DNA from: a virus
Reading direction: 5' to 3' (one strand)
Virus record (IMG/VR): IMGVR_UViG_3300005563_000007
Coordinates: 1-60,179 of that record
Length of the DNA stretch: 60,179 bases
Positions 1 through 60,179 of this stretch are shown piece after piece (the first letter of the stretch is position 1; each line of letters starts with the position of its first letter). A program made the translations under genes and the position numbers. Under the pieces are notes generated by a model. It saw only the letters and a list, made by a program, of their open reading frames with translations. It made no database searches and was not told where the DNA came from.

Positions 1-46
1 GGATTGAAAATCCTCGTGTCGGCGGTTCAATTCCGTCCCGGGACAC
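1..46 (+). repeat. attL: attL core: direct repeat, identical to 60134-60179
   Basis: These 46 bases recur exactly at the other end of the window. They run from the anticodon stem of a tRNA-Phe gene to the acceptor strand. Tyrosine recombinases commonly use tRNA 3' ends as attB, and the phage copy rebuilds the gene. Confidence 0.95.
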
Positions 47-49
47 CAG
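1..49 (+). tRNA. 3' half of tRNA-Phe(GAA), rebuilt by the prophage
   Basis: The anticodon loop TTGAAAA gives anticodon GAA. A variable loop, a T arm GGCGG-TTCAATT-CCGTC (one G-U pair) and the acceptor strand CCGGGAC follow, then A and CCA at 47-49. The 5' half must lie in host DNA left of the window. The right repeat ends before CCA and has no tRNA 5' half in front of it, so this left end holds the working gene. Confidence 0.85.
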
Positions 50-130
50 GAAACACAAGATTCGTCGGGGAAATCGGGGGGTCCGGCTTTCCGATACGTC
101 CACATGATCCGGCGGCTCACCAGCCGATCG

Positions 131-148
131 GTACAACGGCGGTACAAG
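131..148 (+). repeat. Putative integrase arm-type site (left arm)
   Basis: Two GTACAA boxes start 11 bases apart (131 and 142). The 18-base unit matches 60046-60063 at 15 of 18 positions in the same orientation. The pair flanks the two att cores at 85 and 70 bases. This fits paired arm-type binding sites for a tyrosine recombinase; binding itself is inferred. Confidence 0.6.
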
Positions 149-164
149 CGCGCGGGGGCCTTCG

Positions 165-446
165 GTGAGCTGCCCCGCCCTCACCGTGCTCCGCGGCTCC
201 GCCGAGCCCGCGGTCGTCACGCTCGCCATTGCCCGAAATGCCGTCGGCTTTTGGGAGCGCACGCTCGACAAGGCGATCGAAGACCTGCTCGACGCCGCGA
301 CGACGCCCGACCTGACGGAGGCGCGTCGCCGGGTCGAGGTCACCCACGATCGGCTGGCGGCTGCCCGCAACCGCCGGGACCGGCTGATCGCCGAGGCGCA
401 CGGGCGGCGCTGGCTCGCGCTTGCCAGGGAGAGCGCGGATGGCTGA
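165..446 (+). CDS. Small phage protein, first gene of the left operon
   Basis: GTG start, 93 residues, not recognised. It is helical and rich in Arg, Ala and Glu, with a predicted coiled stretch over about residues 25-80. Its stop overlaps the ATG at 439, the gene-end style of this operon, which supports this frame over a competing frame at 104-586. It is the first gene after attL, so in the excised circle it would follow int. Confidence 0.55.
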   Translation: MSCPALTVLRGSAEPAVVTLAIARNAVGFWERTLDKAIEDLLDAATTPDLTEARRRVEVTHDRLAAARNRRDRLIAEAHGRRWLALARESADG

Positions 447-906
447 GCTCCGCTGGTGGCTGCTGCGGCTCGACTCGACCGGCAAGGTCTTGTCCTGCAC
501 GCCTGTGGATCACGCTGAGCGCAACGGCGACAGCTGGGTCTACATCCAGGCGGCCGACGCCAAAGCAGCTCAGCGCGCCGCCATGAACGCCTACATGCGC
601 GACGTGATGCGGAAGCGTCGGGCGCGCCTCATCGCTGAAGGCAAATGTGCCTGGTGCGGCCGCGCGAACCGCAAGAACGCCAAGGCCGCTGGCAAGCCCG
701 TGCCCCAACTCGACCGAAAGGTTGCGATCGCTGCCCGCCGCGACGAGGAGCGCCAGCAGGCCGTCGCGAGCGCGGTTCCGTCGGTGCGCCTGCAAGTCCT
801 GCAAGAGGTCATGCAAGCCTGGCAGGACGAGCCGACCAATGGTGCGTTCACACGCTGGCTGACGAACGAGATCGAAGCCGCTGGAGGTAAGCGCCGTGCT
901 GGCTGA
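439..906 (+). CDS. Hypothetical phage protein with CxxC motif
   Basis: 155 residues from ATG 439; a longer TTG start at 421 is less likely because 439 overlaps the upstream stop. The N-terminus (MAELRWWLLRLDSTGKVL) looks like a small beta domain. A basic helix near residue 50 and a CAWC motif near residue 68 follow, and the C-terminus is helical. Only one CxxC pair is seen, so zinc binding is uncertain. Function unknown. Confidence 0.7.
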   Translation: MAELRWWLLRLDSTGKVLSCTPVDHAERNGDSWVYIQAADAKAAQRAAMNAYMRDVMRKRRARLIAEGKCAWCGRANRKNAKAAGKPVPQLDRKVAIAARRDEERQQAVASAVPSVRLQVLQEVMQAWQDEPTNGAFTRWLTNEIEAAGGKRRAG

Positions 907-1030
907 CCGCGACCTGCTCGACCAGGACACGGCGATCCAGGTCGCCGGTTTCCTGCCGGCGCTGCTGTGGTTGCTCTGGCTACTTGTCGCCGGAGCTTGG
1001 AACGACCGGAAGGGGGCGCGCCGTGGCTGA
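896..1030 (+). CDS. Small single-pass membrane protein
   Basis: 44 residues from GTG 896. A hydrophobic stretch (about residues 16-34, containing LLWLLWLLVAGAW) is followed by a basic tail. It overlaps the upstream stop and the next GTG start at 1023, so it fits the operon tiling exactly. Function unknown. Confidence 0.5.
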   Translation: MLADRDLLDQDTAIQVAGFLPALLWLLWLLVAGAWNDRKGARRG

Positions 1031-1658
1031 AACCTGCCCCACCTGCCTGCGCCCGTTCCGCGATCAGGGCGAACAGCACGACGACGGGATCCATTGCCCA
1101 GCGTCGCCCCGCGACCACCGATTGGTACGCGACGACCTGGCGTGCGCGCTCATCGGCGTTGAAGTCCGCGCCGAGCAGCTCGCGGCCGCCCGCGCCCTGA
1201 ACGACCGCTCACGGCTCGCGCTGATTCAGCTGCGCGACAAGTTGGACGCCGCGATCGCGGAGAGCGCTCCATGCACCGAACCCACTACCGCCGAAGCTTT
1301 CCCCGGGCACGTGAGCGCACCAGATGCGGAATTCGAGAGCGCCTCTGCCGAGGCCCTTGCGGCGATTGGTGGCCACTCGAATTCTTCGCGCGCTCCAAAT
1401 CCTGCGCTAGCGGTCGAACCAACGAGTGCAACGCCTGCAGGGGACTCCGCATCGCAGCGTCCGCAGTCTTGCGACTGGTCGCTAGAGATATTTGATCTCG
1501 GTTTTCGTGTTGGCCGCTGCGCTTCTTTGGGGGAGCTGCACATCGTGCTCACCGAGAGCGGTGAGGGGGAACCTGTCCCGACTGCGTTCGAGCTTCCCTC
1601 ATTCGTGCTCGAATTCTTGCTGGCTGGCACTTTGCCCGAGACCAAGGAGATCTCGTGA
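1023..1658 (+). CDS. Hypothetical protein with N-terminal CxxC
   Basis: 211 residues from GTG 1023. The N-terminus ETCPTCLRPF, with a later HC pair near residue 25, suggests a small zinc-binding module. A helical segment comes next, then a low-complexity Ser/Ala/Pro linker and a C-terminal domain (about 155-211) rich in Leu and Glu. The next ATG overlaps the stop. Not recognised. Confidence 0.6.
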   Translation: MAETCPTCLRPFRDQGEQHDDGIHCPASPRDHRLVRDDLACALIGVEVRAEQLAAARALNDRSRLALIQLRDKLDAAIAESAPCTEPTTAEAFPGHVSAPDAEFESASAEALAAIGGHSNSSRAPNPALAVEPTSATPAGDSASQRPQSCDWSLEIFDLGFRVGRCASLGELHIVLTESGEGEPVPTAFELPSFVLEFLLAGTLPETKEIS

Positions 1659-1855
1659 AGAAGCCCGCCGCCGCTCAGTCGATCGCGAGCGAGGTCACCT
1701 ATTCCTGCGTGACCTGCGGGGCGACACACGCGGCGCCGCCGGACAACCCGCTCGCGCTTTTGAAGCTCTGCCACGGCTGCGGAGAGAAACGCTACCGCAA
1801 GGGCAAGGCGGAGCAGCGCAAGGCTTTGGCGTCGGAAGGGGAACAGAGGTCATGA
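1655..1855 (+). CDS. Small zinc-ribbon protein
   Basis: 66 residues. CVTC and CHGC pairs about 20 residues apart form a classic four-cysteine zinc ribbon, followed by a Lys/Arg-rich tail. It is coupled by 4-base overlaps to both neighbours, including the methyltransferase. A nucleic-acid or protein-binding adaptor is likely; the partner is unknown. Confidence 0.7.
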   Translation: MKKPAAAQSIASEVTYSCVTCGATHAAPPDNPLALLKLCHGCGEKRYRKGKAEQRKALASEGEQRS

Positions 1856-2586
1856 GCACATACGAACTCTTTACCCAAGACGCCGTTGATTGGCTGCGCG
1901 GCCTCGCCCCCGAGAGCATCAACCTAGTCGTCACTGACCCTGCGTACGAATCGCTGGAAAAGCACCGTGCAAAAGGCACGACCACACGGCTCAAGGTCAG
2001 CAACGGCTCATCGAACGAGTGGTTTCCAATCTTCCACAACAGCCGATTTCCCGAGCTGTTCGCGGAGATCTTTCGCGTGCTCAAGCCTGACTCGCACTTC
2101 TACATGTACTGCGACCAAGAGACGATGTTCGTAGCCAAGCCGCTCGCAGAGGCGGCGGGTTTCAAGTTCTGGAAGCCGATCGTTTGGGACAAGAAGGCGA
2201 TCGGCATGGGGTACCACTACCGGGCCCAGTACGAGTTCATCTTGTTCTTCGAGAAGGGCAAACGACGCCTGATCGACCTTGGGATCAGCGACGTGATTCC
2301 TTTCAAGCGAATCATCGGTGGCTATCCGACCGAGAAGCCCGCGGAGGTGTCCGGCGTGCTCATCAAGCAGAGCAGCGTGCCAGGTGACGTCGTCGTCGAC
2401 CCATTCGTGGGTAGCGGCAGCGTGGGTGTCGCTGCGCTTCAGAACGGTCGGAACTTCATTGGCACTGACGTCGCCGAGGTGGCGCAGAAGCTGGCGGCGG
2501 AACGGCTAGCTGCGGTACCAGGCGCGGGACGAGACAGCGGGTTTGCGGCTGCTTTTGCGGCGCCGCAGAGGAGGCTTTTCGGGTGA
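1852..2586 (+). CDS. Site-specific DNA methyltransferase (amino-type, beta class)
   Basis: 244 residues from ATG 1852. The catalytic DPAY (residues 29-32, a DPPY variant) comes before the SAM-binding DPFVGSGS (183-190), the beta-class N6-adenine/N4-cytosine order. It should transfer a methyl group from SAM to adenine or cytosine in a specific site. No restriction endonuclease is adjacent, so it is an orphan enzyme and may protect phage DNA from host restriction. It is overlapped by 4 bases on both sides. The open frame continues upstream, but the zinc-ribbon gene occupies that stretch. Confidence 0.9.
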   Translation: MSTYELFTQDAVDWLRGLAPESINLVVTDPAYESLEKHRAKGTTTRLKVSNGSSNEWFPIFHNSRFPELFAEIFRVLKPDSHFYMYCDQETMFVAKPLAEAAGFKFWKPIVWDKKAIGMGYHYRAQYEFILFFEKGKRRLIDLGISDVIPFKRIIGGYPTEKPAEVSGVLIKQSSVPGDVVVDPFVGSGSVGVAALQNGRNFIGTDVAEVAQKLAAERLAAVPGAGRDSGFAAAFAAPQRRLFG

Positions 2587-2891
2587 AACACGTGCCCACA
2601 GATCTATTCAAAGTCGCCGGCATCGACGAACCATGGCCCATCAGGCTCGCGCACGCGCGCCGCCTGTTGGTGACCATGTGGCTGATCCATCCGGAGCTCG
2701 GGACGCCGTCGGCGCCCGATGTCTGCACCCAAGCGCGCGCTGTTTGGGACGTGGACGTGAACGGCCTCAAGCGTGTTGGGCGCGTGACGATCGTGACCGT
2801 GCTCTGCCAGCTTCGCGAAGCCGGTTTCGTGCGGTCTTTCGATGCGGTTGAAGGTGGTTACGCGGTGGAACTTGTCAAGGAGGCTGCGTGA
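2583..2891 (+). CDS. Probable winged-helix protein
   Basis: 102 residues from GTG 2583. Helices around residues 20-35 are followed by a recognition-helix-like segment (VTIVTVLCQLREAGFV) and a short beta wing, typical of small winged-helix folds. It lies directly before the replication initiator-like gene and may help in origin binding or regulation. Function inferred from fold style only. Confidence 0.55.
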   Translation: MKHVPTDLFKVAGIDEPWPIRLAHARRLLVTMWLIHPELGTPSAPDVCTQARAVWDVDVNGLKRVGRVTIVTVLCQLREAGFVRSFDAVEGGYAVELVKEAA

Positions 2892-3817
2892 GTTGGCTTG
2901 AACTCGACGATGGGATCCTCGAGCACCCGAAGTTCGTGCGCGCCATCAAGCTGGCCGGGAGCGAGGCGGTGCACCTCTGGCTTGGGCTCCGCGCCTACTG
3001 CGGAAAGCATCTTACGGACGGGTTCGTGGCCGAGGATATGATGGACGAGGTCAAGGGCCCCAAGGATCCCGAGAAGCGCGCGGCGGCGCTGGGTGCCTTG
3101 TTTGAGGTAGGTCTACTGGAAAAGACCCGCCGTGCGGGGCTTCAGATGCATGACTACCTGCAGTGGTCAAAGAGCCGTGAGCAGGTGCTCGCCGCTCGCG
3201 AACAGGCTCGCGCCCGGAAGACCAAGTCACGTGGTTCTGGCGGCGGTGGTCACGGTAGCGGTCACGCTTCTGGTCACGTCTCCCGTCATGCCTCCGGTCA
3301 CGGCGTGACAGACAGTGTGACTACCACCGTGAGTCCCGGATCGGTGGGGAGTGGTGGTGGTGATGGAGATCCTTCAGTTCCGAAGGCAACAACGGATCAG
3401 AGCAGCACTCCGCGCGCGCAAGAGCTGGTCGACCTGGCGCGAAGAATCCTGAAAAACCCCTACGACGGCGAGTACTTGCAGCCCTCGCAGCTTCCCGAGG
3501 TTCAGGCCGTCGCCGCAGCTTGGTCGTTCGGAAACACCGTGCGTTTGGGCAATTCGCCCAAGTCCGACAGCGATCTGCGCACTATTTTGGAGGCGATTGC
3601 CGCGGAAAACCCGGTGGCTGACTTGGTCCGCGCCGGCGAACTAGCCAGAAATTCCGATTGGTTTGCCAAGCCCGAGCGTCGGCATCCAGGCGCCTTCACC
3701 GCCGCAGTGCTTCGCCGCTTGCTGGAGGCGCGGACAGCCCCACCGGCGCCCAGCCAGTCGTTCGCCGCCGCCGCCGCCGCCCAGCAAATCCGCGAAACCT
3801 ACGGAGATCAGGCGTGA
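2888..3817 (+). CDS. Replication initiator / helicase-loader-like protein
   Basis: 309 residues from GTG 2888. The N-terminal ~100 residues (starting MSWLELDDGILEHPKF) have the winged-helix form common in phage replisome-organiser proteins. A Gly/His/Ser-rich linker (about 115-145) leads to a C-terminal helical domain. It is encoded immediately before the DnaB-type helicase with a 4-base overlap, the usual loader/initiator slot. No primase gene was found in the window, so priming may depend on the host. Confidence 0.65.
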   Translation: MSWLELDDGILEHPKFVRAIKLAGSEAVHLWLGLRAYCGKHLTDGFVAEDMMDEVKGPKDPEKRAAALGALFEVGLLEKTRRAGLQMHDYLQWSKSREQVLAAREQARARKTKSRGSGGGGHGSGHASGHVSRHASGHGVTDSVTTTVSPGSVGSGGGDGDPSVPKATTDQSSTPRAQELVDLARRILKNPYDGEYLQPSQLPEVQAVAAAWSFGNTVRLGNSPKSDSDLRTILEAIAAENPVADLVRAGELARNSDWFAKPERRHPGAFTAAVLRRLLEARTAPPAPSQSFAAAAAAQQIRETYGDQA

Positions 3818-5187
3818 ACGACGACGCCCAAAAGCTGCTGCTCGCCCACCTGAACACAGGCTCCCGCGTGCTGTCGGCGTGGTTCGACGACGCTAAGTTC
3901 CGCGCCGCGTGGGCGCCGCAGCCCGACCTATTTGTGGCCGATTGGCAGCGCGCGATCGCCGCCATCTGCGCGGCACGCGGGGCCACACTGAGCCGGGACG
4001 ACCTGATCATGCAGCTCGAGCGGCAGGGCAAGCTCAAGCTGTTCGAACACGGTGCTGAAGGCGTCCTGAGCGCGCTCATGGCGCCCACCGAGCTCAACCC
4101 CTGGGGCACGGTCGACAGCCTCCGGCAAGTGGCCGGAGAGCGCCTGCTCATCGAACGGCTGGTCGCCATCCGAGCCGAGCTCGAGCGCGGCGACGGCATG
4201 CCGGCGGCGCGCGAGGCTCTGGCCAACGCCCTCCGCGACGCCGACTTCGCTTCCGGGGCCAAGGCTAGGACGGTCCGGGAAAGCCTTAGCGTGGCCTACA
4301 AGCACGCCACCGAGCGCGACCGGAACCCAGGCTGCCGGACGATCTCCAAAGAGCTCGACCGCGCCACGGGCGGGGTCATGCACGGCGCCGTCCATCTGCT
4401 GGCCGCACCAACCAGCTGGGGCAAGTCGAGCTTCATCGTCGGCACGGCAAACCGGGCGCTCCGCGACAAGCAGCGTCCGCTGATCGTGACCTTCGAGGAT
4501 CCGGAGCGGATGTTTGGCTCCCGCTTGTTCCTGACGCGCACGAACGTCCACGCGATGCGTCTCCGCGAGGCTCGGCTGCTCAACGAAGAGCACCGCAAGC
4601 TGGCCGACGCGCTAGCTGACGCCGAGGATATTCCGTGGCTGCTGCCTGCACTGGGGCGAAGTGCCGAGGCCGTCGCCTCCGATATTCGGAGCCTAGTCGT
4701 GGCGCACGGGATCGACATCGTCCTGGTCGATTACATGCAGCGCATTCGTTTGGCGGCGCGCTCGCAGGATCGTCGCAACGAGATCAACACCATCTGCTAC
4801 CTGCTCACCGACGCGATCAAAGAGTCGGGCGCAGGCGGCATCCTATTCAGTCAGCTCACCGAGGACGAGCGCACTGGACGCCTCAAAGCGCGTGAGTCCG
4901 AAGACCTCCACAACTCGGCCGAGACTGTGCTCTTTGGCAAGAAGAAGATCACGCAGGAGGTCGACACGGCGGGCAAGAAGACGGGCGAGAAGATGGAGCG
5001 CGAATTGTGGGTCGAGAAGGTCAAAGAGGGACCGGTCGGTTTCGCGGTGCCGCTGAATTGGAACCCGCACTCTGCCTGCTTCATCAGCGACTACGACGCC
5101 GACGATCGGCAGCTCGCGCTCGGACTGGCGCCTGAGCCCCAACACGATCCCAGCTACGACGAGTACGACAACTACGCAGCAACGTGA
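3814..5187 (+). CDS. dnaB: Replicative DNA helicase, DnaB family
   Basis: 457 residues from GTG 3814. An N-terminal helical domain (about 1-140) precedes a RecA-like motor. Walker A is APTSWGKSS (199-206) and Walker B is DIVLVDYMQR (301-310), whose VDYMQ pattern is typical of DnaB motif II. A downstream Gln/Thr segment (FSQLTEDER) fits motif III. It should form a hexamer that unwinds DNA 5'-3' at the phage fork. The frame remains open back to 3658, but the start is fixed by overlap with the upstream stop. Confidence 0.92.
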   Translation: MNDDAQKLLLAHLNTGSRVLSAWFDDAKFRAAWAPQPDLFVADWQRAIAAICAARGATLSRDDLIMQLERQGKLKLFEHGAEGVLSALMAPTELNPWGTVDSLRQVAGERLLIERLVAIRAELERGDGMPAAREALANALRDADFASGAKARTVRESLSVAYKHATERDRNPGCRTISKELDRATGGVMHGAVHLLAAPTSWGKSSFIVGTANRALRDKQRPLIVTFEDPERMFGSRLFLTRTNVHAMRLREARLLNEEHRKLADALADAEDIPWLLPALGRSAEAVASDIRSLVVAHGIDIVLVDYMQRIRLAARSQDRRNEINTICYLLTDAIKESGAGGILFSQLTEDERTGRLKARESEDLHNSAETVLFGKKKITQEVDTAGKKTGEKMERELWVEKVKEGPVGFAVPLNWNPHSACFISDYDADDRQLALGLAPEPQHDPSYDEYDNYAAT

Positions 5188-5205
5188 CACCGGGAGAGAA
5201 AGAAC

Positions 5206-5835
5206 ATGAACGAATTCGCAGACGCCATCCAAGACGAAACGATCGAACAGACGACCAACGCCGAACCCAACAACACGATCAAACACGACACCTACGAAGA
5301 GCTGCTCGACGAGGCCCTGACCGAAGAAGACAAGGCCGCCAAGCGCGAGCGCCTCGAGACCGTCGACCGCGAGATCATCCGGCTCGAAGAGGAAAAGAAG
5401 GCGGCCGCCAAGGCATCGAACAACAAGATCAAGCCGCTGGTGGCCGAGCGCGAGAGCCTCCTGCAAGCGCTCGATTCCGGCACCGAGAAGCGGCACGTCG
5501 AGGTTTACGAGCTGTTCGACGATCGCCTCGGCAAGGTCGAGGTTCGCCGCGTCGACACTGACGCCGTGATCGAAGAGCGGGCCATGACAGCGCAGGAGCG
5601 CGAGGACGCGGCCGCCGAGCGCCAGGGCGATCTCTTCGACGGCGGCGGGAGCCAACCCCCGCCGGCGGACCTCGTCGACCCCGCTGACCCCGTCACGCCA
5701 GAAGACTTCGAGCCCACGCCCGAAGCGCTTGCGCAAGCCGCCGAGGACGAGGGACGCGTGGTCAAGACGACCGCCAAGGAAGTGAAGGCTAAGAAGGCGA
5801 AGCGGGCGGCTGCGCAGGAGCAAGACGCGGAGTGA
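5206..5835 (+). CDS. Acidic coiled-coil phage protein
   Basis: 209 residues with a good ribosome site (GGGAGAGAAAGAAC) before ATG 5206. Residues 20-95 are a charged helix/coiled coil, a small beta segment (EVYELFDDRLGKVEVRR) follows, then a Pro/Asp-rich linker and a Lys-rich tail. It sits between helicase and resolvase, so a replication-accessory role is plausible but unproven. Confidence 0.7.
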   Translation: MNEFADAIQDETIEQTTNAEPNNTIKHDTYEELLDEALTEEDKAAKRERLETVDREIIRLEEEKKAAAKASNNKIKPLVAERESLLQALDSGTEKRHVEVYELFDDRLGKVEVRRVDTDAVIEERAMTAQEREDAAAERQGDLFDGGGSQPPPADLVDPADPVTPEDFEPTPEALAQAAEDEGRVVKTTAKEVKAKKAKRAAAQEQDAE

Positions 5836-6410
5836 GCCAGCCCGTTCGTCACGTGCTCTCGGTCGATCCAGGCATTGCCCACGTTGGGTGGGGCCTGGTC
5901 GGCCGATTCGGCGCCAAGCTCGATCTAGTCGACAGCGGCCATATCGAGACCAAGCCAGACGAAGAGCTCACGGCGCGCCTTCTGCGTATCTGGCTCGGGC
6001 TGGCGACGGTGTGCCGCGACTACCGCCCGGCGCTGTTTGGCGTCGAGAACCAAGCGCCGGCATCCGTCGGCGCTCGCGTGATGGGTCTCAAGGCCGCCGC
6101 TCGTGGCGAGAAGGGCGGCGGCTTCGGAGCGAACAACGATCCCGTGTTCGAGGTCGTTGGCGTCGCTAAAGCGGTGGCGTTCTCTTATGGGATCCCCGTC
6201 ATGCTGTACACGCCGCAGCAAGCCAAGATCGCGGTCTGCGGCAAGGGCGCGGGTCGAGCGCAGAAGGCTCAGGTGATGCAGGCATGCCGCGTCTACTTCC
6301 CCGGCATCGAGCGCGACGGGCACAGGCTTGGTGAGCACGAGGCGGACGCGATCGCCGGGGCCATTTATTGCGAGCGGGTCACGCTGCTCGCTTCCAGGAG
6401 AGCAGGATGA
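5832..6410 (+). CDS. RuvC-like Holliday junction resolvase
   Basis: 192 residues from GTG 5832. The RNase H-fold signature SVDPGIAHVGWG carries catalytic Asp12, FGVENQ supplies Glu72, and HEADA supplies His169 and Asp172 (HxxD). All four acidic/His positions expected for RuvC are present. It should cleave four-way junctions or branched replication intermediates before packaging. The lysine-rich segment AGRAQKAQVMQ matches the DNA-contacting helix of the family. Confidence 0.9.
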   Translation: MSQPVRHVLSVDPGIAHVGWGLVGRFGAKLDLVDSGHIETKPDEELTARLLRIWLGLATVCRDYRPALFGVENQAPASVGARVMGLKAAARGEKGGGFGANNDPVFEVVGVAKAVAFSYGIPVMLYTPQQAKIAVCGKGAGRAQKAQVMQACRVYFPGIERDGHRLGEHEADAIAGAIYCERVTLLASRRAG

Positions 6411-6715
6411 GCAGGGCGAAGACGCAAACGACCGGATTCGGGAGGCCGTTGGGCGCCCGCAACCCACCCCAAACCCAACGAGCCCGCGAGCTGTTGGCGA
6501 GGTCGCGGGGAGGCGTTGTGGTGGCGGAGAGGCCGCTGGATCCGCCGGGCCGCAAGCCGCGGCGGATCTGGCAGCGCGTTTCGGTCCGCGAGGTCAAGAC
6601 GTGCAACGAATGCGGCCGGACCATCGAGGCCAAGACGCCGCACTACTTCGACCAGGCGAGCGGACACCTGGTCCGGCACGTGGAGTGTCACCAGAAGGCG
6701 GAGGCGCAGCGTTGA
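6407..6715 (+). CDS. Small zinc-finger-like protein
   Basis: 102 residues, ATG overlapping the resolvase stop. The N-terminus is basic and disordered (Arg/Pro-rich). The C-terminal 40 residues contain CNECGR and a later H-x3-C-H, a probable zinc site. Likely a nucleic-acid-binding accessory protein. Confidence 0.65.
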   Translation: MSRAKTQTTGFGRPLGARNPPQTQRARELLARSRGGVVVAERPLDPPGRKPRRIWQRVSVREVKTCNECGRTIEAKTPHYFDQASGHLVRHVECHQKAEAQR

Positions 6716-6891
6716 AACGCCGCCGCCCAATCGTCGAGCACGTTATTCGGCGCGCACCGAGGCTGCAGGCAGCGACCAACCGCGCCATCGACGCGGTCCT
6801 TGGAAAGAAGCGCGCGCCGGTCAAGCCGCCGTGGCCTGGCGCTGGTGAGGTCGAGGAAGCCTTTAGGGCGGCGAGGAGAGGCGAAACGTGA
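6712..6891 (+). CDS. Small basic protein
   Basis: 59 residues from TTG 6712, overlapping stops on both sides. It is rich in Arg and Lys with a Pro-rich middle (APVKPPWPG). Not recognised. The start codon is rare, and only the tight overlaps support it. Confidence 0.45.
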   Translation: MKRRRPIVEHVIRRAPRLQAATNRAIDAVLGKKRAPVKPPWPGAGEVEEAFRAARRGET

Positions 6892-7088
6892 GCCGCAACA
6901 ACGAGCACCCACACGACTACAGGACAGCGCTGCTGGCCTCAGTGTCAGCGATCAACTACGGGCTCTTCAGCATCCGTTGGGAATTCGAGCACGGGAAGCT
7001 GTCGATCAACGAATACACGGAGGCAACGAAGCCGATGCTGGAACAGCAGATCAAGGTGCTGGAGATGCTGAGGGAGACGGAGCGGTGA
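6888..7088 (+). CDS. Small hypothetical protein
   Basis: 66 residues from GTG 6888. It looks all-helical, with a charged C-terminal helix (LEQQIKVLEMLRETER). It overlaps both neighbours by 4 bases. Not recognised. Confidence 0.55.
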   Translation: MSRNNEHPHDYRTALLASVSAINYGLFSIRWEFEHGKLSINEYTEATKPMLEQQIKVLEMLRETER

Positions 7089-7549
7089 CGACCGAACGCA
7101 GCTACACCAGAATGCGCGACGCCGTCTTGCTGGTGTATGGGCCCCACGCGCCGACTGGCCAGCAGCACCACGCTGCTATCGAGTGGCTTTGCGACGAGCT
7201 TGATGCCGCGCTGGTGCGGATCGCGAATCTCGAAGCGCTCAATCCCGAGGCGCACACCGTCCGAGGAGTGACCGCTAGTGGCGCCACCGTCCACGGTTTT
7301 GCGCCTGTCCCGCCGCCCTGCGCCGATGGCAGCAATCGTCACGACATGCAGGGCCAACCTAGCTGCCCGGCATGCGGGTTCACTCCGAAGCTGATGCCAG
7401 CCAGTGAACCAGAGCAACCCGCGCGTCGTGGGAAGCACGGTGACCCGTGGAAGTTCCATCACCCGGCCTGCAAGAAGCCCGACGATCACCAAGGCCACTG
7501 CATCGATCCGAAGGGCTACGAGCCCACCGAAGAAACGGAGGAGCCGTGA
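7085..7549 (+). CDS. Hypothetical protein with His/Cys-rich C-terminus
   Basis: 154 residues from GTG 7085. The N-terminal helical part (1-60) ends in VRIANLEALN. Cys and His residues at the C-terminus (CPACGF, HHPACK, HCIDPKGY) suggest metal binding. Function unknown. Confidence 0.6.
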   Translation: MTTERSYTRMRDAVLLVYGPHAPTGQQHHAAIEWLCDELDAALVRIANLEALNPEAHTVRGVTASGATVHGFAPVPPPCADGSNRHDMQGQPSCPACGFTPKLMPASEPEQPARRGKHGDPWKFHHPACKKPDDHQGHCIDPKGYEPTEETEEP

Positions 7550-7719
7550 GGCTCAAGCACGCGCGCGGGGCCGACCTTGATCGCTTGGCGGCCTGGTGGA
7601 ATCTGGACCGTAGGCAAAAGTGTGAGCGTCGCTGGTACACGCTTTGGCTCTGGTTGCACGATGAGAGCGACAGCAAGCTGCGCGACCGAATCGTCGCCCT
7701 TCAAATGTGCCGGCCATGA
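7546..7719 (+). CDS. Small Trp/Arg-rich protein
   Basis: 57 residues from GTG 7546, overlapping the previous stop and the next ATG at 7716. Many Trp and Arg residues (AAWWNLDRRQ, RRWYTLWLWLH). Not recognised. Confidence 0.5.
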   Translation: MRLKHARGADLDRLAAWWNLDRRQKCERRWYTLWLWLHDESDSKLRDRIVALQMCRP

Positions 7720-8099
7720 CAAGAGACCGCACACTCGAGCAGCAGTGCATCATCGACGCCGTCTGCGAACGCCTGCGCAAGGACACCGAGCGGCGATTGG
7801 CTATCGATCCGCCTTTTGGTGTTCGCATTAGCCTATTGCGCGATGACGGTCGCGTCGGTGAAACCATCCTGACCGAGCTGAAGAAAGCCGTGCCTGGGCC
7901 CTGGCCAGAAGAAAAACCCGTCGTCAAAAGCTGGCTCGATGGCAGCGTGCTCCATACGCGCATCACAATGCAGGCGGGCCCGGTCGCCGACCAGCTGGCG
8001 CGCGCTGGGTTCGACGTTCGTTGCGAGGACGGGACGCCCTACGTGCCGTTCGACGAAGAGATCATCATCACCGTCCAGGAGATCAAACGTGATTTGTGA
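7716..8099 (+). CDS. Hypothetical protein
   Basis: 127 residues from ATG 7716, chosen over GTG 7707 because of the stop-start overlap. Mixed alpha/beta, with a beta-rich C-terminus. Not recognised; part of the replication-side operon. Confidence 0.55.
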   Translation: MTRDRTLEQQCIIDAVCERLRKDTERRLAIDPPFGVRISLLRDDGRVGETILTELKKAVPGPWPEEKPVVKSWLDGSVLHTRITMQAGPVADQLARAGFDVRCEDGTPYVPFDEEIIITVQEIKRDL

Positions 8100-8346
8100 A
8101 AAATGCCGCGACGCCGGCCAGCGCTCAATCGTCCGCGTGCTCGGCACCAAGCAAACCCAGATCGCGAAAGACGTCTTCTTCGACGAGGACGGCAACGAGC
8201 ACAACCACAACCCCAACATCGTCACGACGCAGTTCCGGTGCAGTAACGGGCACCGGTTCGAGGAGCGGTCGAGCTGGCAGTGTCAGTGCGGTTGGATGGC
8301 GTTGAAGGCGGTGGTGACGTTTATTGGAGAGGGAGCGGAGCAATGA
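8089..8346 (+). CDS. Small zinc-ribbon protein
   Basis: 85 residues from GTG 8089. CEKC at the N-terminus and later Cys residues (FRCSNGH, CQCGW) form one or two zinc sites. An acidic, His/Asn-rich loop lies between. Likely a nucleic-acid-binding accessory protein. Confidence 0.65.
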   Translation: MICEKCRDAGQRSIVRVLGTKQTQIAKDVFFDEDGNEHNHNPNIVTTQFRCSNGHRFEERSSWQCQCGWMALKAVVTFIGEGAEQ

Positions 8347-8843
8347 TTCAACAGCTCGCCAAAATGCTCGGCCTCTCCCGCGACGACGCCGAGGCCAGCA
8401 TGCATTCCGACCGCGCCGCCCGCGCGGTGCTCTCGCGGCGGAACCTGTTTGCGGCTGGCGCGGCGCTCGCGACGGGGGCCGCGTTCTCGTTTGGGGCGGC
8501 AGAGCCAGAGGGTTTCTGGATCCAAAACCCGAAGCTGATGGGGCCACCTAGCTGGAAAGACGTCGTTATCACGATCAACGAAACCGAGTGGAAGCTAGGT
8601 GACATGCCGATGCGCATCGTCGCCGTCGACGCGATCAACGTGACGCGCAGGCTCGCCGGCCCCTTTGGCTACGACATCACCGTCGCTGGTCCCGACGACA
8701 ATGCCCAGAGCTGGCTGGTTGAAATCCTGATCGGCGACTACCAACCGGATGCAGTGCTAAACGCGCTGCGCGCCAAATCCAAGCTGCGTGGTCGGCATGA
8801 TGCCGATCTAGCGATGCTCTGCCCAGTTTGCGAGGGCGCGTGA
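8343..8843 (+). CDS. Protein with Tat-like signal segment
   Basis: 166 residues from ATG 8343. Residues 30-50 (SRRNLFAAGAALATGAAF) look like a twin-arginine signal, but they are preceded by a 30-residue helical segment that is long for an n-region. The rest is mixed alpha/beta with a CPVC near the end. If exported, it would be the only such protein in the replication operon. An alternative is an internal Arg/Ala helix with no export. Confidence 0.6.
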   Translation: MIQQLAKMLGLSRDDAEASMHSDRAARAVLSRRNLFAAGAALATGAAFSFGAAEPEGFWIQNPKLMGPPSWKDVVITINETEWKLGDMPMRIVAVDAINVTRRLAGPFGYDITVAGPDDNAQSWLVEILIGDYQPDAVLNALRAKSKLRGRHDADLAMLCPVCEGA

Positions 8844-9232
8844 GCCTCTCCGATTGCGAGAAATGCTGGGAGACGCCGTGCGCATGCGGGCTCGGCTATC
8901 GCGACTGGACGCCCGAGCGACTGCGCGCACAGCTCGTCATGCTCGAAGCTGTTTTGGATTCGAAACTGCAACGGGTCCGCGCCTACACTCAGCTGGAGTG
9001 GTGGCCAAAGGATTCGGGCGCGTTGCCTGAGCCTGGACGCAAGGTACTCGTCGATCTGGGCGATCGCGGCTTCGATATCTACGTACGGCGCCGCGTGGGC
9101 GACCTCTGCGGCAAGGACCACCCGAATGCCGCTCAAGTGGTTTGGTACGAGCACATGTTCCGGAACTGCGAGGGCGAGAGCGGCCCTGCTCGATTGGTCC
9201 GTTGGGCTTATCTGCCGGAGGCGAAGCGCTAG
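8840..9232 (+). CDS. DUF551-like phage protein
   Basis: 130 residues from GTG 8840. The C-terminal ~75 residues carry the pattern of the DUF551 family: a Trp start, LPEPGRKVLVDL, and an ending WAYLPE. The N-terminus has CEKCWETPCAC. The family is frequent in phages and its function is unknown. It ends the first run of overlapping genes. Confidence 0.65.
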   Translation: MSLSDCEKCWETPCACGLGYRDWTPERLRAQLVMLEAVLDSKLQRVRAYTQLEWWPKDSGALPEPGRKVLVDLGDRGFDIYVRRRVGDLCGKDHPNAAQVVWYEHMFRNCEGESGPARLVRWAYLPEAKR

Positions 9233-9240
9233 AAACGCAA

Positions 9241-9264
9241 AAGCCGCACATCGCTGTACGGCTT
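9241..9264 (+). other. Hairpin in the 9233-9334 gap
   Basis: AAGCCG pairs with CGGCTT, extended by three more pairs across a C-A mismatch, with a TCGC loop. No T run follows, so it is not a convincing terminator and may be an RNA processing or pausing site. Confidence 0.35.
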
Positions 9265-9334
9265 CCGGGACCTGGCGGGATCGGAAGCACCGTATCACAA
9301 CGCCCCGCGCTGGTCGCGGAGCAAGGAGCCAGCG

Positions 9335-10366
9335 ATGCAGGAAGCAACGACGACACCGACGGTCACCGACACGAAACCACACGCGCGCGGCGCGCTCGAC
9401 CGCGAGATGTTCTGCCCGCGGCTGCAGCGCCTCTTGCTCAGCGCGGCAACCGAGCTCGGGCAGCGCGGCAACCTCGCGCAGGTGGTGGCCAGCATTGAAC
9501 GTGGCGGCGCGGGCGGCAGCGCCGAGGATCCTAACTACGGCATGCTCCGCCGGATCGGCTGGCGCGAGGACGTGGCCAAGGACGGGCGCTACGTGCCGCC
9601 GAGCAACATCGTCGGCGGTCTCCGGGAGCTGGCGCAGCGGTGGCAGCAGCTCGAGCGACGGCAATGGGCGACGGCGCTGGCGCTGTACGTGGGCACCAGC
9701 CGGTGCCACGAGACGCTGCGCGCGACATTCGGTGAGCTGGCGGGCGTCGTGCTCTACCGGTGGCAGCTGAAGCAAGCCAAGGCCCGCGACCGGGGTGCCA
9801 GCGCTGGCGCTACCACCCTCGCGGCCGAGCTCGAGCGGGTCCGGTCCGAGCTGGCTCCTATCGAGCGGGAGCTGGCGACCGTTGCGGCCGTACTGGACAC
9901 ACCGATCCCTCAGGCCGAGCCGCGCCCCGAGCGGCCGGCAGATCCGGAGCCCCCGGAGCTCGTTCTCCGCCGAAGCGTCATCGAGCGGCAGGCCCGCGAG
10001 TACTGGGCTCCGTACCGCGCCGCCTGCCAGGCCTGGGCGAGCCGGCCCGACGTGCAGGCGCTGCGCACCGCCCAGCGCGCGCGGCGAGAGGCTGCGCGGC
10101 GCCAGGAGGCCCTGCTGCCACTCCTTGCCCCTCTCCGTGCCGAGCAGGCCCGCCTCTGCGCCCAGCAGGCGACCCTGGCCGCCGCCGGCGCCGCCTGCGA
10201 CGACGAGCAGGCCCTGGTCGACCTCTGCCGCGGGAAGCTCGACCCGGACGCCCGGGAGGCCATGGCGAACGCCGCCACCACCGACGTTCGGAGCCTTCAC
10301 CGCGCCTGGTACGCCACCGCCCTCAAAATCGCCAAGGCTTGGGCCGAAGAGGGCACGACGGCTTGA
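9335..10366 (+). CDS. Hypothetical Ala/Arg-rich helical protein
   Basis: 343 residues from ATG 9335 with a strong AAGGAG 8 bases upstream. The N-terminal ~140 residues look globular (CPRLQRLLLSAATELGQRG). A long coiled coil/Pro-rich linker follows, then a second helical part from about 270. Located just before the packaging genes. Not recognised. Confidence 0.65.
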   Translation: MQEATTTPTVTDTKPHARGALDREMFCPRLQRLLLSAATELGQRGNLAQVVASIERGGAGGSAEDPNYGMLRRIGWREDVAKDGRYVPPSNIVGGLRELAQRWQQLERRQWATALALYVGTSRCHETLRATFGELAGVVLYRWQLKQAKARDRGASAGATTLAAELERVRSELAPIERELATVAAVLDTPIPQAEPRPERPADPEPPELVLRRSVIERQAREYWAPYRAACQAWASRPDVQALRTAQRARREAARRQEALLPLLAPLRAEQARLCAQQATLAAAGAACDDEQALVDLCRGKLDPDAREAMANAATTDVRSLHRAWYATALKIAKAWAEEGTTA

Positions 10367-10719
10367 GCCGGAAGCGTCGGCCGGTCCAGGTCGACGAATG
10401 GGTGCCGCTCGCCGAGCACGCTCGGGAGATCGGCATGGTCGAGCGCACCCTTCGCCGCCGCCTGATGGCGCTTCACCAGCGCATGGGCGGCGGTGTGCTC
10501 CGCTCCTACAACGTGCCCGGAACGAAGGTCGGCAAGTGGTTCTTCAACCGCGCCGTCACCAAAGCGGTGCTCGAGCGGGAGCCCGATGATACCGAAGCCG
10601 CCCTCGGTGAGCACCTCACCCGAATCGAGATTGTTGAAAATCGACTCAAGGCCCTCCAACAATCTCACAACGCCTTGAAACGACACGTGAATAACCCCGC
10701 TAAGTCGCCCACTTCCTGA
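10363..10719 (+). CDS. Probable DNA-binding protein (HTH plus coiled coil)
   Basis: 118 residues from TTG 10363, overlapping the previous stop. VPLAEHAREIGMVERTLRRR resembles an excisionase/HTH_17-type helix-turn-helix, followed by a short wing-like segment and a C-terminal helix (ENRLKALQQSHNALKRH). It lies directly beside the three tandem repeats at 10726-10755. It could bind them as a late activator or act with the terminase. Confidence 0.5.
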   Translation: MSRKRRPVQVDEWVPLAEHAREIGMVERTLRRRLMALHQRMGGGVLRSYNVPGTKVGKWFFNRAVTKAVLEREPDDTEAALGEHLTRIEIVENRLKALQQSHNALKRHVNNPAKSPTS

Positions 10720-10725
10720 TCAGTT

Positions 10726-10755
10726 TGCGGTCATCTGCGGACATCTGCGGACACG
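10726..10755 (+). repeat. Three tandem 10-base repeats before the terminase
   Basis: TGCGGTCATC, TGCGGACATC and TGCGGACACG follow one another with no spacer, one helical turn per unit. They lie 124 bases upstream of the small terminase gene, in a 159-base non-coding gap. A TATACA box follows at 10770-10775 without a good -35 box. Candidates are a pac/cos recognition site or an activator site for late transcription. Confidence 0.6.
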
Positions 10756-10878
10756 GGCTGCAGCTGCTCTATACACGCGCCGACGGCAACAAGTCGGCCA
10801 AGCCCGAGGCCAACCACCGCCGAGCCCCCAAGGGTTTCCCGGTGGAAACGACGAGCCCGGGCGAGTCCGGAGCACGAC

Positions 10879-11346
10879 GTGACCGAGCGAACCCGAAAAG
10901 GCCAGCAAGGTCGGCGCCTGCCTCCCACGAAGATCGCCGGGGCCGTCGCTCACGCGCAGCTCCACGGCAACCGCGCCGCCGCGAAGAAGTTCGGTCTCGC
11001 CGAAAGGACGATCGAGAGCTACCGCAGCCAGCTTCGCCGCGGGGAGCTGCCGCAAGTCGCAGCCCTGGTCGAGCGCTTCACCGAGGAGGCCACCCGTAAA
11101 CATGCGGATCTTCTCGGAGAGACGCTGGAGAAGACGCTCCGGCGGATTCAGAAGCTGCTGCCGGACGCCAGCATCGCGGAGTGCACGAAGGTGGCCGAGA
11201 CCTTGGGCGACCTGACCATCCAACGAGATTTCATCGGCGACGGCGATGCGGGCACTGCGGCTGGTCGCAAAGATCAAGCGGCTCGAACGCCTACGGGACG
11301 AGCTGGCGGAGCGGAGAGCTCTACGGCCGACCCCCCAGTCCACTAG
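10879..11346 (+). CDS. terS: Terminase small subunit (probable)
   Basis: 155 residues from GTG 10879. An N-terminal helix-turn-helix (NRAAAKKFGLAERTIESYRS) with a basic recognition region fits DNA recognition by a small terminase. A central helical oligomerisation region and a disordered Gly/Thr/Ala tail follow. It overlaps the large subunit by 101 bases. Assignment rests on position and HTH, not on strong family motifs. Confidence 0.7.
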   Translation: MTERTRKGQQGRRLPPTKIAGAVAHAQLHGNRAAAKKFGLAERTIESYRSQLRRGELPQVAALVERFTEEATRKHADLLGETLEKTLRRIQKLLPDASIAECTKVAETLGDLTIQRDFIGDGDAGTAAGRKDQAARTPTGRAGGAESSTADPPVH

Positions 11347-12742
11347 CCTTCCGAGCATCGGCGATCTGCCGCTGCTGGCGCTGGTGCCGCGGCTCAGCCC
11401 AGGCAACGACCCGCCCGATCACCTCCCTTGGCTGATCGACCAGCTCGAGACCGCGATCGCTCCCCACGAGGGGCAAGCGTACGTGTGGTTCTCGGTGCCG
11501 CCACGGCACTGGAAGACGACGACGCTTGTTCACGCGATCGTCAAGCACCTCATCCAGCACCCGACCGAGTCGGTGCTGTTCCTCACCCACACCGACGACT
11601 ACGCGCGCAAGGTTTCGCGCGACGTCAGGAAGCTGGCGCTGAAGGCGGGACTTCGGCTCGCGCGCGACAGCAACCGCCAAGACGAGTGGGAGCTTGAGAC
11701 GGGCGGCGGCCTGGTCGCCAAGTCGATCGGTGTCGGCATCGCCGGCCGCGGCTTCCGGCTCATCATCTGCGACGACCCGATCAAGGGCCGTGAAGAAGCG
11801 CGCAGCAAGGCGCGACGCGACGCGATCGCCGACGTCATCGACGACGACGTGCTGACGCGCTTGTCGCCGGACGGGACGCTGTTCCTCGTCCACACGCGGT
11901 GGCATCCCGACGACCCGATCGGCCGCTTCAAAAAGCGCGCGAACTGGGTCGGCAAGAATATCCCGGCGCTCAGCGCCAACGACAACGGCGAAGAAGTCGC
12001 GCTCCTCCCCAAGTACTGGGGCGCGAAATACCTTCAGGACAAGCGCAAAGCCAATCCCTACAGCTTCGCGGCGCTCTACCAGGGCGAGCCGCTGCTGCCG
12101 GGTGAGGCGCTCTTCAAAGAACCTGTTCGGTTTGATTGGAGAGAGTTCCTCGCAAACCCGCTCGTCGGGTACCGCGTCGCTTACGGCGTCGACCTCGCCT
12201 ATTCGTCCAAGACGATCGGCGACTGGAGCGTTTGCCTCAAGCTGCTGGCGGTCGATTCGGGCGAAGTCGAAGTCGACCCGCAGACGAAGCAGAAGCGGAA
12301 GATCTTCCACTACTACGTGGTCGACGTTGTCCGAAAGCACGTCGACGCGCCGAGCTTCGCGCTGGCGATCAAGGCCTGCTACTCGAAAGAGCCGGGCCCG
12401 GTGCGGTGGGACCGCAACACGGTAGAGCAGGGCTCGGCCGACTTCATCAAAGACCTTTTCGCGCGTCACGGCATCCCGCGAGAGCGCTTCAAAAGCGTGC
12501 TCGCCAAGGGGCAGCCGGTCGACCGCGTCCAGCCCGTCTCTGAGCAGTGGAATCTCGAGCGCGTGCTCGTTCCCGGCGGCGAAGACCGGCCCGAATGGGT
12601 CGATGACTTCGTCGACGAGCTCACCACCATGACGGGCGTCAACGACTCCCACGACGACCAGGCGGTCGCGCTGGCCTCGGCCTTCGAGGTGCTGCGCGTC
12701 GTCGAGGGCTCGAGCGCACTCATCATCAACCGACAGTCCTGA
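11246..12742 (+). CDS. terL: Terminase large subunit
   Basis: 498 residues from ATG 11246. The ATPase has a variant Walker A PPRHWKTTT (85-93) and Walker B RLIICDD (171-177). The C-terminal RNase H-like nuclease begins at GVDLAYSSKTIGDWS and ends with the acidic HDDQAVALASA. It cuts and translocates DNA into the prohead. The 101-base overlap with terS is long, but the N-terminal residues before the ATPase are needed for the usual length. Confidence 0.92.
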   Translation: MRALRLVAKIKRLERLRDELAERRALRPTPQSTSLPSIGDLPLLALVPRLSPGNDPPDHLPWLIDQLETAIAPHEGQAYVWFSVPPRHWKTTTLVHAIVKHLIQHPTESVLFLTHTDDYARKVSRDVRKLALKAGLRLARDSNRQDEWELETGGGLVAKSIGVGIAGRGFRLIICDDPIKGREEARSKARRDAIADVIDDDVLTRLSPDGTLFLVHTRWHPDDPIGRFKKRANWVGKNIPALSANDNGEEVALLPKYWGAKYLQDKRKANPYSFAALYQGEPLLPGEALFKEPVRFDWREFLANPLVGYRVAYGVDLAYSSKTIGDWSVCLKLLAVDSGEVEVDPQTKQKRKIFHYYVVDVVRKHVDAPSFALAIKACYSKEPGPVRWDRNTVEQGSADFIKDLFARHGIPRERFKSVLAKGQPVDRVQPVSEQWNLERVLVPGGEDRPEWVDDFVDELTTMTGVNDSHDDQAVALASAFEVLRVVEGSSALIINRQS

Positions 12743-14055
12743 TGGCTCCCCGCAAGAGCGCCAAGCCCACGCAGGCGCCCAGCCCGAAGCCGACCAAGGA
12801 CGCTCGAGCGGCGATTGCGCTCCCCTCGGTGCGGACCTACCGCATCTGGACGCCAGCGCAGATCCGCCAGGCTGAGCAGGCGGCAGATTCCGGAAATATT
12901 CGTCTCGCCGTCGACTTGTGCGACTGGCTGATGGCGGACGACAAGGTTCGAGGATCGCTCGACGGTCGCGTCGCGAGCTTCCTCAGCCTTCCGAAGACGT
13001 TCGAAGCAACGGGCGACAAGCGCCGGCAAAACCGAGTCATCAAGGCCATTGAGGCCGACGAGGACTGGGACGCTTGCTTGCCAAATCCCGAGTCGAAGCA
13101 GGTCCTTTACTGGTCGCTGCTGCTCGGCATGGGACCCGGCGTCAATCGCTGGACGGTGCTGGAGGATCACGGAAAACGGGACATCCCGGTTCTCGCGTTC
13201 TTTCACCCGCAACCCTTTCGGTACGACTGGCCGCTCCGGAGCTGGGTCCGAAAGCTCGAGAACGGCACCGAGGAGCAGGTCTCTTTCGGCGACGGCACGT
13301 GGTTCTGCCACATGCCGTTCGGCACGTACCGGCCGTGGTCGCTGGGTCTCTGGCGCGCGCTCTGCCGCTGGGTGCTGTTGAAGCAGTACGCGATCAGCGA
13401 CTGGGGCCGCGCTGGCGAAAGCGCATCGCGCAACGTCATCACGTCCGATAAGGACGTCGAGCAGACCTTCGAGAAGCGCCAAGAGCTCGCGAACGACATC
13501 AGCCAGATGGCTCGCGACAGCACGCTCGTGCTGCCGCCGGGTTTCAAGTACGACCTTGTGGAGCTGTCCGCCACCACCGGCGACATCTTCAAGGCGCAGA
13601 TCGAAATGGCCGACATGGCCATCGCGGTCACGATTCGCGGCGGCAACCTCAGCACCAGCGCCAAAGGTGGCGCATCGCTTGCGCTCGGCGAAGTGCAGGA
13701 GCGGCAGGGCGACCTGCTGAACCGTCGCGAGGATGCTGCGGGATGGTCCGAAACCACCCACGACCACACGTTGGTGCACTGGGCCTGGGCCAACTACGGC
13801 GATACCCGCCTGGCGCCCTACGTTGCCTATCAGACCGACATCCCCGAGGACAAGAAGGCGAAAGCCACTGTCTTCAAGGACTCGATCGACGCGGTCGGCA
13901 AAGCCCAGGCGCTCGGGTTCGAGATCGACCGCACCGCCTTCGCTGACGAATTCGGTTTCTCAGGCTTCCTGAAGCCCGGAACCGTCAAGGATCCGGTCGC
14001 GACCGCAGCACCGGGCACACCCGCCGCCGACCCCAAGCCAACCGAGAAGAAGTAG
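12742..14055 (+). CDS. Portal protein (DUF935 / Mu gp29-like)
   Basis: 437 residues, starting on the last base of the terminase stop. Matches the style of Mu-type portals: an N-terminal ADDKVRGSLDGRVASFLSLP segment, a central beta region and a clip/wing with GRAGESASRN and KGGASLALGEVQERQ. A basic disordered N-tail and a Pro/Ala tail frame the fold. It should form the dodecameric portal ring that the terminase docks on. Confidence 0.88.
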   Translation: MAPRKSAKPTQAPSPKPTKDARAAIALPSVRTYRIWTPAQIRQAEQAADSGNIRLAVDLCDWLMADDKVRGSLDGRVASFLSLPKTFEATGDKRRQNRVIKAIEADEDWDACLPNPESKQVLYWSLLLGMGPGVNRWTVLEDHGKRDIPVLAFFHPQPFRYDWPLRSWVRKLENGTEEQVSFGDGTWFCHMPFGTYRPWSLGLWRALCRWVLLKQYAISDWGRAGESASRNVITSDKDVEQTFEKRQELANDISQMARDSTLVLPPGFKYDLVELSATTGDIFKAQIEMADMAIAVTIRGGNLSTSAKGGASLALGEVQERQGDLLNRREDAAGWSETTHDHTLVHWAWANYGDTRLAPYVAYQTDIPEDKKAKATVFKDSIDAVGKAQALGFEIDRTAFADEFGFSGFLKPGTVKDPVATAAPGTPAADPKPTEKK

Positions 14056-14058
14056 CTA

Positions 14059-14346
14059 ATGCTAGGCGGCAACAAAGACACTCAGCTCCAAGAGCTGGCG
14101 CCAGCGTGCGACCTCTTCGAGTACACGACCGCGGGCGTCGACATTCCTTTCACCGAGCTTGGCGGTGGCTGCAGGTTCATGCAGGTCATCTCCGGCTCGG
14201 CGTCGGGCTCGCTGATCGTGGGAACGATTCGCACTCCCGGTGGCAGGACGTTGACGGTGGCGGCTGGCGACCGCATTGAGCCCGGCCAATACGTATCAAT
14301 CCTCGCGGCGAGCACGGTGGGCATCAAGGTGCGGTGTTACCGATGA
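14059..14346 (+). CDS. Small beta-rich head protein
   Basis: 95 residues. The C-terminal two thirds are beta strands with Gly turns (SGSASGSLIVGTIRTPGGRT). The place between portal and protease suggests a head decoration or spike-like accessory protein. Not recognised at family level. Confidence 0.6.
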   Translation: MLGGNKDTQLQELAPACDLFEYTTAGVDIPFTELGGGCRFMQVISGSASGSLIVGTIRTPGGRTLTVAAGDRIEPGQYVSILAASTVGIKVRCYR

Positions 14347-15737
14347 CTCAAACCTGGGCGTTCAAGGCCACTGAAGTCGACGGCAAACTCGACCTGCACA
14401 TCTACGACCCGATCGGTGCGAGCTGGTTTTCGGATGGTGTGACAGCAAAGGACGTGCTCGCGAAAGTGGGTGGCGCCAAGGGGTTGACCAGCATTCACAT
14501 GCGGGTCTATTCGCTCGGCGGGATTCTCGACGACGGCAAGGCCATTCACAACCTGATGCGCGAGAAGAGCGCAGCGGGCGTGAAGGTGACCGCGCAGGTC
14601 GACGCGATCGCAGCTTCGGCCGCGACGTTCCCCGTCGTTTCAGCGGACGAAGTCACCGTCGCCAAGAACGCGATGGTGATGATTCACGAGGGCAGCGCCG
14701 GCACGCCCGGTCGCGGCACTGGCGAGGATCACGCCAAGATCGCTGATCGCATCGAGCGCGAGAATCAGCAGATGGCCGAGATGTACGCCGACGCCAGTAA
14801 GCGTCGCGGCAAGAACGTCTCCGCCAAAGAGTTTCGCGCCAAGATGAAGGCCGAAACCTACCTCACGGCGCAGGAAGCGATCGATCTCGGGCTCGCCGAC
14901 TTTATCGGCGGTGACTCCGACACTGAAGCTGTCACGGCTTGCACATTTGCCCTCGGCCGGCTCGAAGCCGCGCCCGCACGATTGACCCAACTCGTCGCGT
15001 CATTGCGCGGCACGCCCCCAACGAGCGCTTTGCGCGCAGAACCACAAGGCAACGACATGACCTATCCCCGACTGCTGGCTGTTCTTGGTTTGACCGAATC
15101 TGCGACCGAAGCTTCGGTGATGGCGGCCTACGAGGCCAAGGTCACGGCCATGCAACCGCACGTAAACCTCTCGATGCGAGTCATCGCGTTGACCGGAAAA
15201 GACGGCGAAGCTGCGATCGGCACCATCACGGCCTGGAAAGAGCAGGCCGAAAAGGTCCCAGCTCTGGAAGCGGCCGCGATCGAGACCAAGTCCGCGGCGG
15301 ACAAGTCCGCGCTGACCGCTCTGATCGACAAGGCGCGCGCCGACAAGAAGCTCACCAAGGACGGCGCCGACAAGTTGCAGGCCCGCGTCGAAGCTGGCTT
15401 CAAGGCCAAGGACGAGATGCGCGCGAGCGGCAAGATTCGCGACCTGACCAAGGACGAGTGGACGCTCGGCCAAGCCGAGGCCTACGTCGAGGCGCTCACG
15501 CCGAACGCCGTGCTGGCCAAGGGTGACCAGATCACGCCACCCAAGACGCAGAGCAAGGACGCGCCGCAGGGCGACGGTCCGCTGCAGTTCAACGGCAAGG
15601 CGTACGAAGAGTACACCCCGGGCGAGATGGCGGCCCTGCGCCCCGAAATGGGCGAAGAGACCTACGCCTCGCTGCGCGCCGATTGGGAGCGTCGCGGCAA
15701 GCCGCGCAAGGCAGCGTCGAAGTTCGACGCTGCCTGA
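14343..15737 (+). CDS. ClpP-type prohead protease fused to scaffold region
   Basis: 464 residues from ATG 14343. Residues 1-200 are a ClpP/S14-like serine protease with the nucleophile in AIAASAAT (Ser92) and His115 in MVMIHEGS. The C-terminal half (about 240-464) is a charged helical region like Mu I-type scaffold. The enzyme should cleave scaffold during head maturation. An in-frame ATG at 15057 could give a separate scaffold (see that entry). Confidence 0.88.
   Translation: MTQTWAFKATEVDGKLDLHIYDPIGASWFSDGVTAKDVLAKVGGAKGLTSIHMRVYSLGGILDDGKAIHNLMREKSAAGVKVTAQVDAIAASAATFPVVSADEVTVAKNAMVMIHEGSAGTPGRGTGEDHAKIADRIERENQQMAEMYADASKRRGKNVSAKEFRAKMKAETYLTAQEAIDLGLADFIGGDSDTEAVTACTFALGRLEAAPARLTQLVASLRGTPPTSALRAEPQGNDMTYPRLLAVLGLTESATEASVMAAYEAKVTAMQPHVNLSMRVIALTGKDGEAAIGTITAWKEQAEKVPALEAAAIETKSAADKSALTALIDKARADKKLTKDGADKLQARVEAGFKAKDEMRASGKIRDLTKDEWTLGQAEAYVEALTPNAVLAKGDQITPPKTQSKDAPQGDGPLQFNGKAYEEYTPGEMAALRPEMGEETYASLRADWERRGKPRKAASKFDAA
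15057..15737 (+). CDS. Possible internally started scaffold protein
   Basis: An in-frame ATG at residue 239 of the protease gene follows a weak AAGGCAAC ribosome site and falls at the protease/scaffold junction. It would give a 226-residue scaffold (MTYPRLLAVLGL...), as lambda Nu3 arises inside gene C. Position is suggestive, the ribosome site is weak. Confidence 0.4.
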   Translation: MTYPRLLAVLGLTESATEASVMAAYEAKVTAMQPHVNLSMRVIALTGKDGEAAIGTITAWKEQAEKVPALEAAAIETKSAADKSALTALIDKARADKKLTKDGADKLQARVEAGFKAKDEMRASGKIRDLTKDEWTLGQAEAYVEALTPNAVLAKGDQITPPKTQSKDAPQGDGPLQFNGKAYEEYTPGEMAALRPEMGEETYASLRADWERRGKPRKAASKFDAA

Positions 15738-15763
15738 TCTCGCCACCACACCAACCACTTCAC

Positions 15764-15781
15764 GCTGCCGAGACCGGCAGC
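15764..15781 (+). other. Stem-loop upstream of the capsid gene
   Basis: GCTGCCG-AGAC-CGGCAGC, seven perfect pairs with a 4-base loop, in the 114-base leader before the major capsid gene. No T run. It could protect or process the capsid mRNA. Confidence 0.45.
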
Positions 15782-15851
15782 TCGTTAGCCCGCGGCAAGC
15801 ACGCAGCGGGAGCGCCGATCTCCATCCGCAGACAGCAACAGAGGCAAACAC

Positions 15852-16760
15852 ATGGCCGTTACGAAGCGCAGCGATCTCATCTACGTCGACCAACTCCAAG
15901 AGGCCATTCAGGCCTGGTTCGTTGGCAAGATGGCCCTTTGGGGGACGGGCGTTGCCGTCATGAGCCCCACGCTCCCCAGCGTCGGGCCCGAGGGCAACAA
16001 GCTGAAGGGCGGCGACACGATCCGTGTCCCGTACTTCGACGTGATCGGCGAGCTCGAGGACGTGACCGAGGGTCAGGCGCTGACGCCTGCCAAGCTCACC
16101 GAGACGAGCGAAACCGCGACGGTCACCCACTCGGGCAAGGCCGCCGAGATCACGGCTTGGGCGCGCCTCACCGCGCAGTTCAGCGACCCCTATGCCGAGC
16201 TCGCTCGCCAGCTTGGCGAAGCCTGGAAGCGCCGCATCGACAAGGCCCTGATCGACAAGGGCGGCCTCACCACGCTGACCAACGACATCAGCACCGGCGC
16301 CGGCGCGGCCGCGCTCATCAGCCTCGACGGCATCTTCGACACCGCTCAGCTCTGGGCGGACGAGCAGCCCGACGACCCGAGCCAGATGCTCATGATCATG
16401 CACTCCAAGGTGTATGGTGATGCGCGCAAGCTCAAGGACACCACCGGCAAGCCGCTGTTCACGGATCCCTCCAAGGACTTCCCGTTGCCGCGCATGGCCG
16501 GCATCCCGGTCAAGGTCTCGGATCGCATCGTCGTGACGGGCGCCGGCGCCAACAGCGCGACCTACGACAACCTGCTGTGCAAGCAGAGCGCGATGGCCGC
16601 TTGGGTCAACGGCAACCCCGACGTCTTGCAGGGTCAGGACATCCTGAGCCACAGCGACATCACGGCGCTGCACACCTACTTCGTCGCGCACTTGTACAAG
16701 CGCCCGGCGAACGGCACCAAGACCGGTGTCATCAAGCTGAAGACCAAGGCCAGCGCGTGA
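15852..16760 (+). CDS. Major capsid protein (HK97-fold, probable)
   Basis: 302 residues with AGAGGCAAAC before ATG 15852. After a helical N-arm, residues 45-110 (GDTIRVPYFDVIGELEDV, EGQALTPAKLTETSETAT) and the ARLTAQFSDPYAELARQLGE spine helix follow the pattern of HK97-fold capsid proteins. It directly follows the protease/scaffold. Its own leader, a stem-loop before it and a terminator-like hairpin just after it mark it as a separately tuned, high-expression gene. Confidence 0.88.
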   Translation: MAVTKRSDLIYVDQLQEAIQAWFVGKMALWGTGVAVMSPTLPSVGPEGNKLKGGDTIRVPYFDVIGELEDVTEGQALTPAKLTETSETATVTHSGKAAEITAWARLTAQFSDPYAELARQLGEAWKRRIDKALIDKGGLTTLTNDISTGAGAAALISLDGIFDTAQLWADEQPDDPSQMLMIMHSKVYGDARKLKDTTGKPLFTDPSKDFPLPRMAGIPVKVSDRIVVTGAGANSATYDNLLCKQSAMAAWVNGNPDVLQGQDILSHSDITALHTYFVAHLYKRPANGTKTGVIKLKTKASA

Positions 16761-16927
16761 AAACCGTGCAAGCCGTCAATCCGACGGCTTTCTTTCGTCA
16801 CCACCGAGAGAAGGCCGCGGCCGCCGAGAAGGCGAACGCGGCGCAGCCCGCGGCGTCGGCGTCCACCGAAGACAAGTCCATCAAATCGGAAAAGCCGACC
16901 GATGGGCGACGTCAACAGCGCGCGTAG
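16757..16927 (+). CDS. Small basic protein after the capsid gene
   Basis: 56 residues from GTG 16757. The start (VKTVQAVNPTAFFRHH) is ordered and the rest is Lys/Ala/Ser-rich and probably disordered. Its 5' end overlaps a terminator-like hairpin, which makes its expression level uncertain. Confidence 0.5.
   Translation: MKTVQAVNPTAFFRHHREKAAAAEKANAAQPAASASTEDKSIKSEKPTDGRRQQRA
16771..16796 (+). terminator. Terminator-like hairpin just after the capsid gene
   Basis: AGCCGTC-AATCC-GACGGCT, seven perfect pairs, followed by TTCTTTC. It starts 11 bases after the capsid stop. As the tail genes continue downstream without a visible promoter, it is probably a partial terminator that lets capsid mRNA exceed tail mRNA. 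Confidence 0.55.
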
Positions 16928-17180
16928 GTTCTACCTACTCAAAGCGCAGTGCATCGGGGACGACGTCACGCAGGACGCGCTTCAGCACGTCTGGTGGGGC
17001 AAGCAGGAAGCGCAGCCGGGGACCGCCATCCCGGCTGACTTCCCCTTCCGCGCCGAGCTCGACGCGCTTCACTACCGAGCGCTCGAAGACCTCGACGGCG
17101 CCGACCAGGAAGAGCTCGTGAACCAGGGCCTTCCGTACTTCAAAGCCAAAGCGGTGCTCGAAGCATTCGCGGAGATCTGA
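16902..17180 (+). CDS. Probable head-tail connector protein
   Basis: 92 residues from ATG 16902, overlapping the previous gene by 26 bases. Helical, acidic C-terminus (EELVNQGLPYFKAKAVLEAF). The size and the slot right after the capsid fit a connector/adaptor protein, but no family was recognised. Confidence 0.6.
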   Translation: MGDVNSARRFYLLKAQCIGDDVTQDALQHVWWGKQEAQPGTAIPADFPFRAELDALHYRALEDLDGADQEELVNQGLPYFKAKAVLEAFAEI

Positions 17181-17182
17181 AC

Positions 17183-17578
17183 ATGGGATACCGAACTGAA
17201 AGCGGTCGCTACGCAGACACCCTGCCTGTGGCCTTCCTGGGCGCCGGCGGCCACGAAAAGGGCGTCGCGCAATCGCCGGGCACCATCTCGGCAACCGGCT
17301 CGAGCCCCGTCGTGGAGCTGGGTGACCGTGGATCGATTCGGTTGACCGCGCTCATCAGCGCCGTCGCCGGCTCGAGCCCCACGCTCGACATCACCGTCAT
17401 GACCTGCGACACGCGCGCTGGCACCTTCCGGAGCATCGGTACCTTCACGCAGATCACCGGCACGGGCACTTCCAAGAAGAGCTTCGGCGGTTGCGATCGC
17501 TTCGTCCGCCTCGACTACGTGATCGGCGGCACCGGCGGCCCTTCGCTCACCGGATCCATCGACGGCGACGCCTGTTAG
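17183..17578 (+). CDS. Beta-sandwich head protein, paralogue of 18270-18995
   Basis: 131 residues. The C-terminal ~85 residues (SSPTLDITVMTCDTRAGTF ... FVRLDYVIGGTGGPSLTGS) are beta strands that align with the first half of the protein at 18270. Likely virion surface or decoration protein. Role inferred from position. Confidence 0.65.
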   Translation: MGYRTESGRYADTLPVAFLGAGGHEKGVAQSPGTISATGSSPVVELGDRGSIRLTALISAVAGSSPTLDITVMTCDTRAGTFRSIGTFTQITGTGTSKKSFGGCDRFVRLDYVIGGTGGPSLTGSIDGDAC

Positions 17579-17639
17579 GCAGCGCGCGATCACCCCAACA
17601 TTCGTCTCTTTTGCTCGACACCCCACCTGAGGTTTCAGA

Positions 17640-18257
17640 ATGATCACCCGTTCCCAGTTCGGTCACCCGCTGGCCGCCTCCACGCTCGCGCTCACCCTGG
17701 CTCTGCTCAAGGCGCTCGACGTCACCGATCACGTCAACGGCGAAGTCTTCGTCGTGAACGGCAACCGGTACGTCTACAACGCGACCAGCGTTTTGGCCGG
17801 CGACGACATCTTCGTCATCGCCCCGACGACGGGCGCGGGGCGCTACCTGCTTGCCCCGGGCTACGTGTTCGACCTGTCGCTGGCGATCGCCTTCGGCACC
17901 GCTGACGCGGCTGTCCTCGCGACCCTGCCCGCCGGCATGTACGCTCTGATCGGCCGAAGCTACTGGGAGGTCACGGCCGATTGGACCGGCGGCAGCTCGA
18001 GCGCGATCGGCGTCTCGAGCGGCCAGGCGCCGAACAGCACCAAGGGCGATTTGCTGGGTGGCGCTTCGGGCGACGTGCTCGCGACCTTGGTCGCTTCGTC
18101 GGTCCGCACCCTCGGCACCGTTGGCGCCAAGGTGGCGGGCGGCATCCTGCTCAAGCCGACCAACACGGTGCGCTTCGACCGCATCACCAGCGCGTTCACG
18201 GCCGGCACCGGCTTCGTGCACTTGGTCGGGCAGGTCGTCGCCAACCCCGGCGCCTGA
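17640..18257 (+). CDS. Hypothetical virion protein, possible decoration
   Basis: 205 residues. Hydrophobic and beta-rich with Gly/Ala/Thr content; a helical start (PLAASTLALTLALLKAL) is followed by short strands. Lies between two related beta-sandwich proteins in the head-tail junction region. Not recognised. Confidence 0.6.
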   Translation: MITRSQFGHPLAASTLALTLALLKALDVTDHVNGEVFVVNGNRYVYNATSVLAGDDIFVIAPTTGAGRYLLAPGYVFDLSLAIAFGTADAAVLATLPAGMYALIGRSYWEVTADWTGGSSSAIGVSSGQAPNSTKGDLLGGASGDVLATLVASSVRTLGTVGAKVAGGILLKPTNTVRFDRITSAFTAGTGFVHLVGQVVANPGA

Positions 18258-18269
18258 TCGGTCGCCAGC

Positions 18270-18995
18270 ATGGCGCAAGCGCTCGCGATCGTCGGCCTGG
18301 CGTTGGCCGCACGCACTGGCACGGGCCAAGGTGCGGCCGTCGACATCGGGGCGACGCGCAGCGCGGCGCGTCTGCAGCTCGAGCTCACGGCGATCAGCGG
18401 GGCCAACGCTTCGCTGGTCGTCACGCTCGAAACCTCTGCCGACGGGGCAACGGGCTGGCGCGCCGTCGATGCTTGGGACGCCCTCACGGCCGTCGACAAG
18501 GTCGAGCGAAACTTCGCCGGCCTGAGCCGCTTCGTCCGGGTCAGCTGGGTGCTGACGGGAACGGGGCCAAGCGCGACCTTTACCGTCTACGGTGACGCGC
18601 ATCAGCTTTTTCTGACCATCGGGTCGCTCAACGGCGCGCAGGTGCCGACCAAGGCGATCGCCAGCGTTCCGAAGACGGTGGTCGCGGGCGCCCTGATCGA
18701 CGCCTCGCAAGACGGCGAGGACGCCATGGCGAGCTCGTTCACGCTGCCCATCGTGAGCGTGGGCCCGTCGATGACGAAACGGCTCGCGGCGATCGCGGCC
18801 TACCACGTCATGAGCTTCCGCGGCTTTCAGCCGCAGGGCACCGACGAGCTGTTCATCAAGAACCACGACGACGCGCAGGCTTGGCTGATGCGGGTTTCGC
18901 AGGCCAAGCTACGGCCGCCGGGCATCGTCGATAGCGCGCCAACCACGTATGAGGGCGGCGCCGCCGTCGTGACCAACGCCTCGCGGGGCTGGTGA
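18270..18995 (+). CDS. Two-part virion protein, paralogous to 17183-17578
   Basis: 241 residues. Residues 20-115 share the strand pattern LTAISGANASLVVTLETS ... FVRVSWVLTGTGPSATFTV with the 131-residue protein upstream. The second half (about 145-235) is helical with FRGFQPQGTDELFI. Probably a decoration or connector protein made by domain duplication. Confidence 0.6.
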   Translation: MAQALAIVGLALAARTGTGQGAAVDIGATRSAARLQLELTAISGANASLVVTLETSADGATGWRAVDAWDALTAVDKVERNFAGLSRFVRVSWVLTGTGPSATFTVYGDAHQLFLTIGSLNGAQVPTKAIASVPKTVVAGALIDASQDGEDAMASSFTLPIVSVGPSMTKRLAAIAAYHVMSFRGFQPQGTDELFIKNHDDAQAWLMRVSQAKLRPPGIVDSAPTTYEGGAAVVTNASRGW

Positions 18996-19531
18996 TGTTT
19001 TCCGCTTCCCTCTCCGGCGACTTTGGGAAGCTGAATGCGATCGGCAAGCGCGTCGCCTCGCTAGGCGAACCGGCTGCCTTCCGCGAGATCGCTCAAAGCG
19101 TTGGCAAAGAGGCGCTCGAGCTGGTCGACAAGGGTTTCGCTCGTGAGAGCGACCCGTACGGCGTGCCCTGGTATCGCAAGAGCTACCCGGACGGCCGCAG
19201 CATTCTGCAAGGTGCAAGCGGGAAGCTGAGAAAGAGCTTCCAGATCACCTACGTGAGCCCCGACGCCGTCACGGTGGGCAGCGGTCTCGCGCGCGCACTG
19301 TTCGCGCAGGGCGGCACCGGGCTGTATGGCCCGACCAAGGCGCGGATTCGCGCCAAGGGGAAGGCGATGCGCTTTACCGGCTCGAACGGCAGCACGCTGT
19401 TTCGGCGCTCCGTCAAAGGGCAACAGCAGCGCCGCATGTTGCCCGTCAAGTGGATGTCTTCCGCTCCGTGGAATCGCGCGATCAACGTGCGAATCAAAGC
19501 GGTTTTCGGGGTGAAGCTCCGCAGGATTTGA
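18995..19531 (+). CDS. Phage virion morphogenesis / tail completion protein (gpG-like)
   Basis: 178 residues from ATG 18995, which overlaps the upstream stop (GTG 18992 also possible). The N-terminus (FSASLSGDFGKLNAIGKRVA) and the motif GFARESDPYGVPWYRKSYPDG-like segment near residue 45 are typical of Mu gpG/HK97 gp10-type proteins. It should link head and tail at the neck. Confidence 0.75.
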   Translation: MFSASLSGDFGKLNAIGKRVASLGEPAAFREIAQSVGKEALELVDKGFARESDPYGVPWYRKSYPDGRSILQGASGKLRKSFQITYVSPDAVTVGSGLARALFAQGGTGLYGPTKARIRAKGKAMRFTGSNGSTLFRRSVKGQQQRRMLPVKWMSSAPWNRAINVRIKAVFGVKLRRI

Positions 19532-19538
19532 TCAGCCC

Positions 19539-20084
19539 ATGTTCATCTGCGAGCAGCTGATCGGCGAGATCCACGCCGAGTACCTGGCTCGCACGGGACA
19601 AGACATCCCGATCGAGCTGGGCAATCTCGAGAAGGCCAAAAACGCGGATTGCCCCCGCATCGTTTGGACCCTCACCGGCGGACTATTCGGCACCACAACT
19701 AAGATCGGTGGCCCTGACGGCGTGCAGGCGCAGGCGCTCGCCACCTTCGAGATCTGGTTCTGGTTCGAGACGCTTGAGCTGACGTGGAACGCGATGGCCA
19801 ACCTCATGGCCGCCATTCGCGCGACTGCGTACGGCCCCAACGTCGGCTATCAAAACTTCAAATGCCCAACTGAGATTGATGGCAAGCACTCCGAAAGGGG
19901 TGAGGCCTTCATCCTCACGTGCACGCTCTCGGTGCCCATTCGCATAGACGGCACGATCCCAGCGACTGAAGTCGCGATCGAGTCCGTCACCACCGACGTC
20001 AAGCTCCGCAGCGACCTGAACGCGCTCGAGACCGACCCGGTGCCGGGCCCCGACATCGAGCTCGTCATCGTCACGAATCCCTAA
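19539..20084 (+). CDS. Probable tail terminator protein
   Basis: 181 residues from ATG 19539. Mixed alpha/beta, with a helix at residues 88-105 followed by strands, like tail-tube terminator proteins. It lies between the gpG-like protein and the sheath, the expected slot. Family not proven by motif. Confidence 0.6.
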   Translation: MFICEQLIGEIHAEYLARTGQDIPIELGNLEKAKNADCPRIVWTLTGGLFGTTTKIGGPDGVQAQALATFEIWFWFETLELTWNAMANLMAAIRATAYGPNVGYQNFKCPTEIDGKHSERGEAFILTCTLSVPIRIDGTIPATEVAIESVTTDVKLRSDLNALETDPVPGPDIELVIVTNP

Positions 20085-20102
20085 GGGAGACACGCAAAAC
20101 TC

Positions 20103-20717
20103 ATGACCGAGAAAAGCTCAGACCAGGGCGGCGCGGAGCTGCGGAAACAGCACGGCGGCAGCGAGAAGCCCGAGGTGCACGCCCTTCGCGGCCCGCACGA
20201 GCATGCCGTCGCGATCGGCGCGTTTCGTGAGCGCAAAGAACGCGCCGGCGCCGTCGTGGCAGCCATTGGCGGGCGCACGCCGAATCTCGGCGAGTACTCG
20301 TGGCAGCATCAGGCGGCCGCAGCTCTACACGGTTGGGTCGAGCACGAGCACCACGAAGCCAAACCGGTCGATCTTTCGCTCGACGACTACAAAAAAGCGC
20401 TGCTTGCGGCTTCATCGCCCGTCGTGCGCGCCGCCAACGACACGAACGTCGCTATCACGGTGAAGGCTGAAAAAGACGGCGAGAAGCCGCGTGACGTGCG
20501 CGTCGCAGCCAACAAAGGCGAGGTGATCGACCTGCGCAAGCTCGGGATCATCACCGAGGATCTCGCCAACAAGGGCGTGCCGTTCACGGCCGACTACGAG
20601 CCGCATGCGCCAGCGCTGTCCAAGCACGCTGCGCACGCCAAGAACGCCGAAGCCGCGGAAGCTGCGAATGCGCCCACCAAAGCCGACGACGACTCCCACC
20701 TGTTCGCAAAGGCCTAA
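20103..20717 (+). CDS. Hypothetical tail-region protein
   Basis: 204 residues. N-terminus rich in Glu/His, a central domain with VAITVKAEKDGEKPRDVRVA, and an Ala/Glu/His/Lys-rich tail that is probably disordered. It lies directly before the sheath. Not recognised. Confidence 0.6.
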   Translation: MTEKSSDQGGAELRKQHGGSEKPEVHALRGPHEHAVAIGAFRERKERAGAVVAAIGGRTPNLGEYSWQHQAAAALHGWVEHEHHEAKPVDLSLDDYKKALLAASSPVVRAANDTNVAITVKAEKDGEKPRDVRVAANKGEVIDLRKLGIITEDLANKGVPFTADYEPHAPALSKHAAHAKNAEAAEAANAPTKADDDSHLFAKA

Positions 20718-20720
20718 TCG

Positions 20721-22181
20721 ATGACGTACCTGCCCGGTCAAACCATTGCCGTGCGAGACGGCGGCATCGGCCTCGTTTCGAACGGCGCCGTCTACCCCGT
20801 GGTCGTGGGTCACTGCTCGGGCGGCGTCGTAAATACGCTGTACCTCAGCAACAACCCGAACAGCCTGCGGGACCTGCTCGGCCAGGGCCAAGCTGTCGAG
20901 CTCGCGCTGCCGATGATCACCGCCCTCGGTGGCGTGCTCGTGCTCAAGACCGCGACGTCGACAGCGGGCGCGGCTGGGTCAGTCACCAAGACTGCGATCG
21001 GCACCAGCACGGGAACCATCACGGTAGCTGGCGCGGCCTACGACTCTTTCCAGGTCAAGGTCCGGATCAAGGCGACGGGCGCGCTCGGCGTGGCCCGATT
21101 CGACTACTCGCTCGACCAACTAGGAGCAGCCCCGACGTTCTCCGAAGAGATCACGGTGCCGAGCGGAGGGACGTACGTCATTCCGAGCACCAACCTCACC
21201 CTAACGTTCGTGCCCGGGGGCGGCCCGACCATCTTCGAGAACGGCGACTACCACACGTTCGCGTGCACGGCGCCGCAGTACACGACGGCCGATCTGGCTA
21301 CCGCGTTCGACGCCTTCCTGCTCGCGCTCGGGAGCAACGACGTCCAACAGGTGCACTTCACCGGTCGAAGCGCATCCGGGGCGGCAGCTGCCACGATGGC
21401 TGCGGCGGTCGCCACGCAGATGGGCCGCCTCGAGGCGCGCCATCGCTGGGCGCGAGCCATGATGGACGGTGGCAACGACACTGGCGCCAACGTCAAGACT
21501 GCCTTCGCCTCGTTCTCAAACGCCCGCGTCGCGGTTTGCTTTGGAACCGCTGACGTCCCTACCCTGAACCCCCACGCGGGCTGGGGCACGCCTCGCTTCA
21601 CGGCTGCCTTCGTGTTCTCTGAGCGTGCCGCCAACGCAGATCTGTCCGAAAACCTCGGGCGCGTCGCTTCGGGCGGCGTTCGCTGCAGCGCGATCACCAA
21701 CGACGAGAATACCAACCAGCAGTTCCTCGAAGCGGACAAGATCAACACGCTTCGCACGCTGGATGGTGAGACGGGCTTCTTCTGCACGAACGGCTACCTC
21801 AAGAGCGCGAGCGGTAGCGACTTCATCTATTGGGATTGGGGCCGCGTCATCGACCGCACCTGCCGCGTCGTCTATGAGACGCTGCAGCCGTGGCTGCTCC
21901 GCAAGGTGCGCAGCCTGGTCGATGGCACCGGCAAGCTCGACCCACGCGACGCCGTGCGCATCAAAACGGCGCTCGACGACAAGATCGCCGCGGCCCTCAA
22001 GGGTCCGACCGTCGAGGGCGTGCCCGACATGGATCACGTCAGTGGTTTCAAGACCACGGTGGACCTCACCAACAACGTCCTAACGACCAGGCAAATCAAG
22101 GTGACCGTGCAGCTCGTTCCGACCGTTCCGATCGAGAACGCGGCGACTGACATCGGCTTCACCGGGAGCATCGTAGCGTAA
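20721..22181 (+). CDS. Contractile tail sheath protein
   Basis: 486 residues. The C-terminal half has the sheath pattern: NENTNQQFLEADKI-like segment, FFCTNGYLKSASGSDF, a long helix (RIKTALDDKIAAALKGP), and the conserved end LTNNVLTTRQIKVTVQLVPT followed by DIGFTGS. This identifies a myovirus-type tail. It is translationally coupled to the tail tube gene (1-base overlap). Confidence 0.9.
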   Translation: MTYLPGQTIAVRDGGIGLVSNGAVYPVVVGHCSGGVVNTLYLSNNPNSLRDLLGQGQAVELALPMITALGGVLVLKTATSTAGAAGSVTKTAIGTSTGTITVAGAAYDSFQVKVRIKATGALGVARFDYSLDQLGAAPTFSEEITVPSGGTYVIPSTNLTLTFVPGGGPTIFENGDYHTFACTAPQYTTADLATAFDAFLLALGSNDVQQVHFTGRSASGAAAATMAAAVATQMGRLEARHRWARAMMDGGNDTGANVKTAFASFSNARVAVCFGTADVPTLNPHAGWGTPRFTAAFVFSERAANADLSENLGRVASGGVRCSAITNDENTNQQFLEADKINTLRTLDGETGFFCTNGYLKSASGSDFIYWDWGRVIDRTCRVVYETLQPWLLRKVRSLVDGTGKLDPRDAVRIKTALDDKIAAALKGPTVEGVPDMDHVSGFKTTVDLTNNVLTTRQIKVTVQLVPTVPIENAATDIGFTGSIVA

Positions 22182-22651
22182 TGGCCGGCTCAGTTGTCGT
22201 GGACCAAACCCCGTACGACTTCCAGTCGCTCGAGATCGAGTTCGTGGCCAACGGCCAGTCGCTCGGCATCATCGACGGAATCGACAAGATCGAATACTCG
22301 TCGAAGATCAATCGAACGAAGTTCTACGGGCGGGGCCGCTTGCCGGTCAATCGCACCGAGGGCGACGCCGAGTTCGACGCCTCGATGACGCTCACGCGCT
22401 ACTGGCTCAACTACATGTTGGCCATCGCGGCGAGCGAACTGAACGTTGGCTGGGCGCAGATGGAGGTCGTGCTGGGCGTCTCGTACTACGTGCCCAACAA
22501 GACCATCGTCACCGACACCCTGACCGGCGTCCGGCTCGCCGAGCTCAAGACGAGCATGCAGCACGGTCCCGACCAAGCGATGGTCGACGTGCCGCTCGAC
22601 GTCATGAACATCTACATGAACGGCGCGGATCCGTTCAACGGCAGACGCTAA
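22181..22651 (+). CDS. Tail tube protein
   Basis: 156 residues. Beta-rich, with the tube-type core DFQSLEIEFVANGQSLGII, YSSKINRTKFYGRGR and EGDAEFDASMTLTRYW. The position directly after the sheath and before the chaperone is diagnostic. It should polymerise into the inner tube along the tape measure. Confidence 0.88.
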   Translation: MAGSVVVDQTPYDFQSLEIEFVANGQSLGIIDGIDKIEYSSKINRTKFYGRGRLPVNRTEGDAEFDASMTLTRYWLNYMLAIAASELNVGWAQMEVVLGVSYYVPNKTIVTDTLTGVRLAELKTSMQHGPDQAMVDVPLDVMNIYMNGADPFNGRR

Positions 22652-22721
22652 AGCGCGGCCCGCCACCACACCGACATAGCGCCCAATCCAGGGCGTTCGC
22701 AACGACGAACGGGAGTAAGTC

Positions 22722-23114
22722 ATGAGCGAAGAACAGGCTGGGGGCGCGGACGTGCGCCCCGAGGGCGAAGATCCGGAAGCGGAATTTCGCGCAACGCACA
22801 AAGAGCTGCTGCAGGAGCTGGAGACCAAGTACGACGAGATCCGGTTGCTCCGCGCCCCAAAGTCCTTGGGCGGCGGCCCCATCGTGATCGCTACGCCCAA
22901 GCGTGGGGTATACCAGAAATTCGTCGTCGACATCCGAAACGAGAAGATGTCGGCGCCTATCGTGAGCGAGGCGCTCGCATACGGCAGCGTCGTCTACCCC
23001 GATCACGCAACCCTCAAGCAATACTTCGAGACAAAGCCGGGCCTCCCGCTTCTGATCTCGGCCATGGCCCAACAGCTTGCGGTGGGCGACGCCGAAGACC
23101 TGGGAAAAGGCTAG
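22722..23114 (+). CDS. Tail assembly chaperone, short form (G)
   Basis: 130 residues with GGGAG before ATG 22722. Acidic disordered N-terminus, then helical region (ATHKELLQELETKYDEIRLL) and a small folded domain ending in QQLAVGDAEDLGKG. Located between tail tube and tape measure, the invariant slot for the frameshifting chaperone. The last codons form a slippery heptamer, so a fraction of ribosomes should continue into the next frame. Confidence 0.8.
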   Translation: MSEEQAGGADVRPEGEDPEAEFRATHKELLQELETKYDEIRLLRAPKSLGGGPIVIATPKRGVYQKFVVDIRNEKMSAPIVSEALAYGSVVYPDHATLKQYFETKPGLPLLISAMAQQLAVGDAEDLGKG

Positions 23115-23329
23115 AAAGCGCGCGCGCCGACCACTTGCTGGGCGGTCGCGCGCTTTTCGCTTTTCAGCACGGCGAAGTCGACAGCGAAGGCGAACCAACG
23201 GAGCGCGCGCTGCTCGGCGCGATCATGCACTCCGAGTTTCAGGCCGCCATGATCTCGTGGATGCGGGCGTCGGACGCCTTCATCGGGCTGTGGGTGAAGA
23301 TCCAAAAGGCGCTCGGGCGCGTTCGGTAA
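22722..23329 (+). CDS. Tail assembly chaperone, frameshifted long form (GT)
   Basis: A -1 slip at G-GGA-AAA (23102-23108) enters the frame that runs to the TAA at 23327. This adds about 74 residues (with HSEFQAAMISWMRASDAF and IGLWVKIQKALGRVR). The added frame has no ATG/GTG start of its own with a ribosome site, only TTG 23135, and ends 4 bases before the tape measure ATG. Known tail chaperones (lambda G/GT, P2 E/E') use the same arrangement. Confidence 0.82.
23102..23156 (+). promoter_or_regulatory. Programmed -1 frameshift signal
   Basis: Slippery heptamer GGGAAAA at 23102-23108 in the correct phase (G GGA AAA), a 6-base spacer, then a stem from 23115 to 23156. AAAGCGCG (23115-23122) pairs with CGCGCTTT (23149-23156), and CGACC (23128-23132) pairs with GGTCG (23144-23148), with a 5-base bulge. 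The zero-frame stop TAG lies right after the heptamer. Confidence 0.85.
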
Positions 23330-23333
23330 CGGA

Positions 23334-25082
23334 ATGGCAGACGGAAGCTCTAGCGTCGACTTCACGGTGCGCCTGCTCAATCAGGTCACCGCGCCTGCGC
23401 GACAGATCCAGACCGCCATGGCGGGGGTGGATAAGTCGTTCAAGGCGACGCGGAAGACGCTCGAGGCGCCACCGCCCAAGCGCGGGGGCCTGAGCGACTG
23501 GGACAAGATGGTATCAAAGGCCCGTCTTTCCCAGACGAAGGACTTCGCCGCGAGCCACAAGAAGCTCACGGACGCGATGGCTAAGCCGCAGGACACGAGC
23601 GGCGGGTTCGGCGCGATCGCGGGGGAGCTCGGGCTGTTCGCTCTGGCCGAAGGCGCCGTTCGTTCGGTCTACGGCGCCGTCTGGGAAAGCGTGAAGGCCG
23701 TTGGGCGCCTGGGCCTCAGCTTCCTCGAGGCCTCGGAAAGCGCCGCCGAGTTCGGTCAGCGCTCCGTGCTGGCCATCGGCTTTCTGACGAACGACACCGC
23801 CAACGCGGCGGCCGCCTTCGACAACACCCGCCACCTGGCGCAAAGCTTGGGGCTCGACGTAGAGGCCACTGAGCACAGCTTCCAGCGGCTGCTCGCCGCT
23901 CAGTTCTCGATCGGCAAGTCGACCGAGCTCATCAAGATGGGCGCGGACCTGCAGGCCATCGGCGCATCGGCGGACGAGGTGTCGGGCGCGTTGCTCGCCA
24001 TCACGCAGATCAAGAGCAAGGGCAAGCTTCAGGCCCAGGAAATGCTGCAGCTCCAAGAGCGCGGCATCTCGTCGGAACTCGTCTACAATGCGCTGCAAAA
24101 GAGCCTCGGCAAGAACAAGGGCCAGGTTCAGAAGATGCAGCAAGCCGGCAAGATCACCGGCGATGTCGCGATCGAAGCCATCATCGACGCGATCAAGCAC
24201 AAGACGCACGAGTCGAACCTGGGCGAGGCCGGCAAGGCGTTTGCGGATTCGACCATCACCGGCATGCGCAACCAGTTTGCGGCCGGCGTCTCCAATTTCT
24301 TCCTCGACGTTGGTAAAGAACTCGAGCCCGGCATGGTCCAGCTCACGCAGCTGGTCAAGGGCACGATCGTCAAGCTGGCCGAAAACCAAGAGCTTCGCGA
24401 CGTAGGCTCCGCGCTACTCGAGCGCTGGGGCCAATTCATCAACTTCATGACGCGGAACTGGCCCCGCATCGAAGGGATGCTGGTTGTCGGCCTGCACGCC
24501 GTCGTGGGCGCCGCGGGCCTCTTGATCAAGGCCGGCGATTGGGTCGTCGAGCATTGGGACGGCGTGTCGACGGCGCTGCAGGGCCTCACCGTGGTGGCGC
24601 TGGGCGCAGGAATTGCGATCAGCACTGTCGTGGGCCTGATCGCCGCGCCCTTCGTGCTCGCCGGCGCCGCGATCACCGGAGTGATCGGCCTGATCAAGGG
24701 CGCCATCGACTTCATCACGGAGGCCGTGCCCCTCTGGTACAACATGGGCAAGATCCTCGTCGGCAACCTCGTCATGGGGATGCTGGCGATGATCCCCGGG
24801 GTTCAGGCTACCGCGGGCCTGATCGCACAAATTCCTGGGCTAGAGCTTCGCGGCGGCGCGGCTGTGGCTGGCGCTACGGCGGCTAGCTCCTCTGCCGCCT
24901 TGGGCGGCGTCACCGCTGTCACTGAGGCGAGCCGGACGACGAGCGGCAGAGCAGTCGTCATCAACGGTGGCGTCAATGCGACCGTCCAGCACGTCGAAGG
25001 CGAGAGCCCCGAGTCACTCGGCGGCCGAATCGTCGCGACCGTGCATTCCGAGATCATCAAGGTTCTGGCCGAGCACACGTAA
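23334..25082 (+). CDS. Tail tape measure protein
   Basis: 582 residues. Long helical Ala-rich protein with hydrophobic segments around residues 400-480 (VVVALGAGIAISTVVGLIA-like) and the tape-measure pattern FGQRSVLAIGFLTND, LLAITQIKSKGKLQAQEMLQ and ERGISSELV. The position after the frameshifting chaperone is diagnostic. At about 1.5 angstrom per residue this length predicts a tail near 85-90 nm, an inference from the known scaling. Confidence 0.9.
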   Translation: MADGSSSVDFTVRLLNQVTAPARQIQTAMAGVDKSFKATRKTLEAPPPKRGGLSDWDKMVSKARLSQTKDFAASHKKLTDAMAKPQDTSGGFGAIAGELGLFALAEGAVRSVYGAVWESVKAVGRLGLSFLEASESAAEFGQRSVLAIGFLTNDTANAAAAFDNTRHLAQSLGLDVEATEHSFQRLLAAQFSIGKSTELIKMGADLQAIGASADEVSGALLAITQIKSKGKLQAQEMLQLQERGISSELVYNALQKSLGKNKGQVQKMQQAGKITGDVAIEAIIDAIKHKTHESNLGEAGKAFADSTITGMRNQFAAGVSNFFLDVGKELEPGMVQLTQLVKGTIVKLAENQELRDVGSALLERWGQFINFMTRNWPRIEGMLVVGLHAVVGAAGLLIKAGDWVVEHWDGVSTALQGLTVVALGAGIAISTVVGLIAAPFVLAGAAITGVIGLIKGAIDFITEAVPLWYNMGKILVGNLVMGMLAMIPGVQATAGLIAQIPGLELRGGAAVAGATAASSSAALGGVTAVTEASRTTSGRAVVINGGVNATVQHVEGESPESLGGRIVATVHSEIIKVLAEHT

Positions 25083-25711
25083 TGGCTGGCGAAAGCTTCA
25101 CGGACTGGATCGAGGATGCCGCGTGGGACATGGTCCAACTCGGCGGCGTCTTCTTGCCGGGCGTGTGCACGGTCGAGGGGTTGGAGGTCGGCCTCGACGT
25201 CGACGTCCAGAAGAAGCGCAAGAAGGAAAAAGCGAAGCTTCGCGACAACGGACTTTCCCCGTGCGCGTTTCAGATCGTCGTGGAACTCACGGCGGCCGAT
25301 TGGCCCCAGTGGGTGCAGATTCTGCCCGCGATCAAGCCGAAGACCGGCGGCATCCGCACGCCGTTGGCGATCACCCACCCGCTCGTCAATCTCAACGACA
25401 TCCGCGACGTCTACGTCCACAAGATCCACTACGACGCGCCGTCCGCCCGCAAGGGCATGAAGATCTCGATCCGAATTGCCGAATGGTTCGAGGAAGAAAA
25501 GGACGCGAAGCAGTCCAAGACGCCCGAGGCCAAGCCGCCCCGCAACCCGAAGATCGCGACGGCTGCCCTGCCCCAAAAAGCGACGGTCTTTGATCGGATT
25601 CGTGACAAGGCGCGCCGCATCCGCGAGGAAGCGATCCTGCGCTCGCTGCCGAAGCCGCCTCTCCCCGGTCAAACGCCCAACATCGCGACCAACACGTTCG
25701 GAGACGGATGA
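25082..25711 (+). CDS. Baseplate/tail protein
   Basis: 209 residues, overlapping the tape measure stop by 1 base. A beta-rich N-terminal domain (FLPGVCTVEGLEVGLDVDVQ, then FQIVVELTAADWPQW) and a Lys/Pro-rich tail. The slot between tape measure and hub fits a baseplate hub-connecting protein, such as the LysM-type proteins of other myophages. No LysM motif is seen. Confidence 0.65.
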   Translation: MAGESFTDWIEDAAWDMVQLGGVFLPGVCTVEGLEVGLDVDVQKKRKKEKAKLRDNGLSPCAFQIVVELTAADWPQWVQILPAIKPKTGGIRTPLAITHPLVNLNDIRDVYVHKIHYDAPSARKGMKISIRIAEWFEEEKDAKQSKTPEAKPPRNPKIATAALPQKATVFDRIRDKARRIREEAILRSLPKPPLPGQTPNIATNTFGDG

Positions 25712-27363
25712 CCGCACTGGCCTTCGATGCCCTGAAGTCGAAGCTGCAGGCAGTCGTCGACAAGCAGCTAGCGCTCCGGTGGACGCCGCCGGCGATGGCC
25801 AAGAGCCTGCAGGCTTCCCTCGACTCTGTGGCCAAGATCGGCCTAACGATCAAGGTTGCCGACCCCAAGGGCAATGGCCTTCAGCCGAGCACGGGGCGCA
25901 AGACGGACGCGCTCAGCCTAGGCGTGGGCGTGAGCGCCAGCGCGGCCGCCAAGATCTCCGCCGGCATCAGCCTTGGCATCGGCTTCTCGGCCACGGTCTC
26001 GCTGCTCGGCCAGCTCACGACTGGGCTCCACAAGACGATCTCGCAAGTCGGCACGCTCGAGCGCGACCTGGTCGACTTCAACCTGCAGGCTCAGGCCGTC
26101 GCGGGCACGAACGGCGTGATGCCGCCCGGGCGAAAGCTCGAGCAGGGCGCCGTCAACAACTCGCTCCGCGGGCTCCACGAGAACCTGCTCGACTGCCAGA
26201 ACAAGGCCAACGCGGCGGCGGCGGGCGCGCCCGTTTCGCCCATCTCGGCCGAGCTCAGGCAGCCGCGCGTGGGCGCCTGGCATTGCGAGCTCGACCTCGA
26301 CGGCGAAACCCCGTCAACGGGCAAGATCAAGTTTCAGCTCGACGATCTTGAGTTCACGGGCACCGTGCTGCCCGAGCACACGGGAGTCGAAGGCTCGCGC
26401 GCCAAGTGCAAAGTGGTCGCGGGCAACGGCAACCTCACGAGGCCCATCAGCCCGCACAGCTACTCGGGCGGCACGGGCGTGCGGGTCGGGGCCGTCCTTC
26501 ACGACATTCTGAAGGATTGCGGCGAAGACCTCTCTGATCTGTCCGACGGTCCCACGCTCGACAAGGTGCTGCCGCGGTGGCACGTCGCCGGCGGGCCGCA
26601 GAGCTCGGCCCAGCAGGCCCTGACCAAGCTCGCGGAAGCCTGCGGCGGCGCGTGGCGCATGATGCGCGACGGAACGGTGTGGTTCGGCACCGAGACCTGG
26701 CCCGAGGTCGCGCCGGAAGGCGTACTCACGCAAGAGACCTGGCAGGACGGCCACCTCACGCTGGCGCCCGAGACCCCCAACATGGTGCCGGGAACGACCT
26801 ACCAGGGGCAGAAGATCGAGCACGTCACGCACAGCTACGGCAACCTGCTCCGCTCGCACATCCGAACGTCGAGCGTGTCCACCGCGCTCAAGAAGGCGCT
26901 CGGCGGCAAACAGCAAGAGATCGACTACTCCCGCGAATACCCCTGCAAGGTCGTGACGCAGAACCCCGACGGGACGGTCCAGGTGCTTCCCGATGACGAG
27001 GTCATGCGCTCGGCGGGGCTCGACCACGTCATGATCGTGTATGGGCTCCCGGGCTTTCGCGCGAAACTCAAGAACGGCGCCCGTTGCCACCTGTTCTTCG
27101 CTGCTGGCGATCCGGGACGGCCGCGCGTCCACAACTGGGAATCAGACCCGGATTCCGTCGAGCGCCTCGACTATATCGTGGGCGGACGCGCGGGGGCGAT
27201 CGCGCGCGTCGGCGACACCGTCGACATCTTCGTTGAGCCAGCGACGCCGATCCCATTCGAAGGCACGGCCACGCCGCCCGGCTCCGCCATCGCGGGCGTC
27301 ATGCACATCACTACGCCCTTGGTAGGGATCGTCAGTGGCGGCAACGGGCAATTGACGGCCTAG
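25708..27363 (+). CDS. Baseplate hub protein with extra N-terminal domain
   Basis: 551 residues from ATG 25708. Residues 1-170 are helical with a glycine/alanine-rich hydrophobic stretch (about 71-103). From about 195 the protein resembles gp27/gpD-type hubs (GTVLPEHTGVEGSRAKCKVV; LTKLAEACGGAWRMMRDGTV), and the C-terminal ~130 residues look like a gp5/gpV-type OB/spike base. It should form the trimeric hub above the spike. Confidence 0.75.
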   Translation: MTALAFDALKSKLQAVVDKQLALRWTPPAMAKSLQASLDSVAKIGLTIKVADPKGNGLQPSTGRKTDALSLGVGVSASAAAKISAGISLGIGFSATVSLLGQLTTGLHKTISQVGTLERDLVDFNLQAQAVAGTNGVMPPGRKLEQGAVNNSLRGLHENLLDCQNKANAAAAGAPVSPISAELRQPRVGAWHCELDLDGETPSTGKIKFQLDDLEFTGTVLPEHTGVEGSRAKCKVVAGNGNLTRPISPHSYSGGTGVRVGAVLHDILKDCGEDLSDLSDGPTLDKVLPRWHVAGGPQSSAQQALTKLAEACGGAWRMMRDGTVWFGTETWPEVAPEGVLTQETWQDGHLTLAPETPNMVPGTTYQGQKIEHVTHSYGNLLRSHIRTSSVSTALKKALGGKQQEIDYSREYPCKVVTQNPDGTVQVLPDDEVMRSAGLDHVMIVYGLPGFRAKLKNGARCHLFFAAGDPGRPRVHNWESDPDSVERLDYIVGGRAGAIARVGDTVDIFVEPATPIPFEGTATPPGSAIAGVMHITTPLVGIVSGGNGQLTA

Positions 27364-27364
27364 G

Positions 27365-27868
27365 ATGGCGGATCAGGCAGAAATCGTTGGCCAGCTTAGC
27401 GTTGGCCAGTGCGTTCCAGCATTCAACAGCCTCGTCGTCAAAACCGCGGCTGACATTCAGGCGAAGCTGGTTGGCTGTGCGTCGGTGTCCGCGAAGATTG
27501 CGATCACTCCGCCCACGTTGGAGGCGAAGCTCACCGCGGCCACGAACCTTGTGGCCGCGATTGAGGCTCAGATCGCCGCGAGCGCCGGCCTTGGCCTGCC
27601 TGCCGTGCAGGTGGATCTCTCGGTGATGCTGGCCGTGAAGGTCGAGCTGCAGGCCCAGCTGGAGGTACTGCTAGCCCTGCTCGATGCGATGGCAACCGTC
27701 GGCATTGCGGTCATCTCCTACACCGGCGACGCCCCGAATCATGGGGCGAAGGTTCAAGAGAAAGTTAACGCGATAGCGGGACCCGGCAACGCGCTTCAAT
27801 CTGTGACTTTCTTGGCAACCGAGCCAGCTGCGTTTGCAGCTCTCGGTAAGGTGCTGCTTACGGGCTAG
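27365..27868 (+). CDS. Hypothetical baseplate-region protein
   Basis: 167 residues. Long Ala/Leu/Val helices (LEAKLTAATNLVAAIEAQIA; VDLSVMLAVKVELQAQLEVL) and a short C-terminal segment. Follows the hub gene by 1 base. Not recognised. Its end overlaps by 11 bases the end of the convergent lipoprotein gene. Confidence 0.6.
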   Translation: MADQAEIVGQLSVGQCVPAFNSLVVKTAADIQAKLVGCASVSAKIAITPPTLEAKLTAATNLVAAIEAQIAASAGLGLPAVQVDLSVMLAVKVELQAQLEVLLALLDAMATVGIAVISYTGDAPNHGAKVQEKVNAIAGPGNALQSVTFLATEPAAFAALGKVLLTG

Positions 27869-28217
27869 CGCCGGCCGTGCCGCGCATTGATCGCGCCTGC
27901 TCGTTCATCTCGACCTGCAGATTGAAGACCTCGTCTTCCGCAAGATCTACTTCGTCGGCCGCGTCACGGGCTTGTTGGGCAGCAGCGCGCAAACGCACAC
28001 GCTCCCGGGCAGCCGCATCGCGGCGCTTCTCGTTCGCCTCGTGAGCCAACATACGCTGCCGCATGTCTCGCGACATCCACGCGCGCCGTTCTTCCTCGGA
28101 CGAAAAGCACCGCTGTTTTCCATCGGGATAAACGTTACAGACGCTCGGGCGCGGCGGGCCGAACGAAAACGCGCATCCCGACAAACCAAGCAGCACCAAG
28201 AGCGCAACGAGCTTCAT
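27858..28217 (-). CDS. Lipoprotein with coiled coil, antisense to tail genes
   Basis: 119 residues from ATG 28217. A type II signal peptide ends in the lipobox LSGC (Cys15). The mature part has two more Cys (VCNVYPDGKQRC), then a highly charged helix to the end. It overlaps the next upstream gene by 4 bases, forming a two-gene lipoprotein unit. Possible roles are outer-spanin-like or surface modification of the lysogen. Confidence 0.7.
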   Translation of the reverse strand: MKLVALLVLLGLSGCAFSFGPPRPSVCNVYPDGKQRCFSSEEERRAWMSRDMRQRMLAHEANEKRRDAAARERVRLRAAAQQARDAADEVDLAEDEVFNLQVEMNEQARSMRGTAGASP

Positions 28218-28780
28218 TTGGCCGTGCAGTAGGCAGTGAGGTGACCGGCGGTGCCGGCGCCAACGCACTTTTGTGAAACGAAGCACTTGTTGCCGCAGGC
28301 GCCGCAATTGTTCTGGTCGATCTGAAAGGTCTCGCAGCCCGGCGCTCCCGTGCAGTCCAGGCTTCCTTCGGGGCAGACGAGCGCTTGGCCGCCGCCCGAA
28401 CCAGCGACGCCTCCAGCGGGCCCGCCAGCGGTGCCGGCCGCGCCGCCGTTGGCCTTGCCTCCGGCTCCGCCGACCTGGGCGCCGGCAACACCCGCCCCCG
28501 TGCCACCTAGCTCCACGCCGGTGCCTGCCTGCCCTCCTGAGCCGCCAACGGCGTTTGCGCCCGCCGCGGGATCAACAGGCGAGCCGCCGGCATCGGGTTG
28601 ACCAGCCGCCGAGCTCTCGGCGCCCGCCGTAGCAACCGGCGATCGGCCCGCTGAGGCCGCACCAGCGCTCGCCGTGGTGCCGCCCTGACCGCCGCCGCCG
28701 ACGTCTTCGAACAGCGACCCCTGCTCAGTCCCGCCGCACGCCACCGCGAGCAGCGCCCCAGCCCAGAAAGCTCTCGACAT
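28214..28780 (-). CDS. Gly/Ala-rich lipoprotein with CGACGN cysteine motif
   Basis: 188 residues from ATG 28780. The signal peptide ends in VAC (Cys15) and GGTEQG follows. Residues 25-130 are a Gly/Ala/Ser-rich low-complexity stalk. The C-terminus has eight Cys, including NNCGACGNKC, as seen in many myxobacterial secreted proteins and Stig1-like domains. It is host-like in style and reads against the tail operon, suggesting a late-acquired cargo gene active in the lysogen. Confidence 0.75.
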   Translation of the reverse strand: MSRAFWAGALLAVACGGTEQGSLFEDVGGGGQGGTTASAGAASAGRSPVATAGAESSAAGQPDAGGSPVDPAAGANAVGGSGGQAGTGVELGGTGAGVAGAQVGGAGGKANGGAAGTAGGPAGGVAGSGGGQALVCPEGSLDCTGAPGCETFQIDQNNCGACGNKCFVSQKCVGAGTAGHLTAYCTAK

Positions 28781-28821
28781 GATCGCCCAGGCTAACCAGC
28801 CGGGCGGCCTGCTGCAACCCC

Positions 28822-29247
28822 ATGGCCGACCTTATCGACATTTCCGAGACGGTCGGGCTTTGGTCGCTCGGCGATTTCAAGCCCGACATGCCCCGCGTGT
28901 CGGGGCGCGAAGCCCTCATCCACCGCCTCTGCGTTCGGCTGCAGACGCCGCGCGGCCGCTTTAGCGGCGTCGACTCCAACGGCAAAGTTTGGGGCTGGCC
29001 GAACTTCGGCACCGACATCGCCCAATACCTGCTCTCCAAGACTCCGCCGAGCGCCATCGCCTCGGCGGCTGAGGCCGAGTGTCTGAAAGACGAGCAGGTC
29101 GAGGAAGCCGCCGCCGTCGCCACGCTCGAAGACGGAGGGCGCCGCATGCATCTCGAGATCGCGATCCTCGATGCGCTTGGCCCGTTCGTTTTCACGCTCA
29201 GCATCACGCAAGCGAAGCTGACCCTCATCGAATTGCAGGCCGCCTAA
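28822..29247 (+). CDS. Baseplate wedge protein, gp25/gpW-like
   Basis: 141 residues from ATG 28822. The start (VGLWSLGDFKPDMPRVSGREALIHR), a central LQTPRGRF and a C-terminal beta end (HLEIAILDALGPFVFTLSIT) fit the Mu gp46/T4 gp25 family. It precedes baseplate J, the conserved order. Confidence 0.75.
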   Translation: MADLIDISETVGLWSLGDFKPDMPRVSGREALIHRLCVRLQTPRGRFSGVDSNGKVWGWPNFGTDIAQYLLSKTPPSAIASAAEAECLKDEQVEEAAAVATLEDGGRRMHLEIAILDALGPFVFTLSITQAKLTLIELQAA

Positions 29248-29248
29248 G

Positions 29249-30442
29249 ATGGCATCAATCAACTGGGCGGACATCGTCGAGATTCTTCACGACGAGGCGA
29301 AGCAAACGTGTCTCGACTTGCTCGAGTCAGTTGGTTACACGGCGACGTCTTGGCAGGAGGGCGAGCCAGCGCTTGCAGCGACCGAGCTCAGTGCCGAGAT
29401 CTGGGCTCAGCTCTCGAAGGTCGCCGTCTACCTCAAGAGCGCGTTTCTAAACAAGACCGCTACTGGCGAGGCGCTGACACGCCTCTCGGACAGCCACTAC
29501 GACAACCGGCGCGGAACGTCTGTAGCCGCGCAGCGCCGCACCAGCTTGGCCTGCGCTGCCGGATCTGGGCCGCACACGATCAACCTGGGCGCGCTTGTGC
29601 TCGCGCACCCGGACGGTCCTACCTACCGAAACATCGAAGATGGCGTGACGGTCTACCCCGCGACGCTGCCGAGCGGAGGGAGCCTTTCGGGGCTCATTTT
29701 CGAGGCTGAGGTCGCGGGCGCCGAAGCAAACAAGAGCGCGGGCAGCGTCACCATCCTACAGACGACGCTGGCTGGCGTCACGGTGACCAGCGACGCAATC
29801 GAGCGCTACGGAACCGACGAAGAGCCCGACCCAACCCTCCAAACGCGCAACACTACCAAGTGGGCTCTGCTCACCGAGTTCGAGCTCATCGACGACGCGG
29901 TGCGGAACATCTGCCTGACTGCCGCAGGGCCTGCCGGCGGTGGGGCGATCACCGACGCGGTGGTCGATTCATCGAACCCGCGCGGGGCCGGTACCTTCGA
30001 CGTCTACATGGCGAGCGCGCTTGCGACGGCTGCTGCGGGAGACATTACGCTCGCACAGGCCGCGATTGACGCGCGGGTGTTTGGATCCGGCGCCACGCCC
30101 AAGACGTGCCTGGTCTTCGGTGCCCCGCCCGTTCCGCTGAACCTCATCGGCACCGTATACTACCAGGGCTCCTACCTCGAGACCGAGATGGAGCTGGCCA
30201 CGCAGACGGCGCTCGAGGAGTTCATTCAGCTGATCCCGCTCGGCGGTTACAACTTCTATCCGGGCCCTTCGAATGTCGTGCCGATCAACGACGTCGAGTC
30301 GGTGATCCGCGACGTCCAAATCGGTGGCCAGGACGTCAAGAAGACCGTCGTACTGACCGCACCCGCGGACCTCTCCGTCGCTGCTTTCGGCAAGGTCACT
30401 CCGGGCACGTTCACGCTGACCTTTGTTCGCGTCTCAGGCTGA
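29249..30442 (+). CDS. Baseplate assembly protein J
   Basis: 397 residues. The N-terminal helix (SAEIWAQLSKVAVYLKSAFL), TGEALTRLSDSHYDNRRG and TLAGVTVTSDAIERYGTDEE match the gpJ family pattern: 'G.D.E.D...R' corresponds to TDEEPDPTLQTRN. It builds the wedge ring with the gp25-like protein and protein I. Confidence 0.88.
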   Translation: MASINWADIVEILHDEAKQTCLDLLESVGYTATSWQEGEPALAATELSAEIWAQLSKVAVYLKSAFLNKTATGEALTRLSDSHYDNRRGTSVAAQRRTSLACAAGSGPHTINLGALVLAHPDGPTYRNIEDGVTVYPATLPSGGSLSGLIFEAEVAGAEANKSAGSVTILQTTLAGVTVTSDAIERYGTDEEPDPTLQTRNTTKWALLTEFELIDDAVRNICLTAAGPAGGGAITDAVVDSSNPRGAGTFDVYMASALATAAAGDITLAQAAIDARVFGSGATPKTCLVFGAPPVPLNLIGTVYYQGSYLETEMELATQTALEEFIQLIPLGGYNFYPGPSNVVPINDVESVIRDVQIGGQDVKKTVVLTAPADLSVAAFGKVTPGTFTLTFVRVSG

Positions 30443-30443
30443 A

Positions 30444-31070
30444 ATGGGTACCTTTCGCGACTACGTAGCGAGCGTGTTGCCGCGGCCGTTCGCGCAGAGG
30501 CTATCTGCCGGCTTCTTCGGCGTCCTCCACGGCTTCACGGGCGACACTCTGGCCGACGGGATGAGCATCGCGGCTCGGATGGCCCTGCTCAAGGATCCGA
30601 TGAGCCCGGACGACGTGCTCCCGCTCATCGGCGACGAGCGCGGCATGCCCCGCTACCCGATCGAGACGCCGGCGCAGTACCGCGCGCGCCTCATCTCGGC
30701 GTGGGAAGCCTACAGGTTCGCCGGGTCCGAGGGGACCATCGTCCAGCAATTCGCGCTAGCGGGCTACCCGGGCGTCACCATCTACTTCGACCCCGCCGCG
30801 CTCGGCCCTAACGGCGAAGCGGCGCCCTACTGGTCGCAATTCTGGATCCGCTTCCCCTACTCGAGCGGCCATCCCGTCACCTCACCCGGCACCAACTGGG
30901 GCGCCTTCAACTGGGGCGACGGCACCGTCTACGGCGTCGGCGTCAGCACCGGCTTCTACGCGCTGATCCACGGAATCGTTCGCAAGTGGAAGCCCAGCCG
31001 CTGGATTTGCCGCGGCTTCAAGTTCGAGCTCGCGGACACGTCGATCGTCGACCTCGCCTTCGGGATCTGA
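30444..31070 (+). CDS. Tail protein I-like baseplate component
   Basis: 208 residues from ATG 30444. The PIETPAQYRARLISAWEAYR segment and the tail KWKPSRWICRGFKF are typical of gpI-type proteins coded after J. It should connect fibres to the baseplate. Confidence 0.78.
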   Translation: MGTFRDYVASVLPRPFAQRLSAGFFGVLHGFTGDTLADGMSIAARMALLKDPMSPDDVLPLIGDERGMPRYPIETPAQYRARLISAWEAYRFAGSEGTIVQQFALAGYPGVTIYFDPAALGPNGEAAPYWSQFWIRFPYSSGHPVTSPGTNWGAFNWGDGTVYGVGVSTGFYALIHGIVRKWKPSRWICRGFKFELADTSIVDLAFGI

Positions 31071-31073
31071 TTC

Positions 31074-32417
31074 ATGCCCACAGCAGTATCCGAAACGGAC
31101 ACGTTTCCGCAGGTCATCCAGCGCCCGAATAACGGCGAGCTGGCGGACTCGGCGAGCGTCGCGCAATTCGCGGATGCGTTCGGAAAGCGCACGCGGCGCA
31201 ACTACAACCGCTCGCGCTCCGTGCTGTTCGACATCACGCGCGCGCCGTACAACGCCGACCCAACGGGTGCAGCGGATTCGACGACCGCGATTCAGAACGC
31301 GATCAACGACGCAGCCGCGGCCGGCGGCGACGTGTTTTGCCCGCCCGGCGTCTTCCAGCGAGGCACGCTGACCATCCCCGCCGGAGTGAGCCTGCGGGGC
31401 GTTCCCTCGGTCACCTACTTCGTCCACAACCACGCGACGACGAACGGCCTGGCGTTCACCGGCAGCGACTCCGGCAGCCCCAGGGTCATCAGCGATATTC
31501 ACTTCCTCGGCTCGATTGTTGGCAACGGCTCGTCAATCGTCAACAACGCTGGGGCGCGGGTCGTGTTCCGGCGCTGCACTTGGAACGGCACTGACCAGGC
31601 GGGATCTCCGTCGGCGAACCTGCAGGGCAAGCTCGCCAGCATCAACGCCGCGGCGTCACGCCTGACGTTCATCGACTGCGATCTGAACGTAGCCGGCATC
31701 CTCAAGGGGCTGCACGCTCAGCAGGGCAAGATCCGAGTGGTGCGTGGCAGCATGAGCATGCCGGCGACCTACGCGGAAGCCCTGGCGCAGAACGATGCCG
31801 GAGGGAGCGTAACCCTCCGCGACGTGCTCGTGGATCTCACCGCCCACGTAACTGGCGTTGCCTACGTGCTTTACGCCAACAGCAACGACGTGGCCGACTT
31901 CGCAGCGCTCCGCGATTGCGAGATCGACGCGACGGGCGCCACTGGGACGTTGACCGCGTTTCAGTGGACGCCTGACGCGCGCGTCGTGATGTGGGGCAAC
32001 AAGCTCTCGATCTCGGGCGTGGCGCCGTTCGGTGCCAATTCGGCTCCTCACGCGCGCTCGCTGGTCGAGCTGCGCGAGTACATTCAGCAAGACTTCAGCA
32101 CCAGCGCATCGATCGACCTCCGCAACTCGTACGGCTACCGCACGCACCTCGTACGCAACGACGCGAGCAGCGTTTCGATCATCCTGCCCGCGGGCGTAAT
32201 CGACGGCCAAGAGCTGGATTTCATCTACTACAACGCCGGCGCCACGGGCGTTACGCCCGCGTTTGCCACCACGCCGCTCACCGGCACCACGGTGCCCACA
32301 GTCGGCGCCGGAAACACGCTCACCGGCCATTTCCGCTGGGCGAAGCGCGAAGCGAGCGGCGACTCCGATCGCTGGATCCAAGTCGGCACGTGGGGCGTCG
32401 GTTTGACGTTGGTCTGA
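31074..32417 (+). CDS. Tail fibre/tailspike with right-handed beta-helix
   Basis: 447 residues. Residues 55-95 (FDITRAPYNADPTGAADSTT) show the pectate-lyase/tailspike head motif, followed by beta-helix-like repeats to about 320 and a small C-terminal domain. It probably binds or degrades host surface polysaccharide. The domain type is supported by repeat style, the substrate is unknown. Confidence 0.75.
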   Translation: MPTAVSETDTFPQVIQRPNNGELADSASVAQFADAFGKRTRRNYNRSRSVLFDITRAPYNADPTGAADSTTAIQNAINDAAAAGGDVFCPPGVFQRGTLTIPAGVSLRGVPSVTYFVHNHATTNGLAFTGSDSGSPRVISDIHFLGSIVGNGSSIVNNAGARVVFRRCTWNGTDQAGSPSANLQGKLASINAAASRLTFIDCDLNVAGILKGLHAQQGKIRVVRGSMSMPATYAEALAQNDAGGSVTLRDVLVDLTAHVTGVAYVLYANSNDVADFAALRDCEIDATGATGTLTAFQWTPDARVVMWGNKLSISGVAPFGANSAPHARSLVELREYIQQDFSTSASIDLRNSYGYRTHLVRNDASSVSIILPAGVIDGQELDFIYYNAGATGVTPAFATTPLTGTTVPTVGAGNTLTGHFRWAKREASGDSDRWIQVGTWGVGLTLV

Positions 32418-32424
32418 GAAAATC

Positions 32425-34257
32425 ATGGTCGCTTCAACTACAGCGTGGCTCAACGGCATCGGGCAGAAGATCCAGATCGCTGGTGTCCTCAAGGGGCCGA
32501 CCACGAATCTTTGGAACATCGTCGCCGGCGCGACGGCTGTCTTCAACGTTGCCACCGGCGCGATGGACATCACCATCACGGGTGGTGGCGGCGGTGGCGG
32601 CGGCACGGGCGACGTCGTGGGGCCAGCGAGCTCGGCAGACGATCGCGTCGCACTTTTCAGCGGCACCACCGGCAAGCTGCTCAAGCAGTCCAGCTTTGCG
32701 ATCAGCGGCATTCTGAAGGCCAACGGCAGCACGCCGCTCACGGCCGACTGGTCTCTAGGCGGCTTCTCGCTCACCAACGTCAAGTCGATCACGTACGGCT
32801 CTGCGCCGTTCGACAATGGCAACTCCGGCACCGCCGACACGATCAACTGGCAAGCCGGCGACATTCAGAAGTCGACGCTGACCGGGAACGTCACCTACAC
32901 GTTTACGGCCCCCTTCGGTGTGGGGGGGCTCACGCTCGAGATCATCCAAGATCCCACAGGCGGGCGCACGATCTCGTGGCCGGCTACCGTCGATTGGGTG
33001 GCAGGGGTCGCCCCCACGATCGCTCCGGCGGCCAACGCGGTCACCGTGGTGACGTTCTATTGGAATGGCTCCCGTTACCGGGGCTGCGCGAGCGGCGGCG
33101 GCGGTGTGTCGGTCCATAGTGCCCTGAGCGGGCTCAGCGCCGACGACCACACCCAATATTCGCTGGTCACTGGGACTCGAGCCTTCACGGGCGGGATTAC
33201 GATCACGCAGGCCGCGGTCAGCGGCCCGGGACAGAAGGCGTTTCTTGTCACGGGTGGCGCGCACACGGCGCTCACGGCGGCGACGGAAGCGATCGACGTC
33301 GATTTCGCGCTCAACCGTACGGTGCAGTGGGCGACCGGCGGGATCACCAAGCAACGGGCCGCCGTCTTCCGCGCGCCGACATGGGGCTTCGTGGGCGCCT
33401 CCGTCGTTGCCGACGCCGCCACGCTGACGATCACCGGAGCGCCTGTGGCGGGCGCGAACGCGACCTTCACCCGTAGCTATGCGCTATGGATCGAGAGCGG
33501 CGCATCGCGTTTCGACGGGAACATTTCCTTCGGCAAAGCGCTCACCGCTCCCAAGCTCTACCAAGAGGACGACGCCACCAACGGCGTGACGGCCCAGCCC
33601 CTGTTCGTAGGCGGCCAGAACGCGACGGGCACGGGCGCCACCGTGGGCGGCTATGTCGTCATCGCGGGCGGCACTGGCGCCACCCCGGGCACCGTTTACC
33701 TGCGCTCGGGCACCGTCGACTGCCTCTACGCATCGAGTTCTTCGTCGTCGGTCGTGGTGAATTTCGGCGGCTCGGCGGCGCAAAAGACCTTCATCCAGTT
33801 CGTTGCGACCGGTGCATCGGCGCTGCCGTACGTGGTCCAGGCGGGGTCGACTTCGCAAGCGACGGGGCGCCCGCTGGTCATCAGTGGCCAGAACGCAGTC
33901 ACGACCGGCGGCGCCGTGGTGATGACCACCGGTGACGGTCCTACTCCAGGCCGCTTGTCGTTGATGCTGGGCGGCTTCGTCAACGGCACCTCGACTGGCT
34001 CGCAGATGGTCATGTTCGAGGCCGTGCAGCTGGCTGCGAATCGGCGCATTACCTCGCTCAACTACACGGGTGCTGGCGTCACGGGTGTGACGACGACGGA
34101 GATGCCGGCGAACACTGGCGATCTCGTCACCTTCATCGGTAACGCCGCTGTCGCCCCAAGCGCCAACCCTGTGGGCGGCGGGATCCTCTACTGCGACGCC
34201 GGTGCGCTGAAATACCGAGGCACGAGCGGCACCGTCACGACCGTTGCGCCGGCCTGA
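32425..34257 (+). CDS. Long tail fibre protein
   Basis: 610 residues. Gly/Thr/Ala-rich with a glycine run near residue 55, a segment LSGLSADDHTQYSLVTGTRA typical of phage fibre joints (around 235), and repeating strand-turn units to the C-terminus. No chaperone-type C-terminal domain is recognised. It should mediate host adsorption. Confidence 0.8.
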   Translation: MVASTTAWLNGIGQKIQIAGVLKGPTTNLWNIVAGATAVFNVATGAMDITITGGGGGGGGTGDVVGPASSADDRVALFSGTTGKLLKQSSFAISGILKANGSTPLTADWSLGGFSLTNVKSITYGSAPFDNGNSGTADTINWQAGDIQKSTLTGNVTYTFTAPFGVGGLTLEIIQDPTGGRTISWPATVDWVAGVAPTIAPAANAVTVVTFYWNGSRYRGCASGGGGVSVHSALSGLSADDHTQYSLVTGTRAFTGGITITQAAVSGPGQKAFLVTGGAHTALTAATEAIDVDFALNRTVQWATGGITKQRAAVFRAPTWGFVGASVVADAATLTITGAPVAGANATFTRSYALWIESGASRFDGNISFGKALTAPKLYQEDDATNGVTAQPLFVGGQNATGTGATVGGYVVIAGGTGATPGTVYLRSGTVDCLYASSSSSSVVVNFGGSAAQKTFIQFVATGASALPYVVQAGSTSQATGRPLVISGQNAVTTGGAVVMTTGDGPTPGRLSLMLGGFVNGTSTGSQMVMFEAVQLAANRRITSLNYTGAGVTGVTTTEMPANTGDLVTFIGNAAVAPSANPVGGGILYCDAGALKYRGTSGTVTTVAPA

Positions 34258-34289
34258 CCACGGATCTCGCGCGCGCCCAAAACATCACC

Positions 34290-34310
34290 GCGCAGCCACT
34301 ACCGCTGCGC
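34290..34310 (+). other. Stem-loop after the long tail fibre gene
   Basis: GCGCAGC-CACTACC-GCTGCGC: seven perfect pairs with a 7-base loop, in the 79-base gap after the fibre gene. No T run follows, so it is not a clear intrinsic terminator. Confidence 0.4.
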
Positions 34311-34336
34311 CCAAACAAGCAATCGGGAGACTGCTC

Positions 34337-34723
34337 ATGTCCGGATACCGCTACGTCACTATTCCTGCGCCCGTTACGATCGTTGATGACGACGGTGAGC
34401 CTGTGCTGCAAAGCAACGGCAAGCCGCACGTCGTTCACTTTCGCGAGTTCTTGCTGAGTCGCACTCGCGACGCCACGATCTTCGGCGCTTCGCTCGACGC
34501 CATCATTGCGATGAACGCGATCGAGTCCGAGTTCAGAGGCAAGGGCGAAGGCGAAGTCGTCAAGCTTCCGTCGGCGGAGTGGGACCTGCTCAAGGCTGCC
34601 TGTGAAAAGCCGACGGGTGGATACAACCCGGGCATCGCGGGCCAGATCGTTTCGATGCCGCTGGCCGTGCGCAATGCGCCCGACAAGCAGCCCGTCGCCA
34701 CATTGGCTGCGGCTGCGGAGTGA
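34337..34723 (+). CDS. Hypothetical protein after the fibre gene
   Basis: 128 residues from ATG 34337 with CGGGAG upstream. Starts MSGYRYVTIPAPVTIVDDDG and has a helical middle. The position suggests a fibre assembly or tail accessory protein. Not recognised. Confidence 0.6.
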   Translation: MSGYRYVTIPAPVTIVDDDGEPVLQSNGKPHVVHFREFLLSRTRDATIFGASLDAIIAMNAIESEFRGKGEGEVVKLPSAEWDLLKAACEKPTGGYNPGIAGQIVSMPLAVRNAPDKQPVATLAAAAE

Positions 34724-36228
34724 GACTTTCGAGACGCGCGCTCGCTGCTGGAATGGCGGCGAGCGCGCTTTCGTGCGGAGACGACATGCATCTCGGTATA
34801 GGTTTCCCAATTGGCGGCTCTGGCTTCGCTCCAAGCGAGGTCGATTTCCTCGCCGCCGGTGCGGATTTCTGGCTCGACGCCTCGAAAGCGGCGTCCTACG
34901 TGGCGTCCGGCGCGGACATCACCGCGTTCAAAAGCCTGATCTCCGGCACGTCGCTTTCGACGAAGGTCGGGGGCACCGGGACTGTGACGATCATGACGGA
35001 CCCGCGAGACGGGTCGCAGGCTTTCGGGTTCCCGACTGGCACGGGTTGGATCAAGGGGGCGGACGCCAACTACATCGCAGCGGTCACCGGAACCAATAAG
35101 CCGTTCTGCTCGATCGCTGTCTTCGAGCTCGGTCTCGCCAGCGGCGCCTACTGCCTGGACTCGGTGCGCAACAGCGGCAACACGGGCAACGGCCAGTTCT
35201 TTCTGAGCGGCCCGCACGATTGGTACTTTGAACGGGACGGTGCGCCCAGCGGGCCTGCCAAGACCGCTACGAGCGAGAAGATTGCCGCGGGTCTATGCAT
35301 CGTGGTCCAGCGCTCAAGCGATGGCTTGACGGTCAAAACGAGCATCAACGGCGGAGCTGAGAGCACCGCTGCTGCGTTCACGACCGCTGGGGCGCTATCG
35401 CCAAACATCGTCGGCATCGGTGTGAAGACGGGGTCGGCCGACTCGCTCGGTCTTTTCGGGATGATCAAGGAGCGCGTGTTCTTTGGCGCCGATCAATCCC
35501 CGACCAACATCGCAGCCTGGGTCGCCGCGCTGCGGCGCAAGTGGCGCGGGGTCGACGCGCCCCAGGTCATGTTCGTGGGCGACTCGATCACGACCGCGCA
35601 GAACGCGAGCAACGGCGGAATGCCGACGCTGCTTGCGCAGCGCATGCGCGCGCTCGGCGCGAACGTGTACCCCGTGGGTCCGTTGGCCGTAGGCCAAACA
35701 TTCCCGTTCTGCCACTCGGCGGCGAGCGGCAACACCTGCGCGCAGATGAACACGCGCGTGCTCGACTACATCACGGGGCTCGGCGCGGTCGGAGGTTCGG
35801 CGTTCAACGGCGGAACACCTACGCCATCAAAGGGGCTCTACCGCAACGTGAAGGTGGTTTTCCTTTTCGCGGGTACCAACGATCAGAGTCAAGCCAACTA
35901 CAGCACGCTGCTGGATAATATCTACGCGCAGGGGACGCAGTCGCAGCCCGGTCTGAAGATCGTCGTGACTACGATTACGGACATCAACGGCGGCACGGCT
36001 GCCGTCACCGCGTTCAATTCGTGGCTTACGGGCACCAAGTGGCCGGCGTTCGAGGCATTGCACCCCGGTGTTCTGCTTAAATGGGACGCTTTCAATGCAG
36101 CGCCGTGGAACGCCACTGACTACGTGGACACGACGCATCCCAAGAACTCGGGATACGTGAAGCTGTTGGACGATCCGACCTACGGCATGATGCAGGCGGT
36201 CAGTCCGTATCTGCTGACCCTGCAGTAG
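34720..36228 (+). CDS. SGNH/GDSL hydrolase with N-terminal lectin-like domain
   Basis: 502 residues from GTG 34720. The C-terminal domain has GDSI (287-290, Ser289), GTND (385-388) and DTTHP (Asp470, His473), the full SGNH set, so it should deacetylate or hydrolyse esters on surface glycans. Residues 40-260 look like a beta-sandwich (LamG-like) domain. The start is ambiguous: GTG 34720 gives a Tat/lipoprotein-like leader (LSRRALAAGMAASALSC), whereas ATG 34786 has a clear GGAGA ribosome site and no leader. Confidence 0.82.
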   Translation: MRLSRRALAAGMAASALSCGDDMHLGIGFPIGGSGFAPSEVDFLAAGADFWLDASKAASYVASGADITAFKSLISGTSLSTKVGGTGTVTIMTDPRDGSQAFGFPTGTGWIKGADANYIAAVTGTNKPFCSIAVFELGLASGAYCLDSVRNSGNTGNGQFFLSGPHDWYFERDGAPSGPAKTATSEKIAAGLCIVVQRSSDGLTVKTSINGGAESTAAAFTTAGALSPNIVGIGVKTGSADSLGLFGMIKERVFFGADQSPTNIAAWVAALRRKWRGVDAPQVMFVGDSITTAQNASNGGMPTLLAQRMRALGANVYPVGPLAVGQTFPFCHSAASGNTCAQMNTRVLDYITGLGAVGGSAFNGGTPTPSKGLYRNVKVVFLFAGTNDQSQANYSTLLDNIYAQGTQSQPGLKIVVTTITDINGGTAAVTAFNSWLTGTKWPAFEALHPGVLLKWDAFNAAPWNATDYVDTTHPKNSGYVKLLDDPTYGMMQAVSPYLLTLQ

Positions 36229-36338
36229 AACTTCGCCACCCACCCGCCTGCTCGCCGTCCGCGACCCTCCCGCGTGGTTGGTTGAGCTGCGGCTTCGCGG
36301 TGGCCCTCTCCCGGCTCGATGAGCCTGAAAGCGAACCC

Positions 36339-36965
36339 ATGCCTACGACCAACATGATTCTGTCCGCGCTCGCGTACGCGCTGCTGACCGGCTTCTTCAA
36401 TCTGCTGTTCAGCAAGAAGACCCAGATCGAAGCCTGGTGCGCCGCGAACCCGCGCCTTGCCGCGATCGGGATGCTGATGCGCTCGGTCGGCTTCGATCCG
36501 CACAATTTGTGGGCCTTCGTGACCCTGTTCGTCACCAAGAAGCTGCCGGCGATCAAGCTACCCGACAGCGCCGTCGTGCGGGCCGAGGTGCGCAAGATCG
36601 CGGCCAAAGCTGATGCCGAGGAGCGCGTCCAGATCATCCCCGGCGGGCCCTTGCTGGTGCTGCTGTTCCTCGCCTTCGCCGTTCATCAGCAGGGCTGCGC
36701 GGCAGGCTCCCGCGTCAACTGGCCAAAGGTAGCCCAGTGCGCGCAGCCGCTCGAGCAACCGCTGCTCCAAACGGTCGCGTCCGTCCTGGCGGGCACCGGC
36801 GACGTCAAGACCGAGCTCGAGCAGATTGCGCTGACCAAGGGCGCGGGCGTGGTCGAGTGCGCCGTCCAGCAGATCGTGTCCGACATTGGCAGCGCGCCCG
36901 TGACCTCCCGGGCTACCCACACGGCGGCTCGTGGTCGCGCCTTCCTCGAGTCGGTGCAGCGGTGA
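36339..36965 (+). CDS. Membrane protein, two hydrophobic segments
   Basis: 208 residues from ATG 36339. The first hydrophobic stretch is at 7-24 (LSALAYALLTGFFNLLF), the second at about 108-125 (LLVLLFLAFAVHQQGC). Between them lies a domain with FDPHNLWAFVTLFVTKKLP. The C-terminal 80 residues would be on the far side of the membrane. Lysis-related or envelope function is possible; no family recognised. Confidence 0.6.
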   Translation: MPTTNMILSALAYALLTGFFNLLFSKKTQIEAWCAANPRLAAIGMLMRSVGFDPHNLWAFVTLFVTKKLPAIKLPDSAVVRAEVRKIAAKADAEERVQIIPGGPLLVLLFLAFAVHQQGCAAGSRVNWPKVAQCAQPLEQPLLQTVASVLAGTGDVKTELEQIALTKGAGVVECAVQQIVSDIGSAPVTSRATHTAARGRAFLESVQR

Positions 36966-37285
36966 GACACCTGCTCGTTGCGGCGCTGCTGGCCGCGGCA
37001 ACGTGCCGGCAGCAGTCGAGCCCAGCGCCCACGCCCGATCCGGTCCCGTTTCCCGTACCGGAGCCCACGGCAACGGCCGACGACGACGCGGGGCCGCCGC
37101 CGGACCTTCCCGAAGAGCCGTGCGGCATGGCCTGGGCGACGATGGCCGACGCGGAATGCGCGCCCGCCGAGGGCCACGACGCCTGGCTCGCCGCTTGCGC
37201 GAAGCTGCCCACCGAGGCGCTTCGCTGCGTGATGACCGTCGATTCCTGCGCCGAGATGCGCGCCTGTCTGGAGTCCGTCGAATGA
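36962..37285 (+). CDS. Small lipoprotein with Pro-rich linker
   Basis: 107 residues from GTG 36962. The signal peptide MRHLLVAALLAAATC ends in a lipobox Cys15, then a Pro/Thr/Ala/Asp linker and a C-terminal domain with six Cys (probably disulfides). Overlaps both neighbours. Possible outer-spanin or surface protein. Confidence 0.65.
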   Translation: MRHLLVAALLAAATCRQQSSPAPTPDPVPFPVPEPTATADDDAGPPPDLPEEPCGMAWATMADAECAPAEGHDAWLAACAKLPTEALRCVMTVDSCAEMRACLESVE

Positions 37286-37983
37286 TCGAGATCGCCGTCC
37301 GTAATCTGAGCAGCGTGCTGCCTAATTCCGCGGTGCAGAACGCGATGGCGTCGTTTCAGACGCAAGTCTCACGCGACTTTGCGTCGCCCTGGGGCATCGA
37401 TGCGCGGCTCTACCTGCTCGACCGCTCGGCGGTGCCGCATGCCAATGCGTGGCAGCTCAACATCTTCGACACCGCGGAATCGGCCGGATATTTGGGCTAC
37501 CACGAGACAACGCCCAAGGGCTTGCCGCTCGGGAAGGTCTTCGCCAAGACCACGCTCGACTACGGGGGGCTCTGGACGGTGACGTTCAGTCACGAGCTGC
37601 TCGAGATGCTGCTCGACCCGACGATCAACCTGCTGGCCATCGACGAGGGCCACAAGCGGGCATACGCCTACGAAGCTTGCGACGCCGTCGAAGCCGACGA
37701 ACTCGGCTATCCGATCCTCGGTGTGCAGGTCTCGGACTTCGTGCTCCCCAGCTTCTTCGAGCCGGACATCACGCTGGAGAAGAGCCATAAACGCAGCTTC
37801 TGCGGGCACGTCACCAAGCCGTTCGAGATCGCGGCCGGCGGATACCTGAGCTTCGTCGACCTCACCACCGGGCAGTGGTCCCAGATCGACAACATGCGGT
37901 CGGCGGAGCACGCGGGCAAAGGTAGCCGCGCTTCTCGTCGGCGCATTCCTGTGAGCCAACGCCGGCTGAGCACGGGGGAGTGA
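37282..37983 (+). CDS. Zincin-like protein with SHELLEM motif
   Basis: 233 residues from ATG 37282. The segment SHELLEMLLDP (His104, Glu105, Glu108, Asp112) resembles a metallopeptidase helix in which the second zinc ligand of HExxH is changed to Glu. Acidic residues around 130-150 (EACDAVEADEL) could supply further ligands. No signal peptide. Similar SHExLEMLxDP proteins occur in phages and bacteria, function not established. The last ~30 residues are basic and disordered. Confidence 0.6.
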   Translation: MIEIAVRNLSSVLPNSAVQNAMASFQTQVSRDFASPWGIDARLYLLDRSAVPHANAWQLNIFDTAESAGYLGYHETTPKGLPLGKVFAKTTLDYGGLWTVTFSHELLEMLLDPTINLLAIDEGHKRAYAYEACDAVEADELGYPILGVQVSDFVLPSFFEPDITLEKSHKRSFCGHVTKPFEIAAGGYLSFVDLTTGQWSQIDNMRSAEHAGKGSRASRRRIPVSQRRLSTGE

Positions 37984-38123
37984 TGCGGCGGGCGCTCGAC
38001 AAGACCATCACCGCCGGCGCTGCTGTCGTGATCGTCGCCACGATCCTGCTGCCCTGGGCCTGGACCGAGCTGAAGCGCGCGAGGCGAGAACAACCGCGGC
38101 CGCAGTACGCGGCTGCTGCGTGA
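37983..38123 (+). CDS. Small single-pass membrane protein
   Basis: 46 residues from ATG 37983 (GTG 37980 also possible), starting on the last base of the upstream stop. One transmembrane helix at about 9-27 (ITAGAAVVIVATILLPWAW), then a basic tail. Could belong to the lysis set; not recognised. Confidence 0.5.
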   Translation: MRRALDKTITAGAAVVIVATILLPWAWTELKRARREQPRPQYAAAA

Positions 38124-38135
38124 AGGAGAAGATAT

Positions 38136-38375
38136 ATGCACTACAAGAACGGCCGCGAGGCGAAGAACGGCGACAAGGTCGTGCTCATCCCGAGCTACGG
38201 CGCCCCGGTGATCGGCATCCTCTACGATGCGACGGCCGGCAACGACTACTGCAACGGAAAGGTTGCTCCGATCAAGCCGAGCGACCCGTGTCCCAACCTC
38301 AAGGAATGCCTGCACCTCGACGACGTGCTGAAGGCGCTTCCTGCGGAGGTTCCGGACAGCTCGAAGTCGGAGTGA
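38136..38375 (+). CDS. Small beta-rich protein
   Basis: 79 residues with a strong AAGGAGAAG ribosome site before ATG 38136. It starts YKNGREAKNGDKVVLIPSYG, a pattern seen in small phage SH3-like proteins, and has three Cys. Function unknown. Confidence 0.6.
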   Translation: MHYKNGREAKNGDKVVLIPSYGAPVIGILYDATAGNDYCNGKVAPIKPSDPCPNLKECLHLDDVLKALPAEVPDSSKSE

Positions 38376-38410
38376 ACACTCTCGGCTGATTCGCACAGGC
38401 CACGGAACAA

Positions 38411-38491
38411 CGCCGGACGATGAAGGGGGTCAAAGCCTGGAGTCCGGCGCCGGCCGCCAGGGGAGCGACGGGCGCAAGCCCGCCCTGGCGG
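38411..38491 (+). ncRNA. Structured RNA region before the endolysin gene
   Basis: Two tandem folded units. CGCCGGAC (38411-38418) pairs with GTCCGGCG downstream, closing a 23-base loop. CCGCCAGGG (38454-38462) pairs with CCCTGGCGG (38483-38491) and encloses CGGGC-GCAA-GCCCG (38469-38482) with a GNRA tetraloop and a 6-base one-sided bulge. It ends 18 bases before the lysozyme ATG. No T run, so not a simple terminator. No known riboswitch consensus was recognised. Confidence 0.5.
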
Positions 38492-38508
38492 GAGAGACCA
38501 GCAAAACC

Positions 38509-39354
38509 ATGACCAAGCAATACGGCATCGACGTCTCCCACCACCAAGCGCCGGCCTCCCTCCCTTGGGACAAGTTCGGCGAGTCGTCCAGCTTCTGCAT
38601 CTGCCGCGGCAGCTATGGCACGATGAAAGACCGCGTGACGGCCGAGCACGTGAAGCGCGCGCGTGGTGCCGGGCTCAGGGTGGGTCTTTACCACTTCTTC
38701 CGGCCGAGCCAGTCCGTTACCGACCAGCTCGCCGTGTTCCGTGCCCAGCTCGAGCTGGCAAAGATCGGCGCCGGCGACATCATTCCTGTCATCGACGTCG
38801 AGGCCGATCCGTTGCCCAAGGCGACGCCGGTTTCGCCTGCCTGGCAGGGCTCGGTGCTCGAGTTCGTGGACGCCATGGTCTCCGAGCTGGGCGACTGCAT
38901 GGTCTACATCACGCAGCGCGAATTCAATCAGCTGGGCGCGCCGGCTTGGTTGCTCACCCGCCCGCTTTGGGTCGCGCACTACACGGGCGCCGCGAAGCCA
39001 GCCACGCCGGGCAACAAGCCTTGGACGATATGGCAGCACCGCGTCGGCCCCTACGATCCGAACGGCCCGGGCGGCTACGACACGGCGCACCCGGTCCTCG
39101 ACCAGAACCGTCTATCCGGCGCGCTGCCGCTGATCGGCGCCGTCGAGCCGGTCGTCAACAGCACGCTGCCGCCAGCGCACGAAACGGACGGCGACCATGA
39201 CCAGGGCCTCGAAGACCTGCTGGCCGAGATCCACGGCAAGTCGTGGGAGCGCGCCCAAGACGCGCTCGGCACCGCCGCGGGCAACAGCATCGATTTCGAG
39301 AAGAACGACACGGACCCGGCACCGCCCCCGGAGTCCGAAAGGGGGCAAGCGTGA
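38509..39354 (+). CDS. Endolysin, GH25 lysozyme
   Basis: 281 residues. GIDVSHHQ supplies Asp8 and VIDVEAD supplies Asp96/Glu98, the DxE pair of GH25 muramidases. The TIM-barrel fold runs to about 200, then a linker and a helical C-terminal region (about 225-281) that may be a wall-binding or regulatory tail. It should cut the MurNAc-GlcNAc bond in peptidoglycan. There is no signal peptide, so export needs the holin. Confidence 0.9.
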   Translation: MTKQYGIDVSHHQAPASLPWDKFGESSSFCICRGSYGTMKDRVTAEHVKRARGAGLRVGLYHFFRPSQSVTDQLAVFRAQLELAKIGAGDIIPVIDVEADPLPKATPVSPAWQGSVLEFVDAMVSELGDCMVYITQREFNQLGAPAWLLTRPLWVAHYTGAAKPATPGNKPWTIWQHRVGPYDPNGPGGYDTAHPVLDQNRLSGALPLIGAVEPVVNSTLPPAHETDGDHDQGLEDLLAEIHGKSWERAQDALGTAAGNSIDFEKNDTDPAPPPESERGQA

Positions 39355-39617
39355 GCGACGACGACAAGACGCCTACCGAGAAGCAAAACACGCTCGAGCT
39401 GATACTCGCTTCCGTCAACCGGACCGAGGAGCAGGCGCGCGAAACAAAGCTCTACGCGGAGCGCTCCCACGACATCAGCATGCAGATGTTCGAGCAGCAC
39501 AAATCGCTCCGCTCCGAGGTCAAGGAGCTACGTCAAAGGACCTGGCTCCCGTCGCTTATTGCTGTCGCGGCTGCCCTGGTCAGCCTGGCGTGCGCTTTCG
39601 CGGCAGCAGCACGGTGA
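39351..39617 (+). CDS. XhlA-like holin/haemolysin candidate
   Basis: 88 residues from GTG 39351. The N-terminal two thirds are a charged coiled coil (TLELILASVNRTEEQARETK), then a C-terminal transmembrane helix (WLPSLIAVAAALVSLACAFA). This size and layout match XhlA-type proteins that act with holins. It overlaps the endolysin by 4 bases. Confidence 0.65.
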   Translation: MSDDDKTPTEKQNTLELILASVNRTEEQARETKLYAERSHDISMQMFEQHKSLRSEVKELRQRTWLPSLIAVAAALVSLACAFAAAAR

Positions 39618-39620
39618 CGT

Positions 39621-40244
39621 ATGGCCCCGCCCGACAAGGAAATCATGGGCGTGCGCCTGCACGTCAACACCGACCCGCCCGAGGACGACCCCCCGTTGCA
39701 GCAGCCGCGCCCGCGCGCGAAGCAGCCGTCGCGGCCCGTGGTCGAGCTCGAGCCGGAAGCCGAGACTCTCGATCACGCAGTCGCCAAGGCGCCCTACGTC
39801 CGCAAGGACAGCCCGCCGGGGGGCATCAAGCTTGAGGGACCCGGTGGCTGGAAGCTGTCGATGCCCCACGCCGCGCTGCTGGCCATCCTGGCGTGCGTGG
39901 GCGGCGCCGGCGTGGCCGCCAAGGTCACGTCCAGCGAGGGGGGCGACCGGGCAGAGGTGCTGGCCGAGCTCCGGAGCATCCGCGAGGAGCTGAAGGGCAC
40001 CCGCTCCGACATCCGCGACCTGCGCGACGAGCAGCAGCAGGCGCACGGCGCCGACAAGAAGATCGTCAACTACGTCGAGGACAGTCTGACCCCGATCGTG
40101 GCCAGCCTGCGCAAGCTCGGCGTCAAGCTCCAATACGACGGCTCCGACCCAGCCCGGGATGTCGAGTTTCACCAGCCGCCGCTCGGCGGCACGGCACCCG
40201 CTATTCAGCCCAAGGCGACGCTTCCCGAGCGGCCAGCCCTGTGA
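39621..40244 (+). CDS. Single-pass coiled-coil membrane protein, inner spanin candidate
   Basis: 207 residues. A Pro/Glu-rich cytoplasmic N-terminal part (1-80), one transmembrane helix (about 82-102, HAALLAILACVGGAGVAAKV), then a coiled coil (ELRSIREELKGTRSDIRDLR). The layout suits an inner spanin, though the long cytoplasmic part is unusual. The partner could be one of the lipoproteins. Confidence 0.55.
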   Translation: MAPPDKEIMGVRLHVNTDPPEDDPPLQQPRPRAKQPSRPVVELEPEAETLDHAVAKAPYVRKDSPPGGIKLEGPGGWKLSMPHAALLAILACVGGAGVAAKVTSSEGGDRAEVLAELRSIREELKGTRSDIRDLRDEQQQAHGADKKIVNYVEDSLTPIVASLRKLGVKLQYDGSDPARDVEFHQPPLGGTAPAIQPKATLPERPAL

Positions 40245-40450
40245 CACTCGATCCCGACGACGAGCCGACGAAGCCTGACGCGGCCGGCAACCCGTCGGCC
40301 CTCATGATCGCCAGGCTGTTCGACCAGCTGGCCCCGATCGACCAGCGGAAGCTCGCCAAGGTCGTGGAGTGCTGGTTCACCGCCGACATCGAAGAGAAGA
40401 TCCTGATCGAAGAGCTGGTCACCCGCCTGGCGAAGCGCCGGCCGTCGTGA
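40241..40450 (+). CDS. Small acidic protein, last gene of the late operon
   Basis: 69 residues from GTG 40241, overlapping the previous stop. Helical (MIARLFDQLAPIDQRKLAKV; EEKILIEELVTRLAKRR). The next feature is the strong terminator at 40482. Not recognised. Confidence 0.55.
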   Translation: MTLDPDDEPTKPDAAGNPSALMIARLFDQLAPIDQRKLAKVVECWFTADIEEKILIEELVTRLAKRRPS

Positions 40451-40481
40451 GCTAAAGCCCGACAACCAAACCCGACGCCAA

Positions 40482-40521
40482 GGCGCCATCTCCGAAAGGA
40501 GGTGGCGCCTGTTGTCTTTTT
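40482..40521 (+). terminator. Strong intrinsic terminator of the late operon
   Basis: GGCGCCATCTCC-GAAA-GGAGGTGGCGCC, 12 pairs (one G-U), GAAA tetraloop, followed by TGTTGTCTTTTT. It lies 32 bases after the last late gene. No equally strong terminator was seen between 10879 and here, so the late transcript appears to be about 30 kb. Confidence 0.92.
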
Positions 40522-40841
40522 GTTGAACGCGCGGCGCCCGACATCAGCCCCGAGTGCTACGGGAGGCGGGGCGGCGCCGCACCACCCAATCGGGCGGCGG
40601 TGCACTTCGGTTGCGCGAAAAATAGACATGCGGCTATGGGGGGCCACTGGGCCGGTCCCATTGGCCGCAACCTGACGCTGGGGCAAAGTCCACTGCCCTG
40701 GCGTCTCATAAAACAACCATGGCGCCTCGGCTAAATTCGCGTAACACTGTGATGGTCAAGGTGTCTGAACTTGCGAAAGTTCTGGCTGTCTGTTAGCGGG
40801 AGCAGCTCAAGATCCGCCGCGCGGCGCCGTAAGTGCCGTGG
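40522..40841. other. Non-coding stretch with no recognised gene
   Basis: 320 bases between the late terminator and the accessory promoter. I find no convincing reading frame on either strand. An AT-richer patch (GAAAAATAG, about 40618-40626) and several CATGG/CCATGG-like words occur, but no clear promoter. Confidence 0.5.
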
Positions 40842-40875
40842 TGGCGAACTGCAAAACGAGTCGTTAGAGTCTAAC
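40842..40875 (+). promoter_or_regulatory. Promoter with overlapping palindromic operator
   Basis: TGGCGA (40842-40847), 17-base spacer, TAGAGT (40865-40870). The -10 lies inside GTTAGA-G-TCTAAC (40863-40875), a perfect 6+1+6 inverted repeat. The predicted start is at or next to the ATG at 40877, and no ribosome site is present, so the mRNA may be leaderless. Autorepression by a product of the downstream block is plausible. Confidence 0.5.
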
Positions 40876-40876
40876 T

Positions 40877-41071
40877 ATGCCCCTTCCGATCAAGGTCGAA
40901 CCTGGCCAAGACACCAAAGTGCGCGTCACTCACAACGGCAAAAAGTACGTGATCGCGGTGGCGCTCCACGTTTTTGAGGTTGAGCCGGGGCCGGGCGTAG
41001 ACGCGGCCGGCATGCCGCAGTTCAACTTGAAGCTGGGTCCAGTGATGTCAGTGACGGAGGAAAAATCATGA
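40877..41071 (+). CDS. Small hypothetical protein of the accessory block
   Basis: 64 residues from ATG 40877. Beta-rich (VRVTHNGKKYVIAVALHVFE). Directly downstream of the palindromic promoter and coupled to the next gene by a 4-base overlap. A role as autoregulator or antitoxin-like partner is possible but not shown. Confidence 0.55.
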   Translation: MPLPIKVEPGQDTKVRVTHNGKKYVIAVALHVFEVEPGPGVDAAGMPQFNLKLGPVMSVTEEKS

Positions 41072-41376
41072 GCATGCAAACAACAACCGGGACCACCGGC
41101 ATCGTTGGCGCGGTGCTGATGCTTCAGATCGCAACGGTCAGTGCGGTTGCCCTCGACTCAGCCGCTGAGCATCAATCATTGCAGGTCCTTGGCGCCAATG
41201 CTGCGGCGTGGGTACCAACCGGCGCGGCTCAGATGTCGGTGGAGGAGCGTACAGACATGGAAGCTTGGCTGGCAAAGGTCGACGACGAGGTTTCCGAGGG
41301 AGCCTCTGTCGATAACGCGGCGTTCAAGAAGGTGAGCTGGATTCCTGGTGTTGGCCTGGTGAGTCGCCAGGGCTAA
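41068..41376 (+). CDS. Hypothetical protein with hydrophobic N-terminus
   Basis: 102 residues from ATG 41068. A hydrophobic helix at about 9-28 (GIVGAVLMLQIATVSAVA), then an acidic helical domain with EERTDMEAWLAKVDDEVSEG. It could be membrane-anchored. Middle gene of a three-gene overlapping set. Confidence 0.55.
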   Translation: MSMQTTTGTTGIVGAVLMLQIATVSAVALDSAAEHQSLQVLGANAAAWVPTGAAQMSVEERTDMEAWLAKVDDEVSEGASVDNAAFKKVSWIPGVGLVSRQG

Positions 41377-41702
41377 TGTTTTCAGCAAGCATGGGTCCAC
41401 CGCCCGGGACCGTCGTGCGCTTCGCGGATGTTTCGAAGCGCGTGCGCACGGCGGTTGTCATCGGCGGCAGCATCGAAGACAGCATTTTTGTCGTACCTCT
41501 CCGAAGCAAGCCTGGGCTCAAGTCGGTTGCCATAGCGGGCGAGCGCCTCGGATTGACCGGTCCGGTTCCTTGGCACACGGCACCAGCTCTCATGCGGGCC
41601 ATCCCGCTCGTCGCCGTTGACGAGGTCGGGAAGGTAGCGGTGACAGCGGAGGAACTCGATCTGGTACGCGCCGAGGTCCGCGACTTCCTCAACGTCTGCT
41701 GA
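41376..41702 (+). CDS. Possible MazF/PemK-like SH3-barrel protein
   Basis: 108 residues. PPGTVVRFADVSKRVRTAVV, then IFVVPLRSKPG and VTAEELDLVRAEVRDFL follow the strand order of MazF/PemK toxins (G-x-V-x3-D, R-x-AVV, VPL-x-S, terminal helix). The similarity is weak. If real, the block would be a phage toxin-antitoxin or exclusion module behind an autoregulated promoter. Confidence 0.4.
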   Translation: MFSASMGPPPGTVVRFADVSKRVRTAVVIGGSIEDSIFVVPLRSKPGLKSVAIAGERLGLTGPVPWHTAPALMRAIPLVAVDEVGKVAVTAEELDLVRAEVRDFLNVC

Positions 41703-41727
41703 CTATGCTCGCGCTACGCTCTGGGGC

Positions 41728-42129
41728 GTGACTCCCAAGCCACCCACCTGGCAGGTGGGCGATGCCGTCTATGGGCTCGTCGTGGACCCCATCACGGGCC
41801 ACTACCGCGTGCTCGGCATTGGGCGCGTGGTGCGCATTGAGGGCGGGACACTGCACCTGACCAGCACCAAGGGGCCGCGAACGTGGGGAGTCACGGCGTG
41901 GCCGGCGTTCAAGACGCGGGCCGACGGAGAAGCCTACGTCGCCGAGCACCCGACACCGCAGGGCGAGCGCGGGCAGATGGCGCACTACGGGCCGAGCTCG
42001 GCGCCGGCCGAGCGGTGGGAATGCCTTCGGTGTGAGCAGATCAGAGCCGGCTGCGAGCCTACGGTGCCAGACCATTCTCCGCGCTGCAGCTATCGTGGCG
42101 CGGGGCGGGACCCAGACCCGAAGGGGTGA
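41728..42129 (+). CDS. Hypothetical protein with SH3-like and Cys motifs
   Basis: 133 residues from GTG 41728. The N-terminus (TWQVGDAVYGLVVDPITGHY, then GRVVRIEGGTLHL) looks like a small beta barrel; the C-terminal part has CLRCEQIRAGC and one more Cys. TATGCT at 41704-41709 may be a -10 box. It converges with the leftward operon, with only 16 bases between stops and no clear terminator. Confidence 0.55.
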   Translation: MTPKPPTWQVGDAVYGLVVDPITGHYRVLGIGRVVRIEGGTLHLTSTKGPRTWGVTAWPAFKTRADGEAYVAEHPTPQGERGQMAHYGPSSAPAERWECLRCEQIRAGCEPTVPDHSPRCSYRGAGRDPDPKG

Positions 42130-42145
42130 GCGCTTGCCACGCGGG

Positions 42146-42547
42146 CTAGCTGCTAGGCCGCCACGCTCCGCATTTGTGGCAGTAGCTCAGCCCTGACGCC
42201 TGCGTCTTCCAGTCGTGGGAGCACGGGGCGCCCTGGGGCGCGGTCTCAGCCAGCATGTCTGGCGTGCGGTTGCACTCGCACTCACCGCCGCCGTAGACGC
42301 GAGCGGTGCAGCCATGCCCGGCAACATGCTGAAAGAGCGCGTGCTCGCAGATGCACTGGCGGTAAACGATCGGCGGCGCTGCCTCGACCGGGGCGGGCCG
42401 GTCCGCAAGCAACGCGAACACGTCAGCCTTAAGCTCGGGATTCTCTGCGAGAGTTTGCGCCAAATCCTCAGCTGTGACCTCGCACATGCAGACGTACTCG
42501 TTCTCCGTTATCAGCGGCTCACCGAGGACCGCGTATCTCTCTTTCAT
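42146..42547 (-). CDS. Small Cys-rich protein, last gene of the leftward operon
   Basis: 133 residues from ATG 42547 with GGAGAGAG upstream. Two Cys/His clusters: CICEHALFQHVAGHGC with CECNR, and CSHDWKTQASGLSYCHKCGA. Each can bind a zinc. Likely regulatory or DNA-associated; function unknown. Confidence 0.65.
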   Translation of the reverse strand: MKERYAVLGEPLITENEYVCMCEVTAEDLAQTLAENPELKADVFALLADRPAPVEAAPPIVYRQCICEHALFQHVAGHGCTARVYGGGECECNRTPDMLAETAPQGAPCSHDWKTQASGLSYCHKCGAWRPSS

Positions 42548-42599
42548 CGTCCGCTCTCTCCGTTTGGAAGGGGTGAGCGCTTGGTGCGCGGACTGGCGT

Positions 42600-42974
42600 T
42601 CAGTCGTCGTCCCATAGGTCCTCGCCATGTCCGCGAATGGCCGCTAGGACCGCTTCCCCTTTGGGCGTGAGCCAACTTCCGCCGACGCCGCCGCCGTGTT
42701 CGAGCAGCCCGCACGAGGTCAGCCAGTAGAGCGCGATTTGCCCCCAAGCGCCGGGCGGAAGGGCCTGCTCTTCTAGCTTCTCTCGTTCGGCGAGCCAAGC
42801 TTTCCAAGCCGCGTCATCGGGTGACCCTTCGGGCCATGGGCGCGTTTTGCGATCGTAGGCGTCGAGCACCTTGAGAATCGCATCGCTCGACTCTTCTGGG
42901 TGGCCGCAACCACAGAAGCCAAGTCCCTGAGGCAGGTCGGTGGTGAGGTATGCCCGTAGCTCGTCTTTAGTCAT
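42600..42974 (-). CDS. Hypothetical protein
   Basis: 124 residues from ATG 42974, overlapping the upstream gene's stop by 4 bases. Has GFCGCGHPEESSDAILKVLD and a winged-helix-like end (LTSCGLLEHGGGVGGSWLTP, KGEAVLAAIRGH). Similar small proteins occur in phage early regions. Function unknown. Confidence 0.6.
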   Translation of the reverse strand: MTKDELRAYLTTDLPQGLGFCGCGHPEESSDAILKVLDAYDRKTRPWPEGSPDDAAWKAWLAEREKLEEQALPPGAWGQIALYWLTSCGLLEHGGGVGGSWLTPKGEAVLAAIRGHGEDLWDDD

Positions 42975-43357
42975 TGCTTCTCCAGCCAGGCTATCTCGCC
43001 CCGAGCGTCTCTGTACCACCCGGCGTGGCGAATCAGAGCATTCATGCTCTTCACGGGGCTCTCGCCGTACGGGCAAGCAGTGTCAATCTGCTCGACGAGG
43101 TCATCGGCGCACTCGACACATTTGCCCAACAGACGACATCGTGTTTCGGCTGCCTCCGCTCGCGCCAGGGCTGCGGCGAGCTCCCCATCCCGCGCTGATT
43201 CGGCGTCGGCGAGGGCTTGGGCGACGCTGTTCCAAACCCGGTGCACAGTGTCTTCACCGGCAATCCAACGGAGAACGTTGTCCTCAAGCTTGGTGCCGGC
43301 TGAGAGCGCCAGCGCAGCCGCTTCCCGATGCCTTCGCTCAACCTCTCGCTTACTCAT
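42971..43357 (-). CDS. Hypothetical helical protein
   Basis: 128 residues from ATG 43357. Ala/Glu/Arg-rich helices with three Cys in RCRLLGKCVECADD. It overlaps the genes on both sides. Not recognised. Confidence 0.55.
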   Translation of the reverse strand: MSKREVERRHREAAALALSAGTKLEDNVLRWIAGEDTVHRVWNSVAQALADAESARDGELAAALARAEAAETRCRLLGKCVECADDLVEQIDTACPYGESPVKSMNALIRHAGWYRDARGEIAWLEKQ

Positions 43358-44499
43358 GGCTTTTCGGTCCCTTCCCGCTCTAGTTCCTGCATCCAATCGT
43401 ACAGACCACCGTACGTCGTGGTGTTGCTGCCTGCTCCCATCTTGTGACCGTTGATGAAGTAGGTGTTCTCGATGCGTAGGGGCTTGTTCCAGTCGCGAGT
43501 CTTCTCAACTGGCCTTGGTGGCGCGGGGTCGGCGGGCTCAACGCGAACCAGTTGCGCAATCGAAACGTAGAACAGGTGATACGGCGAGCTGTCCCAGACG
43601 ACCGGAACGCCGAATTGCGCGAGTACCGGGTCTTCCTTTTGCACGGTTCCCAGGTCCGTTGGCGCAAGGTCGTTGCGCACTCTGTCGCCTTCCTTTGGTG
43701 TCCAAGGTCCCCGCTGCCCGACCCGAAACCTTGGCTCCGCTTCCGCCGCGGGAGGGGATACTGGTTCGGCTTGCTCTACCGCGGTCAGGCACCCGCGAAC
43801 GTCGCACTGACCATCAATGGCACCGCACTTCGCGCACGGTGGAGGGGCCGGCGGATAGGGCTTGGCTGGCTCCCCTCCGGTGGGTTCCTTCGCTGCTTCG
43901 CCAAGCAAAACCTCGGAGCTGGCGACACACTGAAGCAACGTCGTGAGATTCCGTGCATCCTTCCAGCCCGCGTATTGTCGCGCCGCTTCGCATGTTCCGC
44001 GAATGGCTAGAGCAAAGGAGCCCATCTTCCGCTCTGACTCGGAGAGCTTGGCGCGCAGTTCGTGGCACTGATTCTCGTAACTTTCTAGCCTTTTGCAACG
44101 GTTGACTAGGAAGTCGCGCTCCAATTGCACGGCGTGGCGGCACTCGCGCAGCATCTTGGCGCTATCGCGGTACTTGTGCGACTCGCAGCCAGCGCGCTTG
44201 CAATAACGACACCGCTCCGGTGCTTCGGCGACGGGGGCGGGCTCACTGGGCGCGTAGCCGTTAGCAGCCTGTGTCAGTGGAGAATCGTAGGCGCGTGAGA
44301 GTTGTTCTTTGCGCTCAGCAACGAACTCGTCGACCGCGACTTGCGCGCTCTCGGCGGTTGGGGCGGATAGGGCCTGGTCGGGTTCGTGGAACGGGCACTC
44401 TTCATGGTGCCGCCCGAGTACCATCGACGGCGGAGGCCAGCATCCGCACGTTGGCTCCAGCGCCTTCACGCTCGTCTCGCCTTTTGAGTCAGTGGTCAT
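43354..44499 (-). CDS. Multi-domain Cys-rich protein
   Basis: 381 residues from ATG 44499. N-terminal CGCW and HHEECPFHEPD, a CRYCKRAGC site near residue 98, a coiled coil (about 110-160), a second Cys cluster (CAKCGAIDGQCDVRGC, about 225), then a C-terminal beta domain (about 255-370) with VGQRGPWTPKEGDRV. Probably a modular nucleic-acid or protein-binding protein. Not recognised as a whole. Confidence 0.55.
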   Translation of the reverse strand: MTTDSKGETSVKALEPTCGCWPPPSMVLGRHHEECPFHEPDQALSAPTAESAQVAVDEFVAERKEQLSRAYDSPLTQAANGYAPSEPAPVAEAPERCRYCKRAGCESHKYRDSAKMLRECRHAVQLERDFLVNRCKRLESYENQCHELRAKLSESERKMGSFALAIRGTCEAARQYAGWKDARNLTTLLQCVASSEVLLGEAAKEPTGGEPAKPYPPAPPPCAKCGAIDGQCDVRGCLTAVEQAEPVSPPAAEAEPRFRVGQRGPWTPKEGDRVRNDLAPTDLGTVQKEDPVLAQFGVPVVWDSSPYHLFYVSIAQLVRVEPADPAPPRPVEKTRDWNKPLRIENTYFINGHKMGAGSNTTTYGGLYDWMQELEREGTEKP

Positions 44500-44666
44500 G
44501 GTTCCGCAGGGTCTCCGTCTAGAAATTCCGCATCAGTCTCGTCTTGCGCGCCGATATCAGCGGCTTGTTGTTGGAGCAGCCGGCTTCCAACGGGACACAA
44601 GTCGAAAGGGTTCCGAGTGCAGCGCAGGCATAAGTCCAGGCGGTCGTGGAATTTGTTGTCAGCCAT
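44496..44666 (-). CDS. Small CxxC protein
   Basis: 56 residues from ATG 44666. CLRCTRNPFDLCPVG has three Cys near the N-terminus, and the rest is acidic (DETDAEFLDGDPAEP). Overlaps the next gene's ATG. Confidence 0.5.
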   Translation of the reverse strand: MADNKFHDRLDLCLRCTRNPFDLCPVGSRLLQQQAADIGAQDETDAEFLDGDPAEP

Positions 44667-44850
44667 GACGCTTGCTCGCTTTCTTCTTTGCCTTGCGCTC
44701 GATGGAGCGGGCCTCTTTCTCCCACTGACGGGCGGCGAACGTGTGCATCGTCTCACCGCAACGAAGGCCAGCTAAACCAGCCGCCACCGCCTGTCGCCCA
44801 TGCCACCGCGCGACATAGCGCAGCGTCTTTGCGTCCAATTCCTTCGCCAT
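44659..44850 (-). CDS. Small basic helical protein
   Basis: 63 residues from ATG 44850. Starts MAKELDAKTLRYVARWHGRQ and ends in a Lys-rich tail (RKAKKKASKRHG). Likely nucleic-acid-binding. Overlaps the previous gene by 8 bases. Confidence 0.5.
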   Translation of the reverse strand: MAKELDAKTLRYVARWHGRQAVAAGLAGLRCGETMHTFAARQWEKEARSIERKAKKKASKRHG

Positions 44851-44852
44851 CC

Positions 44853-45146
44853 TCAACCCCCTTTCGCCTGGGATGTGGGGCCGGGCCAGCCGGATAGCTT
44901 CGCGTAAGCACGGATGACATTTCGCCCGGTCAGGTCGTGCTCTTCGCCAGTGTCGAGGTTGAACCTGGCGGCGTGATTTTGGTACAGGTACACCAGCGCC
45001 GACTCCAGCTCCCCCAGCCGGGACGCCATAGCCAGGAGGGTGGGACCGTTGCGCACGCACCAGTCATCGAACCTGAAGTCATCACGGCGCCGTTCCTCGA
45101 GCAGCTTTCCGTTCGCTATCTCCTCAGCGCTGAGCGATTGGGTCAT
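44853..45146 (-). CDS. Hypothetical protein
   Basis: 97 residues from ATG 45146. Acidic/basic N-terminal helix (LLEERRRDDFRFDDW), a helix LGELESALVYLYQNH and a short C-terminal part. Not recognised. Confidence 0.55.
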   Translation of the reverse strand: MTQSLSAEEIANGKLLEERRRDDFRFDDWCVRNGPTLLAMASRLGELESALVYLYQNHAARFNLDTGEEHDLTGRNVIRAYAKLSGWPGPTSQAKGG

Positions 45147-45397
45147 GGCTTCACCGGCTCAAAAGGCTTCTCTACCTGAAGGCACACCGGAGCGTGGTTG
45201 GTTCCGAGCGCAATAAACCAAACGCGACGGTGACGGAGCACGGTGAACAAGTCGCGCCAACTGAGCTGCCAACACGAGATGACTTGCCCAGCGCCGCGAT
45301 GCACCGGCAAGTCAGCAACGTCGACCTCGGTGCCATACTTGGCAGCGGGTCCGCCACCAAGTGTGCCGTTGGACTCAGGAAAGCTTACGGGACTCAC
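45143..45397 (-). CDS. Hypothetical beta-rich protein
   Basis: 84 residues from GTG 45397, which overlaps the upstream stop. Strand-turn segments (WRDLFTVLRHRRVWFIALGT; APVCLQVEKPFEPV). Not recognised. Confidence 0.5.
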   Translation of the reverse strand: MSPVSFPESNGTLGGGPAAKYGTEVDVADLPVHRGAGQVISCWQLSWRDLFTVLRHRRVWFIALGTNHAPVCLQVEKPFEPVKP

Positions 45398-46059
45398 TCC
45401 CGCCCCCGAATCATCCCATTCGTCACGGAAAGCGCCCGGTCGGAACGCCCTTCCGCGGGGAAACGAAGCGTGACCGGTTTCGAAAGCTCGACGGCGAGGG
45501 CGGCGACGAGCCGCTTACGGTCACCGCGCCCGACGCTGTAGCGGTCGACCTGTTCGGCAATGAACTCCTCGACGGTGCGCCCTTCCAGCTGAGCGGCGAA
45601 TGTGGCGCCCTGGCTGTGGCGCCATGCCGTGTACGGGTCTTCCTTCGTCTTCAGCGCCTCCGCCTGCTCCTCGTTGACTCGCACGCTCCCGTCTTCGGTC
45701 AGGGCGCGGCCGGGGCTGAGTGCGTCGGAGAGCTGCTCGCGGTACATGCAGAGGCCCCGGGCGATGTAGGGCTCCATGTGTTTTTCGATGGACCCTGCTC
45801 CGTAGTAGCCACTAACGCAGCCCACAAAACCAGGCAGCGGCGTAACGATGATCGCCCTGCTGTTACCGCTGCTGGATAGTGACTCGCGCATTTTCGCCTT
45901 CGTCTCCGGCCAAGCGCGCACCTCGGCGGCGGTGTAGCTGTGACGCCTCTCGCCGTCGTTGATGTATCCTCCCGAGTCCGAGACGCCAGTCTTGGCTAGG
46001 TAGTCGAGCCAGTCGTGAATCCGTCCAACACGCTCCAACTCTTTCGCATCAGTCGCCAT
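45394..46059 (-). CDS. Hypothetical alpha/beta protein
   Basis: 221 residues from ATG 46059 with AAGGAG upstream. Has RVGRIHDWLDYLAKTGVSDS and FVGCVSGYYGAGSIEKHMEP. No known motif recognised. Its position between small proteins and the MazG-like gene suggests an early takeover function. Confidence 0.55.
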   Translation of the reverse strand: MATDAKELERVGRIHDWLDYLAKTGVSDSGGYINDGERRHSYTAAEVRAWPETKAKMRESLSSSGNSRAIIVTPLPGFVGCVSGYYGAGSIEKHMEPYIARGLCMYREQLSDALSPGRALTEDGSVRVNEEQAEALKTKEDPYTAWRHSQGATFAAQLEGRTVEEFIAEQVDRYSVGRGDRKRLVAALAVELSKPVTLRFPAEGRSDRALSVTNGMIRGRE

Positions 46060-46492
46060 TCCGCTCTCCTTGACCCAAAGTGGTCTTGATGCTCGAACCT
46101 GCACGGTCGCTCACCATGTTGAAGGTGTCGCCCAGCAGCTTTTCCAGGTCAGCGCATCCGACGGCAGCGGCAACAAGCGAAAGGTAGGTCATGGCGTCGG
46201 CGACGGCATCAAGCACGTCCTCCTTGGTTTTATGCGCCTTGCGCTTCTTCTCTCCGGTAACGCCGAGCACAGCCCCGGCAAGCTCGCCGACCTCTTCCTG
46301 TACGCACACGACTAGCGCAGTGAGCGGATGTGGGGGCGCGAACGCTTCGTGCTGACGTTGAACGTTCAGGGCGTGAAACTCGTTTAGGGAACCCATTGCT
46401 TTTGCCTTTCCTTTGCACTCGTAGAACCAGCGAGAATCGGGCGATTCTTGGACATGCCTAGGACCACCACACCCGCGACAAATCAGAGTCAT
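46049..46492 (-). CDS. MazG-like nucleotide pyrophosphohydrolase with zinc-ribbon start
   Basis: 147 residues from ATG 46492. LVVCVQEEVGELAGAVLGVT and KTKEDVLDAVADAMTYLSLV give the EExxE ... ExxD metal-binding pattern of the all-alpha NTP-PPase (MazG/dUTPase) superfamily. It would hydrolyse NTP or dNTP to monophosphate and pyrophosphate. The first ~30 residues (CRGCGGPRH) are an added Cys motif; an internal Met (MGSLNEFHAL) would give the plain MazG domain. Confidence 0.78.
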   Translation of the reverse strand: MTLICRGCGGPRHVQESPDSRWFYECKGKAKAMGSLNEFHALNVQRQHEAFAPPHPLTALVVCVQEEVGELAGAVLGVTGEKKRKAHKTKEDVLDAVADAMTYLSLVAAAVGCADLEKLLGDTFNMVSDRAGSSIKTTLGQGERNGD

Positions 46493-46635
46493 CTCACGCC
46501 AATCCAAACCACCCCAACGCACCAAGCCACCGCCATCACCGCCAGGATGGCCACGACAGGCCAAGGCACCCGCTCCGGGTCGCGGCGGCACTTGTAACAG
46601 TCGGATGCGGAGCCGTGGTAGGAGCAGCCGTTCAT
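46489..46635 (-). CDS. Small membrane protein with CxxC
   Basis: 48 residues from ATG 46635. MNGCSYHGSASDCYKCRRDP then a transmembrane helix (WPVVAILAVMAVAWCVGVVW). It overlaps the ATGs of both neighbours, so the frame is well fixed although the gene is short. Confidence 0.6.
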   Translation of the reverse strand: MNGCSYHGSASDCYKCRRDPERVPWPVVAILAVMAVAWCVGVVWIGVR

Positions 46636-46850
46636 CGCTTGGGCTCCTCGCAAGTTCGGTGCGCCGCCGTGAATCGGCGCTCAATGCCGGCCGCCTTGTT
46701 GACGCTGATCATCTTCAGGCTGAATTGCTCGCGAGCACCGCAGCGCGTGCACTCCAAGATGCGGACCGCGAAGCCGTTCGCGGCGTGCCACACGAGCCAC
46801 GGCTGTTTTCGCCGAAGCTGGTAGGTGGTTGGGCCGAGCTGCTTACCCAT
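46632..46850 (-). CDS. Small zinc-ribbon-like protein
   Basis: 72 residues from ATG 46850. CTRCGAREQF in the middle and a terminal RTCEEPKR; a His/Cys set may bind zinc. It follows the methyltransferase stop directly. Not recognised. Confidence 0.6.
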   Translation of the reverse strand: MGKQLGPTTYQLRRKQPWLVWHAANGFAVRILECTRCGAREQFSLKMISVNKAAGIERRFTAAHRTCEEPKR

Positions 46851-48209
46851 CTAAGCCGCCACCGCCCGTTCCCCGCGCAGGTTCGCGGCAACGAGCACTT
46901 TTGCCATGATCGGGCAAACGCTGTTCCCAACCAGCCGGTTTTGCGTCTTCTGCGTGAAGCCGTCGATCAGGTACGAGTCCGGGAAGCCCTGGGCGCGGTA
47001 CAGCTCGCGCATCGCCAGCATGCGGGTTTGGATGTCGCGCAGCACCCGGCCGCCATGCACGCGCACCAGCCCCAAGTGCTGCCCGCCGCCGGTGATGGTT
47101 GGCAAGGGCAGCTGCATCGCGGAGCCGATCGACGTCCCGTAGAATTTGGTCACGAAAGCCGCCACTTCCTCGGCATGGTCGCCGTCCGTCATGGCGATCG
47201 AGAGCGCGTGGTGGTCGACTGCGGTCACCGTTCCTAGCGGCCGCTCGACGTCGTGCCCCACGACCCCGCCGTAGTGCTTCGTGATTATCGGGAAAACCAG
47301 GTGCTTGTCGTTCGTCGCGCAGACCGTGGCCAAGGGCGCGTCGATTGATTGGCCACGAAAAAGGCCAGCGCCGGCGCCCTCGACGAGCCCGGCGCCTGTC
47401 TTGTTGCTGTAGTGGCCATGACGAACGATGAACGGCCGCGCGGAATTGACGACATAGCGCTGCACGCCGATGGCGATCCGTTGCTCTGTTGCTGGCTTGA
47501 GCGGGCGAGCCCGGCCGAATATTGAACGGCAGGGCAGCGACCAGTCGATAATGGCGTGAGCCGGCACCCAGTCGCTCTTGCGGTGGGTCGGCTCTGGCCA
47601 AATGATGGGGTGACCGTCACAGCGGGCGATCACGTAGAGTCGCTTCCGCGTCGTCGGGGCGCCGTAGTCGGCCGCCACCAGCTCGCGCCACTGCACCTCG
47701 TAGCCAAGCTCTTGGAGCCTCGCGACCCACGCGCGCCACTGTTCACCTTTGCGCGTCGGGTCTGGTCGCATGACCCCGTCTTCGTCGGGCGCGAGCGGCC
47801 CCCACGACAGCCACTCAGCGACGTTTTCAGCGAAGATCACGCGCGGGCGCACCTTCTCAGCCCAAACCGGGATCACGTCGGCCAGGTCGCGAATGTCGGC
47901 GCTCAATTCGTTCGTGGCGCCCTTCGCTCGGCTGAAGTGGGTGCAGGCCGGCGAAAACCAAGCTCCGCCCACGCGACGCCCGCGGCAGACTTCCGACGGA
48001 TCGACCGCGCGGATGTCCTGCGTGTAGTGCTTCGTCTCGGGATGATTGCGCTGATGCATCGCCACGGCCTCGGGGTCGTGGTTGATCGCCACGTCCACCG
48101 GGCGCTCGATGGCCAACGCTGCCCCGAGCGAAGCGCCGCCGCCGCCAGCGAAGCCGTCGACGAACATCTCGCTGGGGTCGAACGCCAGCCTTAGAGTGGG
48201 TTGCCTCAC
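46851..48209 (-). CDS. dcm: DNA C5-cytosine methyltransferase
   Basis: 452 residues from ATG 48209. Motif I FVDGFAGGGGASLG (16-29), catalytic motif IV as SPACTHFS (Cys89; the usual PCQ is replaced by the CTHF variant seen in phage enzymes), motif VI ENV (128-130), TTRKRLYVIA motif VIII, and motif X as GNSV near the end. It should make 5-methylcytosine in a specific site. No restriction partner is adjacent, so an anti-restriction role is likely. Confidence 0.92.
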   Translation of the reverse strand: MRQPTLRLAFDPSEMFVDGFAGGGGASLGAALAIERPVDVAINHDPEAVAMHQRNHPETKHYTQDIRAVDPSEVCRGRRVGGAWFSPACTHFSRAKGATNELSADIRDLADVIPVWAEKVRPRVIFAENVAEWLSWGPLAPDEDGVMRPDPTRKGEQWRAWVARLQELGYEVQWRELVAADYGAPTTRKRLYVIARCDGHPIIWPEPTHRKSDWVPAHAIIDWSLPCRSIFGRARPLKPATEQRIAIGVQRYVVNSARPFIVRHGHYSNKTGAGLVEGAGAGLFRGQSIDAPLATVCATNDKHLVFPIITKHYGGVVGHDVERPLGTVTAVDHHALSIAMTDGDHAEEVAAFVTKFYGTSIGSAMQLPLPTITGGGQHLGLVRVHGGRVLRDIQTRMLAMRELYRAQGFPDSYLIDGFTQKTQNRLVGNSVCPIMAKVLVAANLRGERAVAA

Positions 48210-48547
48210 GCGCTCTCCCTGACCGGCTCGGCCACCCGCTGAACGCCCATCGTCTCCACGGCCGCCCAGCCCGCTTCCGTGAGCTGGTAGAAGCCGATCT
48301 GCCCTTCACGCTCGGCCGTTTTCACGAGCCCGAGCGCGCAGAGCTCCGACGCGAGGTTGACGCGGCCCGTCTTCGTGATGGCTACGATGGCCTTCGCCGA
48401 AGCGTTGGCGCGCTCGTGAATCCAGCACGTCGCGAGCGCGACCAGGATCTTCGTTTCGGCTTCGGTGTAGCCGAGGGCGCGCTTCCAGGCGTGGGCTGCG
48501 CCGAAGCGAGCGGCTAGGCTGTAGGCGCCGCGGCGATTGGGGGGCAT
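48206..48547 (-). CDS. Winged-helix protein
   Basis: 113 residues from ATG 48547. Helices (YTEAETKILVALATCWIHER; NASAKAIVAITKTGRVNLAS) and a wing (LGLVKTAEREGQIGFYQLTE) form a MarR/winged-helix-like domain. Adjacent to the methyltransferase, so it may regulate the operon. Confidence 0.6.
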   Translation of the reverse strand: MPPNRRGAYSLAARFGAAHAWKRALGYTEAETKILVALATCWIHERANASAKAIVAITKTGRVNLASELCALGLVKTAEREGQIGFYQLTEAGWAAVETMGVQRVAEPVRESA

Positions 48548-48550
48548 TGG

Positions 48551-48778
48551 TTACGCGCCCTCCGTCGCCGGCTCGACCTTCGTTTCCAGCGCCTTCTCGA
48601 GCAGCTCGCGAACGAGCCGCGCCGACTTGGGATCGCGCAGCAGCTTGACGGCGTGGGTGCTCACGACCTGGAACAGGACGAAGCACTGGGTGCAGCGCAA
48701 CGTGCCGCGGGGCTTGCTCAGCCCGCAGATAGGGCAGCAGTCGCTGGGGCCGACGACCGGGGCTTTCTCTTTCGGCAT
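48551..48778 (-). CDS. Small zinc-ribbon protein
   Basis: 75 residues from ATG 48778. CCPICGLSKPRGTLRCTQC holds four Cys in zinc-ribbon spacing, followed by a helical tail (SARLVRELLEKALETKVEP). Part of the recombination cluster. Confidence 0.65.
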   Translation of the reverse strand: MPKEKAPVVGPSDCCPICGLSKPRGTLRCTQCFVLFQVVSTHAVKLLRDPKSARLVRELLEKALETKVEPATEGA

Positions 48779-48785
48779 GTTGACC

Positions 48786-49535
48786 TCAGAACGGAATGCC
48801 GGCGTCGTCGTTCTTGGGTGCTGGCGCTTCGGGGTGGCTCGGGCCCGGCTCCGGAGGCGTCTCGTCGGCGACGAACTTCGTGTTGATCGTCACACCGGTC
48901 CAATCGCTGGCGTCCTTGATCTGCTCCTCGCTGAACACCTTCAGCAGAAACTTGGCAGCGACGTCGTGATCGCCGGCCGTCTGCACGTAGGCGGCGTAGG
49001 TGTCGACTACTTTGCGGTGCTGCGCAGCCTCGCGGCGACGCGCATGCCAATCCTCCCACAGCCCTGACAGCGCCTCGTTCTGAACCTTGATCGCCTTTTC
49101 GTAGGTTTCGACCTTGGTGCGGTTGGACGCGCGAACCGCTGCGCGCTTTTCGAAAAGTCCGCGCTGCTGCTCAATCGCGACTTCGCTCGCCAGTGACACG
49201 GTCGTCACCTCCAACGGCTTGGCCGGCTCGATATGCTCGATGCTCTCTTGTGAGCGCCAGTCACTGCCGATCCGCTTGGTGTCGGTGGCGCGCGGCTGCA
49301 GGTCGATGAACTTCTGGGCGAGCTCGGCAGTCGCGAAGACGGGATCGAACCCCGCCACGCGGTACCAGATCGCGCGCTCGAGCGGCGGAACCTCGGGCTC
49401 TACCTCGAGGAGGTATTCCTCGACCTTCAGCACACCCTTCGTCATCAACTCGGCGTCGAGGTAGCGCTGCACGTCGGCCTCGGAGAGTGCGGCGCGGGTT
49501 TTCGGTTCCAGGTCCCAGTAGGTGGCGAATGACAT
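48786..49535 (-). CDS. Recombination-cluster protein with SSB-like C-terminal tip
   Basis: 249 residues from ATG 49535 with AAGGAG upstream. The N-terminal part (1-90) has strands and helices without a clear OB fold; residues 115-190 are a coiled coil. The protein ends in a Pro-rich linker and NDDAGIPF, close to the SSB tip DDDIPF that recruits repair proteins. No separate SSB gene was found in the window, so it may act as an SSB-like partner of RecT and the exonuclease. Confidence 0.6.
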   Translation of the reverse strand: MSFATYWDLEPKTRAALSEADVQRYLDAELMTKGVLKVEEYLLEVEPEVPPLERAIWYRVAGFDPVFATAELAQKFIDLQPRATDTKRIGSDWRSQESIEHIEPAKPLEVTTVSLASEVAIEQQRGLFEKRAAVRASNRTKVETYEKAIKVQNEALSGLWEDWHARRREAAQHRKVVDTYAAYVQTAGDHDVAAKFLLKVFSEEQIKDASDWTGVTINTKFVADETPPEPGPSHPEAPAPKNDDAGIPF

Positions 49536-49713
49536 TCGTGATCTCCTTTTCGACAATCCAGAAGTGCGACCGGCAGATCTTCAGCGCGGGGAAGATTCGC
49601 TGTGCTGCATGTCGCGCTTCCGGACCCGATCACCACGATCGGCGGAAGGCTCCTTTGCGAAACCCGCGGGCAAGAGCGGCCCGCTCACCGGGTAGTCATC
49701 CCGGGGAAGCTGT

Positions 49714-50622
49714 TCAGCCGGCGGCGCCCGGCTCGGGGTCGCTCGACTGCGGCGGGTCGTACGGAAGCTCGCCCGTGGTGGGGTCGTGGTCGGGCGGAAC
49801 CTCGGTGCTTGTAGCCGCGATCTCGCTGGCGACGTCGGTGCCCTGCGCTTGCAGCGCGGCAAGCACCTCGGGGTCGCTGGCGGTCAGCGCGAGCTGCGAT
49901 TGCCCGAGCTCGGGCGCCTCGTCGATGGCCACTGCCGCTGCCATCTCGGCCGACTTCGGCAACCAACGGAACAGTCGGCGAATGGCCGTCTTGAGCGCCA
50001 TCGCTTCGTAGTCCGTCTTCCAGGGCCCGCTGCTGGATGCCATGGAGCGCGCACGATACCGCTCGACGTCGACGCGGGTGAGCACGGTGAAGATCGGCTC
50101 GCCACCCTCCAGCTTGGCCACGGCGTACACGTGCGTGAGCTTCTTCGGGTCGTTGCCGCGATCAGCCTTGGTGCTTGGGACGTGCTTGACGGTCGGATCG
50201 AGCCCGAGCGCCCACGAAAACTCGTCGCCCTCGTACACCGCGAAGGCGTAGATCGCTTTCACCATGCCCGAGCGGCGCGCCAGATCCATCATGCCCTGGT
50301 AGCCAACGATCAGCGTGCAGGTGGTCTTGTACGGGACCAGGTACGCCTGACCGAGCGGGGTGTTGACCTCGAGGCCCAGCTGCGAAGCCTGCACGATGGC
50401 GCCGAGGAACGATGCCGGCGTGCAGTTCTGCAGGTTCTGATTGCTGTTCAGCGCCGTGAGCGCGATGCGGCCGATCCGGTCCGGCTTCACGTGCTTGGGT
50501 AGCGCCTTGGCGATCTCGTTGCTCATGCTGAGCAAGAGAGTCTTGAGGTCCTTCTTTTGACCGTTGCCGTTCCCGTTGCGGGGAACGATCTGACCGGTCG
50601 GGGTGGTGTTCGGTGCAGGCAT
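49714..50622 (-). CDS. recT: RecT-family single-strand annealing protein
   Basis: 302 residues from ATG 50622. The core QASQLGLEVNTPLGQAYLVP ... LIVGYQGMMDLARRSG is the RecT signature; YRARSMASSSGPWKTDYEAM and the acidic Pro/Asp-rich tail also fit. It pairs complementary single strands after the exonuclease next door makes 3' tails. Confidence 0.92.
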   Translation of the reverse strand: MPAPNTTPTGQIVPRNGNGNGQKKDLKTLLLSMSNEIAKALPKHVKPDRIGRIALTALNSNQNLQNCTPASFLGAIVQASQLGLEVNTPLGQAYLVPYKTTCTLIVGYQGMMDLARRSGMVKAIYAFAVYEGDEFSWALGLDPTVKHVPSTKADRGNDPKKLTHVYAVAKLEGGEPIFTVLTRVDVERYRARSMASSSGPWKTDYEAMALKTAIRRLFRWLPKSAEMAAAVAIDEAPELGQSQLALTASDPEVLAALQAQGTDVASEIAATSTEVPPDHDPTTGELPYDPPQSSDPEPGAAG

Positions 50623-50623
50623 C

Positions 50624-51583
50624 TCAGTCCTTTCGTGGCTTGAAAAGCAGCGGTCGCTGCGTGTGCTCTTTGACGACGTGCTCGCGCACCGTGTGGGCAG
50701 CCCAGGTGATGCTGTCGCCGGTGGTGAAGTAGCCCTCGCGCGCTTTGCCGAGCGTCGCTTTGATGGTCGCTTCGGCTAGGTCGGCGCGCTTCTTGGCGGC
50801 CTTGATATCGGCTTTGGCTGCGCGCCAGTCGTCGACCGTCTCCAGAAGCGCCGCCGGCAGCTCGACGGTTGATCCGTCGTCCTGCGGGTAGAGCCGCTTG
50901 AGCACTTCTTGGGTCGCCTCTGACCCGTCGATCTCAGGCGCTTGACGCTGCAGCACGCGCTGCCACATCAGCTCGCCGTGGAAGATGATCTTGCGGATCA
51001 TCATGTCGTCGCGCGGCACATCGCACCAAGCCAGCTTGTTGCCGCCGATGCAGCACGCGCTCGTCGCCAGCGGTTTGCCTGTGATCAGAATCTGCTGCTG
51101 GACCTGCGCGTAGTAGTAGTCCGGCGTGCCGTCGAGCCAGTCTTCGGCCATGAACGCCGAGACGTTCTTGACCTCAAGCGGGCGGCGCTCGCCCGTGTCG
51201 TTGTCGGCGGTCCAGAAGTCCAGCGAGCAGAGCGCCCAGGGGTACTGCTTCGAGCGCAGCACCTGGTAGCGGCCGCGGCGGCCGAGCTCGACAGGACGCC
51301 CCGTGCGCGCGCGGTACCGCTTGGCGATGACCGGCTCCATTTCGTGGCCCCACTCGATGGCCTCGATGTCCGAAAGATCCTCGGGCTCGAGCACGCCGGT
51401 CTTTTCGAGAAAGACCTTGAGCGGGCTCGAGCGGCGCGCCACGCCCGGCAGGCCCAGAACGCCGCCGATGTCGCTGGCGCCGATCCCGGTGTTGCGGACC
51501 GCAAGCCACTCGTCGCGATCGTCGGTATCGCAGACGATCTCGTACGGAAGCGACGGAAGCTGAATGACCGCGGCTTCAGCCAT
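50624..51583 (-). CDS. YqaJ-type viral exonuclease
   Basis: 319 residues from ATG 51583. Motifs of the PD-(D/E)xK lambda-exonuclease family: WLAVRNTGIGASDIGGVLGL, EWGHEMEPVIAKRY, SLDFW followed by PLEVKNV, and YYYAQVQQQILITG. It degrades duplex DNA to expose single strands for RecT. One base separates it from recT. Confidence 0.92.
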   Translation of the reverse strand: MAEAAVIQLPSLPYEIVCDTDDRDEWLAVRNTGIGASDIGGVLGLPGVARRSSPLKVFLEKTGVLEPEDLSDIEAIEWGHEMEPVIAKRYRARTGRPVELGRRGRYQVLRSKQYPWALCSLDFWTADNDTGERRPLEVKNVSAFMAEDWLDGTPDYYYAQVQQQILITGKPLATSACCIGGNKLAWCDVPRDDMMIRKIIFHGELMWQRVLQRQAPEIDGSEATQEVLKRLYPQDDGSTVELPAALLETVDDWRAAKADIKAAKKRADLAEATIKATLGKAREGYFTTGDSITWAAHTVREHVVKEHTQRPLLFKPRKD

Positions 51584-51671
51584 TGGGCACCTCGGTACGG
51601 TTCTTGCGCACGAGCTCGACCAACTGGTCATGGCGCGCCTGATGGAAGTCCCGCGTTTCTTTGCTCAGCAT
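51576..51671 (-). CDS. Tiny protein overlapping the exonuclease start
   Basis: 31 residues from ATG 51671 with AGGGAGCAAGGG upstream, overlapping the exonuclease start by 8 bases. MLSKETRDFHQARHDQLVEL looks like a short amphipathic helix. May serve translational coupling. Confidence 0.4.
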   Translation of the reverse strand: MLSKETRDFHQARHDQLVELVRKNRTEVPNG

Positions 51672-51701
51672 AATCCCTTGCTCCCTGCGCCGAAGCGCTT
51701 C

Positions 51702-52019
51702 TCACTCAGCGGCAACAGGCCGCGAATCACGATCACTCGAAGTCACAGGCGCGGTGTCGTCGAGCAGCGCGGTCACGCCCTCGTCGTCACGACCCGTCTC
51801 GACGTACCGCTGCGCCGCCTTGTCTTCGTCCGGCGTGCGCTCGGTGCCCACCAAGCTCTCGACGAAAGCTGAGCGCACGCTGACCGCCAGCGCCTGCGCG
51901 CGGTATTCGAGGATGTTGGCGTCAAAGAGAGCCGGCAGCTCGCCGCGATCCAGCGCCGCGGTCATGTCGGCGGCGATGGCCTGGATTTCGGCCAGGTGCT
52001 TGCGCATGAGGTCGCTCAT
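51702..52019 (-). CDS. Hypothetical helical acidic protein
   Basis: 105 residues from ATG 52019, which overlaps the upstream stop. Helical start (MSDLMRKHLAEIQAIAADMT), acidic middle (GTERTPDEDKAAQ), and DDTAPVTSSDRDS at the end. Not recognised. Confidence 0.55.
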   Translation of the reverse strand: MSDLMRKHLAEIQAIAADMTAALDRGELPALFDANILEYRAQALAVSVRSAFVESLVGTERTPDEDKAAQRYVETGRDDEGVTALLDDTAPVTSSDRDSRPVAAE

Positions 52020-52183
52020 GGCTCGCACCAGACGACCGGCATGCCAGCCGTGGTGCGTGTGCGTGACGGGCGCTCCACCGCTGCCGATCGGTCGACGTAC
52101 TCACGCAAACGGAGCGCCAGACCGACTTCGCAGAACTTGCGGTCGTCGAAGGCCGCGAGAATGATTTCGAGGCGGCGGAACAT
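52016..52183 (-). CDS. Small basic protein
   Basis: 55 residues from ATG 52183, overlapping both neighbours. MFRRLEIILAAFDDRKFCEV is an amphipathic helix and the second half is Arg/Thr-rich. Not recognised. Confidence 0.5.
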   Translation of the reverse strand: MFRRLEIILAAFDDRKFCEVGLALRLREYVDRSAAVERPSRTRTTAGMPVVWCEP

Positions 52184-52629
52184 CAGCCCCACGTCCTATG
52201 TTTTTCGGCCACATGCTCGTTGCCGTCGTATTCGGCGATCTCCCACTCGGCGTCGTCGGGAACCTCGACCACCTTCAGGTCGGCACAAGCGCCGTTAGCG
52301 CGCTCTCCCCACTCCTCCACCAGCGCAACCAGGATCGGGTTCGCGCGCTCGGCGTCGTCGGGGCGATTGTTTAGCACCAGCGTTTCGTCGGGCGTGAAGG
52401 GGGTCACGAACGTCGAGCGTTTTGCCGTGTCGGTGGAGGCCAGATATTCGCGCCAGCGCCTGAGCGTCTCGTTCTTGCCCAACCGTTCGTCGGGACTTCT
52501 GCCTCGGTCGATCCCGAAGTACTCGTCGATCGGAGAGCCACCAGCAGGGCCGCCGCGCTTCCAAAGCTCGATGGTGGCTTCCGGTGACAACGAGAAGCCG
52601 CCGAAGCAGTTGTTGATGACGACCTTCAT
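52183..52629 (-). CDS. Conserved phage early protein (INNCFGGFSLS type)
   Basis: 148 residues from ATG 52629. The start MKVVINNCFGGFSLSPEA is a pattern I recall from many phage and prophage early proteins of unknown function. Acidic C-terminal half with DLKVVEVPDDAEWEIAEYDG. Overlaps both neighbours. Confidence 0.65.
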   Translation of the reverse strand: MKVVINNCFGGFSLSPEATIELWKRGGPAGGSPIDEYFGIDRGRSPDERLGKNETLRRWREYLASTDTAKRSTFVTPFTPDETLVLNNRPDDAERANPILVALVEEWGERANGACADLKVVEVPDDAEWEIAEYDGNEHVAEKHRTWG

Positions 52630-52955
52630 GATGCCCTCCGCTGCTCGATCGGCAGCAAGCTCGACGCCCGCGTGAGCGCCGCAAATGCCTCCTCGATCGC
52701 CATTTCCTCGGCGCCAACCCAAGATTGGCTTTTCGCGCCCAGCACAACCTCGGGGCCGAGCTTGTCTTGCCACAGTGCTTTCTCGAGCGGCTCGACGGCG
52801 GGCTCCGTGTACGGGAGCAGCTCGTCCGTCGGGTTCAGGTCGCGCCCGCTGATCGTCACCTCGGCGCGAAGCTCGACCGGTACCGGCAGCGCCATGAACG
52901 AGGGGTCGGGCTCGTGCAGGTAGGTGAACGAGACGGTGAGGGTGACGGGTTTCAC
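52626..52955 (-). CDS. Hypothetical beta-rich protein
   Basis: 109 residues from GTG 52955 with AAGGTGGG upstream. Strands (VTLTVSFTYL; LPVPVELRAEVTISG) and an acidic helical end. Not recognised. Confidence 0.55.
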   Translation of the reverse strand: MKPVTLTVSFTYLHEPDPSFMALPVPVELRAEVTISGRDLNPTDELLPYTEPAVEPLEKALWQDKLGPEVVLGAKSQSWVGAEEMAIEEAFAALTRASSLLPIEQRRAS

Positions 52956-53353
52956 GCTTCCCACCTTTCGAACGTGTCCGACCAGCTGGTGCCGATCTGC
53001 TCGAGTAGCGCATTCATGACCGCGGCGCCGTCCGCCATGGTGAGGTTGTCGGTGATGCGAACGTCGACCTTCAGGACGCTGGGCGTTGCCTCGAGGCACA
53101 GGCCGTCGTGCGAGATGTCGCCACCGCCATCGACACACCAGCTGCCGACGTCTTGGTAAACGTCGTGCTTGGGCTCGCCGTCGGCGCCGTCCTCGGCGGT
53201 CACCTCGGTGAAGAGGGCGACACCGTTCCGGCCGTAGTGCGAGGCGACCAAGCAGAGCAGGAAGCGGCGGCCACCAGCAGCAACCACGCCGGCCGTGAGG
53301 CACTCGGCGGGGCGGCGCGCCTTGGCCAACGCGGTGAGAGCCCCCAGCGGCAT
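52952..53353 (-). CDS. Hypothetical alpha/beta protein
   Basis: 133 residues from ATG 53353. Starts MPLGALTALAKARRPAECLT, then strands (RRFLLCLVASHYGRNGVALF) and a C-terminal helix. Not recognised. Confidence 0.55.
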   Translation of the reverse strand: MPLGALTALAKARRPAECLTAGVVAAGGRRFLLCLVASHYGRNGVALFTEVTAEDGADGEPKHDVYQDVGSWCVDGGGDISHDGLCLEATPSVLKVDVRITDNLTMADGAAVMNALLEQIGTSWSDTFERWEA

Positions 53354-53544
53354 CAGCCGACCTTTCGAAGGCTGCGAACGAACGGGAGGACTTTGGCGAG
53401 CGGGCGAGCCGCGGGGCGGGTGGTCTCTTCGACGGTCTCGCCGGTGGTCTCGATGGCCGGAGCAGCCGGGAAGGTGCTCGACGGGCCGGGCTCGCGGGTA
53501 TCCGCGAGGATCACGACGATTGCGAAAATGCGGGGACGGGACAC
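53353..53544 (-). CDS. Small hypothetical protein
   Basis: 63 residues from GTG 53544, chosen for its AAGGAG site 8 bases upstream; a longer open frame to 53670 lacks one. A short hydrophobic start (IFAIVVILA) is followed by a Pro/Thr-rich stretch and a basic end. Possibly membrane-associated. Confidence 0.5.
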   Translation of the reverse strand: MSRPRIFAIVVILADTREPGPSSTFPAAPAIETTGETVEETTRPAARPLAKVLPFVRSLRKVG

Positions 53545-53659
53545 TTTTTTAGCTCCTTCGGTCGGGCAAGGGGTGCTGCTCGAGCCGAGTGACGCCGTGA
53601 GGGCCTGGGGGGGGACAGGCGCGCTCACGACGTCGCTCCGCGCGAGGAGCGCGGGCGGC

Positions 53660-53869
53660 TTAGCCAGCAAGGTCGCGGCGGCCCCAGGCGATCTCAGCCA
53701 GCTCGGCGCGCGCCACCCGGAGCTGCCGCTCGGTGTCGGCGATGCTCTCGGCGACGCAGCGGGTCATCGCGGCGGTGGTGCAGGTCGCCAGCTCGGCCTT
53801 CTGGGCGGCAAGGCGGAGCGAGAGGCTGCGGATGAGGGTCTTGTTGGGGCGGCGGGCTTGGTTCGTCAT
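53660..53869 (-). CDS. Small protein, first gene of the leftward early operon
   Basis: 69 residues from ATG 53869. Helical and basic (KTLIRSLSLRLAAQKAELAT; ESIADTERQLRVARAELAEI). It lies about 8 bases after the predicted PL start, so the mRNA has almost no leader. Candidate early regulator. Confidence 0.6.
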   Translation of the reverse strand: MTNQARRPNKTLIRSLSLRLAAQKAELATCTTAAMTRCVAESIADTERQLRVARAELAEIAWGRRDLAG

Positions 53870-53872
53870 TGG

Positions 53873-53911
53873 CTACGTGTTGGAGCATACGTGCGGTTTC
53901 ATACGTGTCAA
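53873..53911 (-). promoter_or_regulatory. Leftward early promoter PL with operator repeats
   Basis: On the minus strand: -35 TTGACA (53906-53911), 16-base spacer, -10 TATGCT (53884-53889). Plus-strand words CATACGTG at 53886 and 53900 and CTACGTG at 53873 repeat every 13-14 bases over the promoter. The same TTGACACGTA word recurs at PR, so a common repressor should bind both. Confidence 0.75.
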
Positions 53912-53970
53912 CACGCGCGCGACGAGGCAGGCGGGGTTGAGCCGCCTAACCTCGCGTCATCAAACCGGAA

Positions 53971-54582
53971 TCAGCCGACTTTTATTTTTGGCGCCGACGA
54001 CGGGAAAGTCCCGCTCGGGGGCCGCGGAGGCAGCTTCCCACGGATTCTGACCGCCAGCTCCTCGGGAGGCGTGTCGAGATCCGGCTGCTTGGACCCGAAC
54101 GCCTCCTCGGCTGCCAGACACACGGTTTCGATCGGGTAGCCCAGCAAATGCACCAGCCCCAGCACGGCCTGTCTCACGTTTGGTTTGAACCCGTCCATTA
54201 CCCCACCACCTTCACCCGCCAGAGTTACCAGATCGTTCACAGGTAGGCCAAAGCGCTCCGACAGCCGACGCAGGTCCTTTGCCCGTGGGCTCCGTTTCCC
54301 TGATCGGATGGCTTCCAGCTCGAGTTGCGTGATTTCTCCGTCCAGGTAGCTGAGGAGGTCGACAAGCGAAACGCCGAACGCCTTGGCTATCTTCCGAGCA
54401 TTTTCGATCGAGTCGCCACTGTTTAGGCCCGCCTCCCAGCTCCGGTAGTAGAGCCTCCCCACATCGGCCTTGTCGGCCAGCGCCTCTTGGCTGATTCCGC
54501 CAAGCAGTTCCATGCGCGCCTGGAACAACAGATCGCCGGCCTTCGTCACGCCGTAGGGAGTTTCGCGTCTGCGCTTGCCCAC
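53971..54582 (-). CDS. Phage repressor (XRE-type HTH, no peptidase domain)
   Basis: 203 residues if started at GTG 54582; ATG 54630 would add 16 residues. The HTH is GISQEALADKADVGRLYYRS (about 29-48), followed by NARKIAKAFGVSLVDLLSYL typical of XRE repressors, and a second small helical unit (DLRRLSERFGLPVNDLV). The C-terminus lacks an S24/LexA-type Ser-Lys peptidase, so RecA-stimulated self-cleavage is unlikely. It sits between divergent promoters carrying shared operators. Confidence 0.82.
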   Translation of the reverse strand: MGKRRRETPYGVTKAGDLLFQARMELLGGISQEALADKADVGRLYYRSWEAGLNSGDSIENARKIAKAFGVSLVDLLSYLDGEITQLELEAIRSGKRSPRAKDLRRLSERFGLPVNDLVTLAGEGGGVMDGFKPNVRQAVLGLVHLLGYPIETVCLAAEEAFGSKQPDLDTPPEELAVRIRGKLPPRPPSGTFPSSAPKIKVG

Positions 54583-54598
54583 GTACACAATTGTACGT
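54581..54598 (-). promoter_or_regulatory. Repressor promoter -10 inside an 18-base palindrome
   Basis: ACGTACA-CAAT-TGTACGT is a perfect 7+4+7 inverted repeat. The minus-strand -10 TACAAT (54595-54590) lies inside it; the -35 (ATTACT, 54618-54613) is poor. The predicted start is about 54583, beside GTG 54582, so the repressor mRNA may be leaderless and autoregulated. Confidence 0.6.
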
Positions 54599-54640
54599 TG
54601 AAGCTTTCTGCGAGTAATCGTGTGTCCCATTACGTTGTTC

Positions 54641-54669
54641 TTGACACGTACGTTTTGATACCCCATAGA
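54641..54669 (+). promoter_or_regulatory. Rightward early promoter PR with operator
   Basis: -35 TTGACA (54641-54646), 17-base spacer, -10 CATAGA (54664-54669). ACGTACGT (54646-54653) is palindromic and shares TTGACACGTA with PL. The predicted start, about 54676, is 2 bases before the ATG at 54678. Confidence 0.7.
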
Positions 54670-54677
54670 CAGGGGAC

Positions 54678-54965
54678 ATGACCGTTGAGCGCGCACCCCG
54701 AATCAAAGAGGCCGGAGCTGTGGTGGGGGCCGAAAAGCTCCTCGCGCACATTCGCGGCCTCAACGTCAGCATCCCCGATTTCTGCGAAAAGCACGGGCTT
54801 TTCCGGCAGAAGGTCGAGAAGGCGATCAAGGGTGACCTGAAGCGAATCGACGTCGATTTCGCGCTGGCCATCCAGCGAGCGACCGACGGCGCGGTGACGG
54901 TTCCGGATTGGGAGACGCCCGAAGCTGCTGACGAAGAGGGGGGCGCCGCACCCGCGGCTGAGTGA
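54678..54965 (+). CDS. Cro-like regulator
   Basis: 95 residues, first gene from PR. The segment VSIPDFCEKHGLFRQKVEKA (about 30-49) is a helix-turn-helix, followed by AIQRATDGAVTVPDWE, a pattern of YdaS/Cro-type proteins. The tail is acidic. It should oppose the divergent repressor. It probably lacks an mRNA leader. Confidence 0.7.
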   Translation: MTVERAPRIKEAGAVVGAEKLLAHIRGLNVSIPDFCEKHGLFRQKVEKAIKGDLKRIDVDFALAIQRATDGAVTVPDWETPEAADEEGGAAPAAE

Positions 54966-54968
54966 TTC

Positions 54969-55247
54969 ATGGCTCAGCGTACGTCCCGCGCGCGCCTGGC
55001 TAAACGCCGCTCCGAGCAGCAAGTGGCCACAATTTTGAGGCAGTCGTTCGTTCACTGCCTGAACGTCACGGGGACATCGAACGAGCAGGCCGCGCGTGAG
55101 ATGGAGGTGCGCCGCTACACCGTGCAGCGGTACCGCAGCGGCAAGGCCGACGTCAGCGTCAAGGTCGTGCTGCGCTCCGTGAAGCTGTCGGCGCCGTTCT
55201 GTCGCTGTCTCTGGGCGCTCGAACGCAAGACCCGAAAGGCGGCTTGA
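54969..55247 (+). CDS. Small HTH regulator (CII-like position)
   Basis: 92 residues. TSNEQAAREMEVRRYTVQRY is a helix-turn-helix, with a basic N-terminus and C-terminus. Second gene of the PR operon, the usual CII slot. Confidence 0.6.
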   Translation: MAQRTSRARLAKRRSEQQVATILRQSFVHCLNVTGTSNEQAAREMEVRRYTVQRYRSGKADVSVKVVLRSVKLSAPFCRCLWALERKTRKAA

Positions 55248-55250
55248 ACG

Positions 55251-55442
55251 ATGTTCAAGCCCCAGCTCGGCCCCGTCGCCTCCACCGCCCGCGCGCAGCA
55301 GCTGCTCACGCTCGAGCAGGTCCGCGCCGAGCTCGCCAGCGCCGACCGCGCGGCAAGCCTGGTGACCGTTCCACGCGATGTGGTCATTCGGGACCGCGAG
55401 CGCGAATCGATGCGTCGCACCGAGCGACGGATGGGCTTTTGA
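55251..55442 (+). CDS. Small hypothetical protein
   Basis: 63 residues from ATG 55251. Helical, ends in an Arg-rich segment (RDRERESMRRTERRMGF). Follows the HTH gene by 3 bases. Not recognised. Confidence 0.5.
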   Translation: MFKPQLGPVASTARAQQLLTLEQVRAELASADRAASLVTVPRDVVIRDRERESMRRTERRMGF

Positions 55443-55622
55443 ATGATCACCCTCTCGCTTTTCCAGCTCGTCGCCATCCTCGTGATCGCCTTCGCGCACA
55501 TCTCGGTCGCGTACGTGATCGGCGTCTGGCAAGGGCGTCTGCGGGAGTCGTGCGAGCCCCTCGAGCAGCCGCTGCAAGACGACGGCGAGACGCTCAGGGC
55601 GCTTTCGCGAGGTGGGCATTGA
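55443..55622 (+). CDS. Small membrane protein
   Basis: 59 residues from ATG 55443, one base after the upstream stop. One transmembrane helix at about 5-29 (SLFQLVAILVIAFAHISVAY) and an acidic tail. Possible superinfection-exclusion or regulatory membrane protein; not recognised. Confidence 0.55.
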   Translation: MITLSLFQLVAILVIAFAHISVAYVIGVWQGRLRESCEPLEQPLQDDGETLRALSRGGH

Positions 55623-56404
55623 TGCCCGCCAAGCTGCGTCGGGCGGTATCGCCCGCCAGGAAGCTGGCTGCCGAAACAGTGCGCGCGGCCCGCGCTGCAA
55701 CTGGCTGGACTCAGGAGCGCGTCGAGCAAGAGCTGGGTGTGAGCGCTCGCACCGTCGGTGCCATGGAGCGCGGCGAAGTGCCAATGCGCGCGCTCGAGCT
55801 GGTAATTGGTCTACGGCTCGCCGCGGCGGGCTCGTCACGCGAGGAGCGCATGCATGCGCCTGCGATCGCGTCGGTGGTAGACGGCGCGGCTTCGAGGCTA
55901 GCGAATAAACAACAGATCATCATGGGCCCGGCGAACCGCTTCGGCGGGGGTAAGCCCATTGCGCGCGATACATCGGGCGTGACCGCGCCTTCGAGCCGAG
56001 CGAAGCATGAGGGGCTGGCCACGCCCGTCATCTCGGCAGGTGAGCAAGTCGTGTCGCCTGGTTCGGTGGGGTCGCACCCTGCCGACCTGGGCGGGGCGCA
56101 GATCGCTGTAGCGCAGCCTGGTAGCGCGTTGGGGTTTACCCCGAAGGTCGCACGTTCAAATCGTGCCAGCGGTCCTGTGGTGGGTTCGATTCCCACGAGC
56201 GCGAGTACCGGTGCTGGCTGCGATGCCAGCGATGGCGAGCGGGGTTTGGTGCCCAGTCAGGTAGGCCGCCGGGGAGAGCGCTCAACCAAACTTCGGGCCG
56301 CTGCAGCGTCCCAAGCGCCGACTTGTTCGGCAGGCTCGCTCGAGTGGACAGGTAAAGCTGTTCTCGGGCGAGCCGCTAATTTCTCACGGAAGCGGGCGGC
56401 TTAA
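55622..56404 (+). CDS. HTH protein whose frame runs through a tRNA-like segment
   Basis: 260 residues from ATG 55622, overlapping the upstream stop. Residues 15-60 are an XRE-type HTH (GWTQERVEQELGVSARTVGA, then RGEVPMRALELVIGLRL). From about residue 95 the sequence is low-complexity and unlike a folded protein. Residues ~160-195 (VAQPGSALGFTPKVARSNRA) are translated tRNA-like DNA at 56102-56204. The open frame to 56404 is real, but the C-terminal half may be accidental. Confidence 0.5.
   Translation: MPAKLRRAVSPARKLAAETVRAARAATGWTQERVEQELGVSARTVGAMERGEVPMRALELVIGLRLAAAGSSREERMHAPAIASVVDGAASRLANKQQIIMGPANRFGGGKPIARDTSGVTAPSSRAKHEGLATPVISAGEQVVSPGSVGSHPADLGGAQIAVAQPGSALGFTPKVARSNRASGPVVGSIPTSASTGAGCDASDGERGLVPSQVGRRGERSTKLRAAAASQAPTCSAGSLEWTGKAVLGRAANFSRKRAA
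56102..56174 (+). tRNA. Degenerate tRNA-like gene
   Basis: Acceptor ATCGCTG/CAGCGGT (seven pairs, one G-T), TA, D arm GCGC-AGCCTGGTA-GCGC, anticodon stem TTGGG/CCCGA (one T-G), variable AGGTC, T arm GCACG-TTCAAAT-CGTGC, with no CCA. All stems pair, but the anticodon loop is only six bases (GTTTAC). A seven-base reading (GTTTACC, anticodon TTA, codon UAA) needs one stem mismatch and a pyrimidine at 37. Much of it resembles tRNA-fMet or tRNA-Pro types. Probably a decayed or altered tRNA. Confidence 0.5.
56180..56204 (+). tRNA. Orphan tRNA T arm plus acceptor strand
   Basis: GTGGG-TTCGATT-CCCAC is a perfect T arm with the invariant TTCGA, followed by GAGCGCG and A in acceptor/discriminator positions. 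No matching 5' half (CGCGCTC) lies nearby. Best read as the remnant of a second tRNA gene, which supports a decayed tRNA cluster here. Confidence 0.4.
56333..56374 (+). other. Long hairpin at the end of the HTH frame
   Basis: GGCTCGCTCGAG pairs with CTCGGGCGAGCC (12 pairs, one G-U), then an inner ACAG/CTGT stem and a GTAAAG loop. No T run. It lies 30 bases before the stop of the HTH frame and may be another tRNA-derived or processing structure. Confidence 0.4.
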
Positions 56405-56407
56405 CGC

Positions 56408-56599
56408 ATGGCGCTCGCTCTCCGCGCCCGCAGCTCCGCTCGCCCTGTTGATGGGCAATTTGCCTCGCGCGGCGACATGGCCCCGAGGCGCCCGCGCGCT
56501 GAACAGCCCGTCATTTCCGGGCGCGAAATCGCGGTGTTCCTGATCGCGTTGCTCGCCGGCACCGCCGTGCGGCTCTGGCTGATGTCGTTGTCGACGTGA
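56408..56599 (+). CDS. Small C-terminal-anchored membrane protein
   Basis: 63 residues from ATG 56408; ATG 56477 would give 40 residues. Basic N-terminal part, then one transmembrane helix (EIAVFLIALLAGTAVRLWLM) at the end. Not recognised. Confidence 0.45.
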   Translation: MALALRARSSARPVDGQFASRGDMAPRRPRAEQPVISGREIAVFLIALLAGTAVRLWLMSLST

Positions 56600-56679
56600 C
56601 GCTCGAGGCCCCGCTCTGGGCCCTCTTCGGTTTCCTTCTGTTCCTCGAGGTGATGTTCCGATGGTCAAGAAAGCGCTGA
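56596..56679 (+). CDS. Tiny membrane peptide
   Basis: 27 residues from GTG 56596, overlapping the previous stop. Nearly all one hydrophobic helix (PLWALFGFLLFLEVMF) with a basic end. The overlap pattern supports it, its size argues for caution. Confidence 0.35.
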   Translation: MTLEAPLWALFGFLLFLEVMFRWSRKR

Positions 56680-57251
56680 CGGGTCTGGTTCTCTTGGTCA
56701 CGACGGCGGCGCTCGCCAGCGAGGCCACCCCCCCCATTCAGGTTTCGCGCGTGCGTGCCGCGCTCGACCGCATCCCGGTCAGCAAGCACGACAAGACACC
56801 CGAGCGCGCGGAGCAGCACGCCGCCAATCTGGAAGCCTTTGCGCAGGAGATTGCGCGCGTGTCTGAGCGGGCGCCATTGCCGCCCAGGCAATGGGCCGCG
56901 TTGCTCGTCGCCATCGGCGGGGCAGAGAGCCACTACGACACCGAGGTAACGGCGGGTCGCTGCCTGCCGGCCATGTGCGATCACGGCAAGGCTCGCTCGG
57001 CCTTCCAGGTCCACCGCCTGCGCTTCGTCGAAGAGCTTTGGGACAACGCGCCGGGGAACATCGCCGTTCAGGTCGATCTCGCCGACAAGGTGCTGCGCAA
57101 GACTTGGGGCACGTGCCTACCGCAGGGCGTGGCGATGCCGCAGGCGGCTTTCCGAGGTTTTGCTGGGGTTAGCTGTTCGTGGCCGATGCGCGGGGAAGCG
57201 CTGCGCGTCGGCTACTACAATCGCGCGATGGGCGCCGTGGTGGAGCCGTGA
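56661..57251 (+). CDS. Secreted lytic transglycosylase-like protein
   Basis: 196 residues from ATG 56661. Signal peptide (KKALTGLVLLVTTAALASEA) with cleavage near residue 20. The AIGGAESHYDTEVTAG segment supplies a catalytic-type Glu as in goose-type/SLT lysozyme folds, and HGKARSAFQVHRLR fits the substrate groove. Two Cys pairs may form disulfides. It is coded in the PR operon, not the lysis cassette, so it may act in the lysogen's or infected cell's periplasm. Confidence 0.65.
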   Translation: MVKKALTGLVLLVTTAALASEATPPIQVSRVRAALDRIPVSKHDKTPERAEQHAANLEAFAQEIARVSERAPLPPRQWAALLVAIGGAESHYDTEVTAGRCLPAMCDHGKARSAFQVHRLRFVEELWDNAPGNIAVQVDLADKVLRKTWGTCLPQGVAMPQAAFRGFAGVSCSWPMRGEALRVGYYNRAMGAVVEP

Positions 57252-57490
57252 GGGGCTTGACCAACGAAGAGCGCCACTGGCTCACCAGCGACGCTTGCGA
57301 CTTGGAGATAGCCGACCGGCTAGAAGCGCGCGGACTCGTCGTTACTGGCAACTGCGTGGATTGTGGAAAACCCGAGCCTGAGTGCTCCGACGAATGCTGC
57401 GGCGACATCGAGATGCCCTTGACCGCACTCGGGCACCTCGCGCTGCGCCTCGACGCCGCCGCTCGGCAGCTGGAAGGGGTCAGCGCTTGA
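57248..57490 (+). CDS. Small Cys-rich protein
   Basis: 80 residues from GTG 57248. LTNEERHWLTSDACDLEIAD is followed by a Cys cluster (NCVDCGKPEPECSDECCGD). Overlaps both neighbours. Probably metal-binding; function unknown. Confidence 0.55.
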   Translation: MRGLTNEERHWLTSDACDLEIADRLEARGLVVTGNCVDCGKPEPECSDECCGDIEMPLTALGHLALRLDAAARQLEGVSA

Positions 57491-57870
57491 ACCGTCGCCC
57501 CATCTATCTCGCCCACCCGCTCAACGCGCCGACGCGCGAAGGCATCGAAGCGAACCGCAAGAGCGCCGCCAAGTGGGCCGCCTTCCTGGCCGTTCACTTC
57601 AACGTCGCGCCCGAGTGCTCGTGGATCGTGCTCACCGGCGAGCTGGAAGAGACCAACGAAAACCGCGCGCGTGGGCTCGAGTGTGACCTCGTTCTGGTCG
57701 AGCAGTGCCGCGAGCTGGTGATGGTTGGGCCGCGCATCTCCGACGGTATGCGGCTGGAGGCTACCCACATGGTTCAGGTGGTCGGCGGCCCAGTGTACGA
57801 CCTGACCGGGCTGCCGATGGATCCGCAAACCATCGCGTTGGCTTGGGAAGCGGGTAGGTGGTTTCCGTGA
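57487..57870 (+). CDS. Deoxyribosyltransferase/SLOG-like protein (DUF4406 type)
   Basis: 127 residues from TTG 57487. PIYLAHPLNAPTREGIEANR, LEETNENRARGLECDLVLVE and VMVGPRISDGMRLEATHM follow the Rossmann-like pattern of nucleoside 2-deoxyribosyltransferase/DUF4406 proteins common in phages. It may act on nucleotides or sense them; the reaction is not assured. Confidence 0.6.
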   Translation: MNRRPIYLAHPLNAPTREGIEANRKSAAKWAAFLAVHFNVAPECSWIVLTGELEETNENRARGLECDLVLVEQCRELVMVGPRISDGMRLEATHMVQVVGGPVYDLTGLPMDPQTIALAWEAGRWFP

Positions 57871-58322
57871 AGCTCTGCGCCGATCTCGCGCGTCGCAGCA
57901 TCGCCGGCGCAACTGATGGTCACCCCGAAGACGTCGACAAGCGCGTTGATTCGCAGGTCCGTCTTCTGGAAGTCTACGAGAGGCGCGCGCCAGTTGTCGG
58001 AACGCTGCAAGCGATATGGCACATCTGCGCCAACGCAGAGGAAAGCAAGCGCTTCACGTACTTCATCCAGGCCGGCGAAGGCGGCCCGATCAAGATCGGC
58101 ATCGCCACCAATGTGCGCGCGCGCCTAAGTGGACTGCAAACGGGGTCGCACGAAGCGCTTCGGTTGATCGGTGCGATCCCTGGTGGCGCCGACGCTGAGC
58201 GCTTTCTGCACCAGCTCTTCGCGGCCCATCACATCCGCGGCGAGTGGTTTAGGCCTGACGAGACGATGCTCGGTTTCATCACTGACCTGATCTCCAGCTA
58301 TCGACAGGCGTTCCCACAATGA
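57867..58322 (+). CDS. GIY-YIG (T5orf172-type) protein
   Basis: 151 residues from GTG 57867. The C-terminal half has YFIQAGEGGPIKIGIATNVR, RLSGLQTGSHEALRLIG, AERFLHQLFAAHHIRGEWF, matching the GIY-YIG fold of the T5orf172/Mug113 family, including the K-I-G motif, Arg and catalytic-type Glu. The N-terminal ~65 residues are unlike it. It should be a DNA nuclease or binding protein. Confidence 0.75.
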   Translation: MKLCADLARRSIAGATDGHPEDVDKRVDSQVRLLEVYERRAPVVGTLQAIWHICANAEESKRFTYFIQAGEGGPIKIGIATNVRARLSGLQTGSHEALRLIGAIPGGADAERFLHQLFAAHHIRGEWFRPDETMLGFITDLISSYRQAFPQ

Positions 58323-58912
58323 AACTCCTCACGAAAGCCGAAGCCGCAGCCCGTTGCCGCGTTTCCCTCGCGGCTTTCGACGCCCACGTGCGCCCGGCCT
58401 TGACGCCGAAAAAGATCGGGCGTCGCGTCCTCTTCCTCGAATCGGACGTGGCGCTTGCCCACGTGCACCGCGTAGCTCAGCCTCGCGTGTCGCGGCCGAG
58501 CCTGCGGCAGACACCTGGCGGCACGTGGAACGCACGCTACCGCATGAACGGCAAACAGCGCGAGGTGTCGCTGGGCACCAAGGACGAGTTCGAGGCGCGC
58601 GTCGCTGCGGCTCGCATGTTCGACCGCCTGTCAAACCTGACCAAGGTGGATGGCCCGGGCGTCTACCTGATCACCTGCGGCGGCTTGCTGATGAAGATCG
58701 GCCGCGCGTCGAAGTCCATCCGGCAACGGTTCGGCGCCCTACAGACGTCGAGCCCGCAAGAGCTGCTGCTGAGCGCCGTCCTTTCACCCAACCCGAACGA
58801 CGAGAAGTTCTTTCACGCAGGGCTCCAAGAATTCCACGCGCACGGTGAGTGGTTCGTTTGCTCAACCGAGTCGCTCGAACACCTGGCTCGCCTCGTCGAG
58901 GTTGGTCCTTGA
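58319..58912 (+). CDS. HTH - AP2-like - GIY-YIG fusion protein
   Basis: 197 residues from ATG 58319. Residues 1-50 are an excisionase-type HTH (LTKAEAAARCRVSLAAFDAH). Residues 60-100 (TWNARYRMNGKQREVSLGTK) resemble an AP2/arm-binding module. Residues 112-190 are a second GIY-YIG domain (GVYLITCGGLLMKIGRASKS; FFHAGLQEFHAHGEWFVCST). The order of three DNA-binding/nuclease modules next to the integrase is unusual. Confidence 0.7.
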   Translation: MKLLTKAEAAARCRVSLAAFDAHVRPALTPKKIGRRVLFLESDVALAHVHRVAQPRVSRPSLRQTPGGTWNARYRMNGKQREVSLGTKDEFEARVAAARMFDRLSNLTKVDGPGVYLITCGGLLMKIGRASKSIRQRFGALQTSSPQELLLSAVLSPNPNDEKFFHAGLQEFHAHGEWFVCSTESLEHLARLVEVGP

Positions 58913-59301
58913 GCCACCTCAAAGCCTCCGACATCGCCCGCGAGCTCGGCATCAGCCGGTCGGCGGCCTACGAGATCATGAAGGAAATGCCGCGCCTCGT
59001 TCGTCGCGGGATCGTTCGGGTTTCTCCGGAGGCTTTCAAGCGCTGGCGCGAGCGGAATACGGTCGGCCCATGGCAAAGCTCTATCGTCGCGGAAAAAGAG
59101 GCACGTTCTGGTTCCAGTTCCAAGGTGAGCGTCGTTCGACTGGCCACACGGACCGAACGGCGGCAGAGCTGTTCGTCCAAAACGTCCAACGTCGAGCAGC
59201 GGATCCGACCTATCGAGCCGCGGACGGGACGACGCTCGGCCAACAGCTCCTTGCCCTCGTCGAGCACAAGCGCGAGCACAAGCGCGCGGAGGGAACGCTG
59301 A
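58909..59301 (+). CDS. xis: Excisionase-like HTH protein
   Basis: 130 residues from TTG 58909, overlapping the previous stop. SHLKASDIARELGISRSAAY and VRRGIVRVSPEAFKRWRERN (about 1-52) form the helix-turn-helix of excisionase/MerR-like proteins. The remaining ~75 residues overlap the integrase start in another frame by 232 bases and are Ser/Arg-rich, so the true functional part may be short. Location next to int supports a directionality factor. Confidence 0.6.
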   Translation: MSHLKASDIARELGISRSAAYEIMKEMPRLVRRGIVRVSPEAFKRWRERNTVGPWQSSIVAEKEARSGSSSKVSVVRLATRTERRQSCSSKTSNVEQRIRPIEPRTGRRSANSSLPSSSTSASTSARRER

Positions 59302-60119
59302 GCATGTACGACGTGCACATCGCCCATCTGGCTCGCGTACTGGACCAGGACACGCCGCTGGCCAGCATCGACGCGGCGGAGCTCGACCGCTACGTCTCGG
59401 TGCGTCGGGCCGAGCAGGCGAAGGACACGACTATTCACAAGGAGCTGTCGACGCTCCGCGGCGCGTTGAAGCTGGCGCGACGTCACCGGAAATACCCATA
59501 CGCCCTGGACGAGGTCATGCCAGTGGTCGACGGGGTCTCGAAGCCGGGCACCGCGCACCTCAAGCACTTCGAGGTCGAGCAGCTCCTGGCGCTCGAGAAG
59601 CTGCCCTACGAGCGCAAGGTGGTCGTGGCGTTCATCGTCCTGACCGGTGCCGACTGGGCCTCGGTCGAGCGCGCCAAGCGCGGCGACGTCAACCTGCGGG
59701 CCGGCACGGTCCGGGTCCGCGGCTCCAAGACCTCCCACCGCGACCGCACGGTGCCGATCCTTAAGCCGCTGGCGCAGCTGGCCGCCGTCGTCGCCGACGC
59801 CATGCCATTCCGCCCCTGGGGCAACGTCCGCCGCGACCTCGAGGTGGCGTGCCGCCGCGCTGGCGTGACCAAGGTGACGCCACGCGACCTGCGCCGCACC
59901 CACGGCCACCTGCTGCGCGCTGGCGGCGTTAGCCCGGGCGACATCGCAAAGATGCTGGGTCACGCCGACGGCCGCCAGGCTGAGCGGACCTACGCTCAAA
60001 TCTCGCCGACCGAGCTGGGCAAAGTCCTGGCCCGCAGGCTCAATCGTACAAAGCAGGTACAAGTCGCGGGCTCCGCGACCGCTCCGAGCGCGAAACGCCG
60101 GAAGAAACGGGCCGCTTAG
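59070..60119 (+). CDS. int: Tyrosine-family integrase
   Basis: 349 residues from ATG 59070. An N-terminal arm-binding domain (1-60), a SAM-like core-binding domain (60-150) and a catalytic domain. Seen: Lys220 in the beta-hairpin RVRGSKTSHRD, Arg275 in RDLRRTHGH (with Arg272 where His is usual), His298 in MLGHAD and nucleophile Tyr308 in RTYAQI. The first catalytic Arg is not where expected: the box reads LTGADWASVERA, with Asp195 at that place. It ends 14 bases from the attR core. Confidence 0.9.
   Translation: MAKLYRRGKRGTFWFQFQGERRSTGHTDRTAAELFVQNVQRRAADPTYRAADGTTLGQQLLALVEHKREHKRAEGTLSMYDVHIAHLARVLDQDTPLASIDAAELDRYVSVRRAEQAKDTTIHKELSTLRGALKLARRHRKYPYALDEVMPVVDGVSKPGTAHLKHFEVEQLLALEKLPYERKVVVAFIVLTGADWASVERAKRGDVNLRAGTVRVRGSKTSHRDRTVPILKPLAQLAAVVADAMPFRPWGNVRRDLEVACRRAGVTKVTPRDLRRTHGHLLRAGGVSPGDIAKMLGHADGRQAERTYAQISPTELGKVLARRLNRTKQVQVAGSATAPSAKRRKKRAA
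60046..60063 (+). repeat. Putative integrase arm-type site (right arm)
   Basis: GTACAA at 60046 and GTACAAG at 60057, 11 bases apart, inside the last codons of int. The 18-base unit matches 131-148 at 15 of 18 positions in the same orientation, 70 bases from the right core. Confidence 0.6.
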
Positions 60120-60133
60120 CGATGCTGAAAGGC

Positions 60134-60179
60134 GGATTGAAAATCCTCGTGTCGGCGGTTCAATTCCGTCCCGGGACAC
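60134..60179 (+). repeat. attR: attR core: direct repeat, identical to 1-46
   Basis: Second exact copy of the 46-base tRNA-Phe 3' segment. The bases before it belong to the phage (downstream of int) and do not continue the tRNA 5' half, so this copy is the duplicate made by integration. Confidence 0.95.

Follow-up and report, generated by a model that had tools for sequence, protein, structure and literature searches.

The arrangement of genes and attachment site in this phage genome suggests that expression of its replication genes is gated by excision. In the excised circle they would be reached by the phage's early promoter, and in the prophage they would sit behind the promoter of a host tRNA gene instead. 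We give about an even chance to this reading, in which excision is ordered before replication. The window, by which we mean the whole stretch of DNA that we analyzed, is a virus contig of 60,179 bp with 65% GC. It encodes terminase, portal, and tail sheath proteins to the right of the replication operon, and it is best explained as the complete genome of a temperate tailed phage whose integration site is the tRNA-Phe gene of a Polyangiaceae host.

The two ends of the window are an exact 46-bp direct repeat. They coincide with the attachment (att) core, and such ends fit either a prophage or a free genome:

1 to 46, + strand: left copy of the att core (attL), corresponding to the 3' portion of tRNA-Phe(GAA), anticodon stem through discriminator/CCA; exact repeat of 60134 to 60179
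60134 to 60179, + strand: right copy of the att core (attR), repeating 1 to 46

Positions 47-48 complete the CCA of the tRNA-Phe that begins in the left core. When 84,980 species genomes were searched for exact copies of the core, it matched only two MAGs, Polyangiaceae C_No_T20_C_bin.74 and Myxococcales PMG_095. ARAGORN calls a full tRNA-Phe at the core in both of these, and the core is identical to the 3' part of that host gene, as is looked for in an attP. Given these matches, the host is very likely a member of the Polyangiaceae, a soil bacterium related to the myxobacteria. We also note that the core, viewed as tRNA-Phe, is oriented to read into the left end of the window, which was absent from the preliminary description of this DNA.

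Circular contigs also show terminal repeats (a related contig, G002, has one of 100 bp), so the repeat might stem from overlapping ends in the assembly rather than from an att site. We consider this explanation largely refuted and give it almost no weight: the repeat corresponds precisely to the 3' portion of a tRNA-Phe in the host MAGs, it lies at the end of int with paired arm sites on both sides, the same core is found internally and in a single copy in G002, and a second, different phage contig (G060) is also bounded by a tRNA-Phe core.

The arm sites are integrase arm-type repeats:

60046 to 60062, + strand: P arm, two copies of GTACAA 11 bp apart (60046 and 60057), in the 3' end of int
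131 to 147, + strand: P' arm, two copies of GTACAA 11 bp apart (131 and 142)

Because paired repeats with 11-bp spacing flank the core on both sides, at -88/-77 and +130/+141 relative to its start, we take it to be the attP of a tyrosine integrase. As a control for chance, we counted the positions on the window circle at which a 46-bp center has one and the same pair of 5-mers, with 11-bp spacing, to its left and to its right; there are 20 among 59,933, so the arrangement exceeds what chance would give. The geometry in G002 is nearly the same (-91/-80 and +131/+142), and it recurs upstream of the core in two other contigs (G003 and G081), at -77/-66.

The right end of the window carries the early region:

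53971 to 54627, - strand: HTH repressor gene, divergent from PR (Pfam HTH_3, 7.7e-14; HTH_19)
54581 to 54598: inverted repeat ACGTACACAATTGTACGT between the repressor gene and PR, a candidate operator
54641 to 54669, + strand: presumed PR (TTGACA, 17 bp, CATAGA), read from the sequence; the first ATG is at 54678
54678 to 58912, + strand: rightward early genes from PR to xis-int, from ORFs and family matches
58909 to 59301, + strand: small HTH protein overlapping int, likely the excisionase, xis (HTH_17 and other HTH matches; phrog_66 excisionase, E 0.0024)
59070 to 60119, + strand: tyrosine integrase (int), 349 aa, the last gene before the core (Pfam PF00589 Phage_integrase, 5.9e-11; phrog_1 integrase, 8e-38)

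The presumed PR has a perfect -35 (TTGACA at 54641) and a weak -10 (CATAGA, 3/6), and it was not among the sites reported by a consensus promoter scan. From PR to int, nothing passed the scanner's criteria for a sigma70-like site, and the + strand had no terminator-like site. Int stops at 60119, which is 14 bp short of the right core, just as had been described.

The left end carries the replication operon:

47 to 164, + strand: gap of 118 bp from the core to the first left-end gene, holding the P' arm, without promoter or terminator consensus
165 to 446, + strand: first gene beyond attP, 93 aa, GTG start, supported by codon-position GC; overlaps the gene at 439-906
2888 to 3817, + strand: replication initiation protein (phrog_2447, 4e-29)
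3814 to 5187, + strand: DnaB-type helicase (Pfam PF03796, 1.7e-26; the counterpart in another contig, G001, is 84% identical)
5206 to 5835, + strand: gene between DnaB and RuvC
5832 to 6410, + strand: RuvC-type Holliday junction resolvase (Pfam PF02075, 4e-15)

The codon-position GC of the gene at 165 is coding-like (0.77/0.56/0.88), unlike that of a rival frame at 104-586. The + strand genes after 439-906 include an N6/N4 methyltransferase, and from 2583 on there are overlapping genes. Within the replication initiator gene, TGGTCACG iteron-like repeats, 12 nt apart (3247-3294), are a candidate origin. A search near the left end for motifs of the repressor region (operator copies) found no repeats there. 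From the core to 165 we found neither a sigma70-like site (by the scanner's criteria) nor a + strand terminator-like site, and a looser promoter scan (8/12) that ran across the joined attP as far as 2.9 kb was empty. So several parts of the preliminary description hold up: the replication-side genes do start at 165 on the same strand as int, with family matches for the initiator, DnaB, and RuvC; neither side of the att site has a recognizable terminator; and, provided that the phage integrates, int and the replication operon lie at opposite ends of the integrated form.

The further proposal was that int, attP, and the replication genes form a single operon in the excised circle. The order and strand of the genes stand, and they agree with G002 and with the phage Mx8; PR is presumed, and the joint transcript is our inference. 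G002 (IMGVR_UViG_3300005577_000052, locus L012) carries the identical 46-bp core in the middle of the contig, and its 100-bp terminal repeat fits a free, closed genome. Its int is 35% identical to that of the window, and beyond int, all on the + strand, are VRR_NUC, a DnaA-type HTH protein, a replication initiator, and a helicase-loader-like gene. Whereas the window's int stops before the core, the int frame of G002 (L012 5215-6792) stays open across it and shares 4 nt with the gene that follows, at 6789. Near the core, the codon-position GC of this frame is only weakly coding-like, so some of it may not be translated. Directly after the core, G002 has strong RNA structure (z -4.0), unlike the window.

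In Mx8 (NC_003085), the order is uoi-int (with attP)-p13 and, further on, replication initiation, all on the + strand, and then terminase and structural genes. As in the window, int belongs to an early rightward unit, attP is at or inside the end of int, and the replication initiator is downstream on the same strand. In Mx8, however, attP is inside the int frame (PMC6070905), as it is in G002. Also, the tRNA-like T-arm of Mx8 is on the opposite strand, so no tRNA promoter would read into its replication genes. Pairwise BLASTP detected no homology between the int or replication proteins of Mx8 and those of the window (the best int match had E 0.07 over 24 aa). Because int, attP, and the replication genes are contiguous in the free form of G002, and the order is the same in Mx8, we conclude that this order is biological.

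A search of viral contigs for related loci (int plus DnaB) matched only L003 and L004. In G001, one uninterrupted contig runs from the repressor and divergent early genes through an HTH gene, int, and a gene overlapping the int stop to the replication module. We considered a T-arm-like sequence, TTCGAGTCCTAGAGTCGGAGCCA, on the minus strand in the C-terminal extension of its int as a candidate attP; none of the 145 genomes examined from the order contains it exactly. That scan did not locate the attP of G001, and so this closest relative gives no test of the att position.

The preliminary description went on to argue that integration itself switches replication off. This does not follow, because a tRNA-Phe gene rebuilt by integration faces the operon without a credible terminator. 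In a model of attL, the 5' half of the host tRNA joined to the left end of the window gives a complete 76-nt tRNA-Phe that ends at 48 and reads rightward, on the same strand as the gene at 165 and 116 nt away from it. The RNA between them is no more stably folded than shuffled versions of it (z +0.29), and the gap has no U-tract. We also tried a hairpin at about 71-93 (10 bp) as a substitute terminator for the tRNA, but shuffled sequences fold equally well (z +0.29 and -0.23). There is a precedent in ICEKp1, which, when integrated, is transcribed from the tRNA-asn promoter, with the tRNA terminator displaced (PMC13023037). The captured gene of ICEKp1 is 161 bp downstream, and stem-loops in its 5'-UTR act as an attenuator (PMC13023037). 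In both elements, a gene lies parallel to and closely downstream of the tRNA at the integrated end; in ICEKp1 this gene is int, whereas in the window it is the replication operon. By analogy, the left operon may trade PR for the host tRNA promoter in the prophage rather than fall silent. An absolute off state is unlikely unless there is Rho-dependent termination or an Int roadblock on the P' arm.

Taken further, these observations could mean that there is no lock at all: the tRNA-Phe promoter would read into the gene at 165 and beyond, and the left operon would be partly or wholly on in the lysogen. The parallel tRNA, the missing terminator signal, and the ICEKp1 precedent all favor this possibility. 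On the other hand, constitutive replication genes would harm the lysogen, so selection should favor some block. Our scans would miss Rho-dependent termination or tRNA processing, and the regions downstream of native tRNA-Phe genes in the Polyangiales vary, with some likewise lacking an obvious terminator. We think that a swap of promoters with no lock is possible but rather unlikely.

In GC-rich hosts, the promoters of phages often depart from the sigma70 pattern. The left operon might have a promoter of its own, repressed or not, in which case the position of attP would have no regulatory effect and the gene order would be a matter of inherited Mx8-like modules. That Mx8 and G002 share the order, even though int has no detectable similarity to that of Mx8, would fit. 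But even at 8/12 the scan across the joined ends, as far as 2.9 kb, gave no promoter-like site, and the gap at 47-164 is largely taken up by the P' arm, which fills its end just before the gene at 165. In both G002 and G001, moreover, int is overlapped by the gene that follows it, so a promoter would not fit between the two. We are doubtful of this explanation too, to a similar degree. Excision gating, read-through from the tRNA, and an own promoter can coexist in part.

We return to excision gating with a promoter swap as our preferred reading. The order of the unit would be PR, early genes, xis, int, attP, small genes, replication initiator, DnaB, and RuvC. In the excised circle, a single transcript from PR would continue past int and attP to cover the replication genes, while in the prophage, transcripts from PR would exit at attR. 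After induction, PR could not drive the replication genes until Xis and Int excise the prophage. As PR would reach these genes only once excision rejoins attP, excision would precede replication. At attL, the rebuilt tRNA-Phe gene would point into the operon, and read-through might be blocked by Rho-dependent termination or by Int bound to the P' arm. Against this reading, the PR is a presumed one, the operon of the prophage would have a tRNA promoter pointing into it with no credible terminator in between, and a non-consensus or phage-specific promoter may lie somewhere in 47-2887. The preliminary description had called the split at the att site a second lock besides the repressor. Integration would indeed cut PR off from the replication genes, but this adds little in a quiet lysogen because the repressor already silences PR.

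This arrangement is not the default for phages that use tRNA-Phe. We surveyed IMG/VR for records that contain the tRNA-Phe core and have int pointing at it, and there were at least about eleven distinct records. In most of the matches listed, the genes past the core lie on the minus strand and converge on int, as they do in G060, so we rejected the idea that the int-attP-replication order is universal.

Other elements also couple integration to gene expression. In phage lambda, int is retroregulated by sib: after integration, the int transcript no longer contains the sequence past attP. That effect is on the stability of int mRNA and not on replication genes. In the integration-dependent immunity of mycobacteriophage BPs, the position of attP makes integration alter gene expression (PMC4557955), but there attP is within the repressor gene, while the window's repressor (53971-54627) is about 5.5 kb from the att site (60134). 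Closer is Tn916 (PMC6540685, citing Celli and Trieu-Cuot 1998): its att junction lies between promoter and operon, and transcripts cross the joined ends in the circle only. The window is similar in having its att junction between a presumed promoter and an operon on the same strand, with no terminator seen. Tn916 differs in that it is a conjugative transposon, the genes concerned are transfer genes, and transcription was shown experimentally, whereas in the window it would follow from gene order. Our search of open-licence papers found no report of such a circle-dependent lock controlling phage replication. So the gene order is already known from Mx8 and circle-dependent expression from Tn916 (PMC6540685); the variant feature here is the parallel tRNA that faces the replication operon.

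More tentatively than for excision gating itself, and with some doubt, we suggest that integration forms a state-dependent switch: it would physically separate the replication genes from their early promoter, which would make excision the necessary first step of induction, and would put them under a host tRNA promoter, thereby acting on phage replication rather than on int or transfer genes. The idea is testable in M. xanthus because its lab phage Mx8 has the same order. If shown, the switch would be a phage counterpart of the circle-dependent operon of Tn916, and a simple device of DNA topology by which excision comes before replication and replication of an integrated prophage is avoided.

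Integration at tRNA-Phe is frequent in the Polyangiales (loci L009 2800-3971, L011, L019, L018, and L022), and most of the integrase relatives in this order adjoin the tRNA gene on the opposite strand and point toward it. In the related phage G002, an open int frame crosses the tRNA-Phe att core (L012 5215-6792). Because the frame spans the core, the C-terminal part of this integrase would be exchanged upon integration. Such a replacement has been reported for the Myxococcus phage Mx8.

In the window, two adjoining genes (57858-58912) precede xis-int. MUG113/T5orf172 (GIY-YIG-like) is the family match of the second gene, and the C-terminal sequence of the first suggests that the two are paralogues. 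The early region also contains a tRNA gene, enclosed by an ORF (55622-56404):

56102-56174, plus strand, tRNA gene (Rfam tRNA match, 46.1 bits)

According to ARAGORN, its anticodon is UUA, so it would read the stop codon UAA. A second T-arm-like piece lies just after this gene, at about 56180-56210.

The replication initiator gene contains a candidate origin for the phage, suggested by its repeats:

3247-3294, iteron-like TGGTCACG repeats with a 12-nt period

Another phage contig, G060 (IMGVR_UViG_2820111668_000001; 36,725 bp), has a 51-bp tRNA-Phe core at each end:

L055 1-51, core copy of G060:C39
L056 16675-16725, core copy of G060:C39

As in G060, the break points of assemblies can fall precisely on att cores, and such breaks leave terminal repeats that may be misread as circular overlaps.
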